DNA of 64,000 nt from Caldalkalibacillus uzonensis (GTDB taxonomy: Bacteria; Bacillota; Bacilli; Caldalkalibacillales; Caldalkalibacillaceae), in the NCBI RefSeq assembly GCF_030814135.1, contig NZ_JAUSUQ010000010.1:62001-126000 (forward strand), read 5' to 3'. Position 1 is the first letter of the stretch. Every line of letters starts with the position of its first letter. Below the pieces are notes generated by a model, which was not told where the DNA came from, ran no database searches, and worked only from the letters and a program-made list of their open reading frames with translations. This document shows, piece by piece, positions 1 through 64,000 of this stretch. The translations under genes were made by a program, and so were the position numbers.

Positions 1-2
1 CA

Positions 3-668
3 CCCGCTGGTGAAATTATCGGTATTCACCGCAAAATTTTCCCCACCAACCGGGAGAAGCTGTTCCATACCATGGGCGATGGAAGTACAATGAATGTCTT
101 TCAGACCGAAATCGGCCGTCTGGGTGGGCTGATCTGCTATGAGCATTTGCAACCCTTATTGAAATATACGATGTTCAGTAAAGGTGAGCAGGTTCACTAT
201 GCCTCCTGGCCGGGCTGGCCCGATTTCAAGGCCCAAGGGGGACGCAGCAACCGTCACGTGGTCGATATCGCTTCCAGGGCCTATGCTTTGGAAGGGCAAG
301 TTTTTGTCGTCTGTTCATCCATGTATGTACCAGAAGAACAGATTCCCCAACATATTCAAAATGCTAGTTGGTCCTATTTCGGTGGCAGCTGTATTATTGC
401 ACCAGATGGGGAATACGTAACTGAACCGGTCTATGGCCAAGAAACCATTGTTTACGGGGAAATCGATTTGCGCAAAATTTTGGTCCGTAAGGCGGCGGTG
501 GATACAACCGGTAAAGATAGCCGCTGGGACATGGTCAATCTTCGCCTGAGGGAAGAGCCCGATGTGGCCCTCAATGGCGGACAGTTTACCTCGCCCCGTC
601 CGGATAAAATCTTACCTTATGGTACAGGTCCGATTAACCAGGAAAATGAAGAGGGAGAAGAAGAGTAG
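3..668 (+). CDS. Nitrilase family protein, C-terminal part (5' end outside window)
   Basis: The frame is open from the window edge, and the residues before the first ATG at 72 read as nitrilase (HRKIFPTNREK, with the conserved Lys and Pro-Thr), so the gene begins upstream. The catalytic cysteine lies in GGLICYEHLQPL, the Cys-x-Glu context of true nitrilases rather than of N-carbamoylases. The family hydrolyses a nitrile or amide C-N bond with a Glu-Lys-Cys triad; the Glu would lie outside the window. It is 11 bp upstream of a second nitrilase-superfamily gene, so the two are probably co-transcribed. The substrate cannot be told from sequence. Confidence 0.85.
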   Translation, partial: PAGEIIGIHRKIFPTNREKLFHTMGDGSTMNVFQTEIGRLGGLICYEHLQPLLKYTMFSKGEQVHYASWPGWPDFKAQGGRSNRHVVDIASRAYALEGQVFVVCSSMYVPEEQIPQHIQNASWSYFGGSCIIAPDGEYVTEPVYGQETIVYGEIDLRKILVRKAAVDTTGKDSRWDMVNLRLREEPDVALNGGQFTSPRPDKILPYGTGPINQENEEGEEE

Positions 669-679
669 AGGAGGGCGGA

Positions 680-2025
680 TGATGACGTTTACGGTCCTTG
701 GTTTACAAAGCGGTCCCAATCAATGGGGCAAAAGCTATGCCGAACGAATCGCTGAGCTCAATCAGCATCTTGAACAAGAGTTGAATCGTGGCCGGGCCGA
801 TCTGGTCGTGCTGCCGGAACTGATGACGGTCCCTTATCAATGTACGGTTTATGACGATAGTTACTTTGAGGCGGCTGAACAGCTCCAAGGTCCTACTTTC
901 CAGTGGCTGGCTGAGAAAGCCCGCCATTATCAAACCACGTTGATCGGCACCATTTTTGAACAGGCCACTGAAGCAGAGGGTGTCCGTTATTACAATACGG
1001 CCCTTGTCGTTTCCCCGGAAGGGCACTTGGTGGGCAAATACAGGAAGACGCATATTGCCAAACTAGCATTACCCTCTTTGACCACCGACGAAAAATACTA
1101 CTTCTCTGCAGGGGATGAATTGCCTGTCTTCACCATCGGCGAACGTAAAGTGGGTATTTTGATCTGTTTTGACCGCTCTTTCCCGGAAGCAGCTCGAGCT
1201 CTCGCTGTTCAAGGAGCGGAGTTAATTGTGATTCCGACCGCCTCCTCCGGCGCTGACCGGGCGGGTATGTGGCTTCAGGATTGTGCGGCCCGGGCCCGGG
1301 AGAATGGCCTGTTTCTGATCGGGGTGAATAAGGGTGGCACTGAGATTTTCCTAGATCAAGAGGGTCAGGAACACAGGAATCACTATTTTGGTCTGTCCTG
1401 CGCTTTTAACCCCAGAGGAGAAGAAGTGGTGCCCCCGTTGAATGATGGGCCTTGGCAAGCGCTCAGGGTTGAAGTGGACTTTAGCCAAGTAGAAGAGACC
1501 AGAAGCATTCTCAACTTTTTGGCAGACTACCGGCCTCAACTCTATCAACGCTACAACACCGGGCCATTGCTGGAAGAGGTACAGATTGTACGCCAAACAG
1601 AGCTAAACCGAGAGACTGAACCGTTGTTTATGCCACGGCAAGGGGGGGAAGCGAGTGAGCCACACGCTTTTGATGCCACAGTGGTTTCTAGATTAAAGCA
1701 GGCCGGTGCCGTCTTGTTAGGTAAGACGACAACAACAGAATATGCCTTTTTCGGAGGGGCTCCAAAGACGCGCAATCTGTGGAATACGGCCCACACCCCA
1801 GGGGGATCCAGCTCCGGTTCGGCGGCGGCCCTGGCTGCCTCAATGGCTTTGTTCACCTTGGGGACCCAGACAGCCGGTTCCCTCTTACGTCCAGCGGCGT
1901 ATAATGGTTTAACCACTTTGAAAGCCACCTATGGTCGTATTAGCAAAGTATCAAAGGCATGGTGGTTGGCATACCGGAGAGCTTTTTCTTTGAGGACATC
2001 GAGGAGAATGTGGCCCGTGCTGTAG
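680..2025 (+). CDS. Nitrilase-superfamily amidohydrolase fused in frame to a truncated amidase
   Basis: The start is ATG 680, with GAGGAGGG just upstream. About 310 residues form a complete CN-hydrolase domain: Glu in VVLPELMTVPY, Lys in GKYRKTHIAKLALP, Cys in VGILICFDRSFPEAAR. The family includes N-carbamoyl amino acid hydrolases and amidases. From about residue 320 the frame runs into an amidase-signature protein (DATVVSRLKQAGAVLLGKT, then TPGGSSSGSAAA and GTQTAGSLLRPAAYNG). That part lacks its N-terminus, including the first catalytic Lys region, and leaves frame near 1957 before stopping at 2025. The last 25 or so residues are nonsense. The nitrilase half looks functional; whether a fusion protein is made is unknown. 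Confidence 0.75.
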
Positions 2026-2560
2026 AGCAAGCGATCAATGTGCTTAAAGATCTGGAGTGAAATTGGTCTCAGTTAAGCTACCTTCCTCTTTTGAATCGGC
2101 GATAGCCGCCCATAAGCTGGTCATGTGTGCCGAAGCGGCTGCCTATCATCAGGATGCTTTTCGCAAGAAGGCCGAGTTATATCATCCCCAAATGAGTGAG
2201 TGGATTGAAGCAGGCTTGAAGACCTCTGCCGTCGATTACTTGCGGGCGCAGCGGATCCGAGCGGAATATAGGGAGGAGTTAAACGGCTTGTTGCAAGAGG
2301 TTGATGCGTGGTTAACGCCCACTGCGCCCACGCCGGCCCCTGAGGGACTCTCTTTCACCGGTTCACCTATATTTAATCTGCCCTTTACCAATGCCGGGGT
2401 ACCAAGTCTAAGTGTTCCCATTGGTTTTACACCAGATAGAGGCTTACCCCTGGGCATGCAAATGGTGGCCCGTGCACTGGGCGAGGAGAGTTTGTTGGCT
2501 CTAGGTAATGCCTATCAACAGGCTACTACATGGCATACAGAACGGCCACAGCTAAACTGA
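1648..2560 (+). pseudogene. Amidase (amidase signature family), degraded
   Basis: Three pieces of one amidase are readable. Piece one (about 1648-1955) is in the upstream nitrilase frame and carries the cis-Ser and nucleophile Ser motifs. Piece two (about 1958-2056) is in another frame and reads VGIPESFFFEDIEENVARA, ending at a TGA. Piece three (2057-2560) reads from VKLVSVKLP to the C-terminus and contains the usual LTPTAPTPAP and GVPSLSVPIGF segments. The N-terminal 70 or so residues, and a stretch between the AS core and VGIPESFFF, are missing compared with the intact amidase at 20882. At least two frameshifts and two deletions are therefore needed. The product is very unlikely to be active. 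Confidence 0.85.
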
Positions 2561-2754
2561 ACGGATTACTCTAATCCAGAAATAGAGATCTTGCCCTTCT
2601 TATGGGACTCTCTCACTAGTCCATAGTTGTGTTTGCTTACTTCTTCAGGTACGCTTTGAAATGATTGAGGACTCGTCAAGTTCGTTTTAGCTCTTCAACT
2701 TGAATTATCACGCCCCCTGAAATCATCCTATATTAAAGTGGGGAGGTGTACCGT

Positions 2755-4197
2755 GTGAGTAATCACCAACTACTTAGATCTGACCAATCTGATCGTGAGG
2801 AACTTAACCAGGCTCTTAAACATGCTGATCAGTTAAATAAACAATTAGAATTAATCATCAATTCCAGCTATGACGGTATTTATATTTCGGATAGTGAAGG
2901 AAACGGTCTTAAAGTGAATGATGCCTATACCCGTATCACAGGCATTAGAGCAGAACAATTACTTGGGAAAAATATGAAAGATGTTGTTAAAGAGGGACTC
3001 GTCTCCGAATCGGTCACCATGAAAGTGTTGGAAACGAAACAGCCGGTTACCATTATGCAGCGGGCCGGCGGGAAAGAAGTTCTGGCCACAGGCAGTCCCG
3101 TTTTTGATGAAGAAGGGAACATTATCAATGTGATCACCAATATCCGTGATCTGACCGAGTTAAACCGCCTGAAAGAAGAACTGGAGAAAAGCAAAGCCTT
3201 GAATGAGAAATACCGCCGGGAGCTCCACCAGCAGCGTCATCAACAGCAAGAAAGTGTGTTGGAACAGTTGGGGGTGGTGGCCCACAGCAAGGTGATGCAG
3301 GAGGTGATCGCCCTAGCCCAGAAGGTGGCTACGGTGGACTCCAGTGTGCTTATTTTAGGTGAATCAGGCGTGGGCAAGGAAGTGATTGCCCAGGTGATCC
3401 ATTATACCAGCAACAGAGCCGATCAGCCTTTTATCAAGGTTAATTGCGGGGCCATTCCCAAAAATCTGTTGGAATCGGAGCTGTTTGGTTACGAACGGGG
3501 GGCCTTTACCGGGGCAGACAGCAGGGGCAAAGCCGGCCTGTTTGAACGGGCAGATGGAGGGACCCTTTTTCTAGATGAGATTGGCGATATGCCCCTCGAT
3601 CTGCAGGTTAAATTACTGCGTGCCTTGCAAGAATTTGAGATTACCAGGGTGGGCGGCAGCCAAACCATTAAGGTCAATGTGCGGGTCATCTCAGCCACCA
3701 ACAAGGATCTGGAGCAATTGATCAAAGAAGGGCAGTTTAGGAAAGATTTGTATTACCGTCTCAACGTGGTGCCCATCTACATTCCGCCCATCAGGAACAG
3801 AAGCAGTGATATTGTGCCGCTGATCTATTTCTTCCTGAACCGGGTGAATAAGAAATACGGCTTAAATAAGGTACTCAGCAAGCAAGCACTTCAACTGTTG
3901 CAGGCCTATTTTTGGCCCGGAAATGTGCGCGAAATCCAAAATATTGTTGAGCGGTTGGCCGTGACCACCGAAGAAGATGAGATCTCTATCGATGACCTGC
4001 CCTTTTTCATTAACCAGGATCACAGGAGGCAGGAGCAGCGCAGTTTAAAGAGTATGGTGATGAGTTACGAGAAGGAGATTATTCAGCAGAAATTGAAAAA
4101 ATATAAAACAACACGGAAAACAGCGCAATCCCTGGGCATCAGTCAGTCGGCTTTAGTTAAAAAAATGAAACGGCTGGGTATCAAAACTGAAACATAG
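2755..4197 (+). CDS. Sigma-54-dependent transcriptional activator with PAS sensor domain
   Basis: A bacterial enhancer-binding protein of about 480 aa. One PAS domain (about residues 30-135) is followed by a coiled-coil linker (135-170) and an AAA+ domain with Walker A GESGVGKE, the sigma-54 contact loop GAFTGA and [13 protein letters not shown] Fis-type helix-turn-helix closes the C-terminus (KTAQSLGISQSALVKKMKRL). GTG 2755 is preferred over GTG 2746 because GGGAGG (2741-2746) is correctly spaced only for the former. The PAS domain probably senses a small molecule. A terminator follows, and then a sigma-54 promoter at 4373, so the likely target is the next operon. Confidence 0.93.
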   Translation: MSNHQLLRSDQSDREELNQALKHADQLNKQLELIINSSYDGIYISDSEGNGLKVNDAYTRITGIRAEQLLGKNMKDVVKEGLVSESVTMKVLETKQPVTIMQRAGGKEVLATGSPVFDEEGNIINVITNIRDLTELNRLKEELEKSKALNEKYRRELHQQRHQQQESVLEQLGVVAHSKVMQEVIALAQKVATVDSSVLILGESGVGKEVIAQVIHYTSNRADQPFIKVNCGAIPKNLLESELFGYERGAFTGADSRGKAGLFERADGGTLFLDEIGDMPLDLQVKLLRALQEFEITRVGGSQTIKVNVRVISATNKDLEQLIKEGQFRKDLYYRLNVVPIYIPPIRNRSSDIVPLIYFFLNRVNKKYGLNKVLSKQALQLLQAYFWPGNVREIQNIVERLAVTTEEDEISIDDLPFFINQDHRRQEQRSLKSMVMSYEKEIIQQKLKKYKTTRKTAQSLGISQSALVKKMKRLGIKTET

Positions 4198-4291
4198 CTT
4201 TTTATCCGGGACAGGGAGTGATGAAAAAAGTAATCAGTGATGAATTTATGACTCAAAACCCCGGATCTGTGTCAGGGTATGGTCGTTTGGG

Positions 4292-4320
4292 GTGATGAAT
4301 TTTTTCATCGCTTTTTTATT
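4292..4320 (+). terminator. Rho-independent terminator after the PAS activator
   Basis: The stem GATGAA/TTCATC with a T-rich loop is followed by a run of six T. It separates the activator gene from the sigma-54 promoter downstream. Confidence 0.65.
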
Positions 4321-4372
4321 TTCTGGATGAGACCAAACACGGATGAGCCGCGGAGTAGACAGATTATTCATG

Positions 4373-4390
4373 TTGGCATGAAAATTGCTT
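4373..4390 (+). promoter_or_regulatory. Sigma-54 (-24/-12) promoter of the SDR/acyl-CoA operon
   Basis: TTGGCATGAAAATTGCTT matches the sigma-54 consensus TGGCAC-N5-TTGCW. The GG (4375-4376) and GC (4387-4388) dinucleotides are exactly 12 bp apart, as required. It lies about 45 bp upstream of the SDR start and directly downstream of a sigma-54 activator gene. Confidence 0.9.
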
Positions 4391-4436
4391 AACTAAAAAG
4401 CAAAGGGAAAAATTAAGCAGGGTAGGGAGGATGATC

Positions 4437-5201
4437 ATGAGTTTGCCCACTTTTCAGTTAGATGGAAAAATAGCTTTGGTCACAGGGGGGAGTAAAGGAA
4501 TCGGTTACGGGATGGCCGCAGCCCTTGGTCACTATGGGGCCAAGCTTGCCATAGCAAGCCGTGGTGAACAGGACCGGGAAAGAGCAGTACAACGCTTGTC
4601 AGAACAAGGGATTGAAGCTAAAGGTTATGCTGTCGATGTGACCAGCCGACAGAGTGTCAGGGAACTGGTGGATCAGGTGGTGGCTGACTATGGCACCATC
4701 GATATTCTGGTCAATAATGCCGGCATGAATATCCGTAAACCGCTGGTCGAAGTAGAGGAAGAGGATTGGGACAAGGTGGTCTCCACTAATTTGAAAGGGA
4801 TTTTTCTGGTAGGGCAGGCTGTGGCCCAACAGATGATCAAGCAGAAAGGGGGTCGGATCATCAATATCTCCTCCATTTTTGGATCAGTGGGTGCCTCCTT
4901 TCAAACCAGCTATGCCGCCAGTAAAGGGGGCATCAACCAACTGACCAGAGTTTGGGCCGATGAACTAGCCCCGCACGGGATTACCGTCAATGCCATTGCT
5001 CCTGCTTATATCCGCACACCGATGACAGCCGCCTGGATGGATGATGAGGAACGTTATCAATGGATTGTAGAGCAAACGATGTTAAAGCGGGTGGGTGAAC
5101 TCCACGATTTGGCCGGACCCGTTGTGTTCCTGGCCTCAGATGCTTCAGCTTATGTGACGGGACAGATCTTACATGTGGATGGAGGCTGGACAGCCCGTTA
5201 A
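4437..5201 (+). CDS. Short-chain dehydrogenase/reductase (SDR), gluconate 5-dehydrogenase-like
   Basis: A classical SDR of 254 aa. It has the NAD(P) motif TGGSKGIG, NNAG, the catalytic Ser in NISSIFGS, and Tyr/Lys in SYAASKGG. The C-terminus ILHVDGGWTA is shared with the SDR at 13437. ATG 4437 is chosen over ATG 4431 because the AGGGAGG site ends at 4430. It is the first gene behind the sigma-54 promoter, with an acyl-CoA ligase next. An oxidoreductase for a hydroxy or keto intermediate of acid degradation fits the context; the substrate is not resolvable. Confidence 0.85.
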   Translation: MSLPTFQLDGKIALVTGGSKGIGYGMAAALGHYGAKLAIASRGEQDRERAVQRLSEQGIEAKGYAVDVTSRQSVRELVDQVVADYGTIDILVNNAGMNIRKPLVEVEEEDWDKVVSTNLKGIFLVGQAVAQQMIKQKGGRIINISSIFGSVGASFQTSYAASKGGINQLTRVWADELAPHGITVNAIAPAYIRTPMTAAWMDDEERYQWIVEQTMLKRVGELHDLAGPVVFLASDASAYVTGQILHVDGGWTAR

Positions 5202-5257
5202 AACAGGTTTGTTTTAGGTACCGTTTTTATAACACAGGAGAGGAGTAGGATAGGCGG

Positions 5258-6871
5258 ATGACAGAAAAGCGGGAAATCAGACGTCAAATCAGCTTTCAAA
5301 GACATCTCAAAGTTTTTGCCACCAGGCCAGCCAACTTGACCGATATGCTGGCCCAAACGGTACAGCGCTATCCGCATCAAGAAGCCTTGGTGATGAATCA
5401 GGTCCGTCTCACTTATAGAGAGCTGGAGGAACAGGTGGTGCAGGTGGCTGCGCAACTCTCCACCGTGTACCGGATTCAAAAAGGGGATCGCGTCGCCGTT
5501 TTGCTGGGTAACTGTATTGAGTTTGCCCTCTTGCTCTTTGCCTGTGCCCGCTTAGGGGCCATACTGGTGCCTCTCAACACACGTTTGAAAGAGCAAGAGG
5601 TGTCCTTCATGCTGAGTCATGCCGAGGTTAAACTGCTGGTGACTGACTGGGAATTTGTCGGCAAAGTAGAAACGCTCAGGGAGCAATTTGGTCAGAACCT
5701 GCCTCATCTACAATATTTTATCCTGGTTAACAACAATGAAGAGCAGCTGACTTTGAAATATAGCTATACAACTTTTCAAAATTTACTTCAACCTGGGCCA
5801 AGCATCACACCGGCACAGGTTGGGGAAGAGGATCCACTGTTAATTATGTATACCTCGGGGACGACGGGGCTGCCCAAAGGGGCTGTCTTAAGTCATCTGG
5901 GTGTGATTCACAGCGCTATCAACTATGAACAAAGGTTGGAGACTGATCAAGAGACCAGAACGCTGATTGCCGTCCCTCTCTTTCATGTGACGGGATTGAT
6001 TGGTCAATTGCTGCATATGATTTTGGTGGGAGGGACCTCGGTTTTGATGCGTCGACATCAAACGGAACCCTTTATCCGACTGATGGCCGAGGAGAAAATC
6101 TCCTTCCTCTTCAATGTACCGGCCATCTATGTGATGGTGCTTAATCATGAGCTCTTTCCCAAATATAAGTATGATTCGGTAAAAATCATCGCTTACGGCG
6201 GCGCGCCCATGTCTCCCGAGACCATTCATGCTCTGCGCCAGGCCTTTCCGGGTGTACGACTCCATAACGCCTATGGGGCCACGGAAACGTCTTCTCCCAC
6301 CACCATTATGCCCCGGGAGTATCCAGATACCAAATTAAGTTCGGTGGGGCTGCCTGTTTCGGTGGCGGAGCTGAAAGTGGTTGATGAAGAAGGCCAACTT
6401 TGTGGTCCCAACGAAGTGGGCGAGTTGTGGATCAAAGGGCCTATGGTGGTGGCCGGATACTGGCGCAATGAAGGAGCCAACCGGCAAAATTTCGTCGACG
6501 GCTACTGGTTATCCGGTGACTTGGCCCGAATTGATGAGGATGGTTATGTTTATATCATGGATCGCAAAAAAGATATGATTAACCGGGGAGGTGAGAAGGT
6601 TTATTCAGTTGAGGTGGAAAACATCCTCTACAGCCATCCTCAAGTTTTCGAGGCGGCTGTAGTGGGCCAACCACATCCTGTCCTGGGTGAGGAGGTGGTT
6701 GCTTATGTGGTGCCTAAGCCCGGCGCGGAGCTAGCGGCTGAAGAGATCATTGATTTTCTGGCTCAGCGGCTTGCTGATTATAAAGTGCCTAAAAAAGTTT
6801 TCTTTCTGGATGAGTTGCCCCGTAACCCCGGAGGTAAAGTATTAAAAGCCCAACTTAAAGATCACGCATAA
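5258..6871 (+). CDS. AMP-dependent acyl-CoA synthetase/ligase
   Basis: An ANL-superfamily enzyme of 537 aa that would activate a carboxylic acid with ATP and CoA. Motifs seen in order are MYTSGTTGLPKGA (P-loop-like), NAYGATETSSP, LSGDLARIDEDGY, the hinge MDRKKDMI, and the catalytic Lys in NPGGKVLK near the C-terminus. It sits between an SDR and an acyl-CoA dehydrogenase, so it probably supplies the CoA thioester for that pathway. Position and partners match LvaE of the Pseudomonas levulinate pathway, but sequence alone does not fix chain length. Confidence 0.92.
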   Translation: MTEKREIRRQISFQRHLKVFATRPANLTDMLAQTVQRYPHQEALVMNQVRLTYRELEEQVVQVAAQLSTVYRIQKGDRVAVLLGNCIEFALLLFACARLGAILVPLNTRLKEQEVSFMLSHAEVKLLVTDWEFVGKVETLREQFGQNLPHLQYFILVNNNEEQLTLKYSYTTFQNLLQPGPSITPAQVGEEDPLLIMYTSGTTGLPKGAVLSHLGVIHSAINYEQRLETDQETRTLIAVPLFHVTGLIGQLLHMILVGGTSVLMRRHQTEPFIRLMAEEKISFLFNVPAIYVMVLNHELFPKYKYDSVKIIAYGGAPMSPETIHALRQAFPGVRLHNAYGATETSSPTTIMPREYPDTKLSSVGLPVSVAELKVVDEEGQLCGPNEVGELWIKGPMVVAGYWRNEGANRQNFVDGYWLSGDLARIDEDGYVYIMDRKKDMINRGGEKVYSVEVENILYSHPQVFEAAVVGQPHPVLGEEVVAYVVPKPGAELAAEEIIDFLAQRLADYKVPKKVFFLDELPRNPGGKVLKAQLKDHA

Positions 6872-6891
6872 GCTGAAAGGAGATAAGAACC

Positions 6892-8097
6892 ATGCACTTT
6901 GAATACTCGGATAAGGTGAAGAAGTTACAAAAAGAACTGCAGGAATTTATGCATGAAGTGGTTTACCCTAATGAGTCAGTTTTTGAAGAACAGTTAGCGA
7001 ACAGTGAATCTCGGTGGCAAATTCCGCCTGTGTTAGAAGAGATGAAGGCCCAAGCCAAAGCGGCCGGTTTATGGAATCTCTTTTTGCCGGAGAGTGAATA
7101 TGGAGCTGGGCTGACCAATCTGGAGTATGCACCGTTGTGTGAGATTATGGGTCGCTCTCTTATCGCTCCGGAAGTGTTTAACTGTAACGCCCCCGATACG
7201 GGCAATATGGAGGTCTTGGTGCGTTACGGAAGCCCAGAACAGAAGAAAAAATGGCTGGAACCCCTCCTGGAAGGTAAGATCCGTTCCTGTTTCTCCATGA
7301 CGGAACCCCAGGTGGCCTCCTCTGACGCCACCAACATGCAAGCCCGCATTGAACGGGATGGAGACGAATATGTGATCAACGGGCGCAAATGGTGGTCCAC
7401 AGGTGCCGGTGACCCCCGCTGTAAGGTGGCTATTGTGATGGGCTTATCCAACCCGGATGCTCCCCGCCATGAGCGGCATTCCATGATTCTGGTTCCTCTG
7501 GACACACCGGGGGTCAAGATTGTGCGCATACTTCCCGTATTTGGCTATGACCATGCTCCCCATGGCCATGCGGAAATTGAGTTTAACAATGTGCGCGTCC
7601 CTGCTGAAAATATGATTTGGGCTGAAGGTAAGGGCTTTGCCATAGCCCAAGGCAGACTTGGCCCCGGCCGGATCCATCACTGCATGCGTTCTATTGGGGC
7701 AGCGGAGCGGGCCTTGGAACTGATGTGTAGACGCGTCGTTGACCGGGTAGCTTTCGGCAAGCCCTTAGCGGAACAAGGTGTGATTCGGGAGTGGATCGCT
7801 GATTCCCGCATGGAAATCGAACAAGCCCGTCTGTTGACACTGAAAGCCGCTTATATGATGGATACCGTGGGCAATAAGGCGGCCCAGAAGGAGATTGCCA
7901 TGATCAAAGTGGTAGCCCCCACCATCTCCTTGAAAGTATTGGACCGTGCCATTCAAGCCTTTGGTGCGGCAGGTGTCTCTGAGGACTTCCCCTTGGCTGC
8001 CCACTGGGCCAATCAGCGCACCTTACGTTTGGCCGATGGTCCGGACGAGGTGCATCGCCAAGCTATTGCCAAACAGGAACTTAAACCGTATTTATAA
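6892..8097 (+). CDS. Acyl-CoA dehydrogenase, ACAD10/11 (LvaC)-like
   Basis: A full-length flavin acyl-CoA dehydrogenase of 401 aa. The middle-domain motif is [16 protein letters not shown], the FAD and C-terminal helical region includes [12 protein letters not shown], and [14 protein letters not shown] follows. The C-terminal [18 protein letters not shown] is characteristic of the ACAD10/11 branch. Members of that branch act with an APH-type kinase on 4-hydroxyacyl-CoA by way of a phosphorylated intermediate, and such a kinase gene follows 11 bp downstream. The RBS is AAGGAGAT. Confidence 0.9.
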
Positions 8098-8108
8098 GGG
8101 GGATCAGT

Positions 8109-9176
8109 ATGTCAACCGGAGAGATCATACCTGTACGTCAGGGGGAGGAACTGGATATCCCCAAACTGGAAGCCTATTTGCGCCAACACCTTGAGCTGGA
8201 GGATGCGCCCCTGGAGGTGAAACAGTTTGCCGCCGGGCGTTCCAACTTGACTTACCTATTACAGGTAGGTAGTTGGGAAGCGGTTCTCCGGCGTCCTCCG
8301 CTGGGGCCAGTACCCCCCAAGGCTCATGACATGGAGCGGGAGTCCCGTATTTTGAAACTGTTGCACCCTGTCTTTCCCTTAGCGCCCAAGCCGTATATTT
8401 TTTGCCAGGACAAGCAAGTGCTCGGTGCCCCTTTCTTTATTATGGAGAGGCGCAAAGGGGTGGTCGTGGATACGGAACTGCCTGCTGAACATCAACACAA
8501 TCCTGCAGTGGGAGCCCGTATTTCAGAGCAGATGGTGAAGACGTTGGCCGAACTGCACAGTGTGGACTATGAGCAGGCCGGTCTAGGCGAAATCGGTTAT
8601 CCGGAAGGGTTTTTGGAACGGCAGGTGAAGGGTTGGATCAAACGCTATGATCAAGCCAAAACGGAGGAGATTCCCCATGTGGATCAGCTTACATCATGGT
8701 TGCTTGACAATCTGCCTCCCTCGCCGCCACCAAGTATGATCCATTACGATTTCAAATTGAATAATGTCATGTTTGACTTTGCCTTAGAAAAGATTGTCGC
8801 CATTTTTGACTGGGAGATGTCCACCATTGGCGATCCCCTGGCCGATTTGGGCTGTGCCCTCAGCTATTGGATGGAAGCCGATGACCCTGACGTGCTTAAA
8901 TACGGCTTTGGTGATCCGCCGGTCACTGTACAGCCTGGTTTTATGAGTCGAGCCGAGTTTATCGAAGCGTATGCCCGACAGAGCGGGCGGGATGTGGCCA
9001 ATATGCACTATTATCTGACCTTTGGTTACTTCAAACTGGCCGGGATCTGTCAGCAAATCTATTATCGTTGGAAACGGGGTCAAACTCAGGATGAACGGTT
9101 TAGTGAGATGAACCGTTTTGTGCGTGGGTTGATTGAAGCGGCACTCGTCCAGGCCAACAGCTCGGATTTGAGGTGA
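8109..9176 (+). CDS. APH-family phosphotransferase, ACAD10/LvaA-like acyl-CoA kinase
   Basis: A 355-aa protein with the aminoglycoside-phosphotransferase fold: glycine-rich N-lobe (AAGRSNLTYLL), catalytic loop HYDFKLNN (HxDxxxxN) and metal-binding IFDWE followed by IGDPLADLG. Antibiotic kinases rarely sit in fatty-acid operons. Homologues next to ACAD genes, such as the kinase domain of ACAD10/11 and LvaA, phosphorylate the 4-hydroxyl of acyl-CoAs. The immediate neighbour is an ACAD10/11-type dehydrogenase, so the same role is inferred. I see no gene for the small partner LvaB. Confidence 0.85.
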   Translation: MSTGEIIPVRQGEELDIPKLEAYLRQHLELEDAPLEVKQFAAGRSNLTYLLQVGSWEAVLRRPPLGPVPPKAHDMERESRILKLLHPVFPLAPKPYIFCQDKQVLGAPFFIMERRKGVVVDTELPAEHQHNPAVGARISEQMVKTLAELHSVDYEQAGLGEIGYPEGFLERQVKGWIKRYDQAKTEEIPHVDQLTSWLLDNLPPSPPPSMIHYDFKLNNVMFDFALEKIVAIFDWEMSTIGDPLADLGCALSYWMEADDPDVLKYGFGDPPVTVQPGFMSRAEFIEAYARQSGRDVANMHYYLTFGYFKLAGICQQIYYRWKRGQTQDERFSEMNRFVRGLIEAALVQANSSDLR

Positions 9177-9180
9177 CTCA

Positions 9181-9951
9181 ATGGGTAAAATTCATCTGCT
9201 ATTTTGCAAGGAAGAACTGGCTGAGCACAAGTTGCCTGATAAAGTGGTGATTGTGCTGGATATCCTGTTGGCCACCAGCACCATTGTCACCGTGTTAAAA
9301 CATGGTGCTCCTGCGGTGATTCCGGTGTTAAATGCCGAGGAGGCGAAACAGAAAGCACAAGCCCAAGCTGCTGGAGCTTCGCTTTTGGCTGGGGAATACA
9401 AAGGGGAACCTTTGGAGGGTTTTCTCTACCCCGGCCCGGTTTTCTTAAAAGATAAAGTGTCAGGCAAGCAGGTTATCTTGTCCACAACCAACGGCACTGT
9501 GGCGATCCGTAAATCGAGCAGCGCCCAAAAAGTATATATTGGCGCCTTGCTCAATGGTGCCCATCTGGCTCAAACGGTGGTCAACAACCATAGGGAAGAG
9601 ACTATTCTGATTGTCTGTTCCGGTTCAGCGGGCGCGTTCAATCTGGAAGATTTCTATGGTGCCGGTTTTATCATTAACGCGCTTCTGCAATATGGTTCTG
9701 AAAACTGGGAGCTGACCGATGCGGCCCAGGCGGCCTGCCTCTTTTACGAAAGCAGAAAGGGTCAAGCCAGAGAGATTTTAAAGCGTTCCCGTGTGGGGCG
9801 GATGTTAGCCCGCCACGGTTTTGATGCTGACGTCTGCTATGCGGCCCAAGAAAATGTAACCTCCATTGTGCCCTGTTTGACATCTCAGGGAACTATCAGA
9901 GTGGTTGAACCATCTGTGATGGGCAGGATGAGCAAGCAAACTAAGGATTAA
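9181..9951 (+). CDS. ComB-family (2-phosphosulfolactate phosphatase-like) protein
   Basis: The 256-aa protein shows ComB signatures: IVLDILLATSTIVTVL near residue 25 (equivalent to DVLRATTT), STTNGTVAI near 105 and a C-terminal half with SGSAGAFNLEDFYGAG. The founding enzyme is a Mg-dependent phosphatase of coenzyme M biosynthesis, but Bacillaceae make no coenzyme M by that route, so the substrate here must differ. The start is 4 nt after the kinase stop, and its RBS GAGGTGA overlaps that stop, which implies translational coupling. A phosphatase coupled to an acyl-CoA kinase may remove or recycle a phosphorylated intermediate; this is inference. Confidence 0.75.
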   Translation: MGKIHLLFCKEELAEHKLPDKVVIVLDILLATSTIVTVLKHGAPAVIPVLNAEEAKQKAQAQAAGASLLAGEYKGEPLEGFLYPGPVFLKDKVSGKQVILSTTNGTVAIRKSSSAQKVYIGALLNGAHLAQTVVNNHREETILIVCSGSAGAFNLEDFYGAGFIINALLQYGSENWELTDAAQAACLFYESRKGQAREILKRSRVGRMLARHGFDADVCYAAQENVTSIVPCLTSQGTIRVVEPSVMGRMSKQTKD

Positions 9952-9970
9952 GTGCACTCATTTTTCTTGG

Positions 9971-10003
9971 AGGCCAGGTTAACCATGTGGATTAGCCTGG
10001 CCT
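9971..10003. other. Strong stem-loop after the ComB-like gene
   Basis: AGGCCAGGTTA pairs fully with TAGCCTGGCCT (one G-T pair) around an 11-nt loop. No T-tract follows, so it is not a canonical terminator. It lies between the first acyl-CoA operon and the next sigma-54 promoter and probably marks the end of the operon. Confidence 0.5.
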
Positions 10004-10040
10004 GACTGTCAATGATGCATGTTTGAAACAGAACTGATTA

Positions 10041-10052
10041 AAATATGAAACA
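10041..10052 (+). promoter_or_regulatory. Candidate upstream activator site (shared motif)
   Basis: The 12-mer AAATATGAAACA lies about 40 bp upstream of the sigma-54 promoter at 10091. The identical 12-mer occurs at 17380-17391 upstream of the next sigma-54 promoter. A related GTTTGAAACA copy is at 10021-10030. This fits a common binding site for one enhancer-binding protein, most likely the PrpR-type activator encoded at 15344. Confidence 0.5.
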
Positions 10053-10090
10053 ATCAGCAGAAAGAGAAAGCATGACACTCATATCTAATA

Positions 10091-10108
10091 TTGGCATGAA
10101 ACTTGCAA
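10091..10108 (+). promoter_or_regulatory. Sigma-54 (-24/-12) promoter of the Fe-ADH operon
   Basis: TTGGCATGAAACTTGCAA fits TGGCAC-N5-TTGCW with GG and GC 12 bp apart. It is about 65 bp upstream of the Fe-alcohol dehydrogenase start. Confidence 0.88.
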
Positions 10109-10170
10109 AGAAAAGATTGTGAATAGATTGAAGCTTTCCCGTCCTCATGGTAATCAAAGGAGGTTGAACA

Positions 10171-11340
10171 TTGGTGGCAACATTTATGTCCCCTGTCAAT
10201 ATCATCGCCGGACCGGGCACCCTGCAATCTTTGCCCCAGGAAGCCCAACGATTAAAAGTGAACAAAGCGATGATCTATGCCGATCCCGGAGTGGTACAAG
10301 CCGGGTTGGTTGAGCAAGTGACGGATGTTTTGCAACAGGCGGGGTTAGAATTTGAAATATACAGCAATATTGTTCCAGAGCCGCCCATTGACGTGGCTGA
10401 TCAAGCCGTTAATGCGTTAAGGGAGAGCGATGTCGATTTTGTGATTGGTATTGGCGGCGGCAGTTCCCTGGATATAGCCAAAACGGCAGCCACTTTATAC
10501 GGTAACCCAGGTTCAGTTAAAGATTATTTAAATTTAACAGGAACCAAGACGATTCAGCACAAAGGTTTGCCCCGCATCCTGATTCCCACCACTTCGGGTA
10601 CGGGTGCTGAAGTGACTGATATCGCTGTCTTCTCTTTGGAAAAGACCAAAGATGTGATTACCCATCCGTTAATGATGGCCGATACCGCTTTGGTTGATGC
10701 GGAGCTGACTTATAAGCTGCCGGCCAAAATTACGGCGGCTACCGGGGTAGATGCCTTAACTCATGCAGTGGAAGCATTTATTTCCATGCAGGCCACACCA
10801 TTGACTGATACTCTGGCTTTAGAGGCGATGCGCCTGATCAGCAACAATATCCGCCAGGCGGTGTGGCAGGGAAAAAACAATCCTGAGGCACGGCAAAAGA
10901 TGGCCTGGGGCAGCCTGATTGCCGGTTTAAGCTTTTATAATGCCGGTGTATCGGGGGTTCACGCCTTGGCTTATCCGCTGGGAGGCTTGTTTAAAATTCC
11001 CCATGGAGAGTCCAATGCCGTCCTTTTGCCCTATGTCTTTGACTATGTCTGGCCATCTTGCCTGGATAAAATGGTGAGAATGGCTGAAGCTTTTGAGGTG
11101 TATGAGCCGGGTGTTTCACCACGTCAAAATGCCCTCAATGCCGTGCAGGCTTTGTATGATTTGGTCCAAGATGTAGGCATTCCCACATCCTTGAAAGATT
11201 TTGGTATTCAGGAAAAGGATCTGCAGCTTTTGTCAGAGGAAGCGATACAGCAGAAACGGTTGTTGGCGCGCAGTCCTAAACCTTACACCGTAGATGATAT
11301 TTTGGCCATCTATCAACAAGCCTATGTCGGCCGCTCTTAG
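10171..11340 (+). CDS. Iron-containing alcohol dehydrogenase
   Basis: A type III alcohol dehydrogenase of 389 aa. It has the NAD motif GIGGGSSLDIAK, PTTSGTGAE, and metal ligands in VDALTHAVEAF, VHALAYPLGG and PHGESNAVLLPY. The start is TTG 10171 (or GTG 10174), after AAAGGAGG. The family oxidises alcohols or 3- and 4-hydroxyacids; 4-hydroxybutyrate dehydrogenases also belong here, which would suit the neighbouring kinase/ACAD operon. It begins a run of six genes with short gaps to 15278. Confidence 0.9.
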   Translation: MVATFMSPVNIIAGPGTLQSLPQEAQRLKVNKAMIYADPGVVQAGLVEQVTDVLQQAGLEFEIYSNIVPEPPIDVADQAVNALRESDVDFVIGIGGGSSLDIAKTAATLYGNPGSVKDYLNLTGTKTIQHKGLPRILIPTTSGTGAEVTDIAVFSLEKTKDVITHPLMMADTALVDAELTYKLPAKITAATGVDALTHAVEAFISMQATPLTDTLALEAMRLISNNIRQAVWQGKNNPEARQKMAWGSLIAGLSFYNAGVSGVHALAYPLGGLFKIPHGESNAVLLPYVFDYVWPSCLDKMVRMAEAFEVYEPGVSPRQNALNAVQALYDLVQDVGIPTSLKDFGIQEKDLQLLSEEAIQQKRLLARSPKPYTVDDILAIYQQAYVGRS

Positions 11341-11356
11341 AAAGGAAGCCAGAATC

Positions 11357-11758
11357 ATGTATGAAACAAGAATCGAACCCCGTGTTTCGGAAACAGATGG
11401 TGCGGGTCACATTAATAACACGGTGGTGCCCATCTGGTTTGAAGCAGGACGCAAGGAGATCTTTAAACTATTTACGCCTGACCTCAGCTTTAAGAATTGG
11501 AGAATGGTGATCGTTAACATCAATGTAGACTATATTAGACAACTTTATTACGGACGGGAAGTGACCGTCAAAACCTGGGTTAAAAAAATTGGCAACTCCA
11601 GCTTGGTCCTTTATGAAGAGATTTGGCAAGATGGTGACGTGTGTGCCAAAGCCCAGACCACGTATGTCAATTTTAATTTTGAGATCCAAAAAACGGAACC
11701 GATTCCCAGCCATATCCGGCAAGAACTGGAGAAACATTTGCTTGAAGAACAGGAATAA
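11357..11758 (+). CDS. Acyl-CoA thioesterase, 4HBT/YbgC type
   Basis: The start ATG 11357 follows AAAGGAAG, giving 133 aa with a hot-dog fold. The pattern SETDGAGHINNTVVPIWFE places the catalytic Asp/His region at the N-terminus, as in 4-hydroxybenzoyl-CoA thioesterases. The enzyme would release CoA from an acyl-CoA in the cytoplasm. It is 16 bp after the Fe-alcohol dehydrogenase and 24 bp before an SDR, so it belongs to the same operon. Confidence 0.82.
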   Translation: MYETRIEPRVSETDGAGHINNTVVPIWFEAGRKEIFKLFTPDLSFKNWRMVIVNINVDYIRQLYYGREVTVKTWVKKIGNSSLVLYEEIWQDGDVCAKAQTTYVNFNFEIQKTEPIPSHIRQELEKHLLEEQE

Positions 11759-11782
11759 GTTTACCGCTAAGGGGGAAAAGAG

Positions 11783-12532
11783 ATGCATCGTTTAGATGGC
11801 AAAGTGGCCCTTGTTACAGGTGCCAGTTCTGGTATTGGAAAAGCGATCGCCCTCTTGATGGGTGAACGGGGAGCCAAAGTAGCGGTCAACTATCATTCCA
11901 ATGAACAGTCGGCCAACGAGGTGGCGGAAAGCATACGTGACAAGGGTGGTACCGCCATGGTGGTCCAGGCCGATGTGACCGATCGAGATGCGGTGCGGCA
12001 GATGGTGGACCGTGTGATCCGTCAGTTTGGGCAGATTGATATCTTAATCAATAATGCAGGGTCAGTCCTCAAACGCAGTACTTTTTTGGACTGTTCAGAT
12101 GACTTATGGCAGCAAACCATTGATTTAAATATCAACAGCCTCTTCTATTGTTGTCAGGAAGTGATTCCCTTTATGGTGCGTCAAGGGGGAGGTAAGATTA
12201 TCAATATGTCCTCTGTTGCCGCCAGACTGGGGGGTGGTGGGGATTCGATCCATTACGCCATGGCCAAAGGGGCGGTCAACACGATGACCGTAGGTTTAGC
12301 CAAGGAGTTTGCCCCCCACAACATTTTGGTCAACGCCGTGGCCCCCGGGGTGATTGATACCCCTTTTCAAGCCAAATATTCATCACCCGAGCGGATCGAG
12401 CGGGCCATTAAGTCCAATTTGATCAAACGTTTGGGCACAGCGGAAGAAGTGGCCGAGCTGGTCTGTTTCCTGGTTTCAGATGCGGCCAATTATATTACCG
12501 GTGAGATCTATACCATCAGCGGAGGACGTTAG
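11783..12532 (+). CDS. SDR family oxidoreductase (FabG-like 3-oxoacyl reductase)
   Basis: A 249-aa SDR with TGASSGIG, NNAG, catalytic Ser in NMSSVAAR, Tyr/Lys in HYAMAKGA, and the C-terminus YTISGGR. The RBS is AAGGGGGAAAAG. It is placed between a thioesterase and a 3-hydroxyacyl-CoA dehydrogenase. A reductase or dehydrogenase acting on a 3-oxo/3-hydroxy acyl substrate is plausible; SDR specificity cannot be read from sequence. Confidence 0.85.
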   Translation: MHRLDGKVALVTGASSGIGKAIALLMGERGAKVAVNYHSNEQSANEVAESIRDKGGTAMVVQADVTDRDAVRQMVDRVIRQFGQIDILINNAGSVLKRSTFLDCSDDLWQQTIDLNINSLFYCCQEVIPFMVRQGGGKIINMSSVAARLGGGGDSIHYAMAKGAVNTMTVGLAKEFAPHNILVNAVAPGVIDTPFQAKYSSPERIERAIKSNLIKRLGTAEEVAELVCFLVSDAANYITGEIYTISGGR

Positions 12533-12561
12533 GATAAAGTAAGGAGAAGGAGTGAGAAATT

Positions 12562-13404
12562 ATGGCTAAAGTGGTCGTGTTGGGTGCCGGAACAATGGGG
12601 GCTGGCATCGCTCAGGTAGTGGCCACCAGCGGTCACCAAGTCTATTTGAAGGATATCAATCAAGAGGTTGTGGACAAAGGGTATCAGGGCATTGCCGAGC
12701 GACTCCAGCGTCAGGTGCAGAAGGGCAAGCTGACCGAGAGTGAGCAAGGGGAAATTTTGGCCCGGATTCAGCCCTGTGTCCAGTGGCCAGACGATCAGTT
12801 TGATTTTATTATCGAAGCGGTGATTGAAAAAATGGAGGTGAAAAAACAGGTTTTTCAAGAGATGGAAGAGGTGGCCACATCTCAGACCATCATTGCCACC
12901 AACACCTCCTCTTTGAGCGTCACCGAACTGGCTGCCCAGCTTACACATCGTGAACGGGCCATCGGCTTACACTTTTTTAACCCGGCCCCGATCATGCCTT
13001 TGGTTGAAATGATTCCTACGGCAATTACCAGTGAAGAGACGTTAGTCCGCAGTAAAGAATTTATCACTTCGTTGAATAAAAAGCCGATCCAGGTACAAGA
13101 TTCCCCCGGCTTTGTGGTGAACAGGTTGCTGGTGCCCTTTATCAATGAAGCCGCTTTTTTGTTGATGGAAGGCACCGCTTCGGCTGAGGATATTGATGAA
13201 GGGATGAAACTGGGGGCGAATCATCCTATTGGGCCGTTAAGACTGGCTGATATGATTGGCATTGATGTGGTTCTCTTTGTGATGGAAACGTTATTTGAGG
13301 AGTTAGGTGAAGATAAGTATCGGCCCTGTCCTCTGTTACGTCAAATGGTGAGAGCAGGAAAGCTGGGCCGCAAAAGCGGAGAAGGATTTTTTACCTACGA
13401 ATAA
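12562..13404 (+). CDS. 3-hydroxybutyryl-CoA dehydrogenase (3-hydroxyacyl-CoA dehydrogenase)
   Basis: A 280-aa single-function enzyme. The N-terminal Rossmann motif is VLGAGTMGAGIAQ, with ATNTSSLSVTELA, the catalytic His in IGLHFFNPAPIMPLVE, and the C-terminal dimerisation domain (ANHPIGPLRLADMIGID). It catalyses the NAD-linked interconversion of 3-hydroxyacyl-CoA and 3-oxoacyl-CoA, a beta-oxidation step. The length equals that of bacterial Hbd/MmgB proteins. Confidence 0.93.
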   Translation: MAKVVVLGAGTMGAGIAQVVATSGHQVYLKDINQEVVDKGYQGIAERLQRQVQKGKLTESEQGEILARIQPCVQWPDDQFDFIIEAVIEKMEVKKQVFQEMEEVATSQTIIATNTSSLSVTELAAQLTHRERAIGLHFFNPAPIMPLVEMIPTAITSEETLVRSKEFITSLNKKPIQVQDSPGFVVNRLLVPFINEAAFLLMEGTASAEDIDEGMKLGANHPIGPLRLADMIGIDVVLFVMETLFEELGEDKYRPCPLLRQMVRAGKLGRKSGEGFFTYE

Positions 13405-13436
13405 GCAGCAAACAAACTACTAGAGGGTGAACAGAC

Positions 13437-14207
13437 GTGAACATTTTAGAGGAATTTTTTAGCTTGCGTGGCAAGAACGCCATTATTACCGGTGCCAGCA
13501 AGGGGCTGGGTAAAGGGATCGCCGAAGCTTTCGCTGCGGCAGGCGCCAAGGTCTATATGGTCAGTCGCAGTGAAGACAAACTGCGCCAAAATCAGGAAGA
13601 GATCCGCCAATTAGGCGGGGAAGCCTATTATTTGGCAGGGGATGTCAACGATCCCCATTTTATTGAGGAAGTGGTTACCCATGTTGACCAAAGCGACGGG
13701 AAAATAGATATCCTGGTGAATAACGCCGGTGTAGCCATACCCGGTCGTGTGACCGATATTACTGCGGAACAATGGGATCAAACAATGGAGACCAATCTTA
13801 AGTCCGTCTTCTTTTTCTCCCAGGCCGTGGCCAAAGTGATGAAACGGGAGCAAGCGGGACGGATTATCAACATGGCCTCCGTGCTGGGCGTTGTGGCTGA
13901 CCATAAAGTGTCACCTTACTGTATAAGTAAAGGCGGCGTGATTCAAATGACCAAAGCCTTTGCTTTGGAATTGGCCAAATACAACATCCAGGTCAATGCC
14001 CTTGCTCCCGCCTTTATCCGTACAGATATGAATGATAAAGCCTTTGAAAATGAAAAATATATGAACTATATCCTGAGTAAAACCCCTTTGGGACGGTTGG
14101 GGCAGGTCAATGAAATAGCTGGTGCAGCGCTCTTTTTGGCTTCGCCTATTGCCAGTTATATGACAGGACACATCTTGCATGTCGATGGGGGCTGGACGGC
14201 TCAATAA
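13437..14207 (+). CDS. SDR family oxidoreductase, gluconate 5-dehydrogenase-like
   Basis: The GTG start at 13437 follows GAGGGTGA. The 256-aa SDR has TGASKGLG, NNAG, Ser in NMASVLG, Tyr/Lys in PYCISKGG and the end HILHVDGGWTAQ. The C-terminus and overall layout are close to the SDR at 4437, suggesting the two arose by duplication and act on related intermediates. Confidence 0.85.
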   Translation: MNILEEFFSLRGKNAIITGASKGLGKGIAEAFAAAGAKVYMVSRSEDKLRQNQEEIRQLGGEAYYLAGDVNDPHFIEEVVTHVDQSDGKIDILVNNAGVAIPGRVTDITAEQWDQTMETNLKSVFFFSQAVAKVMKREQAGRIINMASVLGVVADHKVSPYCISKGGVIQMTKAFALELAKYNIQVNALAPAFIRTDMNDKAFENEKYMNYILSKTPLGRLGQVNEIAGAALFLASPIASYMTGHILHVDGGWTAQ

Positions 14208-14279
14208 CTTATTTTTATAATTTAATGAATAGAGTTAAAGAGTTGAGTACAATAAAGCGAGTGAAAAGGGGTTGGAAAC

Positions 14280-15278
14280 ATGTCAGGAAAGATGAACGCG
14301 GTGATTGTTACCAAGTATGGGGGCCCTGAAGTGCTGGAATATCGGGAAATTGACCGGCCCACGCTAGAGCCTACTGAAGTGTTGATTAAAGTGGAGGCGG
14401 CCAGTGTCAACTTTGCCGACATCAAAGCCCGTTCCGGCAATTACCATGGTGCTGAAGCCCCTCCTTTTATTCCGGGACTGGACTGTTCCGGGGTGATTGA
14501 AGAGGTTGGGCGAGAAGTGACCCAGCTCAGGCCGGGGCAGCGGGTGATGGCCTTTCCCAGCACAGGTTCATATGCCGAATATGTGAAGGCCAAAGAAGTT
14601 TTAACCTACCCGATACCTGACAATGTCGACTTTGAGACCGCTGCGGCCTTCCCCACTGTGGCCATCACCTCCTATAACCTGCTGGTTAAAATGGCCCGCA
14701 TTCAAGCAGGGGAAAGCGTGTTGATTCATTCAGCTTCCGGTGGCGTAGGCACCACAGCTACTCAACTGGCCAAATTGCTTGGTGCTGGACTGGTGATCGG
14801 TACAGTGAGCAGTGATGAACGGATGGAAGCCGCCATCAAAGCCGGTGCTGATCATGTGATCAATTATCGTGAACACGATTTTGTGCAGAAAGTGAATGAG
14901 CTGACTGATGGTCAAGGAGCCGATATCATCTTAGATTCTTTGGCTGGCGACATGTTTGAGAAAAGTATGGACTGTTTGGCCAGATTTGGCCGGATTGTCA
15001 ACTTTGGTAATGCCAATGGGAATGTAGGCGGCCGGTTCCAGACCAATGGTTTGCACGCCAGCTGTCGCTCCGTCATGGGGTACAGCACCGGTACCTATCG
15101 CAAATATCGTCCTGAAGAATTAAGAGAACCGGCCCAAAATGTGCTTAAATTCTTAGAACAAGGACAGCTGCATATGTATATCAATAAGCGCTTTCATTTG
15201 AAAGACGCGGCAGAAGCCCAACGTTTGATCGAAGCACGCCAAAATACCGGTAAAGTGATTTTGTTGCCCAAGGCTTAA
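14280..15278 (+). CDS. Quinone oxidoreductase-like MDR family protein (zinc-free)
   Basis: A medium-chain reductase of 332 aa with PGLDCSGVIEEVG in the N-terminal GroES-like domain and SASGGVGTTATQLAKLLGA as the NADP-binding motif. The structural zinc cysteines are absent, as in NADPH:quinone oxidoreductases and enoyl reductases. It is the last gene before a bidirectional terminator, 72 bp after the SDR. It may reduce a conjugated double bond in the pathway; the exact substrate is unknown. Confidence 0.85.
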   Translation: MSGKMNAVIVTKYGGPEVLEYREIDRPTLEPTEVLIKVEAASVNFADIKARSGNYHGAEAPPFIPGLDCSGVIEEVGREVTQLRPGQRVMAFPSTGSYAEYVKAKEVLTYPIPDNVDFETAAAFPTVAITSYNLLVKMARIQAGESVLIHSASGGVGTTATQLAKLLGAGLVIGTVSSDERMEAAIKAGADHVINYREHDFVQKVNELTDGQGADIILDSLAGDMFEKSMDCLARFGRIVNFGNANGNVGGRFQTNGLHASCRSVMGYSTGTYRKYRPEELREPAQNVLKFLEQGQLHMYINKRFHLKDAAEAQRLIEARQNTGKVILLPKA

Positions 15279-15302
15279 AATGGGATAGAATACAGCCGTA
15301 CC

Positions 15303-15340
15303 AAAAAACGAGACTGCTTCTATGAACAGTCTCGTTTTGG
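15303..15340. terminator. Bidirectional terminator between convergent genes
   Basis: AAAACGAGACT pairs with AGTCTCGTTTT around a 12-nt loop, with A-rich and T-rich flanks. It serves both the plus-strand MDR gene and the minus-strand PrpR-like gene. Confidence 0.85.
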
Positions 15341-15343
15341 TGC

Positions 15344-17263
15344 TTATTCGGCCTGCAGTTTTCTCCATAAAGTGGTGCGGCTGATCCCCAGCCGCTTGGC
15401 TGCTAGTTCTTTATTACCCTGACACAAGTTTAGCACATGTCGAATATAATCTTTCTCCAAACTTTTAAGCTTATTCTCCAACGGCAGAGTTTCCGCCTCA
15501 ATCGAGCTCTTGGCCCGGGTCGGGTAAAGGGCTTGGCGCATCTTCTCCACCGCGGTCTGTTGATCCAGTTGTTCACCATCACAAAAGACGATAAAACGTT
15601 CTAACACATTTTCCAATTCACGGATATTGCCAGGCCAATCATGAGCATATAACAGGGCCATCATCTCTTCGTTCTGCACGTACTGATCCAAGTACTCAGC
15701 CCCATGCCGCTTCAGGAAATGGGTCAACAACAGCGGAATATCATCGAGCCTTTCCCGCAACGGGGGCACATGCAAGACTAAGACACCGATCCGATAGTAG
15801 AGGTCCTCCCTGAATGTCCCCTTTTGGACACACTCTAACAGATCTTTGTTGGCCGCGGTAATGATGCGTACATCGACAGGAATATTTTGATCACCCCCGA
15901 TGCGCATCACCTCTTTTTCCTGAATCACTCTTAACAGTCTCGATTGCAGAGGGAGGGGGAGTTCACTGATCTCATCCAAAAAGATGGTTCCTTTATGGGC
16001 CAGTTCGAACAGACCCGGTTTACCGCCCTTTTTGGCCCCGGTGAAGGCCCCTTCCTCGTAGCCAAACAGTTCACTGTTTAATAAGCTTTCCGGCAGCGCG
16101 GCACAGTTGACGGCGACAAAAGCCTGGTTGCGTCGATCGCTGGCATTATGAATCCCCTGGGCAAACAGTTCCTTCCCTGTACCTGATTCCCCTTGGATTA
16201 AGATGGCTGAATGGGACTGACTGTATTTCTGGGCCGTAGTCAATGTGTTTTTCAGAGGTGTGCTTGAACCGATAATATCAGCGAAAGAATAATGGGCGAC
16301 CAGGCGCTTCTGGTTTAATTTTTTGCGGATTTGAAGCTCTTTCTTTTGCAGGTCGGCAATGTCGTCCAAAATGGCAATAACACCGAACCGCTCGCTGTCT
16401 TCCATGGTGATGGGCACGATTTCGGCTTCGATTTTTTTGCTGTTCTGATTAATGATACGGTTGATGGACTGTTGTCCGGACAATTCTTGAGCTTCAACAG
16501 ATAATTGGGGAAACAGATCTGTCAAAGTCTGTCCGATCATCTCTTTTTTGCTCATCCCCAGCAGTTGTTCGGCAGACGGGCTGCAGACCGTCACCTTCAG
16601 ATTTTGGTCTGTGGCGATTACACCGCTTGAATTAAAATCAACAATGGTTTTAAAGAACAGCGATTGTTCCATCTCCTTGCGGTAGGCTTCCAAGGTGTTT
16701 AAGGCATAGCTTAACGCTTCTCTCATCGCCCGCTCAGAGTAATAAAAATAGCCCCTTAGACCATAATTTTCCGCCTCATTACAGATCCAACTTCCTCCTA
16801 CCACGCAGGGCACTCCTGCTTGTTGTAAACTTTTAAGCTTCTCTGTGGCCTCCAAATAAGACTGATAGGTTTCTTGGCGCACCTTCGTTTTAAGCAGATG
16901 GGCTGTGTTATCAATTTCTGGAATGTTCTCGTGAAAATTAAGCACAATAATTTCATCGGTATCAATGTCTTGAATGGTTTGTAAAAAATCAAAACCTGTG
17001 ACCTTGACGGGGATGACCAAATTGTCTAACTGCTTGCTAAAGGAGATGGCACTGCGGTCCCCGCTGATTAAAATATTGTAGGGCTCCAACACCGATTCTA
17101 AAATTTCCAGAGATTGATTGGTGTCAGCAATAGCCTGTAAAGGCAACTCTGAAATTTCTATATCCACCCAATCCGGAATGTCCATGGCACTTATGACAGA
17201 GCGGGCTAAATTGGCTAAATGCGGCCATCCGGCAATGACGATTTTTGGATTTAATCTTTTCAT
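15344..17263 (-). CDS. Sigma-54-dependent activator with PrpR_N sensor domain
   Basis: A 639-aa enhancer-binding protein. Residues 8-185 match the PrpR N-terminal receptor domain, which binds small organic acids or CoA-related metabolites. Residues 203-305 form a PAS domain, 327-565 the AAA+ domain with GESGTGKE and GAFTGA, and the C-terminus a Fis-type HTH (LAAKRLGISRTTLWRKL). It is transcribed divergently from the enoyl-CoA hydratase operon. A 12-mer shared by two sigma-54 promoter regions suggests it controls both the 10171 and 17609 operons. Confidence 0.93.
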   Translation of the reverse strand: MKRLNPKIVIAGWPHLANLARSVISAMDIPDWVDIEISELPLQAIADTNQSLEILESVLEPYNILISGDRSAISFSKQLDNLVIPVKVTGFDFLQTIQDIDTDEIIVLNFHENIPEIDNTAHLLKTKVRQETYQSYLEATEKLKSLQQAGVPCVVGGSWICNEAENYGLRGYFYYSERAMREALSYALNTLEAYRKEMEQSLFFKTIVDFNSSGVIATDQNLKVTVCSPSAEQLLGMSKKEMIGQTLTDLFPQLSVEAQELSGQQSINRIINQNSKKIEAEIVPITMEDSERFGVIAILDDIADLQKKELQIRKKLNQKRLVAHYSFADIIGSSTPLKNTLTTAQKYSQSHSAILIQGESGTGKELFAQGIHNASDRRNQAFVAVNCAALPESLLNSELFGYEEGAFTGAKKGGKPGLFELAHKGTIFLDEISELPLPLQSRLLRVIQEKEVMRIGGDQNIPVDVRIITAANKDLLECVQKGTFREDLYYRIGVLVLHVPPLRERLDDIPLLLTHFLKRHGAEYLDQYVQNEEMMALLYAHDWPGNIRELENVLERFIVFCDGEQLDQQTAVEKMRQALYPTRAKSSIEAETLPLENKLKSLEKDYIRHVLNLCQGNKELAAKRLGISRTTLWRKLQAE

Positions 17264-17373
17264 AAGGTTCCCTCCTTGCAGATGATGTAGAAGGATGGGA
17301 TGACTTTATTATACCATAAGACCCATAAAAATTAGCTTAAACTTAAAAGTTTGTTTCAAAATAGAAATTTTAA

Positions 17374-17391
17374 TGTTACAAATATGAAACA
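17374..17391 (+). promoter_or_regulatory. Candidate upstream activator site, palindromic
   Basis: TGTTACAAATATGAAACA is an imperfect palindrome (TGTTnC-N6-GnAACA). Its right half, AAATATGAAACA, is identical to 10041-10052. A related half, TGTTTCAAAATAGAAATT, starts at 17352. The sites lie in the 345-bp divergent region between the PrpR-type activator and the enoyl-CoA hydratase, 144 bp from the -24 element, a normal enhancer distance. Confidence 0.55.
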
Positions 17392-17532
17392 TTTATCCAT
17401 GCCCCACAATTTTTCTACGCTTTGATCTGCGGTATAAAGAGATTTATCCCAAAGATTTTTGGGGATCGAAATTCCTTGATTTTATAAGGTTTTCGACGCT
17501 AAAAATTAAGCTTAATCTCAAAGGGAAGAAAA

Positions 17533-17550
17533 TTGGCATCGCTTTTGCAT
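17533..17550 (+). promoter_or_regulatory. Sigma-54 (-24/-12) promoter of the enoyl-CoA hydratase operon
   Basis: TTGGCATCGCTTTTGCAT has GG (17535-17536) and GC (17547-17548) 12 bp apart and fits the consensus. It is about 60 bp upstream of the first gene. Confidence 0.88.
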
Positions 17551-17608
17551 AAGAGGAAAGTAAGATGGGGCACTTCAATCCACGTGTAAAGGAGTTGACT
17601 TCTTAGAG

Positions 17609-18394
17609 ATGGCAACAGAGCACCTGTTTTTAGAAAAGCAAGGACATGTGGCTACATTGTATTTAAATCGTCCGGAGAAAAAAAACGCCCTCACCTATGA
17701 AATGTGGGCAGCCATTCCCGGGTTCATTGAGGAAGTAGAAGCCGATGATGAGATTAAAGTTTTAATCATACGCGGGGTTAATGGGGAAGCTTTTGCTGCG
17801 GGGGCAGATATCAGTGAGTTTGAAACCTTACGCTCCACCCCTGAAGGCGCCATGAAATATAACGAAAAAGTTTTGGCTGCAGAGGCCGCCTTATACAACT
17901 GTTCTAAACCAATCATTGCCATGATTCAGAAATATTGTATCGGCGGGGGTTGTGAAATTGCGGCAGCATGTGATTTAAGATTTACTTCTGAAAATGGAAT
18001 CTTTGGCATTACACCGGCGAAACTAGGTTTAATCTATGATTTATCTGCCACTAAAAATGTGGTCGATCTGATTGGCCCTTCCCGTGCCAAAGATATTCTC
18101 TTTTCCGGCCGATTCTTAGATGCCCAAGAAGCTTTTGCCTATGGGCTTGTCGATCATGTCTATCCCGATGAGGAGATCGTGGAAAAAACATATGCTTATG
18201 CCGAAATGGTGGCCAGCCGGGCTCAAAAAACAGTGAAAGGGGCCAAAAAAATTATCCGCGAGATACTGAATGGGGCCACGGAAGAGACGGAAGAGATCAA
18301 GCAGATGATTTTGGATTCGTTTGTTTCCAGTGATTATAAAGAGGGTGTACGGGCCTTTTTGGAGAAAAGACAACCGCAATTTAAAGAAGTTTAA
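17609..18394 (+). CDS. Enoyl-CoA hydratase/isomerase family protein
   Basis: A 261-aa crotonase-fold protein. The oxyanion-hole segments are AFAAGADISEF and IGGGCEIAAACDLRF. The first catalytic Glu of hydratases is present in GGGCE. The position of the second Glu, in the segment FGITPAKLGL, carries Pro/Ala instead, so a standard hydratase mechanism is doubtful and another crotonase reaction is possible. The RBS GGAG is rather far (14 nt) from the ATG. It is followed after 12 bp by a CoA-transferase. Confidence 0.88.
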   Translation: MATEHLFLEKQGHVATLYLNRPEKKNALTYEMWAAIPGFIEEVEADDEIKVLIIRGVNGEAFAAGADISEFETLRSTPEGAMKYNEKVLAAEAALYNCSKPIIAMIQKYCIGGGCEIAAACDLRFTSENGIFGITPAKLGLIYDLSATKNVVDLIGPSRAKDILFSGRFLDAQEAFAYGLVDHVYPDEEIVEKTYAYAEMVASRAQKTVKGAKKIIREILNGATEETEEIKQMILDSFVSSDYKEGVRAFLEKRQPQFKEV

Positions 18395-18406
18395 GGGGGT
18401 GAAACG

Positions 18407-19591
18407 ATGGGCGCTTTAAGTAAAATGAAGGTGATTGACCTCACCCAGGTTTTATCAGGCCCATACTGTACCATGGTTCTTGGTGATATGGGGGCTGAAG
18501 TGATCAAGGTGGAAAAGTATCCCCACGGGGACGATACCCGTCAGATGGGTCCCTTTATCGAGGGGGAAAGTGCGTGTTACATGATGGTTAACCGCAATAA
18601 AAAAGGGATGCGGGTCAATCTTAAACATGAAAAAGGGAAACAGATTTTATACCGCTTAGTGGAATCGGCCGATGTCTTGGTGGAGAATTTTCGCCCCGGT
18701 GTGGCCGCTAAATTGGGGATTGATTATGAAACATTGAAGGAGATTAATCCGGGACTGATCTACTGTTCCATTTCGGGTTATGGTCAGACCGGTCCTTACC
18801 GCAATAAAGGCGGCTTTGATATTATGGCGCAGGGCTTGTCCGGGATTATGAGTATGACCGGGGAACAGGGAGGAGAACCGGTTAAAGTGGGCATTGCCAT
18901 TCATGATATCGCTGCAGCGATGACTGCTTTGTATCATATTCTAGTTGCTTATATTCACAAATTAAATATAGGCGAGGGCCAATATATTGACATTTCTCTG
19001 GTGGATTCTGGTTTAGCTTGGACCGTGTGGGAAGCTGCGGCCTATTTTGGCGCAGGAGAAATACCGCGGCCCAATGGAACCAGGCACCGCGTTTCTGCTC
19101 CATACCAAGGTTTCCGTACTCAAGACGGTTCTGTTTTGGTGGGAGCAGCCAATCAGAAGTTGTGGGAGAAATTTTGTCTTAATGTGGTGGGAAAACCGGA
19201 GTGGATTACTGATCCTCGTTTTAGAGAGGGGGTGGATCGTCAAGCCAATGTAGATACATTGGCCCAGCTGATACAAGAGATTTTCATCACCAAACCTTCA
19301 CAGTACTGGCTGGACAAAATGGAAGCGGAAGGTATACCCTGTGGTCCCATTCTCTCTTATGATCAAGCCTTGCAGAACGAGCATATTCTTGCCAGGGACA
19401 TGGTTCAAGAGGTGGAGCATCCCGTGGCAGGGAAAGTGAAAACCTTAGGATTTCCTGGTAAATTATCGGCTACTCCGGGCCACATCTACCGTCCGGCACC
19501 AACGTTAGGCCAGCACAGTGAAGAGATTTTACAATCCCTTCGTTTTTCGGCAGAGGAAATCAAACAGCTACAGGAAGAGGATGTCATTTAA
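18407..19591 (+). CDS. Class III CoA-transferase (CaiB/BaiF family)
   Basis: A full-length 394-aa family III CoA-transferase. The N-terminal LTQVLSGPYCTMVLGDMGAE is followed by RNKKGM, ENFRPGVAAKLG, and the catalytic Asp in GGFDIMAQG, with TGEQGGEP after it. The enzyme moves CoA between carboxylic acids, giving an ATP-free route to the acyl-CoA used by the hydratase-fold partner upstream. The RBS GGGGGTG is well placed. Confidence 0.93.
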   Translation: MGALSKMKVIDLTQVLSGPYCTMVLGDMGAEVIKVEKYPHGDDTRQMGPFIEGESACYMMVNRNKKGMRVNLKHEKGKQILYRLVESADVLVENFRPGVAAKLGIDYETLKEINPGLIYCSISGYGQTGPYRNKGGFDIMAQGLSGIMSMTGEQGGEPVKVGIAIHDIAAAMTALYHILVAYIHKLNIGEGQYIDISLVDSGLAWTVWEAAAYFGAGEIPRPNGTRHRVSAPYQGFRTQDGSVLVGAANQKLWEKFCLNVVGKPEWITDPRFREGVDRQANVDTLAQLIQEIFITKPSQYWLDKMEAEGIPCGPILSYDQALQNEHILARDMVQEVEHPVAGKVKTLGFPGKLSATPGHIYRPAPTLGQHSEEILQSLRFSAEEIKQLQEEDVI

Positions 19592-19654
19592 TCTCCTTTG
19601 CCTATCAAATAATTGATTATTAATAAATATCATATAATACAAGGGGGAAATGAA

Positions 19655-20812
19655 ATGAAAAACAGTAAACTGTGGTTGATCACTTTGGTTCTGGCTTTAG
19701 GTTTGGCTATGGTTTTGACAGGATGCGGAGGCGGTACATCCAGCGAATCGTCTGACTCTGATCAAGGGGAAGGCAATGACGCTGGTCAAGAGGCTCAAAA
19801 CCTTAGTCAGGAAGAGGTAATTGCTGAAATTGATCGTATTACTGATGAAGTGAATGCTGGCAATCTTACTTTAGAAGAAGGTATTGAGGAATTAAAAGCT
19901 GTTATTCCCAAGCCTGAAGGCTATCCGGAACGCAAAATTGAATATGTGATTGCTTGGGGAGAGGGTGGCGGCTCTGACTTATATGCCCGCCATATTATCG
20001 AAGATGCTCAAAAGATTTTAGGTGTGGATATTATCCCTAATAATATGCCTGGTGGTAACGGTGAAGTTGGTTTGGCTTATGTTTTGTCCCAGCCTGCTGA
20101 TGGATATACACTGTATGGCGCCGTAGCCACGCAAGTGGTGAACGAAGCTTTGGAAGAACAACCTCATTCATTTACTGAGGATACTGATTTCATCATTCGT
20201 AATCAAGGTGCTACAGAAGTATACTGGGTTAAAGCAGACAGTCCCTTTAAAACTTTTGACGATGTAATCGCTGCTGAGAAGGAAAATCCTGGCTCAGTAA
20301 CCATGATTGGCGGAGGGATTGAGGATGAAATCCGTTTGGCTGAGCTGAATAGCCAACTGGGCACTGAGATTGTTAATATCCCCAGCCAGGGCTCCGGAGA
20401 GCGTGTAGCCAGCTTGCTGGGTGGGCACGTAGATATCTTGCATGAAACAACCGGTGCAGTTATTGATTTGTACAAAGACGGTCAGATCCGACCCATCTTA
20501 CTTCCTAATGAAGCTTTTAGAGAAGCTTTTCCCGATGAGGAAGTCCAAACTGTAGAGGACATTGGGGTAGACATTACAGTGAGTCGTTGGAGAGGTATTA
20601 ATGCACCTAAGGGTCTTGATCCTGAAATCAAGCAATATTTGCACAATGTGTTCTATGCTGCTTCAAAATTACCTTTCTATAAAAACTACCATGAAGAAAA
20701 CTTTTTCCACTTAACGGAAGGTTACCTTAACTCCGAGGATTATGAAGATTCCGCCAAAGAAGAAGTGAAAGTGATCAGAGAGATATTGGAAGAAACCGGG
20801 TACGTAGAGTAA
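19655..20812 (+). CDS. Tripartite tricarboxylate transporter (Bug/TctC) family substrate-binding lipoprotein
   Basis: The start is ATG 19655, with GGGGGAAA upstream. The 385-aa protein has a lipoprotein signal ending LTGC, then an acidic Ser/Asp/Glu linker to about residue 85. The Bug fold follows (GGSDLYARHI, NNMPGGNGEVGLAYV, GSGERVASLLGGHVDILHE). Bug proteins capture carboxylates for TctAB permeases. No tctA or tctB gene is nearby, so the partner permease must be elsewhere or the protein acts as a sensor. It is downstream of the CoA-transferase, so its ligand is probably the acid that enzyme activates. Confidence 0.87.
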   Translation: MKNSKLWLITLVLALGLAMVLTGCGGGTSSESSDSDQGEGNDAGQEAQNLSQEEVIAEIDRITDEVNAGNLTLEEGIEELKAVIPKPEGYPERKIEYVIAWGEGGGSDLYARHIIEDAQKILGVDIIPNNMPGGNGEVGLAYVLSQPADGYTLYGAVATQVVNEALEEQPHSFTEDTDFIIRNQGATEVYWVKADSPFKTFDDVIAAEKENPGSVTMIGGGIEDEIRLAELNSQLGTEIVNIPSQGSGERVASLLGGHVDILHETTGAVIDLYKDGQIRPILLPNEAFREAFPDEEVQTVEDIGVDITVSRWRGINAPKGLDPEIKQYLHNVFYAASKLPFYKNYHEENFFHLTEGYLNSEDYEDSAKEEVKVIREILEETGYVE

Positions 20813-20827
20813 AATAAGTTAAAATAA

Positions 20828-20862
20828 GGGGACAGGCTCCACAGGGAGTTGTCCCCTATTTC
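20828..20862 (+). terminator. Probable terminator after the binding protein
   Basis: GGGGACA pairs with TGTCCCC across a 15-nt loop and is followed by TATTTCTT. Confidence 0.6.
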
Positions 20863-20881
20863 TTGGTAAGGAGTGAGTCAG

Positions 20882-22321
20882 GTGAGTCTACCTACACATG
20901 TCACGGATATGTCTGCTGTTGAGCTGGCCCGTTTGATCGGCACCAAGCAGATTTCACCGGTGGAAGTGATTGACCAATTTTTAGACCGCATTGAGCAGGT
21001 CAATCCCCATATCAACGCCTTTTGTACCATCTTAGCGGAGGAAGCGCGGTCAGAAGCTCAAAAATTAGAACAACAACTGATGAGATCCGACGTCACCCTG
21101 GGTCCATTAGGCGGGGTTCCTGTGGCCATCAAGGATTTGACCCCGGTGGCCGGTGTGCGCACCACATTTGGCTCCCAAGCCTATGCCGATTATATTCCCA
21201 CTGAAGATGCAGTTGTGGTTAAACGACTCAAAGCAGCGGGGGCGATCATTATCGGCAAAACGAACACACCTGAGTTTGGCCATAAGGGAACTACGGATAA
21301 TCTTCTGTTCGGCACCACAAAAAACCCATGGAATGTAGAGCTTACATCGGGGGGTTCCAGCGGAGGGTCGGCGGCGGCTGTGGCAGCCCGCTTGGTTCCT
21401 GTAGCTGAAGGGAGTGATGGTGGAGGATCGATTCGCATTCCGGCCAGTTTCTGTGGCATTTTCGGTTTGAAACCCACCTATGGCCGCGTACCTTTTGGAC
21501 GGGTAAAGGAGAACTTGTTTTCCACCCAACATCCTTATCAACATTACGGTCCATTAACGAGGACAGTGGAGGATGCGGCCTTGATGCTGTCGGTGATGGA
21601 AGGTTACACCCCGCAAGATCCGTTTGTGATGCCTACCTCATCTCCGGTCAACTTAAACAAGGCGCTTGAGAGCAAGCAACCTTTGCGGGTAGCCTATAGC
21701 CCTAACTTGGGTGTATACGAGATCGATACAGAAGTGAACACCTTGATCGAGAAAGCTGTGGCCCAGGTTGAACAACTTGGCTGTGTTGTGAAAGAGATCG
21801 AGCTTGGATTGGGGATGTCCAGGTCTGAGCTGAATCGAAATTTCTCAACGCTGTGGAATGTTCATATGGCCAGTCATTATCACGCTTTAGTCCCCGAGTA
21901 TGGGGCCAAGATGTCACCTGGACTGCTTAAAATGATTGAGGCGGGCCAAAAAGTGAGTCTGATGGAGTATAAACAGATCGAATGGGTCCGCACTCAGCTG
22001 TGGGATAGAATACAAGATGTATTTGAGGAGTACGACCTGTTGGTCTCGCCTACGTTGGCTGTACCAGCTTTTGCTCATACATTAGCTGGACCGAGAGAGA
22101 TTAACGGTCACAAAGTAAATCCCCATGTGGACTGGATGTTAACGCCCCTATTTAACTTAACGGGACATCCTGCCGCCTCAGTTCCGGTGGGCTGGACCCA
22201 GGATCAGCTTCCAGTCGGTCTGCAGGTCGTCGCCCCTCGCTTTGAGGAAGAAAAAATTTTGAGACTGGCTTATATGTATGAACAGGCCCACTCCTGGAAC
22301 GCACGCCAACCTAACCTTTAG
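20882..22321 (+). CDS. Amidase (amidase signature family)
   Basis: An intact amidase of 479 aa, counted from GTG 20882. TAAGGAG is 8 nt upstream; GTG 20873 would overlap the RBS. The full Ser-cisSer-Lys triad is present: Lys in GVPVAIKD, cis-Ser in [11 protein letters not shown], nucleophile Ser in [12 protein letters not shown]. It hydrolyses a carboxamide to acid and ammonia. The protein resembles the broken amidase at 1648-2560 and may have replaced it. Its context next to acid-activating genes suggests amide-to-acid conversion feeding the acyl-CoA pathway. Confidence 0.92.
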
Positions 22322-22405
22322 CATTGGCCTACCCTTATAAAATGTGTCTACTCCCTCTATCGATGCTGTTGCTTGGTGGTGAGGGATCCCTATTGGTTTA
22401 AGACA

Positions 22406-22457
22406 AAAACCCGGGTAACGAACACCTGCATCAAAGCGTGTTCCTTATCCGGGTTTT
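22406..22457. terminator. Long bidirectional terminator hairpin
   Basis: AAAACCCGG pairs with CCGGGTTTT, and inside it CGAACAC pairs with GTGTTC. It lies between the amidase and the convergent small gene at 22501. Confidence 0.8.
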
Positions 22458-22500
22458 CTCTGTCAGATGATCCGATGGATTAACTTTTGGCCTCATCAGC

Positions 22501-22704
22501 TTATGGCTTGACCATGGCCATAATCAATCCCGGTTCTTCCAACCATTCCTCAACAGATGACCGATCAGAGCAGAAAGAGTGGATACAGACCCCTTGTTTG
22601 TAAACATTGATACAGGAAATATAGTCTGAAAAAGCATAAACTTCTGCCTCAAATCCTTCCGATAGGGCAATCCTTCTTGTCGTGTGGTGATTATGTGCGG
22701 ACAC
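22501..22704 (-). CDS. Small hypothetical protein (67 aa)
   Basis: A minus-strand GTG start has GGGAGGTG correctly spaced upstream, and the gene is flanked by a terminator, so it looks real. The protein has three Cys, a His-rich N-terminus (SAHNHHTT) and an acidic middle (SSVEEWLEEPG). I do not recognise a family, and there is no membrane segment or signal peptide. It is monocistronic and lies between two catabolic regions. Confidence 0.6.
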   Translation of the reverse strand: MSAHNHHTTRRIALSEGFEAEVYAFSDYISCINVYKQGVCIHSFCSDRSSVEEWLEEPGLIMAMVKP

Positions 22705-23007
22705 TATTACACCTCCCTTGGAATATTAGCAGCCATTCATTTAGGTCCAGAGTGAGAAAATACATATCATCTAGTGTATGCATGAGAAATTTTAATATGC
22801 ATGCTGGCGGGGTATAATGTTTCAATTTATGCACAATTGTGTAATTTTTATCTTAAGCGATGAGAACCATTAATTCAAGGGTATTTTTCAAAAATAAATG
22901 TCAAAAAATTATTGACAATAAAGAATAGTTGCTATAATATCTAATACATCAGATATTAGTTAATGGCTCGTTACATCATTATGACTTTGATCAGAAGGGG
23001 TGGAAAA
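22705..23007 (+). promoter_or_regulatory. Sigma-A-type promoter with palindromic operator upstream of the OFOR operon
   Basis: This 300-bp gene-free stretch is very A+T-rich. TTGACA (22912-22917) and TATAAT (22933-22938) are perfect hexamers but only 15 bp apart. The -10 runs into a perfect 8-bp inverted repeat, TAATATCT-N8-AGATATTA (22935-22958), covering the expected start site. Repression by a dimeric regulator is likely. The GntR/FCD protein at 31428, at the far end of the same gene group, is the obvious candidate. Confidence 0.6.
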
Positions 23008-24687
23008 ATGAAGAGTATAGCAATATCTGGATTAACAGGGCAAGGAATAGAAACGGCAGGAGAGATTTTATCGTCTGTAGTGAATTCCTTGGGTTACCGA
23101 CATAGAACATGGCGGGATTTTTCTACCATTATTCGTGGTGGACATACTTCATTTGAAATATATATTGCAGACAAAGAAGAAGGCTTGCTCCCTACAAGGG
23201 TTAAACATTTAAATTTGGCTGTTGTTTGGAATGACGAAGGTGTTCAGCATTATCAGCATAGAGTTAAAGAGAAAAATAGGATGTTTGGTTCCAGCAAAGC
23301 GAAGGGGATTTTGCCAGAAAATCAAGTCGACGTCCCTAACCTTGGATTTAATGTGTGGAGTCTAGGCCTAATAGCAGCTTATTTAGGTATTCCTCTGGAA
23401 CTTTTAAAATCGGAGGTGAGCACAAGATTTAAAGGTAAATCAAATGAGGAACTATTGGTTCAAGGATTTCAACTGGGAAAAACCATTGAAACTGATCAGC
23501 CATTGGTTCCCTTAGATTCAGAAAATGTGATTTTATCGGGAAATGATGCCTTATGCTTGGGGGCAATTGCTGGGGGAGTAAGACATTATTATGGCTATCC
23601 CATTACACCGGCTTCGGAAATCCTAGAGAACTTTTTTCGTTGGCTTCCGCCGCTAGGAGGTGCTGCTTACCAGTTGGAAGATGAGATTGCCGCTATCCAT
23701 GCCGCGATTGGCTGTAGCTATGCGGGTGAACGTACATTTGTAGCCACTAGTGGTCCAGGGCTTGCTTTGATGACAGAGGGTCTGAGCTACACAGCTGCCA
23801 CGGAGATACCGTTAGTGATCGTAGATAACCAACGTGGTGGACCCTCAACCGGGATGCCCACTAAAACAGAACAGAGTGATCTAATGCATCTTAGACATGC
23901 AGGACATGGGGATTTTGCTCGGATTTTATTGACGCCAACCAACATTATTGACTGCATTATCACGATGCAAGAAGCTTTGAATCTAGCTGATTATTATCAA
24001 TGCCCGGTGCTTCTAGCACTCGATCTTGATCTTGCTGTCAGAAAGGTCTCTATACCTTGGTCAGCAGTTGAAAGGGCGCTCCAAAGTATTCAGCTGAATA
24101 GAGGTCCAACTATCACTGATCTTAACACTTCTTTAGAAGGGTATGTTCGATATCGTCCCCCAGCTGAAGGTGTTCCACCTCTGCGGTCGATACCCGGAGT
24201 TGCAGGTGGTGCCTATGTGGCCAGTGGGGATGAACATGATGAAAGAGGATGGATGGAACCTGATTTTGGTGAGGTAAGGCAGACACTTCATAAGAGACGG
24301 ACCTTTAAAGCTGACCATATCGAGTACGATCGCCCTTTTACAACACTAGGGGATCCAAAAGCCCCCGTGATGATCATCGGTACAGGCGCATTGGGAGAAT
24401 TGATTGAGACTTTGGTTGGGGATCGTTCAGCAGATTTCCAAGGGTTGCTTATACGCCAACTGTCTCCTGTGCCATGTGAGGCCTTAACAGAAGCTTTAGC
24501 CCATGTTGAGCAGGTGATTATCGCCGAATACAATGCAACAGGGCAAATTCGTACTATACTAAGCGAAGTGTTATCAGATAAGCAGGTTCTATCATTGCTC
24601 CGTTTTGATGGCGAACATTACACCTTGGAAGAGTTTTCAGAGTCAATTGACAGACTTTTAAAGGAAGTGGAAGTTAAGAACAAGTGA
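23008..24687 (+). CDS. 2-oxoacid:ferredoxin oxidoreductase, fused gamma-alpha subunit
   Basis: The start is ATG 23008 (AGAAGGGGTGG upstream); the open frame extends 45 nt further without an RBS. Of 559 aa, about 1-185 form the gamma domain (SGLTGQGIETAGEIL, IIRGGHTSFEI). The rest is the alpha domain (YYGYPITPASEILE, ATSGPGLALMTEGLSYTAATEIP, GGPSTGMPTKTEQSDL). With the beta subunit it oxidises a 2-oxoacid to acyl-CoA and CO2 and reduces ferredoxin. The two-subunit layout matches KorAB-type enzymes. An amino acid dehydrogenase downstream suggests an amino-acid-derived 2-oxoacid. Confidence 0.92.
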   Translation: MKSIAISGLTGQGIETAGEILSSVVNSLGYRHRTWRDFSTIIRGGHTSFEIYIADKEEGLLPTRVKHLNLAVVWNDEGVQHYQHRVKEKNRMFGSSKAKGILPENQVDVPNLGFNVWSLGLIAAYLGIPLELLKSEVSTRFKGKSNEELLVQGFQLGKTIETDQPLVPLDSENVILSGNDALCLGAIAGGVRHYYGYPITPASEILENFFRWLPPLGGAAYQLEDEIAAIHAAIGCSYAGERTFVATSGPGLALMTEGLSYTAATEIPLVIVDNQRGGPSTGMPTKTEQSDLMHLRHAGHGDFARILLTPTNIIDCIITMQEALNLADYYQCPVLLALDLDLAVRKVSIPWSAVERALQSIQLNRGPTITDLNTSLEGYVRYRPPAEGVPPLRSIPGVAGGAYVASGDEHDERGWMEPDFGEVRQTLHKRRTFKADHIEYDRPFTTLGDPKAPVMIIGTGALGELIETLVGDRSADFQGLLIRQLSPVPCEALTEALAHVEQVIIAEYNATGQIRTILSEVLSDKQVLSLLRFDGEHYTLEEFSESIDRLLKEVEVKNK

Positions 24688-24703
24688 TTCAGGGAGGTTA
24701 AGG

Positions 24704-25534
24704 ATGAGTACAACACTAACGGCAAAAGATTATTCAAATGGTAATAAGCCAACCTGGTGTCCAGGTTGTGGTGATTATTCTGTCTTACGGGGGATTCAAA
24801 AAGCCTTATTATCACTAGGTATCAGACCCGAAAAAACAGTCTTGGTTTCTGGGATAGGATGTAGTGGAAAAATTGCACACTATTTCGGTGGTTATGCCAT
24901 TCATGTGACTCACGGGAGGACTTTGCCCACTGCACAAGGAATCAAAACAGCTCGACCAGATCTTACGGTGATTGCGGCCGGTGGAGATGGTGATGGATAC
25001 GGGATTGGTGTCGGGCATCTGGTTCACGCCGCCAGGAGAAATCTCCCCATCACGTACATCGTGATGGATAACTCTGTATATGGTAACACAAAAGGTCAAA
25101 CATCCCCCACGAGTCCATTGGGTTATCAGTCCTCCACATCGCCTATGGGTAATCAAGATATGCCGGTAAATCCATTATTATTAGCTTGGTCTGCTGGGGC
25201 CTCCTTTATTGGTCAGGGTTTTTCCGGAGATTATAAACATCTTGAAGATCTATTTAAGAGGGGTATTCAGCATCAAGGCTTTTCACTTATCAATGTCTTT
25301 AGTCCCTGTGTCGTTTTCAATAAAGCCCAAGGCTATGATTATTATAAGAACAACATCGTTTATCAAGACCATCCTGCTCCTTCAGCTGAAGAGTATATTT
25401 CCAATTTGATGCAATCTCCTAAGAGAGTTGGTGTTCTGTGGGAAAAGGAAATAAAAGAGCGGAATCTTAGGAATCAGCCAGTGTACCAAACTCATCAAGA
25501 AGTCATTTCCTATCTGCGGACCAACCTCGCTTAG
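24704..25534 (+). CDS. 2-oxoacid:ferredoxin oxidoreductase, beta (TPP-binding) subunit
   Basis: A 276-aa beta subunit. It has TWCPGCGDYSVL (cluster-ligand cysteines), GIGCSGKIAHYF, and the thiamine diphosphate motif GDGDGYGIG followed by DNSVYGNTKGQTSPTS. It follows the alpha gene by 16 bp with RBS GGGAGG. No separate ferredoxin or delta subunit gene is adjacent, so a cellular ferredoxin must serve as acceptor. Confidence 0.93.
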   Translation: MSTTLTAKDYSNGNKPTWCPGCGDYSVLRGIQKALLSLGIRPEKTVLVSGIGCSGKIAHYFGGYAIHVTHGRTLPTAQGIKTARPDLTVIAAGGDGDGYGIGVGHLVHAARRNLPITYIVMDNSVYGNTKGQTSPTSPLGYQSSTSPMGNQDMPVNPLLLAWSAGASFIGQGFSGDYKHLEDLFKRGIQHQGFSLINVFSPCVVFNKAQGYDYYKNNIVYQDHPAPSAEEYISNLMQSPKRVGVLWEKEIKERNLRNQPVYQTHQEVISYLRTNLA

Positions 25535-25596
25535 CACTGGGGATTCCCTGGATAACCACTCTTTTAGTAAAGAATAAATCTAAGAGGTGATGAATA

Positions 25597-26691
25597 GTGG
25601 ATGGAAAAATTTTTGAATACCTAGAAAAGTATGATTATGAAAATCTATTCTTCCTCAATGACAATCAAACGGGGCTCAAAGGGGTGATCTGCATCCATGA
25701 CACCACACTTGGACCAGCTACTGGTGGCTGCAGAATGTGGACCTATGCCAATGAGTGGGACGCAATCGAGGATGCGCTCCGCCTTGCTAGGGGGATGACC
25801 TACAAATATGCTGCCGCTGGTGTTGATCTCGGGGGTGGCAAGGCGGTTATTATTGGAGATCCAAAAACACAGAAAAGTGAGGCACTTTTTCGTTCATTGG
25901 GACGGTTTATCAATCGTTTAAACGGTATGTACATTACCGGACTAGATGTTGGTACTACGTTAAGGGATATGGAAACAATCAGACTTGAAACACCTTATGT
26001 TGTGACACTTCCCAGAGAATTTGGCGGTGCAGGACAAATATCCAACTATACTGCATTAAGTGTTTTCCAATCCATGAAAGCTTGTGCTGAGGAGAAATTT
26101 GGTGTCAATAGTCTTGAAGGCCTTCGGGTGGGTGTTCAGGGTGTCGGTAGTGTGGGTTACCATGTGGTCAAATTTCTGGCCGAGGAAGGTGCGCACATTA
26201 CAATAGCTGATATTGATCAAGAAAGGGTCAAAGCCGTAGCTGAAGAATTTGGGGCAAAAATAGAAAAGCCCGACCGTATTCATGCCCTTGATCTTGACAT
26301 TTTTTCTCCATGTGCTCTCGGCAAAGTGATCAATGACCAGTCTATAGAGGAGCTTAAGTGCAAGGTAATTGCAGGCTCAGCCAATAATCAACTTGCGGAA
26401 AGCAAACATGGTGACTATTTAGATCAAGCAGGAATTCTTTATGCCCCAGATTATATTGCTAATGCCGGAGGTACGATATTTGATACTGATCGATTAAAAC
26501 CGGGTGGCTTTAATGAAGAGCGGGGAGTCCAAGCTGTAAAGAGGGTTTACGAGACCATGAAGCAGATTATTAAAATCTCTAAAGAAGAACAGATTCCTAC
26601 ATATAAGGCCGCTGATAGATTAGCTGAAAGAAGAATTGCCAGTGTAGGAAAAGCTAAACAGTTACGAAAAGCTGTTAACATTTCAATGTGA
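25597..26691 (+). CDS. Leu/Val/Phe-type amino acid dehydrogenase
   Basis: A 364-aa Glu/Leu/Phe/Val dehydrogenase family member. The N-terminal domain has TTLGPATGGCRMW and the catalytic Lys region DLGGGKAVIIGDP. It also has the Leu-dehydrogenase-like TGLDVGTT and the Rossmann motif GVQGVGSVGYHV. It catalyses reversible NAD-linked deamination of an amino acid to a 2-oxoacid, the expected substrate for the oxidoreductase encoded just upstream. The small length excludes glutamate dehydrogenase; leucine, valine or phenylalanine are all possible. Confidence 0.88.
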   Translation: MDGKIFEYLEKYDYENLFFLNDNQTGLKGVICIHDTTLGPATGGCRMWTYANEWDAIEDALRLARGMTYKYAAAGVDLGGGKAVIIGDPKTQKSEALFRSLGRFINRLNGMYITGLDVGTTLRDMETIRLETPYVVTLPREFGGAGQISNYTALSVFQSMKACAEEKFGVNSLEGLRVGVQGVGSVGYHVVKFLAEEGAHITIADIDQERVKAVAEEFGAKIEKPDRIHALDLDIFSPCALGKVINDQSIEELKCKVIAGSANNQLAESKHGDYLDQAGILYAPDYIANAGGTIFDTDRLKPGGFNEERGVQAVKRVYETMKQIIKISKEEQIPTYKAADRLAERRIASVGKAKQLRKAVNISM

Positions 26692-26721
26692 TCATATGAA
26701 AAATAGGAGGAAGTGATATTG

Positions 26722-27480
26722 ATGCGTTTAAAAGGCAAAGTTTGTGTGGTCACTGGTTCTAGTATGGGGATTGGTGAGACTATCGCCGAGCGGTTTGCTC
26801 AAGAAGGTGCTAAAGTTGTTGTGAACTCCCGAAGTGAAGAACGGGCCCAAAAAACCGCTTCAAGGTTAAAAGAAATGGGGTATGATGTGACACCTATTGC
26901 AGCAGATATGTCTATTAAACAACAGGCGGATATGCTGGTGGAAAAAACTGTGGAGCAATATGGTAAAATTGACGTTTTTGTTAATAATGCTGGGATCAAC
27001 CGTATTGCGCCTTCATTAGAATTGAGTGAAGAAGATTGGCGTGCGGTGATTGATACTAATCTGACGGGAGTATTTTTTGGGTCACAAGCTGCTGGAAAGT
27101 ATATGCAAGATAGAGGGGGTTCAATTATCAATATGACTTCTATCTTTGGTCAAGTGTGTGTCCCCATGAGAGCAGCTTATAGCTCAGCCAAACATGGAAT
27201 TATTGGATTGACAAAGGTTCTTGCCGTGGAGTGGGCAGAAAAAAACATTCGTGTAAATGCTGTAGCTCCCGCATATATCAAAACTCCATTAGACGAGACT
27301 GACCAGGAAACCGGGGGTTACGATGATAGTGATGTGATCAGACGTACTCCATTAAGGCGCTTTGGTTCAACAAAGGAAGTGGCTGATGTCTGCCTCTTTT
27401 TAGCTTCTGATGAGGCCAGTTATGTTACAGGTTCAGTGTATAATGTCGATGGTGGTTGGGTAGCCTATGGCGGGTGGTAG
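26722..27480 (+). CDS. SDR family oxidoreductase
   Basis: The ATG start at 26722 lies 11 nt after GGAGG (TTG 26719 is an alternative). The 252-aa SDR has TGSSMGIG, NNAG, Ser in NMTSIFGQ, Tyr/Lys in AYSSAKHG, and the end NVDGGWVAYGGW. It resembles the SDRs at 4437 and 13437, but its DNA is A+T-richer. It is 30 bp after the amino acid dehydrogenase. Its role in the operon is not clear. Confidence 0.83.
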   Translation: MRLKGKVCVVTGSSMGIGETIAERFAQEGAKVVVNSRSEERAQKTASRLKEMGYDVTPIAADMSIKQQADMLVEKTVEQYGKIDVFVNNAGINRIAPSLELSEEDWRAVIDTNLTGVFFGSQAAGKYMQDRGGSIINMTSIFGQVCVPMRAAYSSAKHGIIGLTKVLAVEWAEKNIRVNAVAPAYIKTPLDETDQETGGYDDSDVIRRTPLRRFGSTKEVADVCLFLASDEASYVTGSVYNVDGGWVAYGGW

Positions 27481-27627
27481 AACGGATTAAGATACCCTAA
27501 AATTCAACACTGGAGTAGACTTCAACAAGAAAGGTGGTGATAAGTGTCTTGGATATTTTGGTACCATCGCACAAAATGTCGACTTTTAGGCAAATAGTTG
27601 CAATATGAACAGCGAGGAGGAATGACG

Positions 27628-27981
27628 GTGAACGTCAGTTTGTTTAAGGAAGCGGATTATCAGTATGAGCCTTTGGAGGGAACGATTGGTGTTGGTTATG
27701 CTGAAATTACCCGTTTCGTCAGGGATGAGATTTCATCTACATTGGGCGGCGGAATAGTTAAAATGAAGACATGTAAGTTTCCATGGACGGTAAGATATGA
27801 TGAAGTGATCTATGTCATTGAAGGAGAGGTCATTATTCACTTTGATGGCAAAAAGTTGGTAGGTCAAAAAGGTGACTCATTCTTTATTGAAAAAGGTTCT
27901 CCTATTGTATACGAATCTCTTTCTGAAAGTTCATTTTTCTTTTCTTTATACCCCGCAAACTGGAGGAAGAAGGAAGTTTAG
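27628..27981 (+). CDS. Cupin domain protein, EutQ-like
   Basis: GTG 27628 is chosen because AGGAGG (27615-27620) is 7 nt upstream; ATG 27622 would be only 1 nt from it. The 117-aa single cupin has VIYVIEGEVIIHFDGKK and GDSFFIEKGSPIVYES, resembling the EutQ ethanolamine-utilisation cupin. Few His ligands remain, so metal-dependent catalysis is uncertain. No other eut genes are present. Function unknown. Confidence 0.7.
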   Translation: MNVSLFKEADYQYEPLEGTIGVGYAEITRFVRDEISSTLGGGIVKMKTCKFPWTVRYDEVIYVIEGEVIIHFDGKKLVGQKGDSFFIEKGSPIVYESLSESSFFFSLYPANWRKKEV

Positions 27982-28044
27982 AAATATACCCTAATTTTTC
28001 TGAAGAATATATATTTTTAAAACCATTATCTGGGAGGCGGTAAG

Positions 28045-28206
28045 ATGACATTTGGGATTTTTATAAGTCTAATAGGCTTTCCTATTGCTGTCTTGATTGT
28101 TACTTTCTTGTGTTATTGGGATATTGAGAGGAAGTACAAAGAACAAAACAAATCGGGACTAGAACGTGGCCCTGTGTCCAGTGAAGAAGGAGGGATATCT
28201 TCATGA
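28045..28206 (+). CDS. Small membrane protein (53 aa) coupled to the symporter
   Basis: ATG 28045 follows GGGAGGCGG at good spacing. The product begins MTFGIFISLIGFPIAVLIV, one transmembrane helix, then CYWDIERKYKEQ and a polar C-terminal tail. Its stop overlaps the symporter start as ATGA (28203-28206), implying translational coupling. Short single-helix proteins directly upstream of sodium:solute symporters are a recurring arrangement and are presumed accessory subunits. The protein is below usual gene-calling length limits. Confidence 0.75.
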   Translation: MTFGIFISLIGFPIAVLIVTFLCYWDIERKYKEQNKSGLERGPVSSEEGGISS

Positions 28207-29729
28207 GTACGCATCCCCTAACCATCACTGTTTTTATCTTATATCTCATCATGCTAATCGTAATAGGCATTGCCAGTGCAAAGAAAAGTTCTGGAGGATT
28301 GATAAGTTTCTTCCTAGCTGGAAGAGGTTTGGGAAAGTGGACTGTAGCGCTAAGTGCTGTCAGTTCTGGACGTAGTAGCTGGCTGGTTTTAGGAGTAACC
28401 GGAATTGCTTATTTAAACGGATTACAAGCCGTGTGGACGGTAGCAGGTTATATCTTTGTGGAGATCTTTATGTTTTTCTATGCTGCCAGACGCTTTAGGA
28501 AGTACAGTGAGCAGAGTGGGAGTATAACCATTCCCGATATCTTAGAAACCAGGTATCAGGATAAAACAAGGGTGTTAAGAATAACAAGCTCTTTAATCTT
28601 AATTTTCTTTATGATTGCTTATGTTGGCAGTCAAATTGTGGCAGGAGGGACAGCGTTTTCAGGAGGTTTAGGTCTCTCTCAAAATGGGGGCATGTGGTTA
28701 ACTGCAATAATCTTACTCCTGTATACGATGCTTGGCGGCTTTCACGCTGTATCTAAAACCGATTTGGTGCAAGCGATCTTTATGCTTCTCTCTCTCGTTA
28801 TTTTGCCCATCATCGCTATTATAAATATTGGCGGGTTTGGGCCGGTCTTAGAGGCCATGTATGCTCAAGGGTCAAGTTTTACAGCCCCATTCTCGTTTGC
28901 TATTGGTACAATCATTAATTTGGTTGGTATTGGTTTGGCTAGTCCCGGCAATCCACATATATTGGTCCGTTACATGTCCTTGAAAAGTCTTAAAGAAATG
29001 AGTCAAGCGGCTATCATTGGAACGTTATGGAATTTGGCTATGGCCTATGGGGCTATTATGATCGGGTTTGTCGGTCGAGCTTACTTTCCGGACATTAGTA
29101 TGCTACCTAATGAAAACCATGAAGCCATCTTTACTACATTGGGTCAAACAGTCCTTGATCCCTTTACCTTTGGTATCTTAGTTGTTGCGATTCTTGCCGC
29201 TATCATGTCCAGTGCTGATAGCCAATTATTAGTTGGTTCAAGTGTGATCGTGCGCGACATATATGACAAGATATTTAGAAAAGGGAAGGAAATCTCTGAA
29301 GCCAAATTAACATTATATAGTAGATTGTCCACTGTCGTTATAATGCTTTTGGCGGTTTGGTTGGCTTTTTCCTTTCAAGAGTTCGTTTTCTGGATGGTAT
29401 TGTTTGCCTTCGGGGGACTTGGCGCATGTTTTGGGCCAGCCTTACTCTTATCCTTTTATTGGAAAGGAACAACAAAACAGGGTATTTTATGGGGTATGAT
29501 TGCGGGCTTAATTACAGTTATATTAGTCAAGCAACAGCCTCAATGGACCTATGCTTTTCTACCAGATATAAAGGCCTTAGTGGGCAAAATTATGTTTGGT
29601 GTCACATATGAAGCTGTCCCCGGAGTGATTATAGCTACCCTGGTTATCATTGTCGTGAGTAAATTCACCAAAAAACCTGATAATGCGGTACAGATTGTGG
29701 ATGATTTGTCCTCATATAGGATTGATTAA
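28203..29729 (+). CDS. Sodium:solute symporter family transporter
   Basis: A 508-aa polytopic membrane protein of the SSS family (PutP/PanF-like), with about 13 hydrophobic segments. Family features include FFLAGRGLGKWTVALS near the N-terminus, TMLGGFHAVSKTDLVQAIFM, and the sodium-site region ILAAIMSSADSQLLVGSS. It would import an organic solute with Na+. In this operon an amino acid or its 2-oxoacid is the likely cargo. It is coupled to the small membrane protein upstream. Confidence 0.92.
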   Translation: MSTHPLTITVFILYLIMLIVIGIASAKKSSGGLISFFLAGRGLGKWTVALSAVSSGRSSWLVLGVTGIAYLNGLQAVWTVAGYIFVEIFMFFYAARRFRKYSEQSGSITIPDILETRYQDKTRVLRITSSLILIFFMIAYVGSQIVAGGTAFSGGLGLSQNGGMWLTAIILLLYTMLGGFHAVSKTDLVQAIFMLLSLVILPIIAIINIGGFGPVLEAMYAQGSSFTAPFSFAIGTIINLVGIGLASPGNPHILVRYMSLKSLKEMSQAAIIGTLWNLAMAYGAIMIGFVGRAYFPDISMLPNENHEAIFTTLGQTVLDPFTFGILVVAILAAIMSSADSQLLVGSSVIVRDIYDKIFRKGKEISEAKLTLYSRLSTVVIMLLAVWLAFSFQEFVFWMVLFAFGGLGACFGPALLLSFYWKGTTKQGILWGMIAGLITVILVKQQPQWTYAFLPDIKALVGKIMFGVTYEAVPGVIIATLVIIVVSKFTKKPDNAVQIVDDLSSYRID

Positions 29730-29734
29730 ACAGG

Positions 29735-30001
29735 ATGTTTGGCTCGAGATCAGAGCAGTTGAAAAGGTTTCTCACCTTAAGAAAGTAGAGGAGTTGCACG
29801 GTAAGATTTGGAGTCCGAATGTAAAGGTGCCTGTGCCTCACTTGATCGCAGTTTCTCATAATGGTGGCCTCATATTGGGGTGCCTTCCGTAATGAAGAAA
29901 TGATCGGCTTCTTGAAAAGTTTGCCAGCAATAAGTGACAGTGGAATATATTTGTTTTATCAATTGTGGAACTTGCATGACTTTTACTTAGCTCTTAAATA
30001 G
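29735..30001 (+). pseudogene. Remnant of a GNAT-family acetyltransferase (COG3375-like)
   Basis: In one frame LEIRAVEKVSHLKKVEELHG, then IWSPNVKVPVPHLIAVSHNG and GLILG match the N-terminus of predicted GNAT acetyltransferases. The frame then stops. Removing one G from the GGGG run near 29877-29881 restores LGAFRNEEMIGF in the next frame, which runs to 30001 and then degenerates. The acetyl-CoA-binding core is missing. The start codon is also doubtful. It fills the gap between the symporter and malic enzyme. Confidence 0.55.
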
Positions 30002-30023
30002 TTTTCTAGGGGGAGGATTCTAA

Positions 30024-31295
30024 ATGAATACTAATGACAGCGATATGCTTCTATTGGATAAAACGCAAGAGGAGGCGCTTCTTTTACACAGCCAGTGTAA
30101 GGGAAAACTAGAAATATCCTCAAAGGTTAGACTTACTAATCAAAAGGATTTAAGTTTGGCATACTCTCCAGGGGTAGCTGAGCCATGCAAAGAAATATTT
30201 AAAGCACCACATAAGGTGTACGATTATACAATGAAAGGTAACATGGTCGCCATTGTAACCAATGGAACGTCTGTATTAGGGTTGGGGAATATAGGCCCTC
30301 AAGCAGCCCTGCCGGTTATGGAAGGAAAGTCCGTATTATTTAAAAGTTTTGCTGGAGTTGATGCGTTTCCAATATGTATAGATTCAACTGATATTGATAA
30401 GATTGTTTCCACTGTGAAAATGCTTGAACCAACATTTGGTGGTGTCAACTTAGAGGATATTTCGGCACCAAGCTGTTTTGAGATTGAAGAGCGGTTAAAA
30501 AAGGGGATGGGCATTCCTGTTTTTCATGATGATCAACATGGAACGGCCATTGTCACCTTAGCTGGATTGATAAACGCACTTAAGCTTACAAATAGATCAT
30601 TAACAAATATTAGGGTTGTTGTCAATGGTGCGGGAGCAGCTGGTATTGCCATCATAAAGTTGCTTAAACATTTTGGTGTTAAAGATATAATGATGTGCGA
30701 TTCAAAGGGAGCCGTCTTTGAAGGGCGACCTTATGGAATGAACGCAATGAAAAGAGAAGTGTCTCAATTTACTAATCTAGAGAAAAAACAAGGATCGTTA
30801 CAGGATATTATTGTAGGTGCAGACGTGTTTATTGGAGTATCTGTCGCAGGTGCTCTTACCCCAGAAATGATTAAGAGTATGAACAAAGACCCGATTATTT
30901 TTGCCTTGGCTAACCCCATACCTGAAGTCATGCCTGATGTTGCCAAAAAAGCTGGGGCAAAAATCATTGCAACTGGTCGCTCTGATTTTCCGAATCAAAT
31001 TAACAATGTGCTTGCTTTCCCCGGGATCTTCAGAGGTGCACTTGACGTAAATGCGTCTGAAATCAATGAACGAATGAAAGAGGCAGCAGTATATGCGATT
31101 GCTTCGCTTGTTAGCGATGAAGAGTTGAGGGAGGACTATGTGATTCCTTCTCCTTTCGATGGTCGTGTTGCACCTGCGGTGGCTTCTGCTGTAGCAAAAG
31201 CTGCTATGGAGACCGGTGTTGCTAGGAAAAAAGTTAATCCTATGGAAGTTCTGCAAAATACAAAACAGATGGCAACAATTAGTCGTGATGGATAA
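30024..31295 (+). CDS. Malic enzyme (malate dehydrogenase, oxaloacetate-decarboxylating)
   Basis: A 423-aa short-form malic enzyme. DLSLAYSPGVAEPC holds the catalytic Tyr. TNGTSVLGLGNIGPQAALPV and GKSVLFKSFAGVDAFPI (catalytic Lys region) follow, then metal ligands in EDISAPSCFEIE and DDQHGT, and the NAD(P) motif VVNGAGAAGIAI. It converts malate to pyruvate and CO2 with NAD(P) reduction. The gene belongs to the A+T-rich block and has a strong RBS (GGGGGAGG). It may balance C4 acids produced from the imported amino acid. Confidence 0.93.
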   Translation: MNTNDSDMLLLDKTQEEALLLHSQCKGKLEISSKVRLTNQKDLSLAYSPGVAEPCKEIFKAPHKVYDYTMKGNMVAIVTNGTSVLGLGNIGPQAALPVMEGKSVLFKSFAGVDAFPICIDSTDIDKIVSTVKMLEPTFGGVNLEDISAPSCFEIEERLKKGMGIPVFHDDQHGTAIVTLAGLINALKLTNRSLTNIRVVVNGAGAAGIAIIKLLKHFGVKDIMMCDSKGAVFEGRPYGMNAMKREVSQFTNLEKKQGSLQDIIVGADVFIGVSVAGALTPEMIKSMNKDPIIFALANPIPEVMPDVAKKAGAKIIATGRSDFPNQINNVLAFPGIFRGALDVNASEINERMKEAAVYAIASLVSDEELREDYVIPSPFDGRVAPAVASAVAKAAMETGVARKKVNPMEVLQNTKQMATISRDG

Positions 31296-31322
31296 TAGTG
31301 TGTGCAAGGGTATGGTTTCCCT

Positions 31323-31364
31323 ATGATACTGAGTCTAGAAGAAAAGGCTAACATCGAGTATCAT
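31323..31364. promoter_or_regulatory. Inverted repeat upstream of the GntR regulator
   Basis: ATGATACT (31323-31330) and AGTATCAT (31357-31364) form a perfect 8-bp inverted repeat with a 26-bp spacer. No T-tract follows. It could be an autoregulatory operator of the downstream GntR gene. Confidence 0.35.
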
Positions 31365-31427
31365 AAGACTAAAGGTATTCGCACCTGCGGTATTTAACAG
31401 GAATGACGGTTGAAAAGGTGATGGCCC

Positions 31428-32087
31428 ATGGATTCCGAAATTAAAGTAGATAATCGGAATTTAAGTGAACAGATATATCTTTACTTAAAAAATAAAATAG
31501 TAAACAATGTGTTAAAACCAGGCGAAAGAATAGATTATAATGAGATATCCAAGGAGCTGGGCGTCAGCAAAACCCCTCTACGTGACGCCCTTCATCTTTT
31601 ACAACGGGATGGCTTAGTTGAGGTGAGAAGTCGTTCTGGCACATTTGTAAATATTCCCCGCGCCAAGGATATAGAAGAAATTTTCGACATAAGAAAAGCT
31701 CTAGAAAAACAAGCTATTGAGACGGCCATCAAAAGAATACCCAAACAAGTGTTGGAGGAATTGTTGGCTAATGCCGAAACAGCTGAGAAAGCCATTGATG
31801 CTGGTGATTTTCAAACTTTTTTTGCCTCAGATCGACATTTGCATAAAACTCTGGTGAAATATTCCAACAACCAAAGGCTGATAAAAATAATGGAATCTCT
31901 TGAAGCACAAATCGCCTGGATTGGGGTTATTATTGCCAAGACCTCTGAAAGACCGCGTCAAGCTAACGAAAGTCACATACAAATTATCCATGCCTTATTA
32001 GACGGGGATACCAAACACGCCCAGCATCTCATGGAAAAACACATTGAAGAGATCAAACAGATGACTTTACACGATTTCCAAAATTAG
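31428..32087 (+). CDS. GntR family transcriptional regulator (FadR/FCD subfamily)
   Basis: A 219-aa protein. The winged HTH (about residues 10-75) has PGERIDYNEISKELGVSKTP and LRDALHLLQRDGLVEV. The all-helical FCD ligand-binding domain follows (FDIRKALEKQAIETA, FHxxL-like DRHLHKTLVKYSNNQRL, and a C-terminal His in ESHIQIIHALLDGD), typically a metal-dependent carboxylate sensor. It closes the A+T-rich catabolic block and probably represses it in the absence of substrate. Its stop overlaps the convergent pseudogene by 4 nt. Confidence 0.9.
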   Translation: MDSEIKVDNRNLSEQIYLYLKNKIVNNVLKPGERIDYNEISKELGVSKTPLRDALHLLQRDGLVEVRSRSGTFVNIPRAKDIEEIFDIRKALEKQAIETAIKRIPKQVLEELLANAETAEKAIDAGDFQTFFASDRHLHKTLVKYSNNQRLIKIMESLEAQIAWIGVIIAKTSERPRQANESHIQIIHALLDGDTKHAQHLMEKHIEEIKQMTLHDFQN

Positions 32088-32963
32088 ATTCTAGTTTGCT
32101 TAAATGATCCCGCTACCGGCTGCTTTCTGATTTTTCCGTGGTAAAAGAGAATGAGCAGAATAACCACCAGCGTAGCCAGAAAGCCAGATAGTCCTGTTGC
32201 GCCGTTGATGAGATCGTTTCCGCCCCGGATCATGATCAAGGGCAAACCGAACAATGCGTTGATGGTGCCGTGTAAAATGGAAGCTGCAACAACAGACCCC
32301 GATTTAAAGCGGATATAGGTGTGCAAAATGGAATGTAAGACACAGAAAATGATCATCATGCCCACCTCGATCACCCGATGTTCGGGGTAATTGTGGCCAA
32401 AGAGCACGATAAGTGGGGCATGCCAAATCCCTCAAATGACGCCAATAAACAGTGAAGCTTTCCAAAAGCCCAGCGGCTGGCAAGCTTTTAGTAAATATCC
32501 TCGCCAGCCTAATTCTTCACCAAAGGCAAAGAGAGCATTGATGGTTAAGCCAGCGATTAAACCTTGTATCAGTCCCAGCCAGAAGGGATGGATGGCAGGC
32601 ATCTGCTCTTTCATTTGGGCCAGTTGTTCTTCACTTAATTGACCTTCCAGTCTTTCAAAAAAGCCACCCATGTCCGGCGAGTAGTGAACCTGGGGAAAGA
32701 GCAGGTTGACCCCCGGGGTCAGGATCACAATGACGACAGGTAAGAGCCAGGCGACGATAAAATACCGATTGATTCGAAAGGAGATACCCAAGTCTTTGAT
32801 CCTAGCCCTATCTTTCTTTAGTCAAGACAATAGCTGCGCTCATAGGGAACAGCATATAACCCATGGCCAATACGGTCACTGCGCCGGGGCTGGGTGTTGG
32901 AAGAAGCAGTATAAACAGAACAACCAAAGACCAGCTGAGGACAAAGGTCAGCCCAATGAAACG
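32084..32963 (-). pseudogene. CPBP family intramembrane metalloprotease, disrupted
   Basis: Three consecutive segments of one CPBP (Abi) protein are readable. The N-terminal RFIGLTFVLSWSLVVLFILL (32963 downwards) lacks a start codon. A 1-nt insertion near 32822 in an A-run shifts the frame before KDRARIKDLGISFRIN. The core GEELGWRGYLLKA, with the catalytic Glu-Glu, is intact. An in-frame TGA at about 32429-32431 replaces the Trp of GVIWGIWHAP. The C-terminal helices (FCVLHSILHTYIRFKSGSVV) continue to 32084. Three independent lesions make this a pseudogene. Confidence 0.85.
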
Positions 32964-33256
32964 CTATACTTTGCGCCACTGTCGTGCGTCAATCTTAACT
33001 CTCCTTTCCGTCACTTTTCCGATGACGGTTATTTTTTCTGGTTGCTCCTCCTGTAATTCTGGTTTCTCCTGTTGCAAGTCGATGGTGGCTGTATATCTGC
33101 CTTTTGAACCGGGGAGGCGCCCGGCCTGCTTGGCCTGCTCACGTAAAAGATACTCTATATGCGCGTTGACACTGCGGGACTCATCCTGGGCCCATTTTTG
33201 CAAGATCTCATATAACTGAGGATCAAGTCGGAGGGGGAAGCTCTTTTTTTCGGCAT
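32964..33256 (-). pseudogene. Ribbon-helix-helix (Arc-type) DNA-binding protein, 5' frameshift
   Basis: The readable protein is KKSFPLRLDPQLYEILQKWA, then DESRSVNAHIEYLLREQAK and a basic C-terminal half ending ARQWRKV. This is the beta strand plus two helices of Arc/MetJ-type regulators. The only good start (ATG 33256, AAGGGG upstream) is out of frame by one base in a run of seven A. Eight A would give MPKKKSFPLRLDP. No alternative start exists in the open frame before TTG 33203. It is upstream of, and abuts, the CPBP pseudogene. A sequencing error in the homopolymer is possible. Confidence 0.6.
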
Positions 33257-33330
33257 CGAACCCCTTGCTTAATATAAACTTCCAGCATTAACCACAGGTT
33301 GAGTCCCTCGTTCAGAGATGATGGCCACCA

Positions 33331-33486
33331 TCAGGTTATTTCACTAAGCCATTCTAATCCTCCTCGTATAATTTGTTTAGAAGCTTCTTTTGAGGCAATT
33401 TCCAGTTGATCCGGACAACTAGAAATGCCTCTATCCAAATTTCCAGATCCCGATTCTGTAATGAGATGGCCTGTGTGCTTTCTCAT
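33331..33486 (-). CDS. Possible small ORF (51 aa), unknown
   Basis: A minus-strand ATG ORF encodes a polar peptide ending RGGLEWLSEIT. There is no clear RBS and I recognise no family. Its start lies inside the inverted repeat 33477-33540. It may be chance or a gene remnant. Confidence 0.2.
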   Translation of the reverse strand: MRKHTGHLITESGSGNLDRGISSCPDQLEIASKEASKQIIRGGLEWLSEIT

Positions 33487-33540
33487 CCCAAATTTCATTT
33501 AGCTTTACCCTTCTTTTTCATCCCTGCGGGATGAGAAAGC
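33477..33540. repeat. 13-bp inverted repeat with internal hairpin
   Basis: GCTTTCTCATCCC (33477-33489) is the exact reverse complement of GGGATGAGAAAGC (33528-33540). The right arm also forms a small CATCCC-TGC-GGGATG hairpin. It lies in the 450-bp region without a convincing gene upstream of the IS110 transposase remnant and may mark an old mobile element. Confidence 0.5.
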
Positions 33541-33801
33541 CACAGCGTAGCTGCTTGCCCTTGACCGGAGCCTGATGGCCTGCCCTCTTAACAACTTCAT
33601 ATCGTCATGGTTTCCAGATGTGTCGTGACGCATCGTAGTTGGAACTATTTTTTATGGAATCTCAGACTTGCCTGTGGGACAATGGGATCGACAAGCTTTT
33701 CTCAGGATATTTCTGATCCTCCTTGCGGACCTCTTGAGGTACTGCTTTGAAAGCCTGCTACCCATGATCCACCATTAATTGACTAACCGCTGGTTGCGCC
33801 T

Positions 33802-33935
33802 TTTTCATGAAGGGGAGTAGCGCCCGTCATTGTCTTCATGAAAGATGAGTGCTGATGACGAGGCTGTTCTAGGTGGTTCCCATGGGCACCCAGGTCTGAG
33901 ATTAGTTTGATTAATGTGGTATTGGAGGTGAAACG
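33802..33935 (+). ncRNA. Candidate structured RNA region 5' of the IS110 transposase
   Basis: TTTTCATGAAGG (33802-33813) and CTTCATGAAAG (33834-33844) pair around a GC-rich loop. A further hairpin-like copy of the dispersed repeat lies at about 33860-33895. IS110-family elements are known to carry a bridge RNA in the noncoding end next to the transposase. Position and structure are suggestive only; no target- or donor-binding loop was identified. Confidence 0.25.
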
Positions 33936-34707
33936 ATGTCGAAAATGCTGGTTGGTATAGACGTGAGCTTACGCTCCCACCATGTGCAATGCATGGATGA
34001 GGCGGGAAGATCACTGGCCTCCTTTTCTGTTTCTAATGATCAAAACGGGGCAGACACCCTCATTAAACGGATGTTAGAAACCTCCGAAAAGGTAAATAGC
34101 CATATTCTTCAAATTGGTATGGAAGCCACATCAAACCTTGGATGGTATTTGGCTCATTACTTAAAAGATCAACTTCAAGGTTACGAGCCTAAACTAAAAG
34201 CTCAAATATACGTCTTGAATGCAAGGAAGGTCGCTCGCTTTAAAAAAGGCTATGATCACTTGCACAAGAACGACCGGATCGACGCCTGGGTCATTGCAGA
34301 CCACCTGCGTTTTAAAAGAACATGGTAAAAACCGTTTTGCTAACCCTGAAGAGATCGCTAAATATTTACAGAAGATCGCACGATCTTCATATCGATTAAA
34401 CAAAGTCATGGCGGATCCTGTTATGCCGGGTTAGTGTGGAACCAGCATCAATCTGGTGAGTTTGAAGCCGAAGAGACAGCGCGAGCCCAGACAGGCAATA
34501 AGTACCTTCGGTATTATCTCGTTCAAGTAGCTGATAAAGTCCGTCACCATGATTTCGAATACAAGTCCTTTTACCAAAAGAAGTTTGACGAAGTTCCTAA
34601 GCATCAACACAAACGAGCCCTCGTCCTTACCGCAAGAAAATTGGTAGGTTGGTATATGCGCTACTAAGCACCAACAAACTGTACACACCACCTGAAAGGA
34701 GAGATTA
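33936..34707 (+). pseudogene. IS110 family transposase, disrupted
   Basis: The N-terminal DEDD (RuvC-like) domain is intact to about residue 128: GIDVSLRSHHV (first Asp), GMEATSNLGWYL (Glu), KNDRIDAWVIADHLRF (last Asps). A frameshift near 34315 is followed by KEHGKNRFANPEEIAKYLQK. A large deletion near 34428 then joins the linker to YAGLVWNQHQSGEF, removing most of the C-terminal transposase_20 domain with its catalytic Ser region. A third shift near 34645 restores VYALLSTNKLYTPPERRD to the stop at 34707. The element cannot move by itself. Confidence 0.85.
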
Positions 34708-35010
34708 ACTTATCTTTACCAATTTCTTCTTCATTTTCCACCTCACCTTGGCAGAATACTTGTTTTGAAAATTCTGATTAAGAGTGAGTTCTATTTGGTG
34801 TACCCTTTTTTAGGGAAAAACACAGTTTTTCAAAAATTATTTTCCAATTTTCTTGGATAAAGCTCTTGACTTATTACCGCTGAGCTTAACAATGATGCGA
34901 TATTATATTTAATGAGATCACTTTTATATAAAACTATAAATACAATTTCTGATGACCGGATATGCTATGATGTAGATATAAAAACCGTTGGAGCGGGAGG
35001 GAAAAAGAGT
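34708..35010. other. Gene-free A+T-rich stretch
   Basis: No reading frame, hairpin or repeat of note was seen in about 300 bp after the IS110 remnant. A TATGAT hexamer at about 34967 could be a -10 element for the short ORFs that follow, without a clear -35. Confidence 0.4.
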
Positions 35011-35023
35011 ATGAATGGAGGGA

Positions 35024-35155
35024 ATGTTGCTTCCAGGGAAGACATTCTTGAGCAATTCCCTATACAGTAGGTTGGCAGAGGAGATTTATCTGCGTATTAA
35101 ACGTTATTATCCCTTGATGAAAAAATGGTTAGAACAAATGATGGACAAGGCTTAA
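35024..35155 (+). CDS. Possible small ORF (43 aa), unknown
   Basis: ATG 35024 follows GGAGG by only 2 nt. The product has a basic amphipathic middle (EEIYLRIKRYYPLMKKWLEQ). An overlapping alternative start (35011, better RBS) ends after 19 codons at 35070, so a frameshifted small gene is possible. No family recognised. Confidence 0.25.
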   Translation: MLLPGKTFLSNSLYSRLAEEIYLRIKRYYPLMKKWLEQMMDKA

Positions 35156-35173
35156 AGCAAAAAGACAAAATAA

Positions 35174-35207
35174 GGCTGTTCCAGGTGCATGGGCACGCGG
35201 AACAGCC
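35174..35207. terminator. Terminator hairpin, copy of a dispersed stem-loop
   Basis: GGCTGTTCC pairs with GGAACAGCC, and the loop pairs further (GTGC/GCAC). On the minus strand a T-rich tract follows, ending the zinc alcohol dehydrogenase transcript. The sequence is nearly the same as at 41686-41719. Confidence 0.8.
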
Positions 35208-35230
35208 TGTTGGACTTCTGAGCCATGTGC

Positions 35231-36247
35231 CTAGGAATCCAGTGTCAGTACCACGCGGCCGTTGATTTGGCCGTTCTGCATCCGGTCAAACACCTCATTG
35301 ATTTTTTCTAAAGGCTGGGTTTCGATAATTGCTTTCACTTTCCCTTGAGCCGCAAACTCCAGGGCCTCTTTCAAGTCTTTACGGGTGCCGACAATCGATC
35401 CTTTGACGGTGACTCCATTTAAAACGGTATCAAAAATGGGAATGGGCAGTTCTTCGTTTGGCAGACCGACCACGACCAGCGTGCCGTCCCGCTTGACAGA
35501 GCGGTAGGCTTGTTCGAAAGCTTTACCGGTTACTGCTACGCTAATGGCTGCCTGCGCTCCTCCAACCTTGTTGTGGATTTTCTGTGCCGGATCGGCCTCT
35601 TTGCCGTTAATGGCCAGATCGGCTCCCAGCTTTTTGGCCAGATCGAGCTTATCGTCCTGGATATCTACCGCAATCACATTAAATCCCATCGCCTTGGCAT
35701 ACTGCAGGGCAATGTGGCCCAAGCCCCCAATGCCGTAAATGGCCACCCAATCCCCGGGCTTGGCTTCAGACACTTTCAGTGCCTTATAGGTGGTCACCCC
35801 GGCGCAGAAGATCGGTGCAGCTTCTTCAAAGCTTAATCCGTCCGGAATCTTGGCTACATAGGCGGCAGGTGCCTTGCAGTATTCTGCGTAGCCTCCATCA
35901 ACGGAATAACCTGCATTCAGTTGATGGGGGCACAAGGTTTCCCTTCCTGTCAAACAGTAATCGCACTCTCCGCAAGCAGAATACAACCAGGGAATGCCGA
36001 CACGGTCACCTGCTTTGACAGAAGTAACGCCTTCGCCCACGGCTTCCACAACACCCACCCCTTCATGGCCGGGTATCAAGGGCAGTTTGGGCTTGACCGG
36101 CCAATCGCCATGAGCAGCATGAAGATCGGTATGACATACGCCGCAGGCTTTGATCCTGACCAAAATTTCCCCGTAACCGATATCAGGAACCTGAACATCC
36201 TGAATTTCTAATTTTTGATGAAATTGATGCACAACAGCAGCTTTCAT
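35231..36247 (-). CDS. Zinc-dependent alcohol dehydrogenase (propanol-preferring type)
   Basis: A 338-aa MDR alcohol dehydrogenase. It has catalytic zinc ligands in CGVCHTD and [15 protein letters not shown], structural zinc cysteines in [15 protein letters not shown], and the NAD motif [21 protein letters not shown] 36247 is chosen because the GGGGGG RBS touches the earlier ATG 36253. It converts primary alcohols and aldehydes in the cytoplasm. It is preceded by a sigma-54 promoter and is divergent from an Fe-alcohol dehydrogenase/two-component operon, whose NtrC-type regulator is the likely activator. Confidence 0.93.
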
Positions 36248-36285
36248 CTTCATCCCCCCAGTGATTGTAGTATTCACTCTCATCA

Positions 36286-36305
36286 TTTGCAATTTAGATG
36301 CCAAT
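36286..36305 (-). promoter_or_regulatory. Sigma-54 (-24/-12) promoter of the zinc ADH gene
   Basis: The minus strand reads TTGGCATCTAAATTGCAA, with GG and GC 12 bp apart. It lies about 40 bp upstream of the alcohol dehydrogenase start in the divergent intergenic region. A nearby stem CGGCT-GGGAG-AGCCG (36367-36381) could belong to the activator site. Confidence 0.88.
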
Positions 36306-36412
36306 TTTTAATTGGGTTTAAATTGCGTATTTGTTACTGATTTATATGAGGTTGCTGCCAATTTTCCGGCTGGGAGAGCCGAAAAAACGGCCACAGGCCA
36401 AATTTTCGTTCT

Positions 36413-36441
36413 TTTTCAAATTCACTTAAATTATGTATAAT
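36413..36441 (+). promoter_or_regulatory. Possible sigma-A promoter of the Fe-ADH/two-component operon
   Basis: TATAAT at 36436-36441 is a perfect -10. The -35 region (TTTTCA, 17 bp upstream) is weak. It is 27 bp before the GTG start of the operon. Confidence 0.4.
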
Positions 36442-36467
36442 AGTTTCACAAGAGGAGGAGTGAGAGG

Positions 36468-37616
36468 GTGCGCATTTCCAAGTTTATGACACCGGAAATT
36501 ATTTTCGGGTCAGGTTCGATTAATCAAGCCGGGGACAGTTTGCGCCGTCTGGGCGCAGAGAAAGTCTTTGTGGTCAGTGATCCGGGCGTTGTACAAGCCG
36601 GTTGGGTAGAGCGGATAATCGGGTATTTGGAAGCATGTGGCTTGCAATATCATTTGTGGACCGATGTGACACCAAACCCGAAAGATGATGAGATTGACAG
36701 AGGGGTTAAGGAGTATGTGAACAGCGAATGCAATGCAGTGCTCGGCATTGGTGGGGGCAGTCCCATTGATGCGGCTAAAGCGGTTGCTATGTTATCTACC
36801 AATGCGGGGAATATTCGCCACTATGAAGGAGTGGATCAGATTTCCTGTCCGTTGCCTCCGATGGTGATGGTGTCTACGACCGCTGGATCAGGATCGGAGG
36901 TTTCACAGTTTTCGATTGTGACGGATACCAAGCGGCGTCTGAAGATGACCATTATCTCCAAATCGCTGATTCCCGATATAGCCATTATCGATCCGGACAC
37001 CTTGGTGACCAAAGATGCCCGGTTAACTGCCAACACCGGGATGGATGCCTTAACACATGCCATAGAATCGTATATTTCTTTGGCAGCCACCCCTTTAACC
37101 GAAAGGTTGTCCCTGTATGCCATCCAGCTGATTGCCACTTATTTAAGGCCATCCACGGCCAGCCGTTCTAATCGCGAAGCAAAGGAAGCGATGGCCATGG
37201 CCAGTCTGCAGGCAGGGATCGCCTTCTCCAATGCGGTGTTAGGCGCGGTGCATGCCATGTCCCATCAGCTGGGTGGCTTGCTGGATACGCCTCATGGAGA
37301 AGCGAATGCCATTCTGCTTCCCTATGTGATGGAATACAACTATATTGCGGCTCCTGAAAAATATGGCCATATTGCGGATGCGTTTGGGGAGCATGTGGCT
37401 GATCTCAGTCCGAGTGAAGCGGCCAAACGGGCGGTCAAAGCAGTAAAAGAACTGGCCAGAGACCTGGATATCCCCGAATCTCTGGCCAAATTGGGTTTAA
37501 AGGAAGAGCATATCAGAAAGCTGAGTCAAAATGCGGTACAAGATGCCTGTATGATTACCAACCCCCGCGACATGAACGTGGAGGATGTGGAAAAGATCTT
37601 CCGCCAGGCCTTGTAG
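36468..37616 (+). CDS. Iron-containing alcohol dehydrogenase
   Basis: The GTG start follows AGAGGAGGAG. The 382-aa type III alcohol dehydrogenase has GIGGGSPIDAAKAV, STTAGSGSEVSQF, and metal ligands in GMDALTHAIESY, VHAMSHQLGG and PHGEANAILLPY. It is a paralogue of the enzyme at 10171. It is the first gene of an operon with a histidine kinase and an NtrC-type regulator, so an alcohol or aldehyde may be both substrate and signal. Confidence 0.92.
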   Translation: MRISKFMTPEIIFGSGSINQAGDSLRRLGAEKVFVVSDPGVVQAGWVERIIGYLEACGLQYHLWTDVTPNPKDDEIDRGVKEYVNSECNAVLGIGGGSPIDAAKAVAMLSTNAGNIRHYEGVDQISCPLPPMVMVSTTAGSGSEVSQFSIVTDTKRRLKMTIISKSLIPDIAIIDPDTLVTKDARLTANTGMDALTHAIESYISLAATPLTERLSLYAIQLIATYLRPSTASRSNREAKEAMAMASLQAGIAFSNAVLGAVHAMSHQLGGLLDTPHGEANAILLPYVMEYNYIAAPEKYGHIADAFGEHVADLSPSEAAKRAVKAVKELARDLDIPESLAKLGLKEEHIRKLSQNAVQDACMITNPRDMNVEDVEKIFRQAL

Positions 37617-37628
37617 GAGGAACGCGCC

Positions 37629-38939
37629 ATGCATGAAAAGCAGGAGTTAATCGACCGGTTGACAGGCATCCGCTCTTCACGGAAAAGTTATTACAACGAG
37701 CTGAACAAGGCTGTAAGAGAACTTTCGCGCAAAAATAAGCAGCTGAAAGTAATCAACCAGCTGACGCGTATTCATGTTCATCTGTCCTGGGAGGAGACCA
37801 GCCTCTATATCGCTTCCCGGTTGAGCCAGGCGATCCCTTTTGATTACTTCGCCCTGAGCTTGCTGGAGGGAACGGATTTGTCTTGCTATATCACCGTCTC
37901 CGTTACCCGGAACACGCAGGTGCGGACCTGGAAGTTGACCGGTCCGAATAAATCACACAAAGATGCCTTGTCCTGTGTGAATCAATTATTGGAAGACGAG
38001 CATGAGCGTTGCGGAACCACAGTGCCTTTGCCCATTCAGGCCGGAAAAGTGCTGGGTTTTCTGACCCTCCTTCATCAAGCGAGAGAGGATTTTGTACCGG
38101 AAGATGAGCAGTTTTTCCGGCAGATTGCTGAACATGTCAGTGTATCGGTGGAAAACATTTTGCTGTTTAAAGATGTGAGTGAGAAGGTTAACATAGAAGC
38201 CCAATTGGTCCAATCAGCTAAACTGGCGGCGATCGGGGAGATGGCGGCAGGTGTCGCCCATGAGTTGAACAGCCCGCTCACAGCGATACTGGGCAATGTG
38301 CAGCTGCTTATGCGGCAGATTAAGGAGGAACGCCAGGCAAAAATGCTCAGGGATATCTATCAATGTGGCTTAAGGAGCAAGAAGATCATCCAGAACCTGC
38401 TTGTCTTCTCCCGGCAGGAGGAGTTTCAATTTGAAGATCTGTCGCTCCACCCTTTGATAGAGGATGTGCTCAGTTTGATCGGCTACCAATTAAAAGTGTC
38501 GGGCATCAGTGTGGTGCAAAAATTGGCCAAAACGCTTCCCCTTGTTCACGGCAACCGTTATCAGATTGAACAGGTGCTGATTAACCTGTTGTTGAATGCG
38601 AGGGATGCCCTGCAAGAGCGAGTTGATCCGCAAATTGAGATCCAGACGGGGACCGTGAGGGAGGAAGGAAAAGACTTTGTCTATGTTGCGGTGCTGGACA
38701 ATGGGACAGGCATTGAAGAGAAACACCTTCCCCAGATCTTTAATCCGTTTTTTACAACCAAAGGGCATCAGAAAGGGACGGGTTTAGGTTTGTCGGTTAG
38801 TCTGGGCATTGCCGAAGCTCATCAGGGAACATTGCGCGTGGACAGCCAAAAAGGGGAATATACAAAATTGACCTTATTGCTGCCCGTCAAGGAGGGAGAG
38901 AAAGGAGATGTGCCAGAAGCAGGTCTTGGTCGTGGATGA
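37629..38939 (+). CDS. Cytosolic sensor histidine kinase with GAF domain
   Basis: A 436-aa kinase without membrane segments. An N-terminal coiled coil (1-45) is followed by a GAF-type sensor (about 45-180), a HisKA dimerisation domain with His in GVAHELNSPLTAILGN (about residue 211), and a HATPase domain with NLLLNARDAL, DNGTGI and KGTGLGLSVS. It probably senses a cytoplasmic metabolite and phosphorylates the response regulator whose gene overlaps its 3' end by 32 nt. Confidence 0.92.
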   Translation: MHEKQELIDRLTGIRSSRKSYYNELNKAVRELSRKNKQLKVINQLTRIHVHLSWEETSLYIASRLSQAIPFDYFALSLLEGTDLSCYITVSVTRNTQVRTWKLTGPNKSHKDALSCVNQLLEDEHERCGTTVPLPIQAGKVLGFLTLLHQAREDFVPEDEQFFRQIAEHVSVSVENILLFKDVSEKVNIEAQLVQSAKLAAIGEMAAGVAHELNSPLTAILGNVQLLMRQIKEERQAKMLRDIYQCGLRSKKIIQNLLVFSRQEEFQFEDLSLHPLIEDVLSLIGYQLKVSGISVVQKLAKTLPLVHGNRYQIEQVLINLLLNARDALQERVDPQIEIQTGTVREEGKDFVYVAVLDNGTGIEEKHLPQIFNPFFTTKGHQKGTGLGLSVSLGIAEAHQGTLRVDSQKGEYTKLTLLLPVKEGEKGDVPEAGLGRG

Positions 38940-40335
38940 TGAAACGGAGGTTACTGCTTTCTTTCGCTATTTTTTAGAAGAGAAGAGTGTGAACATCCTG
39001 GAGGCCAACAGCGGCAGGGATGTTGGGCGGCTGTTACAGGAGCTGACAACCCCCATCCATATTGCTCTTGTGGATATGAAACTGCCGGATGCCAATGGGT
39101 TGGATTTGCTGCGGAGTATCAAGCAATGCTGTCCTTCCTGCGAAGTTGTGATCATGACCGGATACAGCACCGTTAAGTCGGCTGTACAGGCCATTCAGGC
39201 AGGGGCCAGGGATTATGTGGAGAAACCTTTCGATGACCTGGATGATCTGGAAAAGATGATCGACTCCATTCTGGAGCAACCCTCCGTGCAGGACAGTGAG
39301 GTGGCCTTGGCAGCCGCCCAATGCGGGATTGTCTGCTCTCCTTCCGGCCCGATGGGCAAGGTGCTCTCCCTCGCCGACAAACTGGCCAAGAAAGCAATCA
39401 ATATTTTGATTGAAGGTGAAACGGGGACAGGCAAGGAACTGATGGCCCGTTTCATCCATCAATTCAGCCAGCGTGCCCAGCATCCTTTTGTGGCCATTAA
39501 CTGTGGTGCGATACCGCAGGCCTTACTGGAAAGCGAATTGTTCGGACACGAAAAAGGGGCGTTTACCGGAGCAAGCCGGACCAGGAAAGGGTACTTTGAG
39601 CTGGCCAACAATGGAACACTGTTCCTGGATGAAATCGGCGAAGCTTCGGCCGGAATTCAAGTCAAACTTTTACGGGTTCTGGAAACAGGGGAATATATGC
39701 GGGTGGGCGGAGAGGAGATTCACCGCACCAATATCCGTATCATTTCAGCCACTAACCGTGATTTAAAGGAGGAGATTGAAAGGAAGCGGTTCCGTGTCGA
39801 TCTCCTGTACCGCCTGGAAGGGGTCAAGCTGGTGCTTCCACCCTTGCGGGAAAGGGCTGAAGACATTCCTCTGATCGCCAGATATCACCTGCAGAAAAAG
39901 TTTGGAGAAGAGTACGACATCGCCCCTGAAGCCGTCGAAAGGCTGCAAAACTACCACTGGCCGGGAAATATCCGGCAGCTGATCAATATATTAAATCAAA
40001 TCATCGCCATCTATGAGTGCAGGCTGATCCGGGAGGAACATCTGCCAGGGTATATTCTGGACTCCACACCATCTGCTTCTCTTGGCAGTCAGGCGGACGA
40101 CTTCATCCGCAGGGAAACAGAGACTTTTATCAAGCGGATTGTTGATTCGGTCGGCTCCGTTGAAGACATAAACTTTGGGCATGTGATGCAACAGATGAAG
40201 GACATTGAAGTACAAGTGGGCAGGCGAATCATCAAAAAGGGGCTAGCTGAGTTGAACGGCAACCGCAAATTATTGTGTGAGAAGCTGAATCTGACACCCA
40301 GAAGATTGCGGTATATTTTAAATGAGAAGTCATGA
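38908..40335 (+). CDS. NtrC-family sigma-54 response regulator
   Basis: 475 aa. The receiver domain has Asp56 in [12 protein letters not shown] as the phosphorylation site, with VDDE acidic residues at the start. The AAA+ domain has GETGTGKE (170-177) and GAFTGA (217-222). The C-terminal Fis-type helix-turn-helix ends [13 protein letters not shown], with an inserted helical segment before it. It is encoded with its kinase, the start lying inside the kinase gene. The sigma-54 promoter at 36286 upstream of the zinc alcohol dehydrogenase is the nearest target. Confidence 0.94.
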
Positions 40336-40353
40336 TTCGATGGCTGATAAGGG

Positions 40354-40386
40354 GGCTGTCCCACGTGCCATGCAGCTGGGACAGCC
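40354..40386 (+). terminator. Stem-loop after the response regulator (dispersed family)
   Basis: GGCTGTCCC pairs with GGGACAGCC and the loop contains CGTGCCATGCAGC, a variant of the loop in the 35174 and 41686 hairpins. The downstream T-tract is weak. Confidence 0.6.
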
Positions 40387-40547
40387 CTTAGTAAGTACGG
40401 GAATATGGAGGCGGATGTAAGAAATTACCTGGCAACGATCAATAGAACCTGGAAAAAATGTAAACAAGGAAATTTTTCTTCGGATCTATCGGGTTGTGAT
40501 GGCCTACGAAACTGACAGAGCTAAAACACTAAAAGAGGAGAAAAGTG

Positions 40548-41663
40548 ATGCAAAACAAATATTTAATACCACATAGCGGAGTAAAACGTTGGACGAGATT
40601 AAGTATTGTTATTCTGCTGCTGATGCTGTTATTGGTCAGTGTCTCAATGCCTGTTGGGGCACAAGAATCCAAGTTGCCGGAAGCACCGATTTATGTGGAT
40701 GGCCAACCCATTAAGACGAAATATATGGTGAGAGATGGACATTTAATGGTTCCTGCCCTATTTCTCAAGCATACCGGAACAAGAGTCGATTGGAACAGCA
40801 AATATCGTTCAGTTGTCTTTCGGTTAGGAAATACTTTGTTCGCTCTTCCTGTCGGGAAAAAATATATGGATTACTATGTACCTGAAACGGGTGAATGGAA
40901 ACGGGATACGCTTTCGGCAGTATCCATGGAGATGAAGGAAGGCCTATTTGTTCCGCTATTGGATGTGGTGAAAAAGTTAGGTATGGAAGTCACCTATGAA
41001 CCTCAATTTAAGCGAACATACATTCGTACTGGAACACCACGCCCCCCAGCCCTTATTTACAGTGGAAATACCAAAGAAAAGCTAGTTGCACTTACCTTCG
41101 ATGATGGCCCCGATGGGCATTACACGCCACAAATTTTAGATATCCTCAAGGAAAAAGGGATTCCGGCCACCTTCTTTATTATGGGGCGACAAGTGGAATA
41201 TTTCCCAGAGGTGATGAAGCGCATTGTAAAGGACGGTCACGCCCTAGGAAATCACACCATGACACACCCAGATCTACGCGGTGTGATGACGTCTGACGTT
41301 ATTGAAGAAGTCAGGGCGACTCAGCAGGTGATGGAAAAAACAGTTGGACGTAAGCCTGACTTATTCCGTCCTCCTTACGGTGCGTTGACCAGGTCGGATA
41401 GGTTGATTCTGCATGATATGGGCTTCAGGGTGGTGATGTGGTCTGTGGACACGCTCGATTGGCGTGGAATGTCAGCTGATGATATTTTATCCATCGTTCA
41501 CAGGGATATTTCTCCAGGTGGTATTATTTTGCAACATAACCTGCTGACCACACCTGGCTTATTGGATGGTACAGTAGAGGCGTTGCCCCAAATGATTGAT
41601 CAATTGCACGCAAAGGGATACAAATTTGTTACCGTTCAAACGCTATTAGACCATAGTCATTGA
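40548..41663 (+). CDS. Polysaccharide deacetylase with copper amine oxidase N-like domain, secreted
   Basis: The ATG start at 40548 follows AGAGGAG by 7 nt (GTG 40545 is too close). The 371-aa protein has a signal peptide or N-terminal anchor (IVILLLMLLLVSVSMPVGA). A stalk-like domain follows (YVDGQPIKTKYMVRDGHLMV, as in the copper amine oxidase N-terminal family). The NodB catalytic domain has TFDDGPD, HTMTHP (His-x3-His metal site), RPPYG and a final His in ILQHN. It probably removes acetyl groups from peptidoglycan or another cell-surface glycan. Confidence 0.9.
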   Translation: MQNKYLIPHSGVKRWTRLSIVILLLMLLLVSVSMPVGAQESKLPEAPIYVDGQPIKTKYMVRDGHLMVPALFLKHTGTRVDWNSKYRSVVFRLGNTLFALPVGKKYMDYYVPETGEWKRDTLSAVSMEMKEGLFVPLLDVVKKLGMEVTYEPQFKRTYIRTGTPRPPALIYSGNTKEKLVALTFDDGPDGHYTPQILDILKEKGIPATFFIMGRQVEYFPEVMKRIVKDGHALGNHTMTHPDLRGVMTSDVIEEVRATQQVMEKTVGRKPDLFRPPYGALTRSDRLILHDMGFRVVMWSVDTLDWRGMSADDILSIVHRDISPGGIILQHNLLTTPGLLDGTVEALPQMIDQLHAKGYKFVTVQTLLDHSH

Positions 41664-41685
41664 AAGAAGGACATATGAGAGACGA

Positions 41686-41719
41686 GGCTGCTCCAGGTGC
41701 ATGGGCACGTGGAACAGCC
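41686..41719. terminator. Bidirectional terminator hairpin, dispersed family
   Basis: GGCTGCTCC pairs with GGAACAGCC (one G-T) around AGGTGCATGGGCACGT, the same loop as at 35174. It sits between the deacetylase and the convergent metH gene. Confidence 0.8.
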
Positions 41720-41731
41720 CCTTTGATTTAA

Positions 41732-44700
41732 TTACAACACATTAAAGTAACGGGCTTCTGGATGGGCAAAGACAATGGCGGTGACGGAGGCTTCGGGCTC
41801 CATCATAAAGCCTTCGGTCAGGGTGATGCCGATCTCTTCCGGGCGAATCAGGCGGAACAGCTTGGCTTGATCCTCCAGATTGGGACAGGCCGGGTAGCCG
41901 AAAGAGTAGCGCTGTCCCTGATACTTGGCTGAGAAGCGGTCCTGCATGGTGAAGTCGGGAGGATCGGGAAAGCCCCATTTGTCCCGTATCACTTGGTGCA
42001 TGCGCTCGGCAAAACCTTCGGCCAGTTCCAGCGCCAAGGCCTGCAAGGCATGACTGCGCAGGTAGTCTCCCTTTTCTTTTAGTTTAAGGGCCTGTTCACG
42101 TATGCCTTTACCAGCGGTTACGGCAAAGAAACCAACATAATCCACCTCTCCGCTGTCCACCGGTTTTAGGTAATCAGCCAGACAGAGGTAAGGTGCTTTG
42201 GCCTGGCGGGGGAAGTGGAAGCGTTCAAGCACTGTTTGGCGGTCAGCGGGATCGTAAATCAACACATCGTCTCCCTCGCTCTGGGCCGGGAAAAATTGAT
42301 AGACCCCATGGGCCGAGATCAGACCATTAGCTTTGGCCTCGGTCAGCAGAGAATCTACGAGCTCTTTTAATTCCACGGCCCGCTCATCCCCTTCTTCCAA
42401 GAGGCGGGCCACTTTGCCTTTGAGACCCAAATGGTGGCCCAACAACATCTGCATATTAATGTAGGGTTGAATATGGGCAATGGAATAATCTCTGAGCACA
42501 TGTCGTTCCAGGTCTGACGGGACAAAGACCGGTACGTCGGTGGAGACTGTAGAGCGTACTTTGACGACGGTGGCGGTTTGAGTTTGTTGGCCGGCTGTGT
42601 GCTCTTCTCGTGTTGCCCGTCTGGTTTGTTTCTCTTGTTTTTCGATCATGATTTTTTCCCGTTCCTGATTACTTTGCAGTCGGTTGGCCAGTGACAAGCC
42701 GTCCATGGCATCTTTGGCGTACAAAACCAATCCCTCATATTCAGGGGCAATTTTGTTATCGGTGAACTGCCGGCTTAAGGCTGCTCCACCCACCAGGATC
42801 GGCACAGCGATATTGGCCGCACGCAGATCTTGGGCGGTGAGCACCATCTGCTGAGCGGATTTAACCAACAACCCGGACAAGCCAATGACGTCGGGCTGCT
42901 CTTGGCGGACCACTTCGATCAGGGTATTCGGAGCCACATTGATGCCCAGATCGATCACTTTGTAACCGTTGTTGCTCAGAATAATATCCACCAGGTTTTT
43001 GCCAATGTCATGGACATCGCCTTTGACCGTGGCCAGGATCACTTTGCCTTTGCCGCTGTCATCCGTTTTTTCCATATGGGGCTCCAGATAGGCAACAGCC
43101 GCTTTCATCACTTCCGCACTTTGCAACACTTCCGCCACGATAAGCTGATTGTCATTGAACAAGCGGCCTACCTCAGTCATGCCTTCCATCAGGGGTCCGT
43201 TGATAATGTCCAGCGGCGTGGGGAATTTGGCCAAGGCTTGATCCAAGTCAGGGTACAGCCCTTCTTTGGTGCCTTCCACCACGTAATTGGCCAGCCGCTC
43301 TTCCAGACTCATATTGGTGGTTGGCTTTTTCTCCTTGGCTTTCATGCCCCGGAAGTGAGCGGTAAAATGGGCCAGGGCCTCATCGGTCATATCAAAGATC
43401 AATGTTTCAGCCAGTTTCACCTCTTCCTCAGGGATGGAGGCGAAGCGCTCCAATTTTTCAGTATTGACGATGGCGTAATCCAGTCCGTCCTGAGTACAGT
43501 GGTACAGGAAGACAGCGTTTAATACTTCCCTCCCGACTGGAGGCAAGCCAAAGGAGACATTACTGATCCCCAGAATGGTCAAACATTCCGGCAGGGCTGC
43601 TTTGATCATACGCAAGCCGTCAATGGTGGCCTTGGCGGAGCCGATATATTGTTTGTCCCCTGTTCCCACCGGGAAGACCAGCGGGTCAAAGATGATGTCC
43701 CGGGGGTTAAGAGCGTATTTGTTGACCAAAAGATCGTAGGAACGCTGGGCAATGCGCAGTTTATCCTCCGCTTTGACCGCCATGCCCTGTTCATCAATGG
43801 TGCCCACCACCACGGCGGCCCCGAAGCGTTTAATCAGGGGAACCACCTTTTTAAACCGCTCTTCTCCATCCTCCAGGTTGATCGAATTAATAATCGCTTT
43901 TCCCTGGCAATAAGTAAGCGCTTTTTCAATCACTTTTTCATCAGTGGAGTCGATCATCAGGGGTACTTTCACTTTATTAACGACGTGCTTCAGAAACTGC
44001 TCCATATCGGCCTGTTCATCCCGGTCCGGGTCAGCCAGACAAATGTCAATCACATGGGCGCCGCCCTTCACCTGGCCCCGGGCAATCTCCGCCGCTTCTT
44101 CGTATTTCCCGTCGGCTATGAGACGCTTAAACTTGCGGGAACCAATCACATTGGTCCGTTCCCCGACCAGGAGCGGACGCATGCTCTCCTCATAAATGAG
44201 CGGTTCAATGCCGGAGACGGCATGGGGATGATCACCTGGGATTTCCCGCGGTGCATATGGCTTTACTGCCTCGGCAATCGCTTTAATGTGCTCTGGTGTG
44301 GTACCGCAGCAGCCGCCAGTGATATTGAGCCATCCTTTTGCGGCGAAAGCGGCTATCTTTTGCGCCAGGGATTGTGGGGATTCATGGTAATTCCCTTCTT
44401 CGTCCGGCAAACCGGCATTAGGGTAACAAAAGACAGCAGTGGTGGCCAACTGGGACAAGGAACGGAGATGATCGGTCATAAATTCAGGGCCAGTGGCACA
44501 GTTGAGACCGACGGCAGCAGGCTGCATGTGTTCCAGTGACAAGTAAAAAGCTTCAATGTTTTGACCAGCCAAGGTGGTGCCCATCGGTTCAATGGTACCA
44601 GAGACTAAGAGGGGGACTTCCCGGCCCAATTCTTTAAACGCTTGGCAGATGCCAATATAGCCCGCTTTGACGTTGCGCATATCCTGGCTGGTTTCCAACA

Positions 44701-45178
44701 GTAACAGATCCACACCGCCCAAAAGTAACCCTTTCGCTTGTTCGGCGTAATGGACAATCAACTCTTCAAACGTGGTGCCGCCAGTGACTGATAAGCTTTT
44801 GGTCGTTGGGCCCATGGAGCCGGCCACAAAGCGCGGCCACTCAGGAGTGGCATATTCATCAGCCACTTTACGGGCAATCTCCGCTGCCGTGCGGTTGATT
44901 TCCAAGGCCCTGTGGCCCAGATTGTATTCGTTTAACACCAAGGCCGTTCCGCCAAAGGTGTTGGTCTCAATAATGTCTGCCCCTGCTTCCAAATAAGAAC
45001 GGTGAATCCATTCCACAATGTGGGGAGCGGTGAGATTAAGATACTCATTACATCCCTCATATTCCTCACCACCAAAATCTGCGGCGGACAGATCCGCCTG
45101 CTGCAACATAGTGCCCATCGCTCCGTCGATGATGAGTATTTTCTTTTTTAATTGCTGTTCAAACAATGTGCTTGCCAT
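41732..45178 (-). CDS. metH: Cobalamin-dependent methionine synthase
   Basis: 1148 aa from ATG 45178 (GGGAG 8 nt upstream). In order: homocysteine-binding barrel with zinc cysteines ([22 protein letters not shown]), pterin-binding domain ([15 protein letters not shown]), B12-binding domain with cobalt-ligand His in [13 protein letters not shown], and the SAM-dependent reactivation domain ([19 protein letters not shown]). It transfers methyl from 5-methyl-THF to homocysteine. Its start overlaps the upstream gene by 20 nt, and it is the last gene of the SAM-riboswitch operon. Confidence 0.95.
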
Positions 45179-47021
45179 GGTGCAGCTCCCTTTCTTGTTC
45201 AGTATGTTGCTTGGCATGAATATAGGTCACCAGTTCCACAGACATCTCATAACGCATAAACGGAGTGATAATATAGATGCCGTTAAACAGGTTATAGGCC
45301 GTGTCGATCAAAGATTTGGCGATGGAGATCCCTTCTTGCTGGGAAAGGTGCGGGTCATGAGCCACACTTGCCATGCGCTGGCGGATCTCATCAGTTAATT
45401 TAATACCAGGCACTTCATGGTGGAGGAACTCAGCGTTACGTGAACTGGTTAAGGGCATGATACCAATATAAATGGGTACCGGCAAATGTTTTGTTGCTTC
45501 TCGGATCTTATGCATGTGCTCATGGTCATATACCGGTTGGCTGATAAAGTAATCGGCTCCCGCTTCTATTTTTTTCTCCAAGCGGCTCACGGCTCGCTCC
45601 AGATGCCGGACATTGGGATTAAAGGCTGCAGCAACAGAGAAAGTAGTCTGCTGTTTTAACGGTTTGCCGGAAAAGGACAATCCCTTGTTCATTTGCTTGA
45701 TCAGTTGAATCAGTTCAAAGGAAGACAAGTCATATACAGAGGTGGCTCCCGGAAAATCGCCGATCTTGGTTGGGTCTCCTGTTACAGCCAGCACATGATG
45801 CATGCCCAAACAGTGGAGGCCCAGCAAATGGGACTGCAATCCGATCAAGTTGCGATCCCGGCAGGTGATATGCACCAGCGGCAGCAGATCGAAGTGCTGC
45901 CTGATCAAGGCAGCCATGGCCATATTGCTGATCCGGGGTGAGGCCAGCGAATTGTCAGCCATGGTTAAGGCATCAATGCCCGCTTCCTTCAGGGCTTGGG
46001 CTCCTTCCAAAAAACAGTCAATGTTCAGGTGTTTGGGGGGATCCAATTCCACAATAATGGATTTGCGCCTTCTCACCACATGCTGCAACTGTTCCTGTCC
46101 GCCTTGCGATACTGAATGCGCCTCAATCTCGATCGGTTTGGGTTGTACTTCTTTTTCGGTGATGGGCTTCACATTTTTGAGTGTCTCAGCCATTGCTTTG
46201 ATGTGAGCGGGGGTGGTGCCGCAACACCCGCCAATCAATCTCACGCCTTGTTCCACGAGCGCCCGTGCCTGCTGGGCAAAATAGTCCGGCTCCGATTGAT
46301 AGATAAACCGGCCGTCGATATAATCGGGCAGACTGGCATTGGGATAGGCGGACAGATAGGCCTGCTTGGGCAGAGGGATGTTTTCCAGGGAGCGCAACAT
46401 ATGGTGGGGACCCAGGCGGCAGTTGGCTCCGACAATATCAGCTCCGAGCTCTTCCAGTTGGTTAAGGGCTTCACTTAACGAAAGGCCGCCTTGCAGCACA
46501 CCCACCTCATGCAGAGATACTTGGGCGATAATGGGCAATGTCGTTTCCTGTCTGGCAATCTGCAAGACCGTTTTTAACTCTTCCAGATCATAATAGGTTT
46601 CCAATAACAGACCGTCTACCTTCTCATGCAACAGCCAGTAGAGCTGTTCGCGGAAGCTGCGTTTAATTTCCTCCAGCGTGATGGCTTTTTTTCCTGCCCC
46701 GCGGATGCCCCCAATGGTCCCCAAAACGTAGGCCCGGTCCTGAGCCGTTTCCTTGGCCAACCGCACAGCGTGCAGATTGATCGATTTTACCGCATCTTCC
46801 AGTCCATAGCGGGACAGTTTTGTATAATTGGCGGCATAGGTGTTGGTTTGCAGCACTTGGGCGCCGGCCTCCAGATAAGCCTGGTGAATGTTTTGAATTT
46901 GTTCGGGCTGGGAGATATTCAACTCTTCATAACAGTGGCCGACACCATACGAATACAGCAGCGTGCCCATGGCACCGTCGGCAATCAGCAAGCCGTCTTT
47001 TAAATCATCCAGTAGAGCCAA
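45159..47021 (-). CDS. yitJ: Bifunctional homocysteine S-methyltransferase / methylenetetrahydrofolate reductase
   Basis: A 620-aa YitJ-type fusion. Residues 1-290 are a homocysteine S-methyltransferase barrel with GANCRLGP and [12 protein letters not shown] (zinc cysteines). From about 325 on is a MetF-type TIM barrel ([43 protein letters not shown]). The start is TTG 47021 with GGGAG 8 nt upstream, overlapping the metC stop. It supplies 5-methyl-THF for metH encoded downstream and may also methylate homocysteine directly. Confidence 0.93.
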
Positions 47022-48192
47022 TGTTAACGCTCCCTTCCTTTCTTAGGGCCGCAAAGGCCCGTTCAAAGTCATCAATTAAATCGTGTACATCTTCCAAGCC
47101 GACGGAAAGGCGCAACAGACCGTCGGTAATACCCCGTTTCTCCCGTTCAGCCTTGGGCATGGCGGCATGGGACATTTTGGCCGGATAGGATAAAATCGAT
47201 TCCACTGCCCCTAAGCTGACGGCAAAGACCGGAAGTTGCACATGCTGGGCAAAGGTTTTGACAGCCTCACCGTCTGTCAGGCGGAAAGAAAGGACCGCTC
47301 CGGCCCCATCCGTCTGCAGCATCTGTATAGGGTAGCCGGGATGGTAAGGCAGCCCAGGATAATAGACCTCCAATACCTCGGGCACCTTTTGTAAGTATTT
47401 GGCCATCTCATAGGCGGAAGCTGTAGACTGCTTCAAGCGGACCGACAAGGTTTTCAGCCCCCTGAGCACCAGCCAGGCATCCTGCACGCCCAGGATGGCC
47501 CCGAAGGCGTTTTGTAAAAAAGCCAGCTGTTCAGCTAGCGCCGGTTCCTTGACCACAACCAGTCCGGCGACCACATCACTATGGCCAGCGATAAATTTGG
47601 TGGCACTGTGAATGACCACATCAGCTCCCAGTTCCAGGGGCCGTTGCAAGGCCGGGGTCATCAGTGTATTGTCCACAAAGGTCAGGCAGCCGTTCGCTTT
47701 AGCCAATTTAGCCACTGCCTGAATATCCGTAATTTTGAGCAAAGGATTAGAAGGTGTTTCCACATACAGCACTTTCGTATTGCTGCGGATATGGGAGGCC
47801 ACCTGGTCCAAATCGGTCATGTCCACAAAGGTGTACTCGATGCCAAAGCGGCTGAGCACCTGGGTGACCATGCGGTAGGTGCCGCCATATACATCTTCAC
47901 AAATGAGGACATGATCGCCCTTGGACAAGAGCAGAAAGGCAGTGGAGATGGCGGACATGCCTGAAGCAAAGGCAAAGCCTCTTGTGCCCCCTTCCAGTTC
48001 AGCAATGGTTTCTTCCAGTGCTTCCCGTGTCGGGTTGCCCGATCGGCTGTAATCATAGCGGCCAAAACGGTCAATATTTGGCTGGTGATAAGTTGAGGCA
48101 TGGTGAATGGGCACACTGACGGCCCCTGTGTGGGGATCCCATTTATGTTTGTTGTGCAACAGGCGGGTTTCAAAACAAAATTCTTCACTCAT
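47005..48192 (-). CDS. metC: Cystathionine beta-lyase (PLP-dependent)
   Basis: A 395-aa Cys/Met metabolism PLP enzyme. The PLP lysine is in [30 protein letters not shown] and [11 protein letters not shown] are also seen. Start 48192 is preferred because GAGGAGG is 9 nt upstream; an ATG at 48210 overlaps the previous stop. By position second after metI in a Bacillus-type order it is assigned as beta-lyase, making homocysteine from cystathionine. Sequence alone does not separate it from gamma-synthase with certainty. Confidence 0.88.
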
Positions 48193-48206
48193 CTCGGCTG
48201 ACCTCC

Positions 48207-49334
48207 TCATCTGGCTTGTTCCACTTGCCCAGATTTTAAAGCAGCAAAGGCTTGCTCCAAGTCGGCAATCAAATCGTCCACATGCTCCACACCCACGGAG
48301 AAACGCAACAAGCGGTTACACACCCCGTATGCCGTGCGCACCTCTTCAGGAATGTCGGCGTGGGTTTGGGTGGCGGGATAGGTGATGAAACTTTCTACCC
48401 CTCCCAAGCTTTCAGCAAAGGTAATTAATTGAAGGTGCTGCAGGAAGGGATTGACCCATTCTTCTTTTAAGATGCGGAAGGAGAGCATCCCTCCCCGGCC
48501 CGGATACAGCACATCGGTCACACAGTCATGCTGCTGCAAATAGGCGGCAATCTGCCGGGCATTGGCCTCATGCTGTCTCATGCGTAAGGCCAGTGTCTTC
48601 ATACCACGCATCAACAGCCAGGAGTCCAGGGGGGAGAGGGTGGCACCGATGGCGTTATGATAATGAAACAAACGTTCACATAATGCTTCTCCCTTGGCCA
48701 CAATCAGTCCGGCCAGCACATCGTTGTGTCCGCCCAAATATTTGGTGGCGCTGTGAATGACGATATCTGCCCCTTGTTTGATGGGCTGCTGCAAAAGTGG
48801 CGTGTAAAAGGTGTTGTCCACGATCAGTAACAGGCCATGTTTTTTAGCCACCCGGCTGACCGCACTGATATCTGTCTCCTGCATAAGCGGATTGGTCGGT
48901 GTTTCAATAAAGATAGCTTTGGTGCGAGGGGTGATTCGTTTTTCAATTTCCTCTGTACATCGTGGATCAACATAATGGAAGTTCAGCCCCCAGCGCTTCC
49001 AGCCTTCTTCAAACAAGCGGTACGAGCCTCCATAGAGATCCTGGGAAACGACCCACTCGTCCCCTTGCCCAAACAAGGACAAAATAATCTGAATGGCCGC
49101 CATACCTGAACTGGTGGCAAATCCCCGGTCGCCACCCTCCAAATCAGCTATAGCCTGCTCCAGAATGGCCCGGGTCGGATTGCCTGTACGGGAGTAATCA
49201 TAGCCCGTAGACTGGCCAATGCCGGCATGGCGGTAGGCGGTTGAAAAGTAGACCGGAGCCGATACCGTCCCGGTTTCTTTCTCACTGCGGTTTCCGATTT
49301 GAACCAGCTGAGACTCTAGTTTCAATTGGCTCAT
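48207..49334 (-). CDS. metI: Cystathionine gamma-synthase / O-acetylhomoserine thiolyase
   Basis: 375 aa of the same PLP family. It has YDYSRTGNPTRAILEQ, ATSSGMAAIQ, the PLP Lys in HSATKYLGGHNDVLAG, and the C-terminal SLGGVESFITYPATQTHADI. It is the first gene behind the SAM riboswitch. It joins an activated homoserine to cysteine (or sulfide), entering the transsulfuration branch continued by metC. Confidence 0.9.
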   Translation of the reverse strand: MSQLKLESQLVQIGNRSEKETGTVSAPVYFSTAYRHAGIGQSTGYDYSRTGNPTRAILEQAIADLEGGDRGFATSSGMAAIQIILSLFGQGDEWVVSQDLYGGSYRLFEEGWKRWGLNFHYVDPRCTEEIEKRITPRTKAIFIETPTNPLMQETDISAVSRVAKKHGLLLIVDNTFYTPLLQQPIKQGADIVIHSATKYLGGHNDVLAGLIVAKGEALCERLFHYHNAIGATLSPLDSWLLMRGMKTLALRMRQHEANARQIAAYLQQHDCVTDVLYPGRGGMLSFRILKEEWVNPFLQHLQLITFAESLGGVESFITYPATQTHADIPEEVRTAYGVCNRLLRFSVGVEHVDDLIADLEQAFAALKSGQVEQAR

Positions 49335-49369
49335 CTTAGCTCATCCCCACCTTTGCTCTGCTTTGATGA

Positions 49370-49560
49370 AATAAAAAAGCCTTCTTCTGATAAGAAGAAG
49401 GCAAGACTAAGCGGGTTTCCGTTAGTTTGTCTTCCTCTTATCTTTCAAGTTGAATCAAGACAACTTGACTCAACTTGCTGGAATTAGCACCTGGCCAGCA
49501 ATACAAGCTGGCTGGTTGCTGAGGTTTCACAGGGCCAGTCCCTCCACCTCTCTGGATAAG
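49370..49560 (-). ncRNA. SAM-I (S-box) riboswitch with terminator
   Basis: On the minus strand the S-box landmarks appear in order. CTTATCCAGAGAGGTGGAGG starts the aptamer, GAAACCTCAGCAACC and AGGTGCTAATTCC follow, and P1 closes with GATAAGAG (aptamer about 49434-49560). GCCTTCTTCT-GATAAGAAGAAGGC followed by TTTTTT (49373-49402) is the terminator. SAM binding would stop transcription of metI-metC-yitJ-metH. Confidence 0.96.
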
Positions 49561-49605
49561 AAAAAGAACAACACTCGTATTCAGTTATGTATGACTATTA
49601 AAACA

Positions 49606-49634
49606 ACTATATAACTAATTTATTGATTTGGCAA
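49606..49634 (-). promoter_or_regulatory. Sigma-A promoter of the methionine operon
   Basis: TTGCCA and TATAGT on the minus strand with a 17-bp spacer, 46 bp upstream of the S-box aptamer. Confidence 0.65.
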
Positions 49635-49851
49635 TAGGAAAATGTAAAAAAATTTAGCAATCCCGGAATGTGGTTAATTGACGCCCACGGGACAGTGTCG
49701 TTCAATGATCTGCTTTTTCAGTGATTTCCTATCAAAAATGATCACCGATTTAGGTGAAAATTTATAACCTATTTATCAGAGGGCATTTTAGGCTCATGTC
49801 TATCCTTTTGCAGCGGCCCCAAGTTTTTGACTTCTTTTCTGAAATTAGGAA

Positions 49852-49928
49852 TTGACAGACAGCGAGGGATTATATATGATACTTTAAAACAGCAAAATTC
49901 CATAATTCATAGTTGATTAATGTGAATT
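49852..49928 (+). promoter_or_regulatory. Sigma-A promoter and possible operator of the sulfate assimilation operon
   Basis: TTGACA (49852-49857) and TATGAT (49875-49880) with a 17-bp spacer. Just downstream, AATTC (49896) and GAATT (49924) are inverted around 23 bp and could be an operator for a CymR- or CysL-like regulator. No S-box is present here, although Bacillus subtilis places one before its cysH operon. Confidence 0.6.
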
Positions 49929-49992
49929 GTGTTATTAACCGTGTTGGCACGTATCATGTATAGAACCGAAAGAAAGGTAAAGGTGAAAATCG

Positions 49993-51075
49993 ATGCTGTT
50001 AACCTTTATCGCCATTGTCATTGCCTTGTTTTTTGCCATGAATATTGGGGCCAGCGGAGCAGCGGCCACCATGGGTGCGGTGTATGGTGCGGGAGCGGTC
50101 CGCCAGAAGACGCTCGCTTTGCTGCTTGTGGCTCTAGCAGTCTTTTTGGGTGCAGTCTTGGGCAGCGGAGAAGTGGTGAAGACGATCGGCAGCGGGATTA
50201 TCCCCACTGATATCCTCAATGTGCCGATTGTGCTGATTATTTTGGTTGGAGCAACCAGCACGCTGTTTATCGCCAATCTGCTGGGTATTCCTTTGTCAAC
50301 CAGTGAAGTGACTGTGGGATCGATCGTTGGCGTCGGCATTGCCTTTCAGGCCTTGTATGTCTCCAATCTGCTCTACATTGTCTCGTTTTGGATCATTGTG
50401 CCGGTAGTTGCCTTCAGTGTGGCTTACGTATCAGGCAAAGGGATTCTGTGGTTTGAGAGACGCTATCCTGACCTGAAAAAGGGAGGCAAATGGCGCAAAG
50501 CTCTTATTGCCCTCCTCATCTTCACCGGGTGTCTGGAGGCTTTTTCAGCAGGGATGAATAATGTAGCCAATGCCATCGGCCCTTTGGTAGGAGCGGGACT
50601 GTTGGATGCAACGCAGGCCATCTGGCTGGGTGGGGCCTTCGTGGCACTGGGAGCGGTCTTGCTCGGCGGAAGGGTACTGGAGACCAACGGCAAACGGATT
50701 ACCTCCCTCTCTCTGCTGCAAGGCAGCGTGGTGTCAGGAACAGGAGGTACATTGGTGGTCTTGGCTTCACTGCTGGGCATCCCAGTTCCGCTTACCCAGG
50801 CTACCACATCGGCCATTTTGGGTGTGGGGACCGCAGAGAATGGTTTCCGCTTATGGCAAAAGAATGTGATCGTTCAAATTATCAAGGTGTGGATTGTGTC
50901 ACCTATTCTTTCGCTGGTGGTTTCATACACCTTGGTTCATATCATCCTGGAGCCTAATCCATATGTTGTTATTGTTGTTTTGAGTGTGTTTGTAGGTACA
51001 TTTGGCACGCTCAGTTTATTAAAAACCATCCGGCAAGACAAGAAATCGATTCATGAACAAGGAGGCGGGATTTAA
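49993..51075 (+). CDS. cysP: PiT-family sulfate permease CysP
   Basis: A 360-aa inorganic phosphate transporter-family protein with about 11 membrane segments and the internal duplication typical of PiT ([20 protein letters not shown] and [16 protein letters not shown]). Position directly before cysH identifies it as the Bacillus-type sulfate permease rather than a phosphate carrier. It imports sulfate using an ion gradient. Confidence 0.9.
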
Positions 51076-51077
51076 CC

Positions 51078-51794
51078 ATGGGTGTTACATTCTCTTACAC
51101 GACCTTGCCTAAAGAGGAGCTGGCCGAGGTTAACCGGCAGCTGGAGCAAAAAGACACCCTGGATGTGATCAAGTGGGCTTACGACCAATGGGGTGATGAG
51201 TTGATTTACGCCTGCAGCTTCGGGGCAGAAGGCATGGTGCTGATCGATTTGATCAGCAAAGTCAAAGCCGATGCTAAAGTCATTTTCTTAGATACACACC
51301 TTCATTTCAAAGAAACTTACGGTCTGATTGAAGAGGTCAAACAGCGCTATCCCCTATTGCGAATCGAGATGATCCAGCCTGATCTTTCCCTGCAGGAACA
51401 GGAGAAACAGTATGGTGACCAATTGTGGTTACATAATCCTGATCAATGCTGCCGGCTACGTAAGATCATCCCTCTGCAAAAAGCGTTGACCGGGGTCAAA
51501 GCTTGGATGTCCGGACTACGGCGAGAACAGTCGCCGACTCGGGCCCACGTCCAGTTTGTCAACCTGGATCATAAGTTTCAATCGATCAAGGTTTGTCCCC
51601 TCATTCACTGGACATGGGAGGAGGTGTGGCTGTACATTAAAAGCTTTAACCTTCCCTATAATCCGCTGCATGATCAAGATTATCCCAGCATCGGCTGTGA
51701 ACCTTGCACTCTGCCTGTGCAAGGAAAGGCTGATTCCCGGGCAGGCCGTTGGGCCCACTCAGCTAAGACCGAATGCGGGTTACACAGCCAATAA
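51078..51794 (+). CDS. cysH: Adenylylsulfate (APS)/PAPS reductase
   Basis: 238 aa. It has the PP-loop-like [13 protein letters not shown] and two cysteine pairs, [10 protein letters not shown] and GCEPCTLP, which bind a 4Fe-4S cluster and mark the APS-using type. The redox-active ECGLH motif is at the C-terminus. It reduces APS to sulfite and AMP with thioredoxin. It starts 2 nt after the cysP stop. Confidence 0.94.
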
Positions 51795-51875
51795 ACATGG
51801 TCAGCCGTCCGAGTGAGTGCTTGTTTTACGGGTATATCACTTGTTTGACATAAAGCAGGAAAAGGAGGAGAGAGG

Positions 51876-53024
51876 ATGAGTCTCAGTCAGCCTCATGGAG
51901 GAAGATTAATTAACCGTTACCAACCTGATGTTGATTTGTCTCTCATCAACAAACAGGTGGAACTGGACACAATTGCTTTGTCAGATTTGGAATTGATTGC
52001 GAATGGCGCCTACAGTCCCTTGGAAGGGTTTATGGGAGCAGATGATTATGTGCAAGTGATCCAGCACATGCGCCTGGCCAGCGGTGAAGTATGGAGCATT
52101 CCCATTACGCTTCCCGTCAGTGATGAAGCAGCCAGCACAATTAGGGAAGGCGATCTCGTCAAACTGACCTATGAGGGGACGGTATATGGATTAATCGAGG
52201 TGCAGGAGAAGTACCGTCCCGATAAAACGATAGAAGCCAAGCAGGTCTACCGCACCACAGATGTCGCCCATCCAGGGGTAAAAAAACTGTTTGAACGGCC
52301 CCCTGTCTATCTGGGAGGACCGGTTACGCTGGTTAAACGCCCGCCTAAGAAGCGCTTTGCTGAGTTTTATCTGGATCCTGAACAGACTCGTGCCCGGTTT
52401 AGGGAACTGGGCTGGCGCACAGTGGTTGGGTTTCAAACCCGCAACCCGGTCCATCGTGCCCATGAGTATATTCAAAAATGTGCCCTTGAGACCGTGGACG
52501 GTTTGTTCCTTAATCCCCTGGTGGGTGAAACGAAGGCGGACGACATTCCGGCGGATGTACGCATGGAAAGTTACCAAGTGCTGTTGGAAAATTATTATCC
52601 GGAGCAGCGTGTCTTTTTGGCTGTCTTTCCGGCCGCCATGCGTTATGCCGGGCCTCGGGAAGCCATTTTTCACGCCATGGTGCGCAAAAATTACGGTTGC
52701 ACTCATTTTATTGTTGGGCGGGATCATGCTGGGGTTGGCAACTATTACGGCACCTATGATGCCCAACGCATTTTTGACCACTTTACACCTGCAGAACTGG
52801 GCATTACACCCCTGTTTTTTGAACATAGTTTCTATTGTTATCAGTGTGGGGGAATGGCCTCCACCAAAACATGTCCCCATAGTGAAGAACATCGCTTGAT
52901 CTTGTCCGGCACGAAGGTACGTCAGATGCTCAGTCAGGGAGAGGTACCGCCGCCGGAATTCAGCCGCAAAGAAGTGGTGGAGGTCTTGATTAAAGGCATG
53001 AAACAGCTCTCATATTCTTCCTAA
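51876..53024 (+). CDS. sat: Sulfate adenylyltransferase
   Basis: A 382-aa ATP sulfurylase of the single-subunit type. It has [20 protein letters not shown], the nucleotide-binding [34 protein letters not shown], and the zinc site [14 protein letters not shown]. It makes APS from ATP and sulfate for the APS reductase encoded upstream. The RBS is AAAGGAGGAG. Confidence 0.96.
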
Positions 53025-53041
53025 ATGTATGGTCTGTCATA

Positions 53042-53073
53042 GCATGGCTGTTGCACTGGCCCGACAGCCATGC
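53042..53073 (+). other. Intra-operon stem-loop between sat and cysC
   Basis: GCATGGCTGT pairs perfectly with ACAGCCATGC (10 bp, 12-nt loop). There is no T-tract. It may be a processing or stability element that sets sat and cysC levels apart. Confidence 0.5.
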
Positions 53074-53109
53074 CAGTGAATGAAATATTGAAGCAAGGAA
53101 GTGAAAGCC

Positions 53110-53709
53110 ATGTCTGACAAAAGCATCGTCTGGCATCAAACCAGCGTCAGCAAGCAGGACCGTCAAGCCTTGAATGGACACAAAAGCTGTATTATATGGT
53201 TTACCGGCTTGTCCGGATCAGGAAAATCGACACTGGCCAATGCCCTGGCCAAAGCGTTGCATGAACAGCAGGTGAGAACTTATGTCCTGGATGGGGATAA
53301 TATCCGCCACGGGTTAAACAAGGATCTGGGCTTCTCACCGCAGGACCGGGTGGAGAATATCCGCCGCATCGGTGAAGTGGCTAAGTTGTTTGTCGATGCC
53401 GGCATCATCGCCTTGACGGCCTTTATCTCCCCTTATAGGGCTGACCGGGAGCAGGTCAGGTCGCTGGTGGAAGACGGGGAGTTTATCGAAGTGTATGTCA
53501 AATGTCCCTTGTCCGAATGTGAACAACGGGATCCTAAAGGGTTGTACAAAAAGGCACGGGCAGGAGAGATCCCTGAGTTTACCGGGATCAGTTCGCCTTA
53601 TGAGGAACCTGAACAACCGGAGATCATCATTGAAACAGACCGGCTGTCCGTGAAGGAAGCCGTGGAGCAGTTGCTCAGGCTTTTGAAAGATTGTCAGATT
53701 ATCTCCTAA
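53110..53709 (+). CDS. cysC: Adenylylsulfate kinase
   Basis: A 199-aa APS kinase. It has P-loop [21 protein letters not shown], the phosphoserine region [15 protein letters not shown] and [16 protein letters not shown]. It converts APS to PAPS. ATG 53110 follows GGAAGTGA. Since the reductase here looks APS-type, PAPS may be made for other uses. Confidence 0.95.
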
Positions 53710-53773
53710 ACTTATGCCATTTTTTTAAAAAAACATTGGATGGTTGAAATAACTTGGGTGAGGAGGATTAATC

Positions 53774-55390
53774 ATGGCTTATACCAAGGTGTGGGCAGAT
53801 GATCCCAACTTGAACGAAATGGAGAAAAAGAAACTCCAAAAAGATGGACTGGACATTTTAAATGATATTGAACGCTATGCCCAAGAAGGTTTTGCCTCAA
53901 TTCCCAAGGATCAATGGGATTATTTCAAGTGGGCCGGCTTGTACTTACAGCGGCCAAAAGAGGACGGCTATTTCATGATGAGGGTTAATATTCCCTCCGG
54001 TATTCTTACTTATGCCCAGGCCGAGGTGTTGGCCGGCATCGGGCGTGATTACGGACGAAACCTGGTGGACATTACTACCCGCCAGGCGGTCCAGTTTCAC
54101 TGGCTGGAGATTGAACACATCCCGGATATTTTCAAACGTTTGGCAAGCGTAGGTCTGTCTTCTGTTGGGGCTTGCGGTGATATTTTGCGTACCATTGTGG
54201 GTAACCCTCTGGCAGGCATAGATCCCCATGAGCTGCTAGATACGACGGAGATTGTTCAAGAGGTCTATCACTTTTTCCAGCGCAATTATGATTTTTCTAA
54301 TCTTCCCCGCAAGTATAAAATGTCCATCTCAGCCAATGTGCACAATGCGGCTAATGCCCATATTCATTGTGTTTCCTTTGTTCCAGCCACCAAGGTCATC
54401 GATGGGGAAGAGGTTGTCGGTTTCCACCTGTGGGTCGGAGGGGGACTTTCGGCAAAACCTTACCTGGCTCAGGAACTGGATGTGTTTATCCGTCCGGAAC
54501 AGGTAAAAGCAGCAGCGATTGCGGTAACCACAATCTTTCGGGATTACGGTTATCGTCACAAACGTCACCGGGCCCGTCTCAAGTTCCTGGTCGCTGACTG
54601 GGGAGCAGAGAAGTTTAAGGACAAACTGGTGGAACTGATGGGTGAGTTGCCATCAAAAGGCACGACGCAGTTGAAGGAGTGGAATGCCGGTTACTTCTAC
54701 GGTGTTCATCCGCAAAAGCAGGAAGGTCTCAATTATATCGGCTTTAATGTGCCAGTCGGGCGCTTGAGTGCGGATGAGTTGTGGGAGCTGGCCCGTATTT
54801 CCAAAACGTATGGCCAAGGGGAAATCCGTACCTGCAATTCGCAAAATGTGGTGATCCCCCACATTCCTGATGATCAGGTGGACAAGTTGTTAAAAGAGCC
54901 GATCTTTAAGCGTATCACCATTGATCCGCCTTCGTTTACAGCTTATTCCGTCTCCTGTACAGGGATTGAATACTGCAATCTGGCTCTCGTGGAAACGAAG
55001 GAGCGCATGAAGCAAGTAGCTGAATATCTGGACAGGGAAGTGGAGCTGGATATTCCTGTTCGTCTGCATATGACAGGCTGTCCCAACTCCTGCGGCCAGC
55101 GCCAGATTGCCGATATTGGTTTGCAAGGCGTGCTGATGAAGGGCGAGTCAGGCATGGTGGAAGCCTTTGATATCTATGTGGGCGGTACTTTGGAAGTGGA
55201 GCATGCCCAGTTTAACCAAAAGTTAAAAGGACGCATATTAGCTGAAGATGTGGCTCCTGTGCTTAAACAATTGCTGCTGTACTTTAAGGAAAACCGGAAA
55301 TCACACGAAACGTTTTTCGATTTTGTGCAGCGTATCGGCTTGGAGCAATTGCAGAAAGTCTATGATGAAATCTTGGAGAAAGTGGCGTAA
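53774..55390 (+). CDS. Siroheme sulfite (nitrite/sulfite) reductase
   Basis: A 538-aa siroheme/4Fe-4S protein with two ferredoxin-like half repeats. Cluster cysteines lie in SCTGIEYC (Cys-x5-Cys) and TGCPNSCGQ (Cys-x3-Cys). It reduces sulfite to sulfide with six electrons. Length and operon point to an assimilatory, probably ferredoxin-dependent, enzyme. No CysJ-like flavoprotein gene is adjacent. RBS GAGGAGG. Confidence 0.92.
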   Translation: MAYTKVWADDPNLNEMEKKKLQKDGLDILNDIERYAQEGFASIPKDQWDYFKWAGLYLQRPKEDGYFMMRVNIPSGILTYAQAEVLAGIGRDYGRNLVDITTRQAVQFHWLEIEHIPDIFKRLASVGLSSVGACGDILRTIVGNPLAGIDPHELLDTTEIVQEVYHFFQRNYDFSNLPRKYKMSISANVHNAANAHIHCVSFVPATKVIDGEEVVGFHLWVGGGLSAKPYLAQELDVFIRPEQVKAAAIAVTTIFRDYGYRHKRHRARLKFLVADWGAEKFKDKLVELMGELPSKGTTQLKEWNAGYFYGVHPQKQEGLNYIGFNVPVGRLSADELWELARISKTYGQGEIRTCNSQNVVIPHIPDDQVDKLLKEPIFKRITIDPPSFTAYSVSCTGIEYCNLALVETKERMKQVAEYLDREVELDIPVRLHMTGCPNSCGQRQIADIGLQGVLMKGESGMVEAFDIYVGGTLEVEHAQFNQKLKGRILAEDVAPVLKQLLLYFKENRKSHETFFDFVQRIGLEQLQKVYDEILEKVA

Positions 55391-55392
55391 AG

Positions 55393-55617
55393 ATGAGTGC
55401 GGAGTACTATCTGTACCGCTTGGAAATGAAAGTGGATGGTCAGCCTGTTGAAGTGATTGTAGCTGCTGAGAATCATGAGCGGGCCTTTGCCATTGCCGAA
55501 ATTGAGGTGGAGAAAATGTATTTGCGTCTGCCACAGCTTGAAGAAATGGCCATTGTGGAAAAGAAAAAAATCGGCCGTGGCAGCGGATATGTGGTGGCGG
55601 ACGGTCGTAACCAATAA
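55393..55617 (+). CDS. DUF3906 family small protein
   Basis: A 74-aa hydrophilic protein starting MSAEYYLYRLEMKVDG, with a central VIVAAENHERAFAIAEIEVEK. It starts 2 nt after the sulfite reductase stop, so it is translationally linked. Proteins of this kind accompany sulfite reductase genes in Bacillaceae; no biochemical role is known to me. An assembly or electron-transfer accessory role is a guess from position. Confidence 0.75.
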   Translation: MSAEYYLYRLEMKVDGQPVEVIVAAENHERAFAIAEIEVEKMYLRLPQLEEMAIVEKKKIGRGSGYVVADGRNQ

Positions 55618-55661
55618 CGATCATAGTGGCCTTAGTGGGTTGAGAAGATGAGGGGGTGGGA

Positions 55662-56717
55662 ATGATGCAACAGTGGATTAAGGAAGTGGCCCGTGGCAAA
55701 AAAGGGGCCCGTAATTTGACAGCAAACGAAGCGCTTGCGGCAGCCAAGGCTATTGTTGAAGGCAAGGCTACAGATGCTCAACTTGCCGCTTTTCTGGTCG
55801 CTCAGCGTCTCAAGGGTGAAACAGCTGAAGAACTGCTGGCTTTTGTGGATACTCTTCGCAAGGCTGCTCCGACCATTAAACTTCCTGAACTCCTGAGAAC
55901 AAAGCTGATTGACCTGGCCGGACCGTATAACGGGAGAAACACTTTTGCTGCCACGGTTCCCGTCGCCCTGCTGTTGGCCGATCAGGGCTTGCCGGTCTTG
56001 TTACACAGCAGCGACGCTTTGCCTCCCAAGAAGGGAACATCGGTTAAAACCATTGTGCACCGGTTAGGGATTCAGGTGGATCAGTCCACCAGCCAGATTG
56101 CCCACACTTTGACCGGGGTCAATATTGGCTTTGCGTGGACGGAGAAATTATGTCCTCCTCTCCAGGCTGTCAGAAGGGTAAGGGAAGAGATTGGGGTACG
56201 TACACTGCTCAACACGGTGGAAAAAATACTAAACTTGGCCCAAGCTCAAGCCGTTATGGTTGGTGTTTTTCACAAAACGGTGGTGGAAACCAATGCCGCT
56301 GTCCTCCGGGCCATGGGTTACAAACAAGCTTATATTGTGCAAGGGGCGGAAGGTTCGGAAGATTTGCCTGTTCATCGCACCAGTTTCGTGTACGAGGTTG
56401 GAGAAGAAGGAATTGAACGTTTCGAGCTCGATCCAGCAGCCTATGGTTTAAAACATCGCAAGGATAACGATAAGGAAAAGTTGAGTGCGGATCAACAAGT
56501 GGACATTATTCGTCGCCTTCTTAAGGGAGAACAAAGTGAAGAATTGGCCTATTATCGGGATCAAGTTCTGTGGAATGCCGGTGTCCGCTATTACTTGTTT
56601 AGCCACCTTCCCTCAATTGAGGAAGGCATTGAGTTGGCCCGCAAGCAGTTGGCTGAGGGTCGGGGAGAGAAGCGTCTCGCTATCTGGCAGGATCAATTGG
56701 CTGCATTACAAATATAG
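55662..56717 (+). CDS. Anthranilate phosphoribosyltransferase-like protein (TrpD2/YbiB type)
   Basis: 351 aa from ATG 55662 (GAGGGGG upstream). The N-terminal helical domain (LTANEALAAAKAIVEGKATD, AQLAAFLVAQRLKGETAEEL) and the glycosyltransferase-3 domain follow the TrpD fold. The usual PRPP loop GTGGD is not present; the equivalent reads DLAGPYNGRNTF. No trp genes surround it. Being inside a sulfate/siroheme operon, it more likely has a non-tryptophan role, as for nucleic-acid-binding YbiB-type proteins. Confidence 0.8.
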   Translation: MMQQWIKEVARGKKGARNLTANEALAAAKAIVEGKATDAQLAAFLVAQRLKGETAEELLAFVDTLRKAAPTIKLPELLRTKLIDLAGPYNGRNTFAATVPVALLLADQGLPVLLHSSDALPPKKGTSVKTIVHRLGIQVDQSTSQIAHTLTGVNIGFAWTEKLCPPLQAVRRVREEIGVRTLLNTVEKILNLAQAQAVMVGVFHKTVVETNAAVLRAMGYKQAYIVQGAEGSEDLPVHRTSFVYEVGEEGIERFELDPAAYGLKHRKDNDKEKLSADQQVDIIRRLLKGEQSEELAYYRDQVLWNAGVRYYLFSHLPSIEEGIELARKQLAEGRGEKRLAIWQDQLAALQI

Positions 56718-56766
56718 TCTGTGCAATGCGTAAGATTAACACCCAGGTGAGGAGGAGGAATGTACA

Positions 56767-57588
56767 ATGCAAGAGGCGGGAAAAGTGTATTTGGTAGGTG
56801 CAGGACCGGGTGACCCTGAACTGATTACAGTCAAGGGAGCGAAGCTGCTGCAGTTGGCAGACGTGATCGTTTACGACCGTCTGGTTAACATGGAACTTTT
56901 ACGTTATGCCAAACCTGGCACAGAGCTGATTTTCTGTGGCAAATCCCCTGAGCGTCATACCATGCCTCAAGAAGAGATTAACAGAGTGTTAGTTTTTCAT
57001 GCTCAGCAGGGAAAAACGGTCGTGCGTTTAAAAGGTGGTGATCCCAGCATTTTTGGCCGTGTGGGTGAAGAAGCGGCTTACTGTGCCAAACATGGGATAA
57101 GTTTTGAAATTGTGCCTGGGATCACGTCCGGTGTGGCTGCTCCCGCCTATGCTGGCATTCCTCTCACTCACCGTGACCTTAGCTCCAGTGTGGCCATTGT
57201 GACCGGTCACAAACGGGTGGATGGTGAAGGGGACCCTGTTCGCTGGGACCAGCTGGCCACCAGTGTGCAAACCTTGGTGATTTATATGGGTGTAGGCAAC
57301 TTGCCGTTTATACGGGAACAATTGCTGGCCCATGGCCGCCCGTCCGATACCCCGGTGGCATTGGTCCGCTGGGGAACGCTGGCCAAACAAGAGACATTGG
57401 TGGGGACCTTGGACAATATTGTTGAACAAGTGCAGAAAGCGAAGTTTAAATCTCCTGCCATTATTGTTGTCGGTGAAGTGGTGCGGTTAAGAGAGCAATT
57501 GGCTTGGTTTGAATCCAAACAGACAGCAGGTGAAAGGACTGAACAAACAGAAGACGGTCTGCCTGCACTGAAGACAGTTGTTGTGTAA
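56767..57588 (+). CDS. Uroporphyrinogen-III C-methyltransferase
   Basis: A 273-aa SAM-dependent methylase. It has VGAGPGDPELITVKGAKLL, VRLKGGDPSIFGRVGEEA, VPGITSGVAAPAYAGIPLTH, and YMGVGNLP. It methylates uroporphyrinogen III to precorrin-2, the first committed step to siroheme, the cofactor of the sulfite reductase encoded two genes upstream. Equivalent to SumT/YlnD. A 30-residue C-terminal tail extends beyond the catalytic core. Confidence 0.94.
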   Translation: MQEAGKVYLVGAGPGDPELITVKGAKLLQLADVIVYDRLVNMELLRYAKPGTELIFCGKSPERHTMPQEEINRVLVFHAQQGKTVVRLKGGDPSIFGRVGEEAAYCAKHGISFEIVPGITSGVAAPAYAGIPLTHRDLSSSVAIVTGHKRVDGEGDPVRWDQLATSVQTLVIYMGVGNLPFIREQLLAHGRPSDTPVALVRWGTLAKQETLVGTLDNIVEQVQKAKFKSPAIIVVGEVVRLREQLAWFESKQTAGERTEQTEDGLPALKTVVV

Positions 57589-57669
57589 AGAGACAGCCCT
57601 GCATTACAGCAGGCATGACGTATTTATATACAACAGGCGTTGTTCAGCCGCGGAAAAGGAGGACTGAAG

Positions 57670-58431
57670 GTGCCGGACACAGGTGTATTGGTGCTGGCCC
57701 ATGGTTCGAGAGACAACAGATGGGTGGCCGAAATTGACCGGGTCGTGCAAGCATTGCCCCTTGACGCACCCGTCACCGTTGGCTTCTTAGAAATGGTGGA
57801 GGAACGCAGTATAACAAGAGGCGTACAAGGACTGGAAAAGAAAGGTGTACGTGACATTGTGGCACTGCCATTGTTTGTCTGTTCCGGCAGTACACATCTG
57901 GACGAGATTCAGTATGCCTTAGGGCTGAAAAAAGCGCCTGCCGTGGAAACAGACCTTGTGCCGATTCCCAGGTGGGCCAACATAAACTGGTTGTCTCCTA
58001 TGGATGACCATCCTGTTGTGGCCCGGATCATCACTGAACGGATCACAGCCCTCTCCCTGTTCCCGCCTGAAGAGGTGGTGCTTTTGGTCGCTCATGGCAG
58101 TGACAAACCTGGCTTTCAAGAACAGTGGCAACGCACATTAACCTCCCTGTCCCGTTCCATACAAGGGGCTTGCCAATTTAAACGGGTAGAGTATGCCACC
58201 GTCCACCCCTATACCATAAGACCTCAGGCTGAAAGGCTGGTGCAGGTAAGCAAGAGAATGATTGTGATCCCCTTGTTTATCAGTGAAGGTTATTACACTA
58301 AGACATATATTCCAGCTCAACTCTCCGGTTTAGATTATGTCTATGACGGGAGAACCTACCTTCCTCATCCGTTAGTGAGCCGCTGGATGGAGGAACAAAT
58401 CAAACAAACTGGGCGATTGCAAGCTCTTTAG
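57670..58431 (+). CDS. sirB: Sirohydrochlorin ferrochelatase (SirB/CbiX-like)
   Basis: GTG 57670 is selected because AAAAGGAGG ends 7 nt before it. The 253-aa protein has two CbiX-like halves: LVLAHGSRDNRWVAEID with LPLFVCSGSTHLDEI, then LLVAHGSDKPGF with IPLFISEGYYTKTYIP. It inserts Fe(II) into sirohydrochlorin. The intervening precorrin-2 dehydrogenase (SirC/YlnF) gene is not in this operon. Confidence 0.88.
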   Translation: MPDTGVLVLAHGSRDNRWVAEIDRVVQALPLDAPVTVGFLEMVEERSITRGVQGLEKKGVRDIVALPLFVCSGSTHLDEIQYALGLKKAPAVETDLVPIPRWANINWLSPMDDHPVVARIITERITALSLFPPEEVVLLVAHGSDKPGFQEQWQRTLTSLSRSIQGACQFKRVEYATVHPYTIRPQAERLVQVSKRMIVIPLFISEGYYTKTYIPAQLSGLDYVYDGRTYLPHPLVSRWMEEQIKQTGRLQAL

Positions 58432-58451
58432 GCTTGTGGTTGATGGGGAAG

Positions 58452-58477
58452 AGAGGGGAGAGCAGGTGCTCCCCTCT
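58452..58477. terminator. Bidirectional terminator between sirB and the L,D-transpeptidase gene
   Basis: AGAGGGGAG pairs with CTCCCCTCT around an 8-nt loop. TTGATTATT follows on the plus strand. Confidence 0.75.
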
Positions 58478-58480
58478 TGA

Positions 58481-60052
58481 TTATTCAATGATAGCAGTTG
58501 TGCCCACAGACACCTGTTTAAATAACCATTCCACATCAGCGTTGTGCAGGCGGATACACCCCTTGCTGACACTTTGGCCTATGGAAGAAGGGTTGTTCGT
58601 GCCGTGAATGCCATAGGTGTAGCCGTTCGTGCCGGGAACGGAGAGGCCCAGCCAACGGGAGCCTAGCGGGTTTGCAGGGTCCCCACCCGGAATATTGTCC
58701 GGGAGATACCAGGGGTTTTTCACTTTATTAACGATGGTAAATGTGCCCTGTGGCGTTGACCCGTTTTTTCCTATGGCGATAGGAAAAGTACGCACAAGCT
58801 TTCCGTCTTGATACAAGGTAAGAGTCCGTTTTGTCAGCTCAATGTGTATATAATCCCCGGTGTGGGCGGGTTCATTGGGCACGTGTGAGTGATCATCGGG
58901 GATGTTCAAGGTTTCTATGATGTGTCGGTCAGGTATGTACAGATTCGTGCCCGCCTTCAACCCCTTGTCTGCGTCGGCCAACTCGTTAAAGTGAGCCAGG
59001 AGGGTTTGAAACCGGCCAAGTTGGTAGTAAGCATGACTAATTTGATATAATGTATCTCCGGGCTCTACCTGATGGATGCGGATATAAGGGTGGTAGAGGG
59101 ACAAAACTTGACCTGCTTTAAGCTCCTTTTCAGGCTCAGTAATGCTATTCCACCGGGCGATATGCTCCTGATAGCGACCCGATTGATAATACTTCAAGGA
59201 AATGCTGTACAGTGTCTCCCCTTGTTGAACCGTATGTTCCCACGTCAGAGGGGTGGGAATACGGATGACTTGGCCTGCTAATAATCCTTGAGAAGGGTTA
59301 GTCAGCCCGTTAAAGCGGCTGATCAGATCATAAAACCGGCTCGTTTGATAGTAGCTGACAGCCAGTTGGTGCAAGGTTTCTCCCGGTTGAACTTTGTGTG
59401 CAAGTGCCCATTGTTCTCCTTTGTGCAGTATGTATTGTCTGATGGTCAGCCTGTTTTCTTGCTTGTTGTGAGGTTGTTTTTGGTCAGCAGCCGGTGATTT
59501 TTTCTCCGGAAAGGTGAGTTCTTGCTGATCATTCTGTCTGGCAGATAACGCTCCCTGATCCGCTGCAGGAGGTTTGTGCTGTTGTCCGGCTGGTGATGTT
59601 TCCGCAGAAGCGGGAGTTTCCTTGTCCGCATCTGTATCCCTGTCCGTATCGGTGTCTGCTGGATCGTGTTCTGCTTTGGTATCCTCTTGCTTCAATTGAT
59701 CTTGCAGTTGATTGATATGTCCCATTAGCTCATGATGTTCATCGTGGAGAAACTCCGGCCCCGGGTGTAAGAGACGGTCGGCTGGATTTTTCTCTGGTAC
59801 AGATGGCGCAAAGGACTGTTCCGCAGGAGTGTCCTCCAACTCCGGTGTGCTGTCTGTTAACAGATGTTGTGTCCATAATGTGCCTGCCCAGTGCAGGAGG
59901 TGGAAGGGCTGAAAATCGCCCATGCTCCACCATACTAGAGACAGGCCCGCCACAATGGCAACAAGTAAAAGCAGGATCCAGCGCTTCAGTCTCTTCCGGC
60001 GCAAAGCCCGGTATTTTTCCTTTCGTGACAGCGGGGAATGCTGGCTGTTCAC
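58481..60052 (-). CDS. L,D-transpeptidase (YkuD) with three LysM repeats, membrane-anchored
   Basis: 523 aa. A basic N-terminus and one membrane helix (about 24-42) are followed by an acidic low-complexity linker rich in Asp, Glu, Gln and Ala (70-200). Three LysM repeats come next (about 218-266, 272-320, 326-374; VQPGETLHQL, VQQGETLYSI, VEPGDTLYQI), then a YkuD domain (401-523) with YGIHGTNNPSSIG and SKGCIRLHN, catalytic Cys499. It binds peptidoglycan and forms or exchanges L,D cross-links outside the membrane. GTG start with AAAGGAG. Confidence 0.93.
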   Translation of the reverse strand: MNSQHSPLSRKEKYRALRRKRLKRWILLLLVAIVAGLSLVWWSMGDFQPFHLLHWAGTLWTQHLLTDSTPELEDTPAEQSFAPSVPEKNPADRLLHPGPEFLHDEHHELMGHINQLQDQLKQEDTKAEHDPADTDTDRDTDADKETPASAETSPAGQQHKPPAADQGALSARQNDQQELTFPEKKSPAADQKQPHNKQENRLTIRQYILHKGEQWALAHKVQPGETLHQLAVSYYQTSRFYDLISRFNGLTNPSQGLLAGQVIRIPTPLTWEHTVQQGETLYSISLKYYQSGRYQEHIARWNSITEPEKELKAGQVLSLYHPYIRIHQVEPGDTLYQISHAYYQLGRFQTLLAHFNELADADKGLKAGTNLYIPDRHIIETLNIPDDHSHVPNEPAHTGDYIHIELTKRTLTLYQDGKLVRTFPIAIGKNGSTPQGTFTIVNKVKNPWYLPDNIPGGDPANPLGSRWLGLSVPGTNGYTYGIHGTNNPSSIGQSVSKGCIRLHNADVEWLFKQVSVGTTAIIE

Positions 60053-60287
60053 AAGCGATTCACTCCTTTATCTTACAAACCACCAGCCTATACATTCCCT
60101 GTAACTTTGGAAAATCCTTCTTTTTTGTCGAACAAAGAAGAAAATTGAATCTATTGACCCGGCCGCAAAAAAGGTGGCCAAGTCTTTTGGCATAGCCTGC
60201 TGCCTGGTGATGGAAGATTGCTTATTAAGAAAGTAATGAGCCGAAGGGACTAGTCGATTAAGTTGAGTCTTGAGGAGGAAAGAGGAG

Positions 60288-61013
60288 TTGAACGGTTCGT
60301 TATTAAACCTCTTAAGAGTAACTGTCATATGTATTATGATGATCCTCCCGTTCATTACAGCATGTCATTCTGAAGAGGTAGTAGCTGGAGTAGAAAAAAT
60401 TGAAAAAGAACAACTTTTAACCAAATCTTCGTTAGAGGAGCAAGCATTAAATGAGGATTTGGAAATCATTGATATGCTTCTGCCAGCACAGAATTCCAGA
60501 CCACGGACCGAGGCAATCACCCATGTCATCATTCACTTTATGAGCAACGTCTCCAGGAAACCCCATGATCCGTACAATATGGAAGACATATATTCTATTT
60601 TTGAAGAATATGGATTTTCTGCCCATTACGTGATCGGCAGGGATGGGGAGATTTACCGTCTTGTTCCGGAAGATCGAGTTGCATTTCATGCAGGTTCCGG
60701 AAATCTGCCTGATTTCCCGGAATACAAAAATAAGCTCAACGATTATTCCATAGGTATTGAACTTCTTGCTATCGGAACCCGGGAAGAAATGTCTGCTATG
60801 ATATCAGGAGATACATATGATTCAATTGATCCTTCTTTCATAGGATTTACCGAAGCACAATATGAATCGCTAAATGCCTTATTGGACGAGATTATCGAAC
60901 GGGATCCGTCGGTAATTAGAGACAGGAAACATATTGTTGGGCACGATGAATATACACCAGGAAGAAAAACTGATCCAGGTTCCTGGTTTGACTGGTCAAA
61001 AATCGGATTTTAG
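60288..61013 (+). CDS. N-acetylmuramoyl-L-alanine amidase, lipoprotein
   Basis: TTG 60288 is chosen because AGGAGG (60273-60278) is 9 nt upstream, and the resulting N-terminus is a lipoprotein signal (VTVICIMMILPFITAC, lipid-modified Cys). The 241-aa protein carries an Amidase_2 domain: zinc ligands His in THVIIHFMS, His in HIVGHDEYTPG and probably Asp in KTDPG, plus SAHYVIGRDGEIYRLV. It cleaves the amide between muramic acid and L-Ala. It is divergent from the L,D-transpeptidase gene. Confidence 0.87.
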   Translation: MNGSLLNLLRVTVICIMMILPFITACHSEEVVAGVEKIEKEQLLTKSSLEEQALNEDLEIIDMLLPAQNSRPRTEAITHVIIHFMSNVSRKPHDPYNMEDIYSIFEEYGFSAHYVIGRDGEIYRLVPEDRVAFHAGSGNLPDFPEYKNKLNDYSIGIELLAIGTREEMSAMISGDTYDSIDPSFIGFTEAQYESLNALLDEIIERDPSVIRDRKHIVGHDEYTPGRKTDPGSWFDWSKIGF

Positions 61014-61046
61014 AGCATTGCTTTTGGCGACATAATTGCCACTGTT

Positions 61047-61083
61047 GAGCACTGGTTTTTGCAGTACCGGTGCTCATTTTTAT
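61047..61083 (+). terminator. Rho-independent terminator after the amidase
   Basis: GAGCAC pairs with GTGCTC, extended by GGT/ACC, and is followed by ATTTTTATTATTT. Confidence 0.8.
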
Positions 61084-61231
61084 TATTTAAAGATCTCAGT
61101 GCTTTACGTTGGTAACAGGCTGTGTTTAGATTCTTTTGTCAAAATACTGTCATAGGTATCCCCCGGTGAGAGGTTCAATGTGCTGTATAATGGGTTAAGA
61201 TAGAAATGTGCGTACATTTAAGGAGGCTGCA

Positions 61232-61855
61232 ATGATCATGCTAAAAAATAACAAAATGAAAATGCTTTTGCTGACCATCATTGCGGTAAGTGTGATAGCG
61301 CTTTCTGCACTCATTTATATTAACCGGGCCAATACCCACACACTGGATGTTTTTGATTCCATCGAACCGTTTAGTCTGGAAAGCACGACAGGGGAGACCT
61401 ATCATTCAGACAACGGAAAAATTAAATTGATCTCCTTTATTCTGATTAACTGTCCAGATGGGGTTTGTCCCATGACGATGTGGGACTTTTCTCTCTTACA
61501 AGATGAATTGAAACAGAAGGGCTGGTTTGGTGAGGAAGTGGAACTCTTGGCCATTACCTTTGATCCTGCACGGGATGATTTGAACGCTTTAAAGGAGTAC
61601 AGCCAGTACTTTAATGCCGATCCCCGCGGTTGGCACTTTCTGCGTGGGGAAGAAGAGGAAATTGCCGCTATTGCTGACCAATTGCGCTATGTCTATGCCG
61701 TACGGAAAGATGGTTCAGCGATGCATGCCACTACCATGTATTTGCTGGACGGGGAGCATCGCATCAGAGCTTATCACAAAATGACCACACCAACTGATGA
61801 GATGGATAAGGAGAGCGTCTTGCGGGATATTGAATCTTTAATCAAAGAAAGGTAA
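61232..61855 (+). CDS. SCO1/SenC family protein, membrane-anchored
   Basis: ATG 61232 follows AAGGAGG by 5 nt. The 207-aa protein has one N-terminal membrane helix (LLLTIIAVSVIALSALIYI) and a thioredoxin-like domain. The copper/redox motif reads NCPDGVCPMT, with four residues between the cysteines instead of the usual three. The third ligand His is in MHATTMYLLD. SCO proteins deliver copper to the CuA site of cytochrome oxidase or act as thiol-disulfide factors. It heads a copper-related group. Confidence 0.88.
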   Translation: MIMLKNNKMKMLLLTIIAVSVIALSALIYINRANTHTLDVFDSIEPFSLESTTGETYHSDNGKIKLISFILINCPDGVCPMTMWDFSLLQDELKQKGWFGEEVELLAITFDPARDDLNALKEYSQYFNADPRGWHFLRGEEEEIAAIADQLRYVYAVRKDGSAMHATTMYLLDGEHRIRAYHKMTTPTDEMDKESVLRDIESLIKER

Positions 61856-61893
61856 TGAAAATTGACGAACTATCATGAAGGAGGAACAAAACG

Positions 61894-62436
61894 GTGCAAA
61901 AACGATCCATAATTCTGTTGTTGCTGTCAGTGATGTTGATCTTAGCAGGATGTCAAGATAACCAGAATGCACAAGATGAGCCGTACGTGCCTGGAGCTCC
62001 CATTGAAGTTCATTTTGGCACTGATCCCGAGACACCTCACCCAGCTGGACAGCCTCTGATCCTTTATGTGGAAGTGACGCAGGAGGGAGAAGCGGTGGAG
62101 GATGCCGATGAGGTGCTGTTTGAAATCTGGAGTGAGGCAAGTGAAGACGATAACCACGGGGATGATCACAGTAACGGAGTGGCTGAACACGGAGTCGGTC
62201 ATCAGGATCAGCAGGAGGCAGATCAAGAGCAGCAGGATTCTCCAGCCGGGCATGAGCATCAGATGATGAAAGATTATCAAACTGAACATGACATGCTTGA
62301 AGCTGAACATGCCGGAGGCGGTATCTATCAGCTGGAGATCAGCTTTGATGAGCCGGGTACCTATTATGTGATGTATCATGTGACCGCGCGAGGTTATCAT
62401 GACATGGTCACTCATGAACTTGAGATTATTGAATAA
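61894..62436 (+). CDS. YtkA/FixH-like lipoprotein with His-rich insertion
   Basis: The GTG start follows GAAGGAGGA. The 180-aa protein has a lipoprotein signal ending LILAGC, then a YtkA-like beta domain (PIEVHFGTDPETPHPAGQPL) split by a loop of about 60 residues very rich in His, Asp, Glu and Gln (NHGDDHSNGVAEHGVGHQDQ). The domain resumes with GGGIYQLEISFDEPGTYYV. The His/acidic loop suggests metal, probably copper, binding outside the membrane. It lies between SCO and CopD genes. Confidence 0.8.
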   Translation: MQKRSIILLLLSVMLILAGCQDNQNAQDEPYVPGAPIEVHFGTDPETPHPAGQPLILYVEVTQEGEAVEDADEVLFEIWSEASEDDNHGDDHSNGVAEHGVGHQDQQEADQEQQDSPAGHEHQMMKDYQTEHDMLEAEHAGGGIYQLEISFDEPGTYYVMYHVTARGYHDMVTHELEIIE

Positions 62437-62484
62437 TAGGCATGAATGATAGTGACGGCGGCTGAGACTAGGGGCGTGACCACA

Positions 62485-63930
62485 ATGATGAAGACAAAGA
62501 GAATAGTAAACTGGATCTTGGTGATGATGCTGTTTGCCGTTACTTTGGCTGCTCAGGCGGCGGGCACTGTCCCACATGTGGCTGCGGAGGATAGCGTACC
62601 AACGGTTTGGCCAGCGGCTGAAGATGTATGGCAAACGGTTTGGGAGCACCCTTTGTCCCCCTGGTTACGCACGGCTGATCTTGTGGGACTGGGACTGGCC
62701 GGTGGCTGGTTGTTTGCCCGGCTTTTTTTCCGATCAGGCCGCTCTCATTTCACATGGTCAGCTTCCGCCCAGCATTTTCTCCAATTAACTGTGTATGGTT
62801 TGTCCGCTTTGTTAATCATCATGGCTGCAGCAGGCCAAACTGTGCTGCTCAGTACAGTTGTGGCCCCTGACAGTGCAACCGGGTGGCGGGAGCTGCTTCT
62901 GGCCACTTTCAGCATGGCTGCTGGGTGGGCCACGCTCATCTGGTTAAAACCGCTGCTTATGTTGGGCTTACTTTTCTCCTCCTTCTCCCGTCATCCCTTG
63001 GGCATACTGAAGTCCGCTTTTGTGTCAGGGGTGTTGGTGTGCATCGTCTTGAGCGGAAGGTATGGTTACTCAACTCTGTTTGTCTCTCAGCTTATTCACA
63101 TCCTGGCGTCCATCCTTTGGCTGGGAGGGGCGCTGGGCTTTTTTATCTACAGCTATATACTGAAAGACAACGAGACAGCCTATCACTTTATATTTAACAA
63201 AGTGTACACGTTTGTCACCCTCAGTTTGGCCATCATGTTCATGCTGGCGGTTTCCGGTGTACTGCTTAGCATTTCTCTGCTGGAGGCATGGTACGATGTG
63301 TTGCGTACCGATTTTGGTTTGAAGCTGCTGTTGAAGTTCTTGCTCTTTTTTATACTGGCCGGCGTTATGGTTTGGTTGCGGTGGGAATGGCTGGCTGGCA
63401 CTGCAGCTCAACCTGCTCATCAGCCAAGACTGTTTTACACCGCTGTGCGGCGAATGTTTGCCATCCAAGCGATTGTACTCTGCACAGGGTTCATTTTGAC
63501 AGGACTTATGTCTGGGGTAGCGCCGCCTGAACAGGTGGACCCCCACCATGCGCGAGGGGAAGTTCAGTTCCATTTTACCTCTGCCCAGAGTGGCCAGGGA
63601 GAGTACAACCTGGTGGCTTACGTGATGCAAGACAGGCAACGAGTGAGTGGTGCTGACGTCTATTTTGACCTGTGGAAAAAAACAGATGACGGTCATGTCC
63701 GCAGGCTGTATGACTATATTTGTATTGATTTGGAGCTAGGGCTGGATGCCTGGCGAGATGAGCTGGTGAGGCAGGGATATTTAACCAGTGTTAAAGCTGA
63801 AGAAAAGGAAGAGCATGTCTATATCGGTTCAGCTCTACTGGAAGCAGGCAGTTGGTACGTGAGAGTGCATGCTCAAAAAATGGAGGAGGAGATAGATGCG
63901 TATCAGGACTATCAGCTGGAGGTGCGCTGA
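62485..63930 (+). CDS. CopD-family copper transport membrane protein with C-terminal YtkA-like domain
   Basis: The start is ATG 62485 (weak AGGGG upstream). The 481-aa protein has an N-terminal signal or anchor helix (IVNWILVMMLFAVTLAAQAA), then about eight membrane segments of the CopD type (VSQLIHILASILWLGGALGF has the conserved His region). From about residue 360 an extracytoplasmic YtkA-like beta domain follows (GEVQFHFTSAQSGQGEYNLV to the end). A fusion of membrane and lipoprotein-like domains fits copper uptake and delivery with the SCO and YtkA proteins encoded upstream. Confidence 0.82.
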   Translation: MMKTKRIVNWILVMMLFAVTLAAQAAGTVPHVAAEDSVPTVWPAAEDVWQTVWEHPLSPWLRTADLVGLGLAGGWLFARLFFRSGRSHFTWSASAQHFLQLTVYGLSALLIIMAAAGQTVLLSTVVAPDSATGWRELLLATFSMAAGWATLIWLKPLLMLGLLFSSFSRHPLGILKSAFVSGVLVCIVLSGRYGYSTLFVSQLIHILASILWLGGALGFFIYSYILKDNETAYHFIFNKVYTFVTLSLAIMFMLAVSGVLLSISLLEAWYDVLRTDFGLKLLLKFLLFFILAGVMVWLRWEWLAGTAAQPAHQPRLFYTAVRRMFAIQAIVLCTGFILTGLMSGVAPPEQVDPHHARGEVQFHFTSAQSGQGEYNLVAYVMQDRQRVSGADVYFDLWKKTDDGHVRRLYDYICIDLELGLDAWRDELVRQGYLTSVKAEEKEEHVYIGSALLEAGSWYVRVHAQKMEEEIDAYQDYQLEVR

Positions 63931-63967
63931 TACGCTTCTCACTCCTCCCCTTTTTTACATGAGCCAA

Positions 63968-64000
63968 TTAATCACCACGACGGGCAATAGCTTCGGCAAT
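63968..64000 (-). CDS. Possible C-terminal end of a minus-strand gene
   Basis: Read on the minus strand, the window edge gives IAEAIARRGD followed by TAA, open to the edge. It is convergent with the CopD gene. Only ten residues are visible, so the product is unknown. Confidence 0.35.
   Translation of the reverse strand: MAEAIARRGD

Follow-up and report, generated by a model that had tools for sequence, protein, structure and literature searches.

A conserved one-helix membrane protein encoded immediately before a PutP-like sodium:solute symporter in Caldalkalibacillus uzonensis, a probable accessory subunit

Known small partners of sodium:solute symporters

Small membrane proteins encoded beside genes for sodium:solute symporters (SSS) are already on record, in Pfam families to which no function has been assigned. 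The closest described systems are DUF485 (YjcH), DUF997 (YhdT), DUF3311, and DUF4212/TIGR03647, which stand immediately before an SSS gene; TIGR03647 bears the name "sodium/substrate symporter small subunit." Their proteins are about 63 to 108 aa long and, by our reading, have two helices. A hypothetical gene is also reported to be cotranscribed with an archaeal acetate SSS (PMC7746861). A partial literature search retrieved a single case in which the small partner of an SSS was deleted by itself: Sinorhizobium fredii NGR234 grew on pyruvate almost unaffected after loss of the DUF3311 gene of the mctP operon, while a strain lacking mctP grew with a delay of about 24 h (PMC9100948). This partial search returned no single deletion of yjcH and no paper on one-helix SSS partners.

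A partner with one helix is known from MAP17 (PDZK1IP1), the auxiliary subunit of human SGLT2. Its single helix is reported to pack against TM13 of SGLT2 and to remain part of the fixed bundle, or scaffold, of the transporter, and the absence of MAP17 lowers the thermal stability of SGLT2 (PMC10803289). The protein described here resembles MAP17 in being a single helix that accompanies an SSS/SLC5 transporter, but MAP17 is eukaryotic, longer than the bacterial protein, and encoded apart from its transporter. PutP-type transporters are not known to have a counterpart of TM13 of SGLT2, a 14th helix.

A small gene overlapping the gene of a PutP-like symporter

The window, a stretch of 64,000 nucleotides of the C. 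uzonensis genome, contains an SSS gene that is immediately preceded by a short ORF, downstream of a run of genes for amino acid and 2-oxoacid metabolism. The features are as follows.

22963..24687, plus strand, 2-oxoacid:ferredoxin oxidoreductase, alpha/gamma subunits (profile match)
24704..25534, plus strand, 2-oxoacid:ferredoxin oxidoreductase, beta subunit (profile match)
25597..26691, plus strand, Glu/Leu/Phe/Val dehydrogenase family protein (profile match)
26713..27480, plus strand, short-chain dehydrogenase (profile match)
27634..27981, plus strand, EutQ-like cupin, the nearest upstream gene (profile matches)
28032..28037, plus strand, GGGAGG, Shine-Dalgarno sequence of the small gene, read directly, with the ATG 7 nt downstream
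28045..28206, plus strand, small one-helix membrane protein of 53 aa, type A partner (translation, alignment, and predicted structure)
28187..28194, plus strand, AAGGAGGG, Shine-Dalgarno sequence of the symporter gene, read directly within the small ORF
28203..28206, plus strand, ATGA, in which the TGA of the small ORF overlaps the ATG that starts the SSS gene
28203..29729, plus strand, SSS of 508 aa, PutP-like branch (Pfam SSF, E value of 1.1e-79)

The small ORF translates as MTFGIFISLIGFPIAVLIVTFLCYWDIERKYKEQNKSGLERGPVSSEEGGISS*, a protein whose first half is hydrophobic and whose tail is charged. AlphaFold, run on six sequences, returned a single helix spanning residues 3 to 37, with a mean confidence of 95 for residues 11 to 20 and 90 for residues 21 to 30, and low values for the tail. 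The earlier note on this DNA, made from the letters alone, had described a tiny one-helix protein of 53 residues with its own ribosome-binding site and an ATGA overlap with the symporter start, and each of these points is borne out by the translation, the predicted helix, and the signals listed above. Proteins tend to keep positively charged residues on the inner side of the membrane (the positive-inside rule). Since the stretch past the helix is basic and the N terminus is almost devoid of charge, the protein is predicted to have its N terminus outside and its charged tail inside. The symporter has its own Shine-Dalgarno sequence within the small ORF, so translational coupling of the two genes is possible but unnecessary for initiation at the symporter.

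We refer to this protein and its counterparts as type A. The 53-aa protein retrieved no Pfam or NCBIfam model, and such an ORF is therefore easily overlooked. When eight type A members were compared with the Pfam models of DUF485, DUF997, DUF3311, and DUF4212, the only match was that of one member to DUF485, with a nonsignificant E value of 0.094. We accordingly ruled out membership in these four families: there is no significant model match, and they are larger and have two helices, whereas type A has one helix and 53 aa. By gene position, type A nevertheless fits the wide sense of a putative SSS small subunit, a conserved small membrane protein encoded just before an SSS gene, in 12 of 12 cases (see below).

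The symporter scores 268.7 bits against PF00474 (cutoff, 22.8), which places it in the SSS family. Its closest curated family is the PutP sodium/proline symporter, NCBIfam TIGR02121, against which it scores 402.7 bits, below the equivalog cutoff of 515.5. In place of the PutP motif AxASDMSGW, the symporter has AVSSGRSSW, and all 12 members of its clade share AVSSGRS[SAG]W (residues 54 to 59 being SSGRS[SAG], versus ASDMSG in PutP). The TM2 aspartate expected of a proline-specific transporter, Asp55 in Escherichia coli and Asp58 in Helicobacter pylori, is thus replaced by Gly56, followed by Arg57, in 12/12 members; the same position holds Asp in 26/26 SSS with a type B partner (see below) and in 82/83 SSS without a partner, the remaining one having a gap. 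According to a study of PutP, Asp58 is essential in the H. pylori protein, its E. coli counterpart Asp55 is particularly significant for function, and a serine/threonine pair at the Na2 site is conserved across the family (PMC3866251). The window clade shares this pair with PutP, as S336/S337, and is likely to have retained Na+ coupling. Two features point away from proline as the solute and perhaps toward an amino or oxo acid: at the substrate site, the aspartate has been lost and an arginine has appeared, and genes for amino acid and 2-oxoacid metabolism flank the pair in three of seven genomes. Arg57 may bind an acid group.

Two residues past the Na2 pair, the helix residue Asp339 is present in 12/12 SSS with a type A partner, 24/26 with type B (one of the other two has Ser and one is unreadable), and 2/2 with type C, and the position is Ser in 80/83 partnerless SSS. 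As a marker of the partner, this residue was rejected: it requires just two changes on the tree, and columns 271, 96, and 92 track the partner as well or better. Phylogeny alone may explain the pattern. A structure prediction for the symporter from seven sequences reached a pLDDT of 39, too poor for mapping a partner surface.

All five upstream genes listed above are also kept beside the pair in two other loci (L031 and L032), so that the operon flanks the pair in three of the seven genomes compared. In the remaining four (L033, from Halalkalibacterium halodurans, to L036), the pair of small gene and SSS persists, and no oxidoreductase, dehydrogenase, or cupin gene of this operon was seen in the 4 kb fetched 5' of it. 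On the other side, between the symporter and a malic enzyme gene, two short ORFs at 29683 to 30001 resemble pieces of a gene that L031 has just after its symporter (5635 to 6465, 276 aa); judged by eye, this region looks like a decayed gene. Farther downstream lies an ORF at 33936 to 34328, beginning MSKMLVGIDVSLRSHHVQCMDEAGR, which looks like the first part of an IS110-type transposase.

Conservation of type A and one-helix partners of other symporters

A scan of GTDB species genomes with the symporter yielded six loci with 67 to 75% identity (Alkalihalobacterium elongatum, Bacillus sp. MRMR6, Halalkalibacterium halodurans, Bacillus horikoshii, Evansella vedderi, and Alkalihalobacillus bogoriensis). 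In all six, and in the orthologue from genome G002, a comparable small ORF stands immediately 5' of the symporter, and, over the entire set of SSS orthologues examined, the window included, a type A ORF lies directly upstream in 12/12. The earlier note had named a lack of conservation at orthologous loci as what would refute it, and this comparison does not refute it. A strict automatic rule (25 to 90 aa, hydropathy, and a Shine-Dalgarno match of at least 4) recovers 11 of the 12; the exception, L064, fails in the Shine-Dalgarno match only. The stop codon falls between 4 nt inside and 14 nt before the SSS start, with an overlap of 4 nt in six orthologues, of 1 nt in two, and none in four. Hence, tight linkage is general among the orthologues, but the ATGA itself is not.

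Over codons 2 to 31, i.e., excluding the variable tail, pN is lower than pS in 66/66 pairs of the 12 type A genes (mean pN, 0.38; mean pS, 0.78). M1, I5, F6, L9, P13, and Y24 are invariant in an alignment of eight members, and the charged tail is poorly conserved in it. We also searched 398 Bacilli genomes separately with a profile of eight small proteins and with the symporter. The small-protein profile matched in six genomes at E values of at most 3.2e-8 (G000, G002, G169, G184, G317, and G352), each time immediately before the symporter, and the SSS orthologue (at least 678 bits, with the next SSS at 314) is confined to the same six; neither gene occurred alone in any of the 398. Two of the six genomes (G000 and G002) supplied rows of the profile, a third row of which closely resembles G352. 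The profile matched in 27 genomes altogether, and we rejected the other 21 as weak (E values of at least 3e-5): 20 have no SSS in the stretch fetched, and the last, L058, is a type C pair. Among plasmids, the SSS had no match at E values of at most 1e-100. Given the 12/12 upstream conservation, the co-occurrence across 398 genomes, and the excess of pS over pN in every pair, a chance ORF can be rejected: the region from 28045 to 28206 is a real gene under selection.

The earlier note had also advised looking for similar short ORFs before other SSS genes, and this search returned two further kinds. We collected 127 distinct SSS proteins from Bacillota genomes and dropped one (L085, 352 aa). Upstream of the remaining 126 are 12 type A partners, 26 of type B, 2 of type C, 2 divergent one-helix proteins, 1 DUF997 protein, and no partner in 83 cases. 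These counts include by-eye overrides at six loci, three in favor of a partner (L064, L028, and L145) and three against (L105, L127, and L142). Type B is a one-helix family of 29 to 39 aa with the consensus MxxSLTxATWFWLxVPMxLxIxLSIxTY; type C, known from two sequences, has the motif FWWxVPWP. Neither has a Pfam or NCBIfam model. Together spanning 29 to 55 aa, both resemble type A in having one helix with a proline in its middle and in standing immediately before an SSS gene, PutP-like or other, but type A lacks both of their motifs, TWFWxxVPMP and FWWxVPWP.

By the strict rule, a small ORF precedes 11/12 genes of the window clade, 19/21 PutP genes with an AQA-DMS motif, and 8/79 with AGA-DMS, as well as 1/7 with AEA, 0/1 with SQA, and 4/6 with other motifs. 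The 79 AGA-DMS genes are mostly of the Bacillus-type PutP and serve as a built-in control; as only eight are positive, two of which (L127 and L142) were judged false, as was L105, the rule is not satisfied before just any SSS. In 358 genomes of the phylum, all 10 matches of the type B profile with E values of at most 1.2e-5 immediately precede an SSS gene, as does one (L161) of six weaker matches.

In the host genome itself, PF00474 identifies 11 intact SSS genes (counting L187 and L191 as one gene and excluding L192), 9 of which are preceded by a small membrane ORF. Five of these are one-helix partners outside any listed family: type A in the window, type B on contig C3, type C on C4, and two 40-aa ORFs without a family model, each immediately 5' of an SSS gene (L185, C2:348389; L188, C15:15000). 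The two 40-aa ORFs share MAIL near the start and QW. The others are DUF997 (C4), DUF4212/TIGR03647 (C2), DUF485 (C2:197630), and a DUF3311 relative (C4) below the Pfam cutoff. Two SSS genes, L186 and L189, have no small membrane ORF upstream. The excluded L192 (C1:179963) is a partial match, over profile positions 198 to 406, in a frame that does not read as a whole SSS gene; it may be what is left of such a gene or result from a join in the assembly.

Profile-profile comparisons gave scores of 24.8 for A-B, 28.8 for A-C, and 32.3 for B-C, with single-comparison E values of 1.7e-5, 5e-6, and 3e-7, respectively. Reversed-profile controls for these pairs scored 8.2 to 10.5, and with 13 SSS helices as controls type A scored at best 22.4 (the next being 15.5), type B 16.5, and type C 15.1. 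At the level of sequence, kinship thus appears well supported for B and C, fairly so for A and C, and moderately for A and B, and the three types likely share a common descent. DUF3311 scores 18.1 with B and 22.2 with C, across its second helix, a weak link that concerns these two types only. The type A profile did not rise clearly above background with DUF3311, DUF997, or DUF4212, and a link of DUF997 to types A to C was rejected, its profile scores being not above background.

A quick-method tree of 51 SSS proteins, some of whose long branches were flagged, recovered the window clade as one branch with support of 100 and type C as one branch, with the partnerless proteins in two groups that fall within the type B part of the tree. 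For this tree, L155 (<440 aa) was omitted, and similarity thinning left 9 of the 83 partnerless proteins. With a PanF-like paralogue assumed as the root, the partner looks ancestral and lost twice, once toward the classical Bacillus-type PutP. These patterns lead us to a wider proposal, which we put forward tentatively and think rather less probable than its negation: that bacterial SSS are as a rule two-part systems, in which a small membrane protein, often a one-helix protein missing from family lists, serves as the second subunit; that types A, B, and C form one family, perhaps equivalent to the second helix of DUF3311/DUF4212; and that the Bacillus-type PutP is an exception that lost its subunit.

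Probable role of the one-helix protein

We favor the reading that the 53-residue protein is a dedicated accessory subunit of the SSS encoded next to it, acting in assembly or stability and comparable to MAP17, and give it a probability of roughly 0.68. This reading is founded on the adjacency in 12/12 orthologues, the co-occurrence in six genomes, the excess of pS over pN, and the persistence of the pair where the operon is absent, together with the type B partners before 26/126 SSS, the small ORFs before 9 of the 11 SSS genes of the host genome, and the precedent of MAP17. The small protein would be made from the message of the symporter, just before and beside the transporter; it would insert as a single helix with its N terminus outside and its charged tail inside; and the helix would pack on the membrane surface of the transporter, where it would aid folding, stability, or the fixed scaffold in the manner of MAP17 and SGLT2. 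By this parallel, the helix may stabilize its SSS or help to assemble it. Cotranscription, physical binding, topology, and a role in stability are the parts of this reading that we infer. Against a subunit, partnerless PutP transporters are common (83 of the 126 SSS examined), so that SSS in general need no such partner. Moreover, adjacency and co-loss are also what is expected of any strictly cotranscribed small gene. The earlier note had gone further in suggesting an obligatory subunit; the pairing is indeed obligatory in the 398 Bacilli genomes, but the near-normal growth of S. fredii NGR234 without its DUF3311 gene argues against the word where transport is concerned.

That same dispensable partner would better suit a modulator than an essential subunit, and the small protein could instead be a condition-dependent regulator that tunes the activity of the transporter or its turnover by membrane proteases. 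Small proteins that modulate several types of transporters, among them MgtR, MgtU, SgrT, and AcrZ, have been described (PMC10710835), and the variable charged tail could contact other proteins. A gene placed immediately before the transporter in 12/12 cases, however, leaves little room for independent control of its amount, and we consider a regulator unlikely. The arrangement of the two genes also bears on a view in which the peptide itself is irrelevant and the ORF is a translational leader, whose ribosomes open or feed the symporter start. In all 12 orthologues, the stop codon is close to that start, at most 4 nt inside it or 14 nt ahead of it, and the ATGA of the window is the part of the earlier note's proposal of translational coupling that stands; the strong Shine-Dalgarno sequence of the symporter and the four orthologues without overlap weigh against a leader and make coupling no more than a possibility. 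Conservation of the amino acids far above that of synonymous sites, along with the invariant proline and the membrane helix, would be hard to reconcile with an irrelevant peptide, and a leader function is very improbable. More improbable still is a protein with no part in transport, such as a hydrophobic mini-toxin or the product of an orphan gene riding the operon by chance. Bacteria commonly carry small hydrophobic ORFs, and this one lacks a Pfam or NCBIfam family, but in 398 genomes it never occurred except beside a member of this SSS clade, and the two genes stay together where the other operon genes are missing. An accessory subunit therefore remains the reading that we prefer.

As far as a partial literature search shows, three things are new: one-helix families that are not yet catalogued, the strictness with which they pair with SSS clades, and the count over one genome. 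They offer annotators several families to add. The SSS family includes the human transporters for glucose, iodide, choline, and vitamins, and SGLT2 needs a one-helix subunit. If one-helix subunits are common among bacterial SSS, some transporters would have been studied without their partner, and the bacterial pairs would provide a simple model for the question raised by MAP17, namely, what a single helix does for an SSS transporter.
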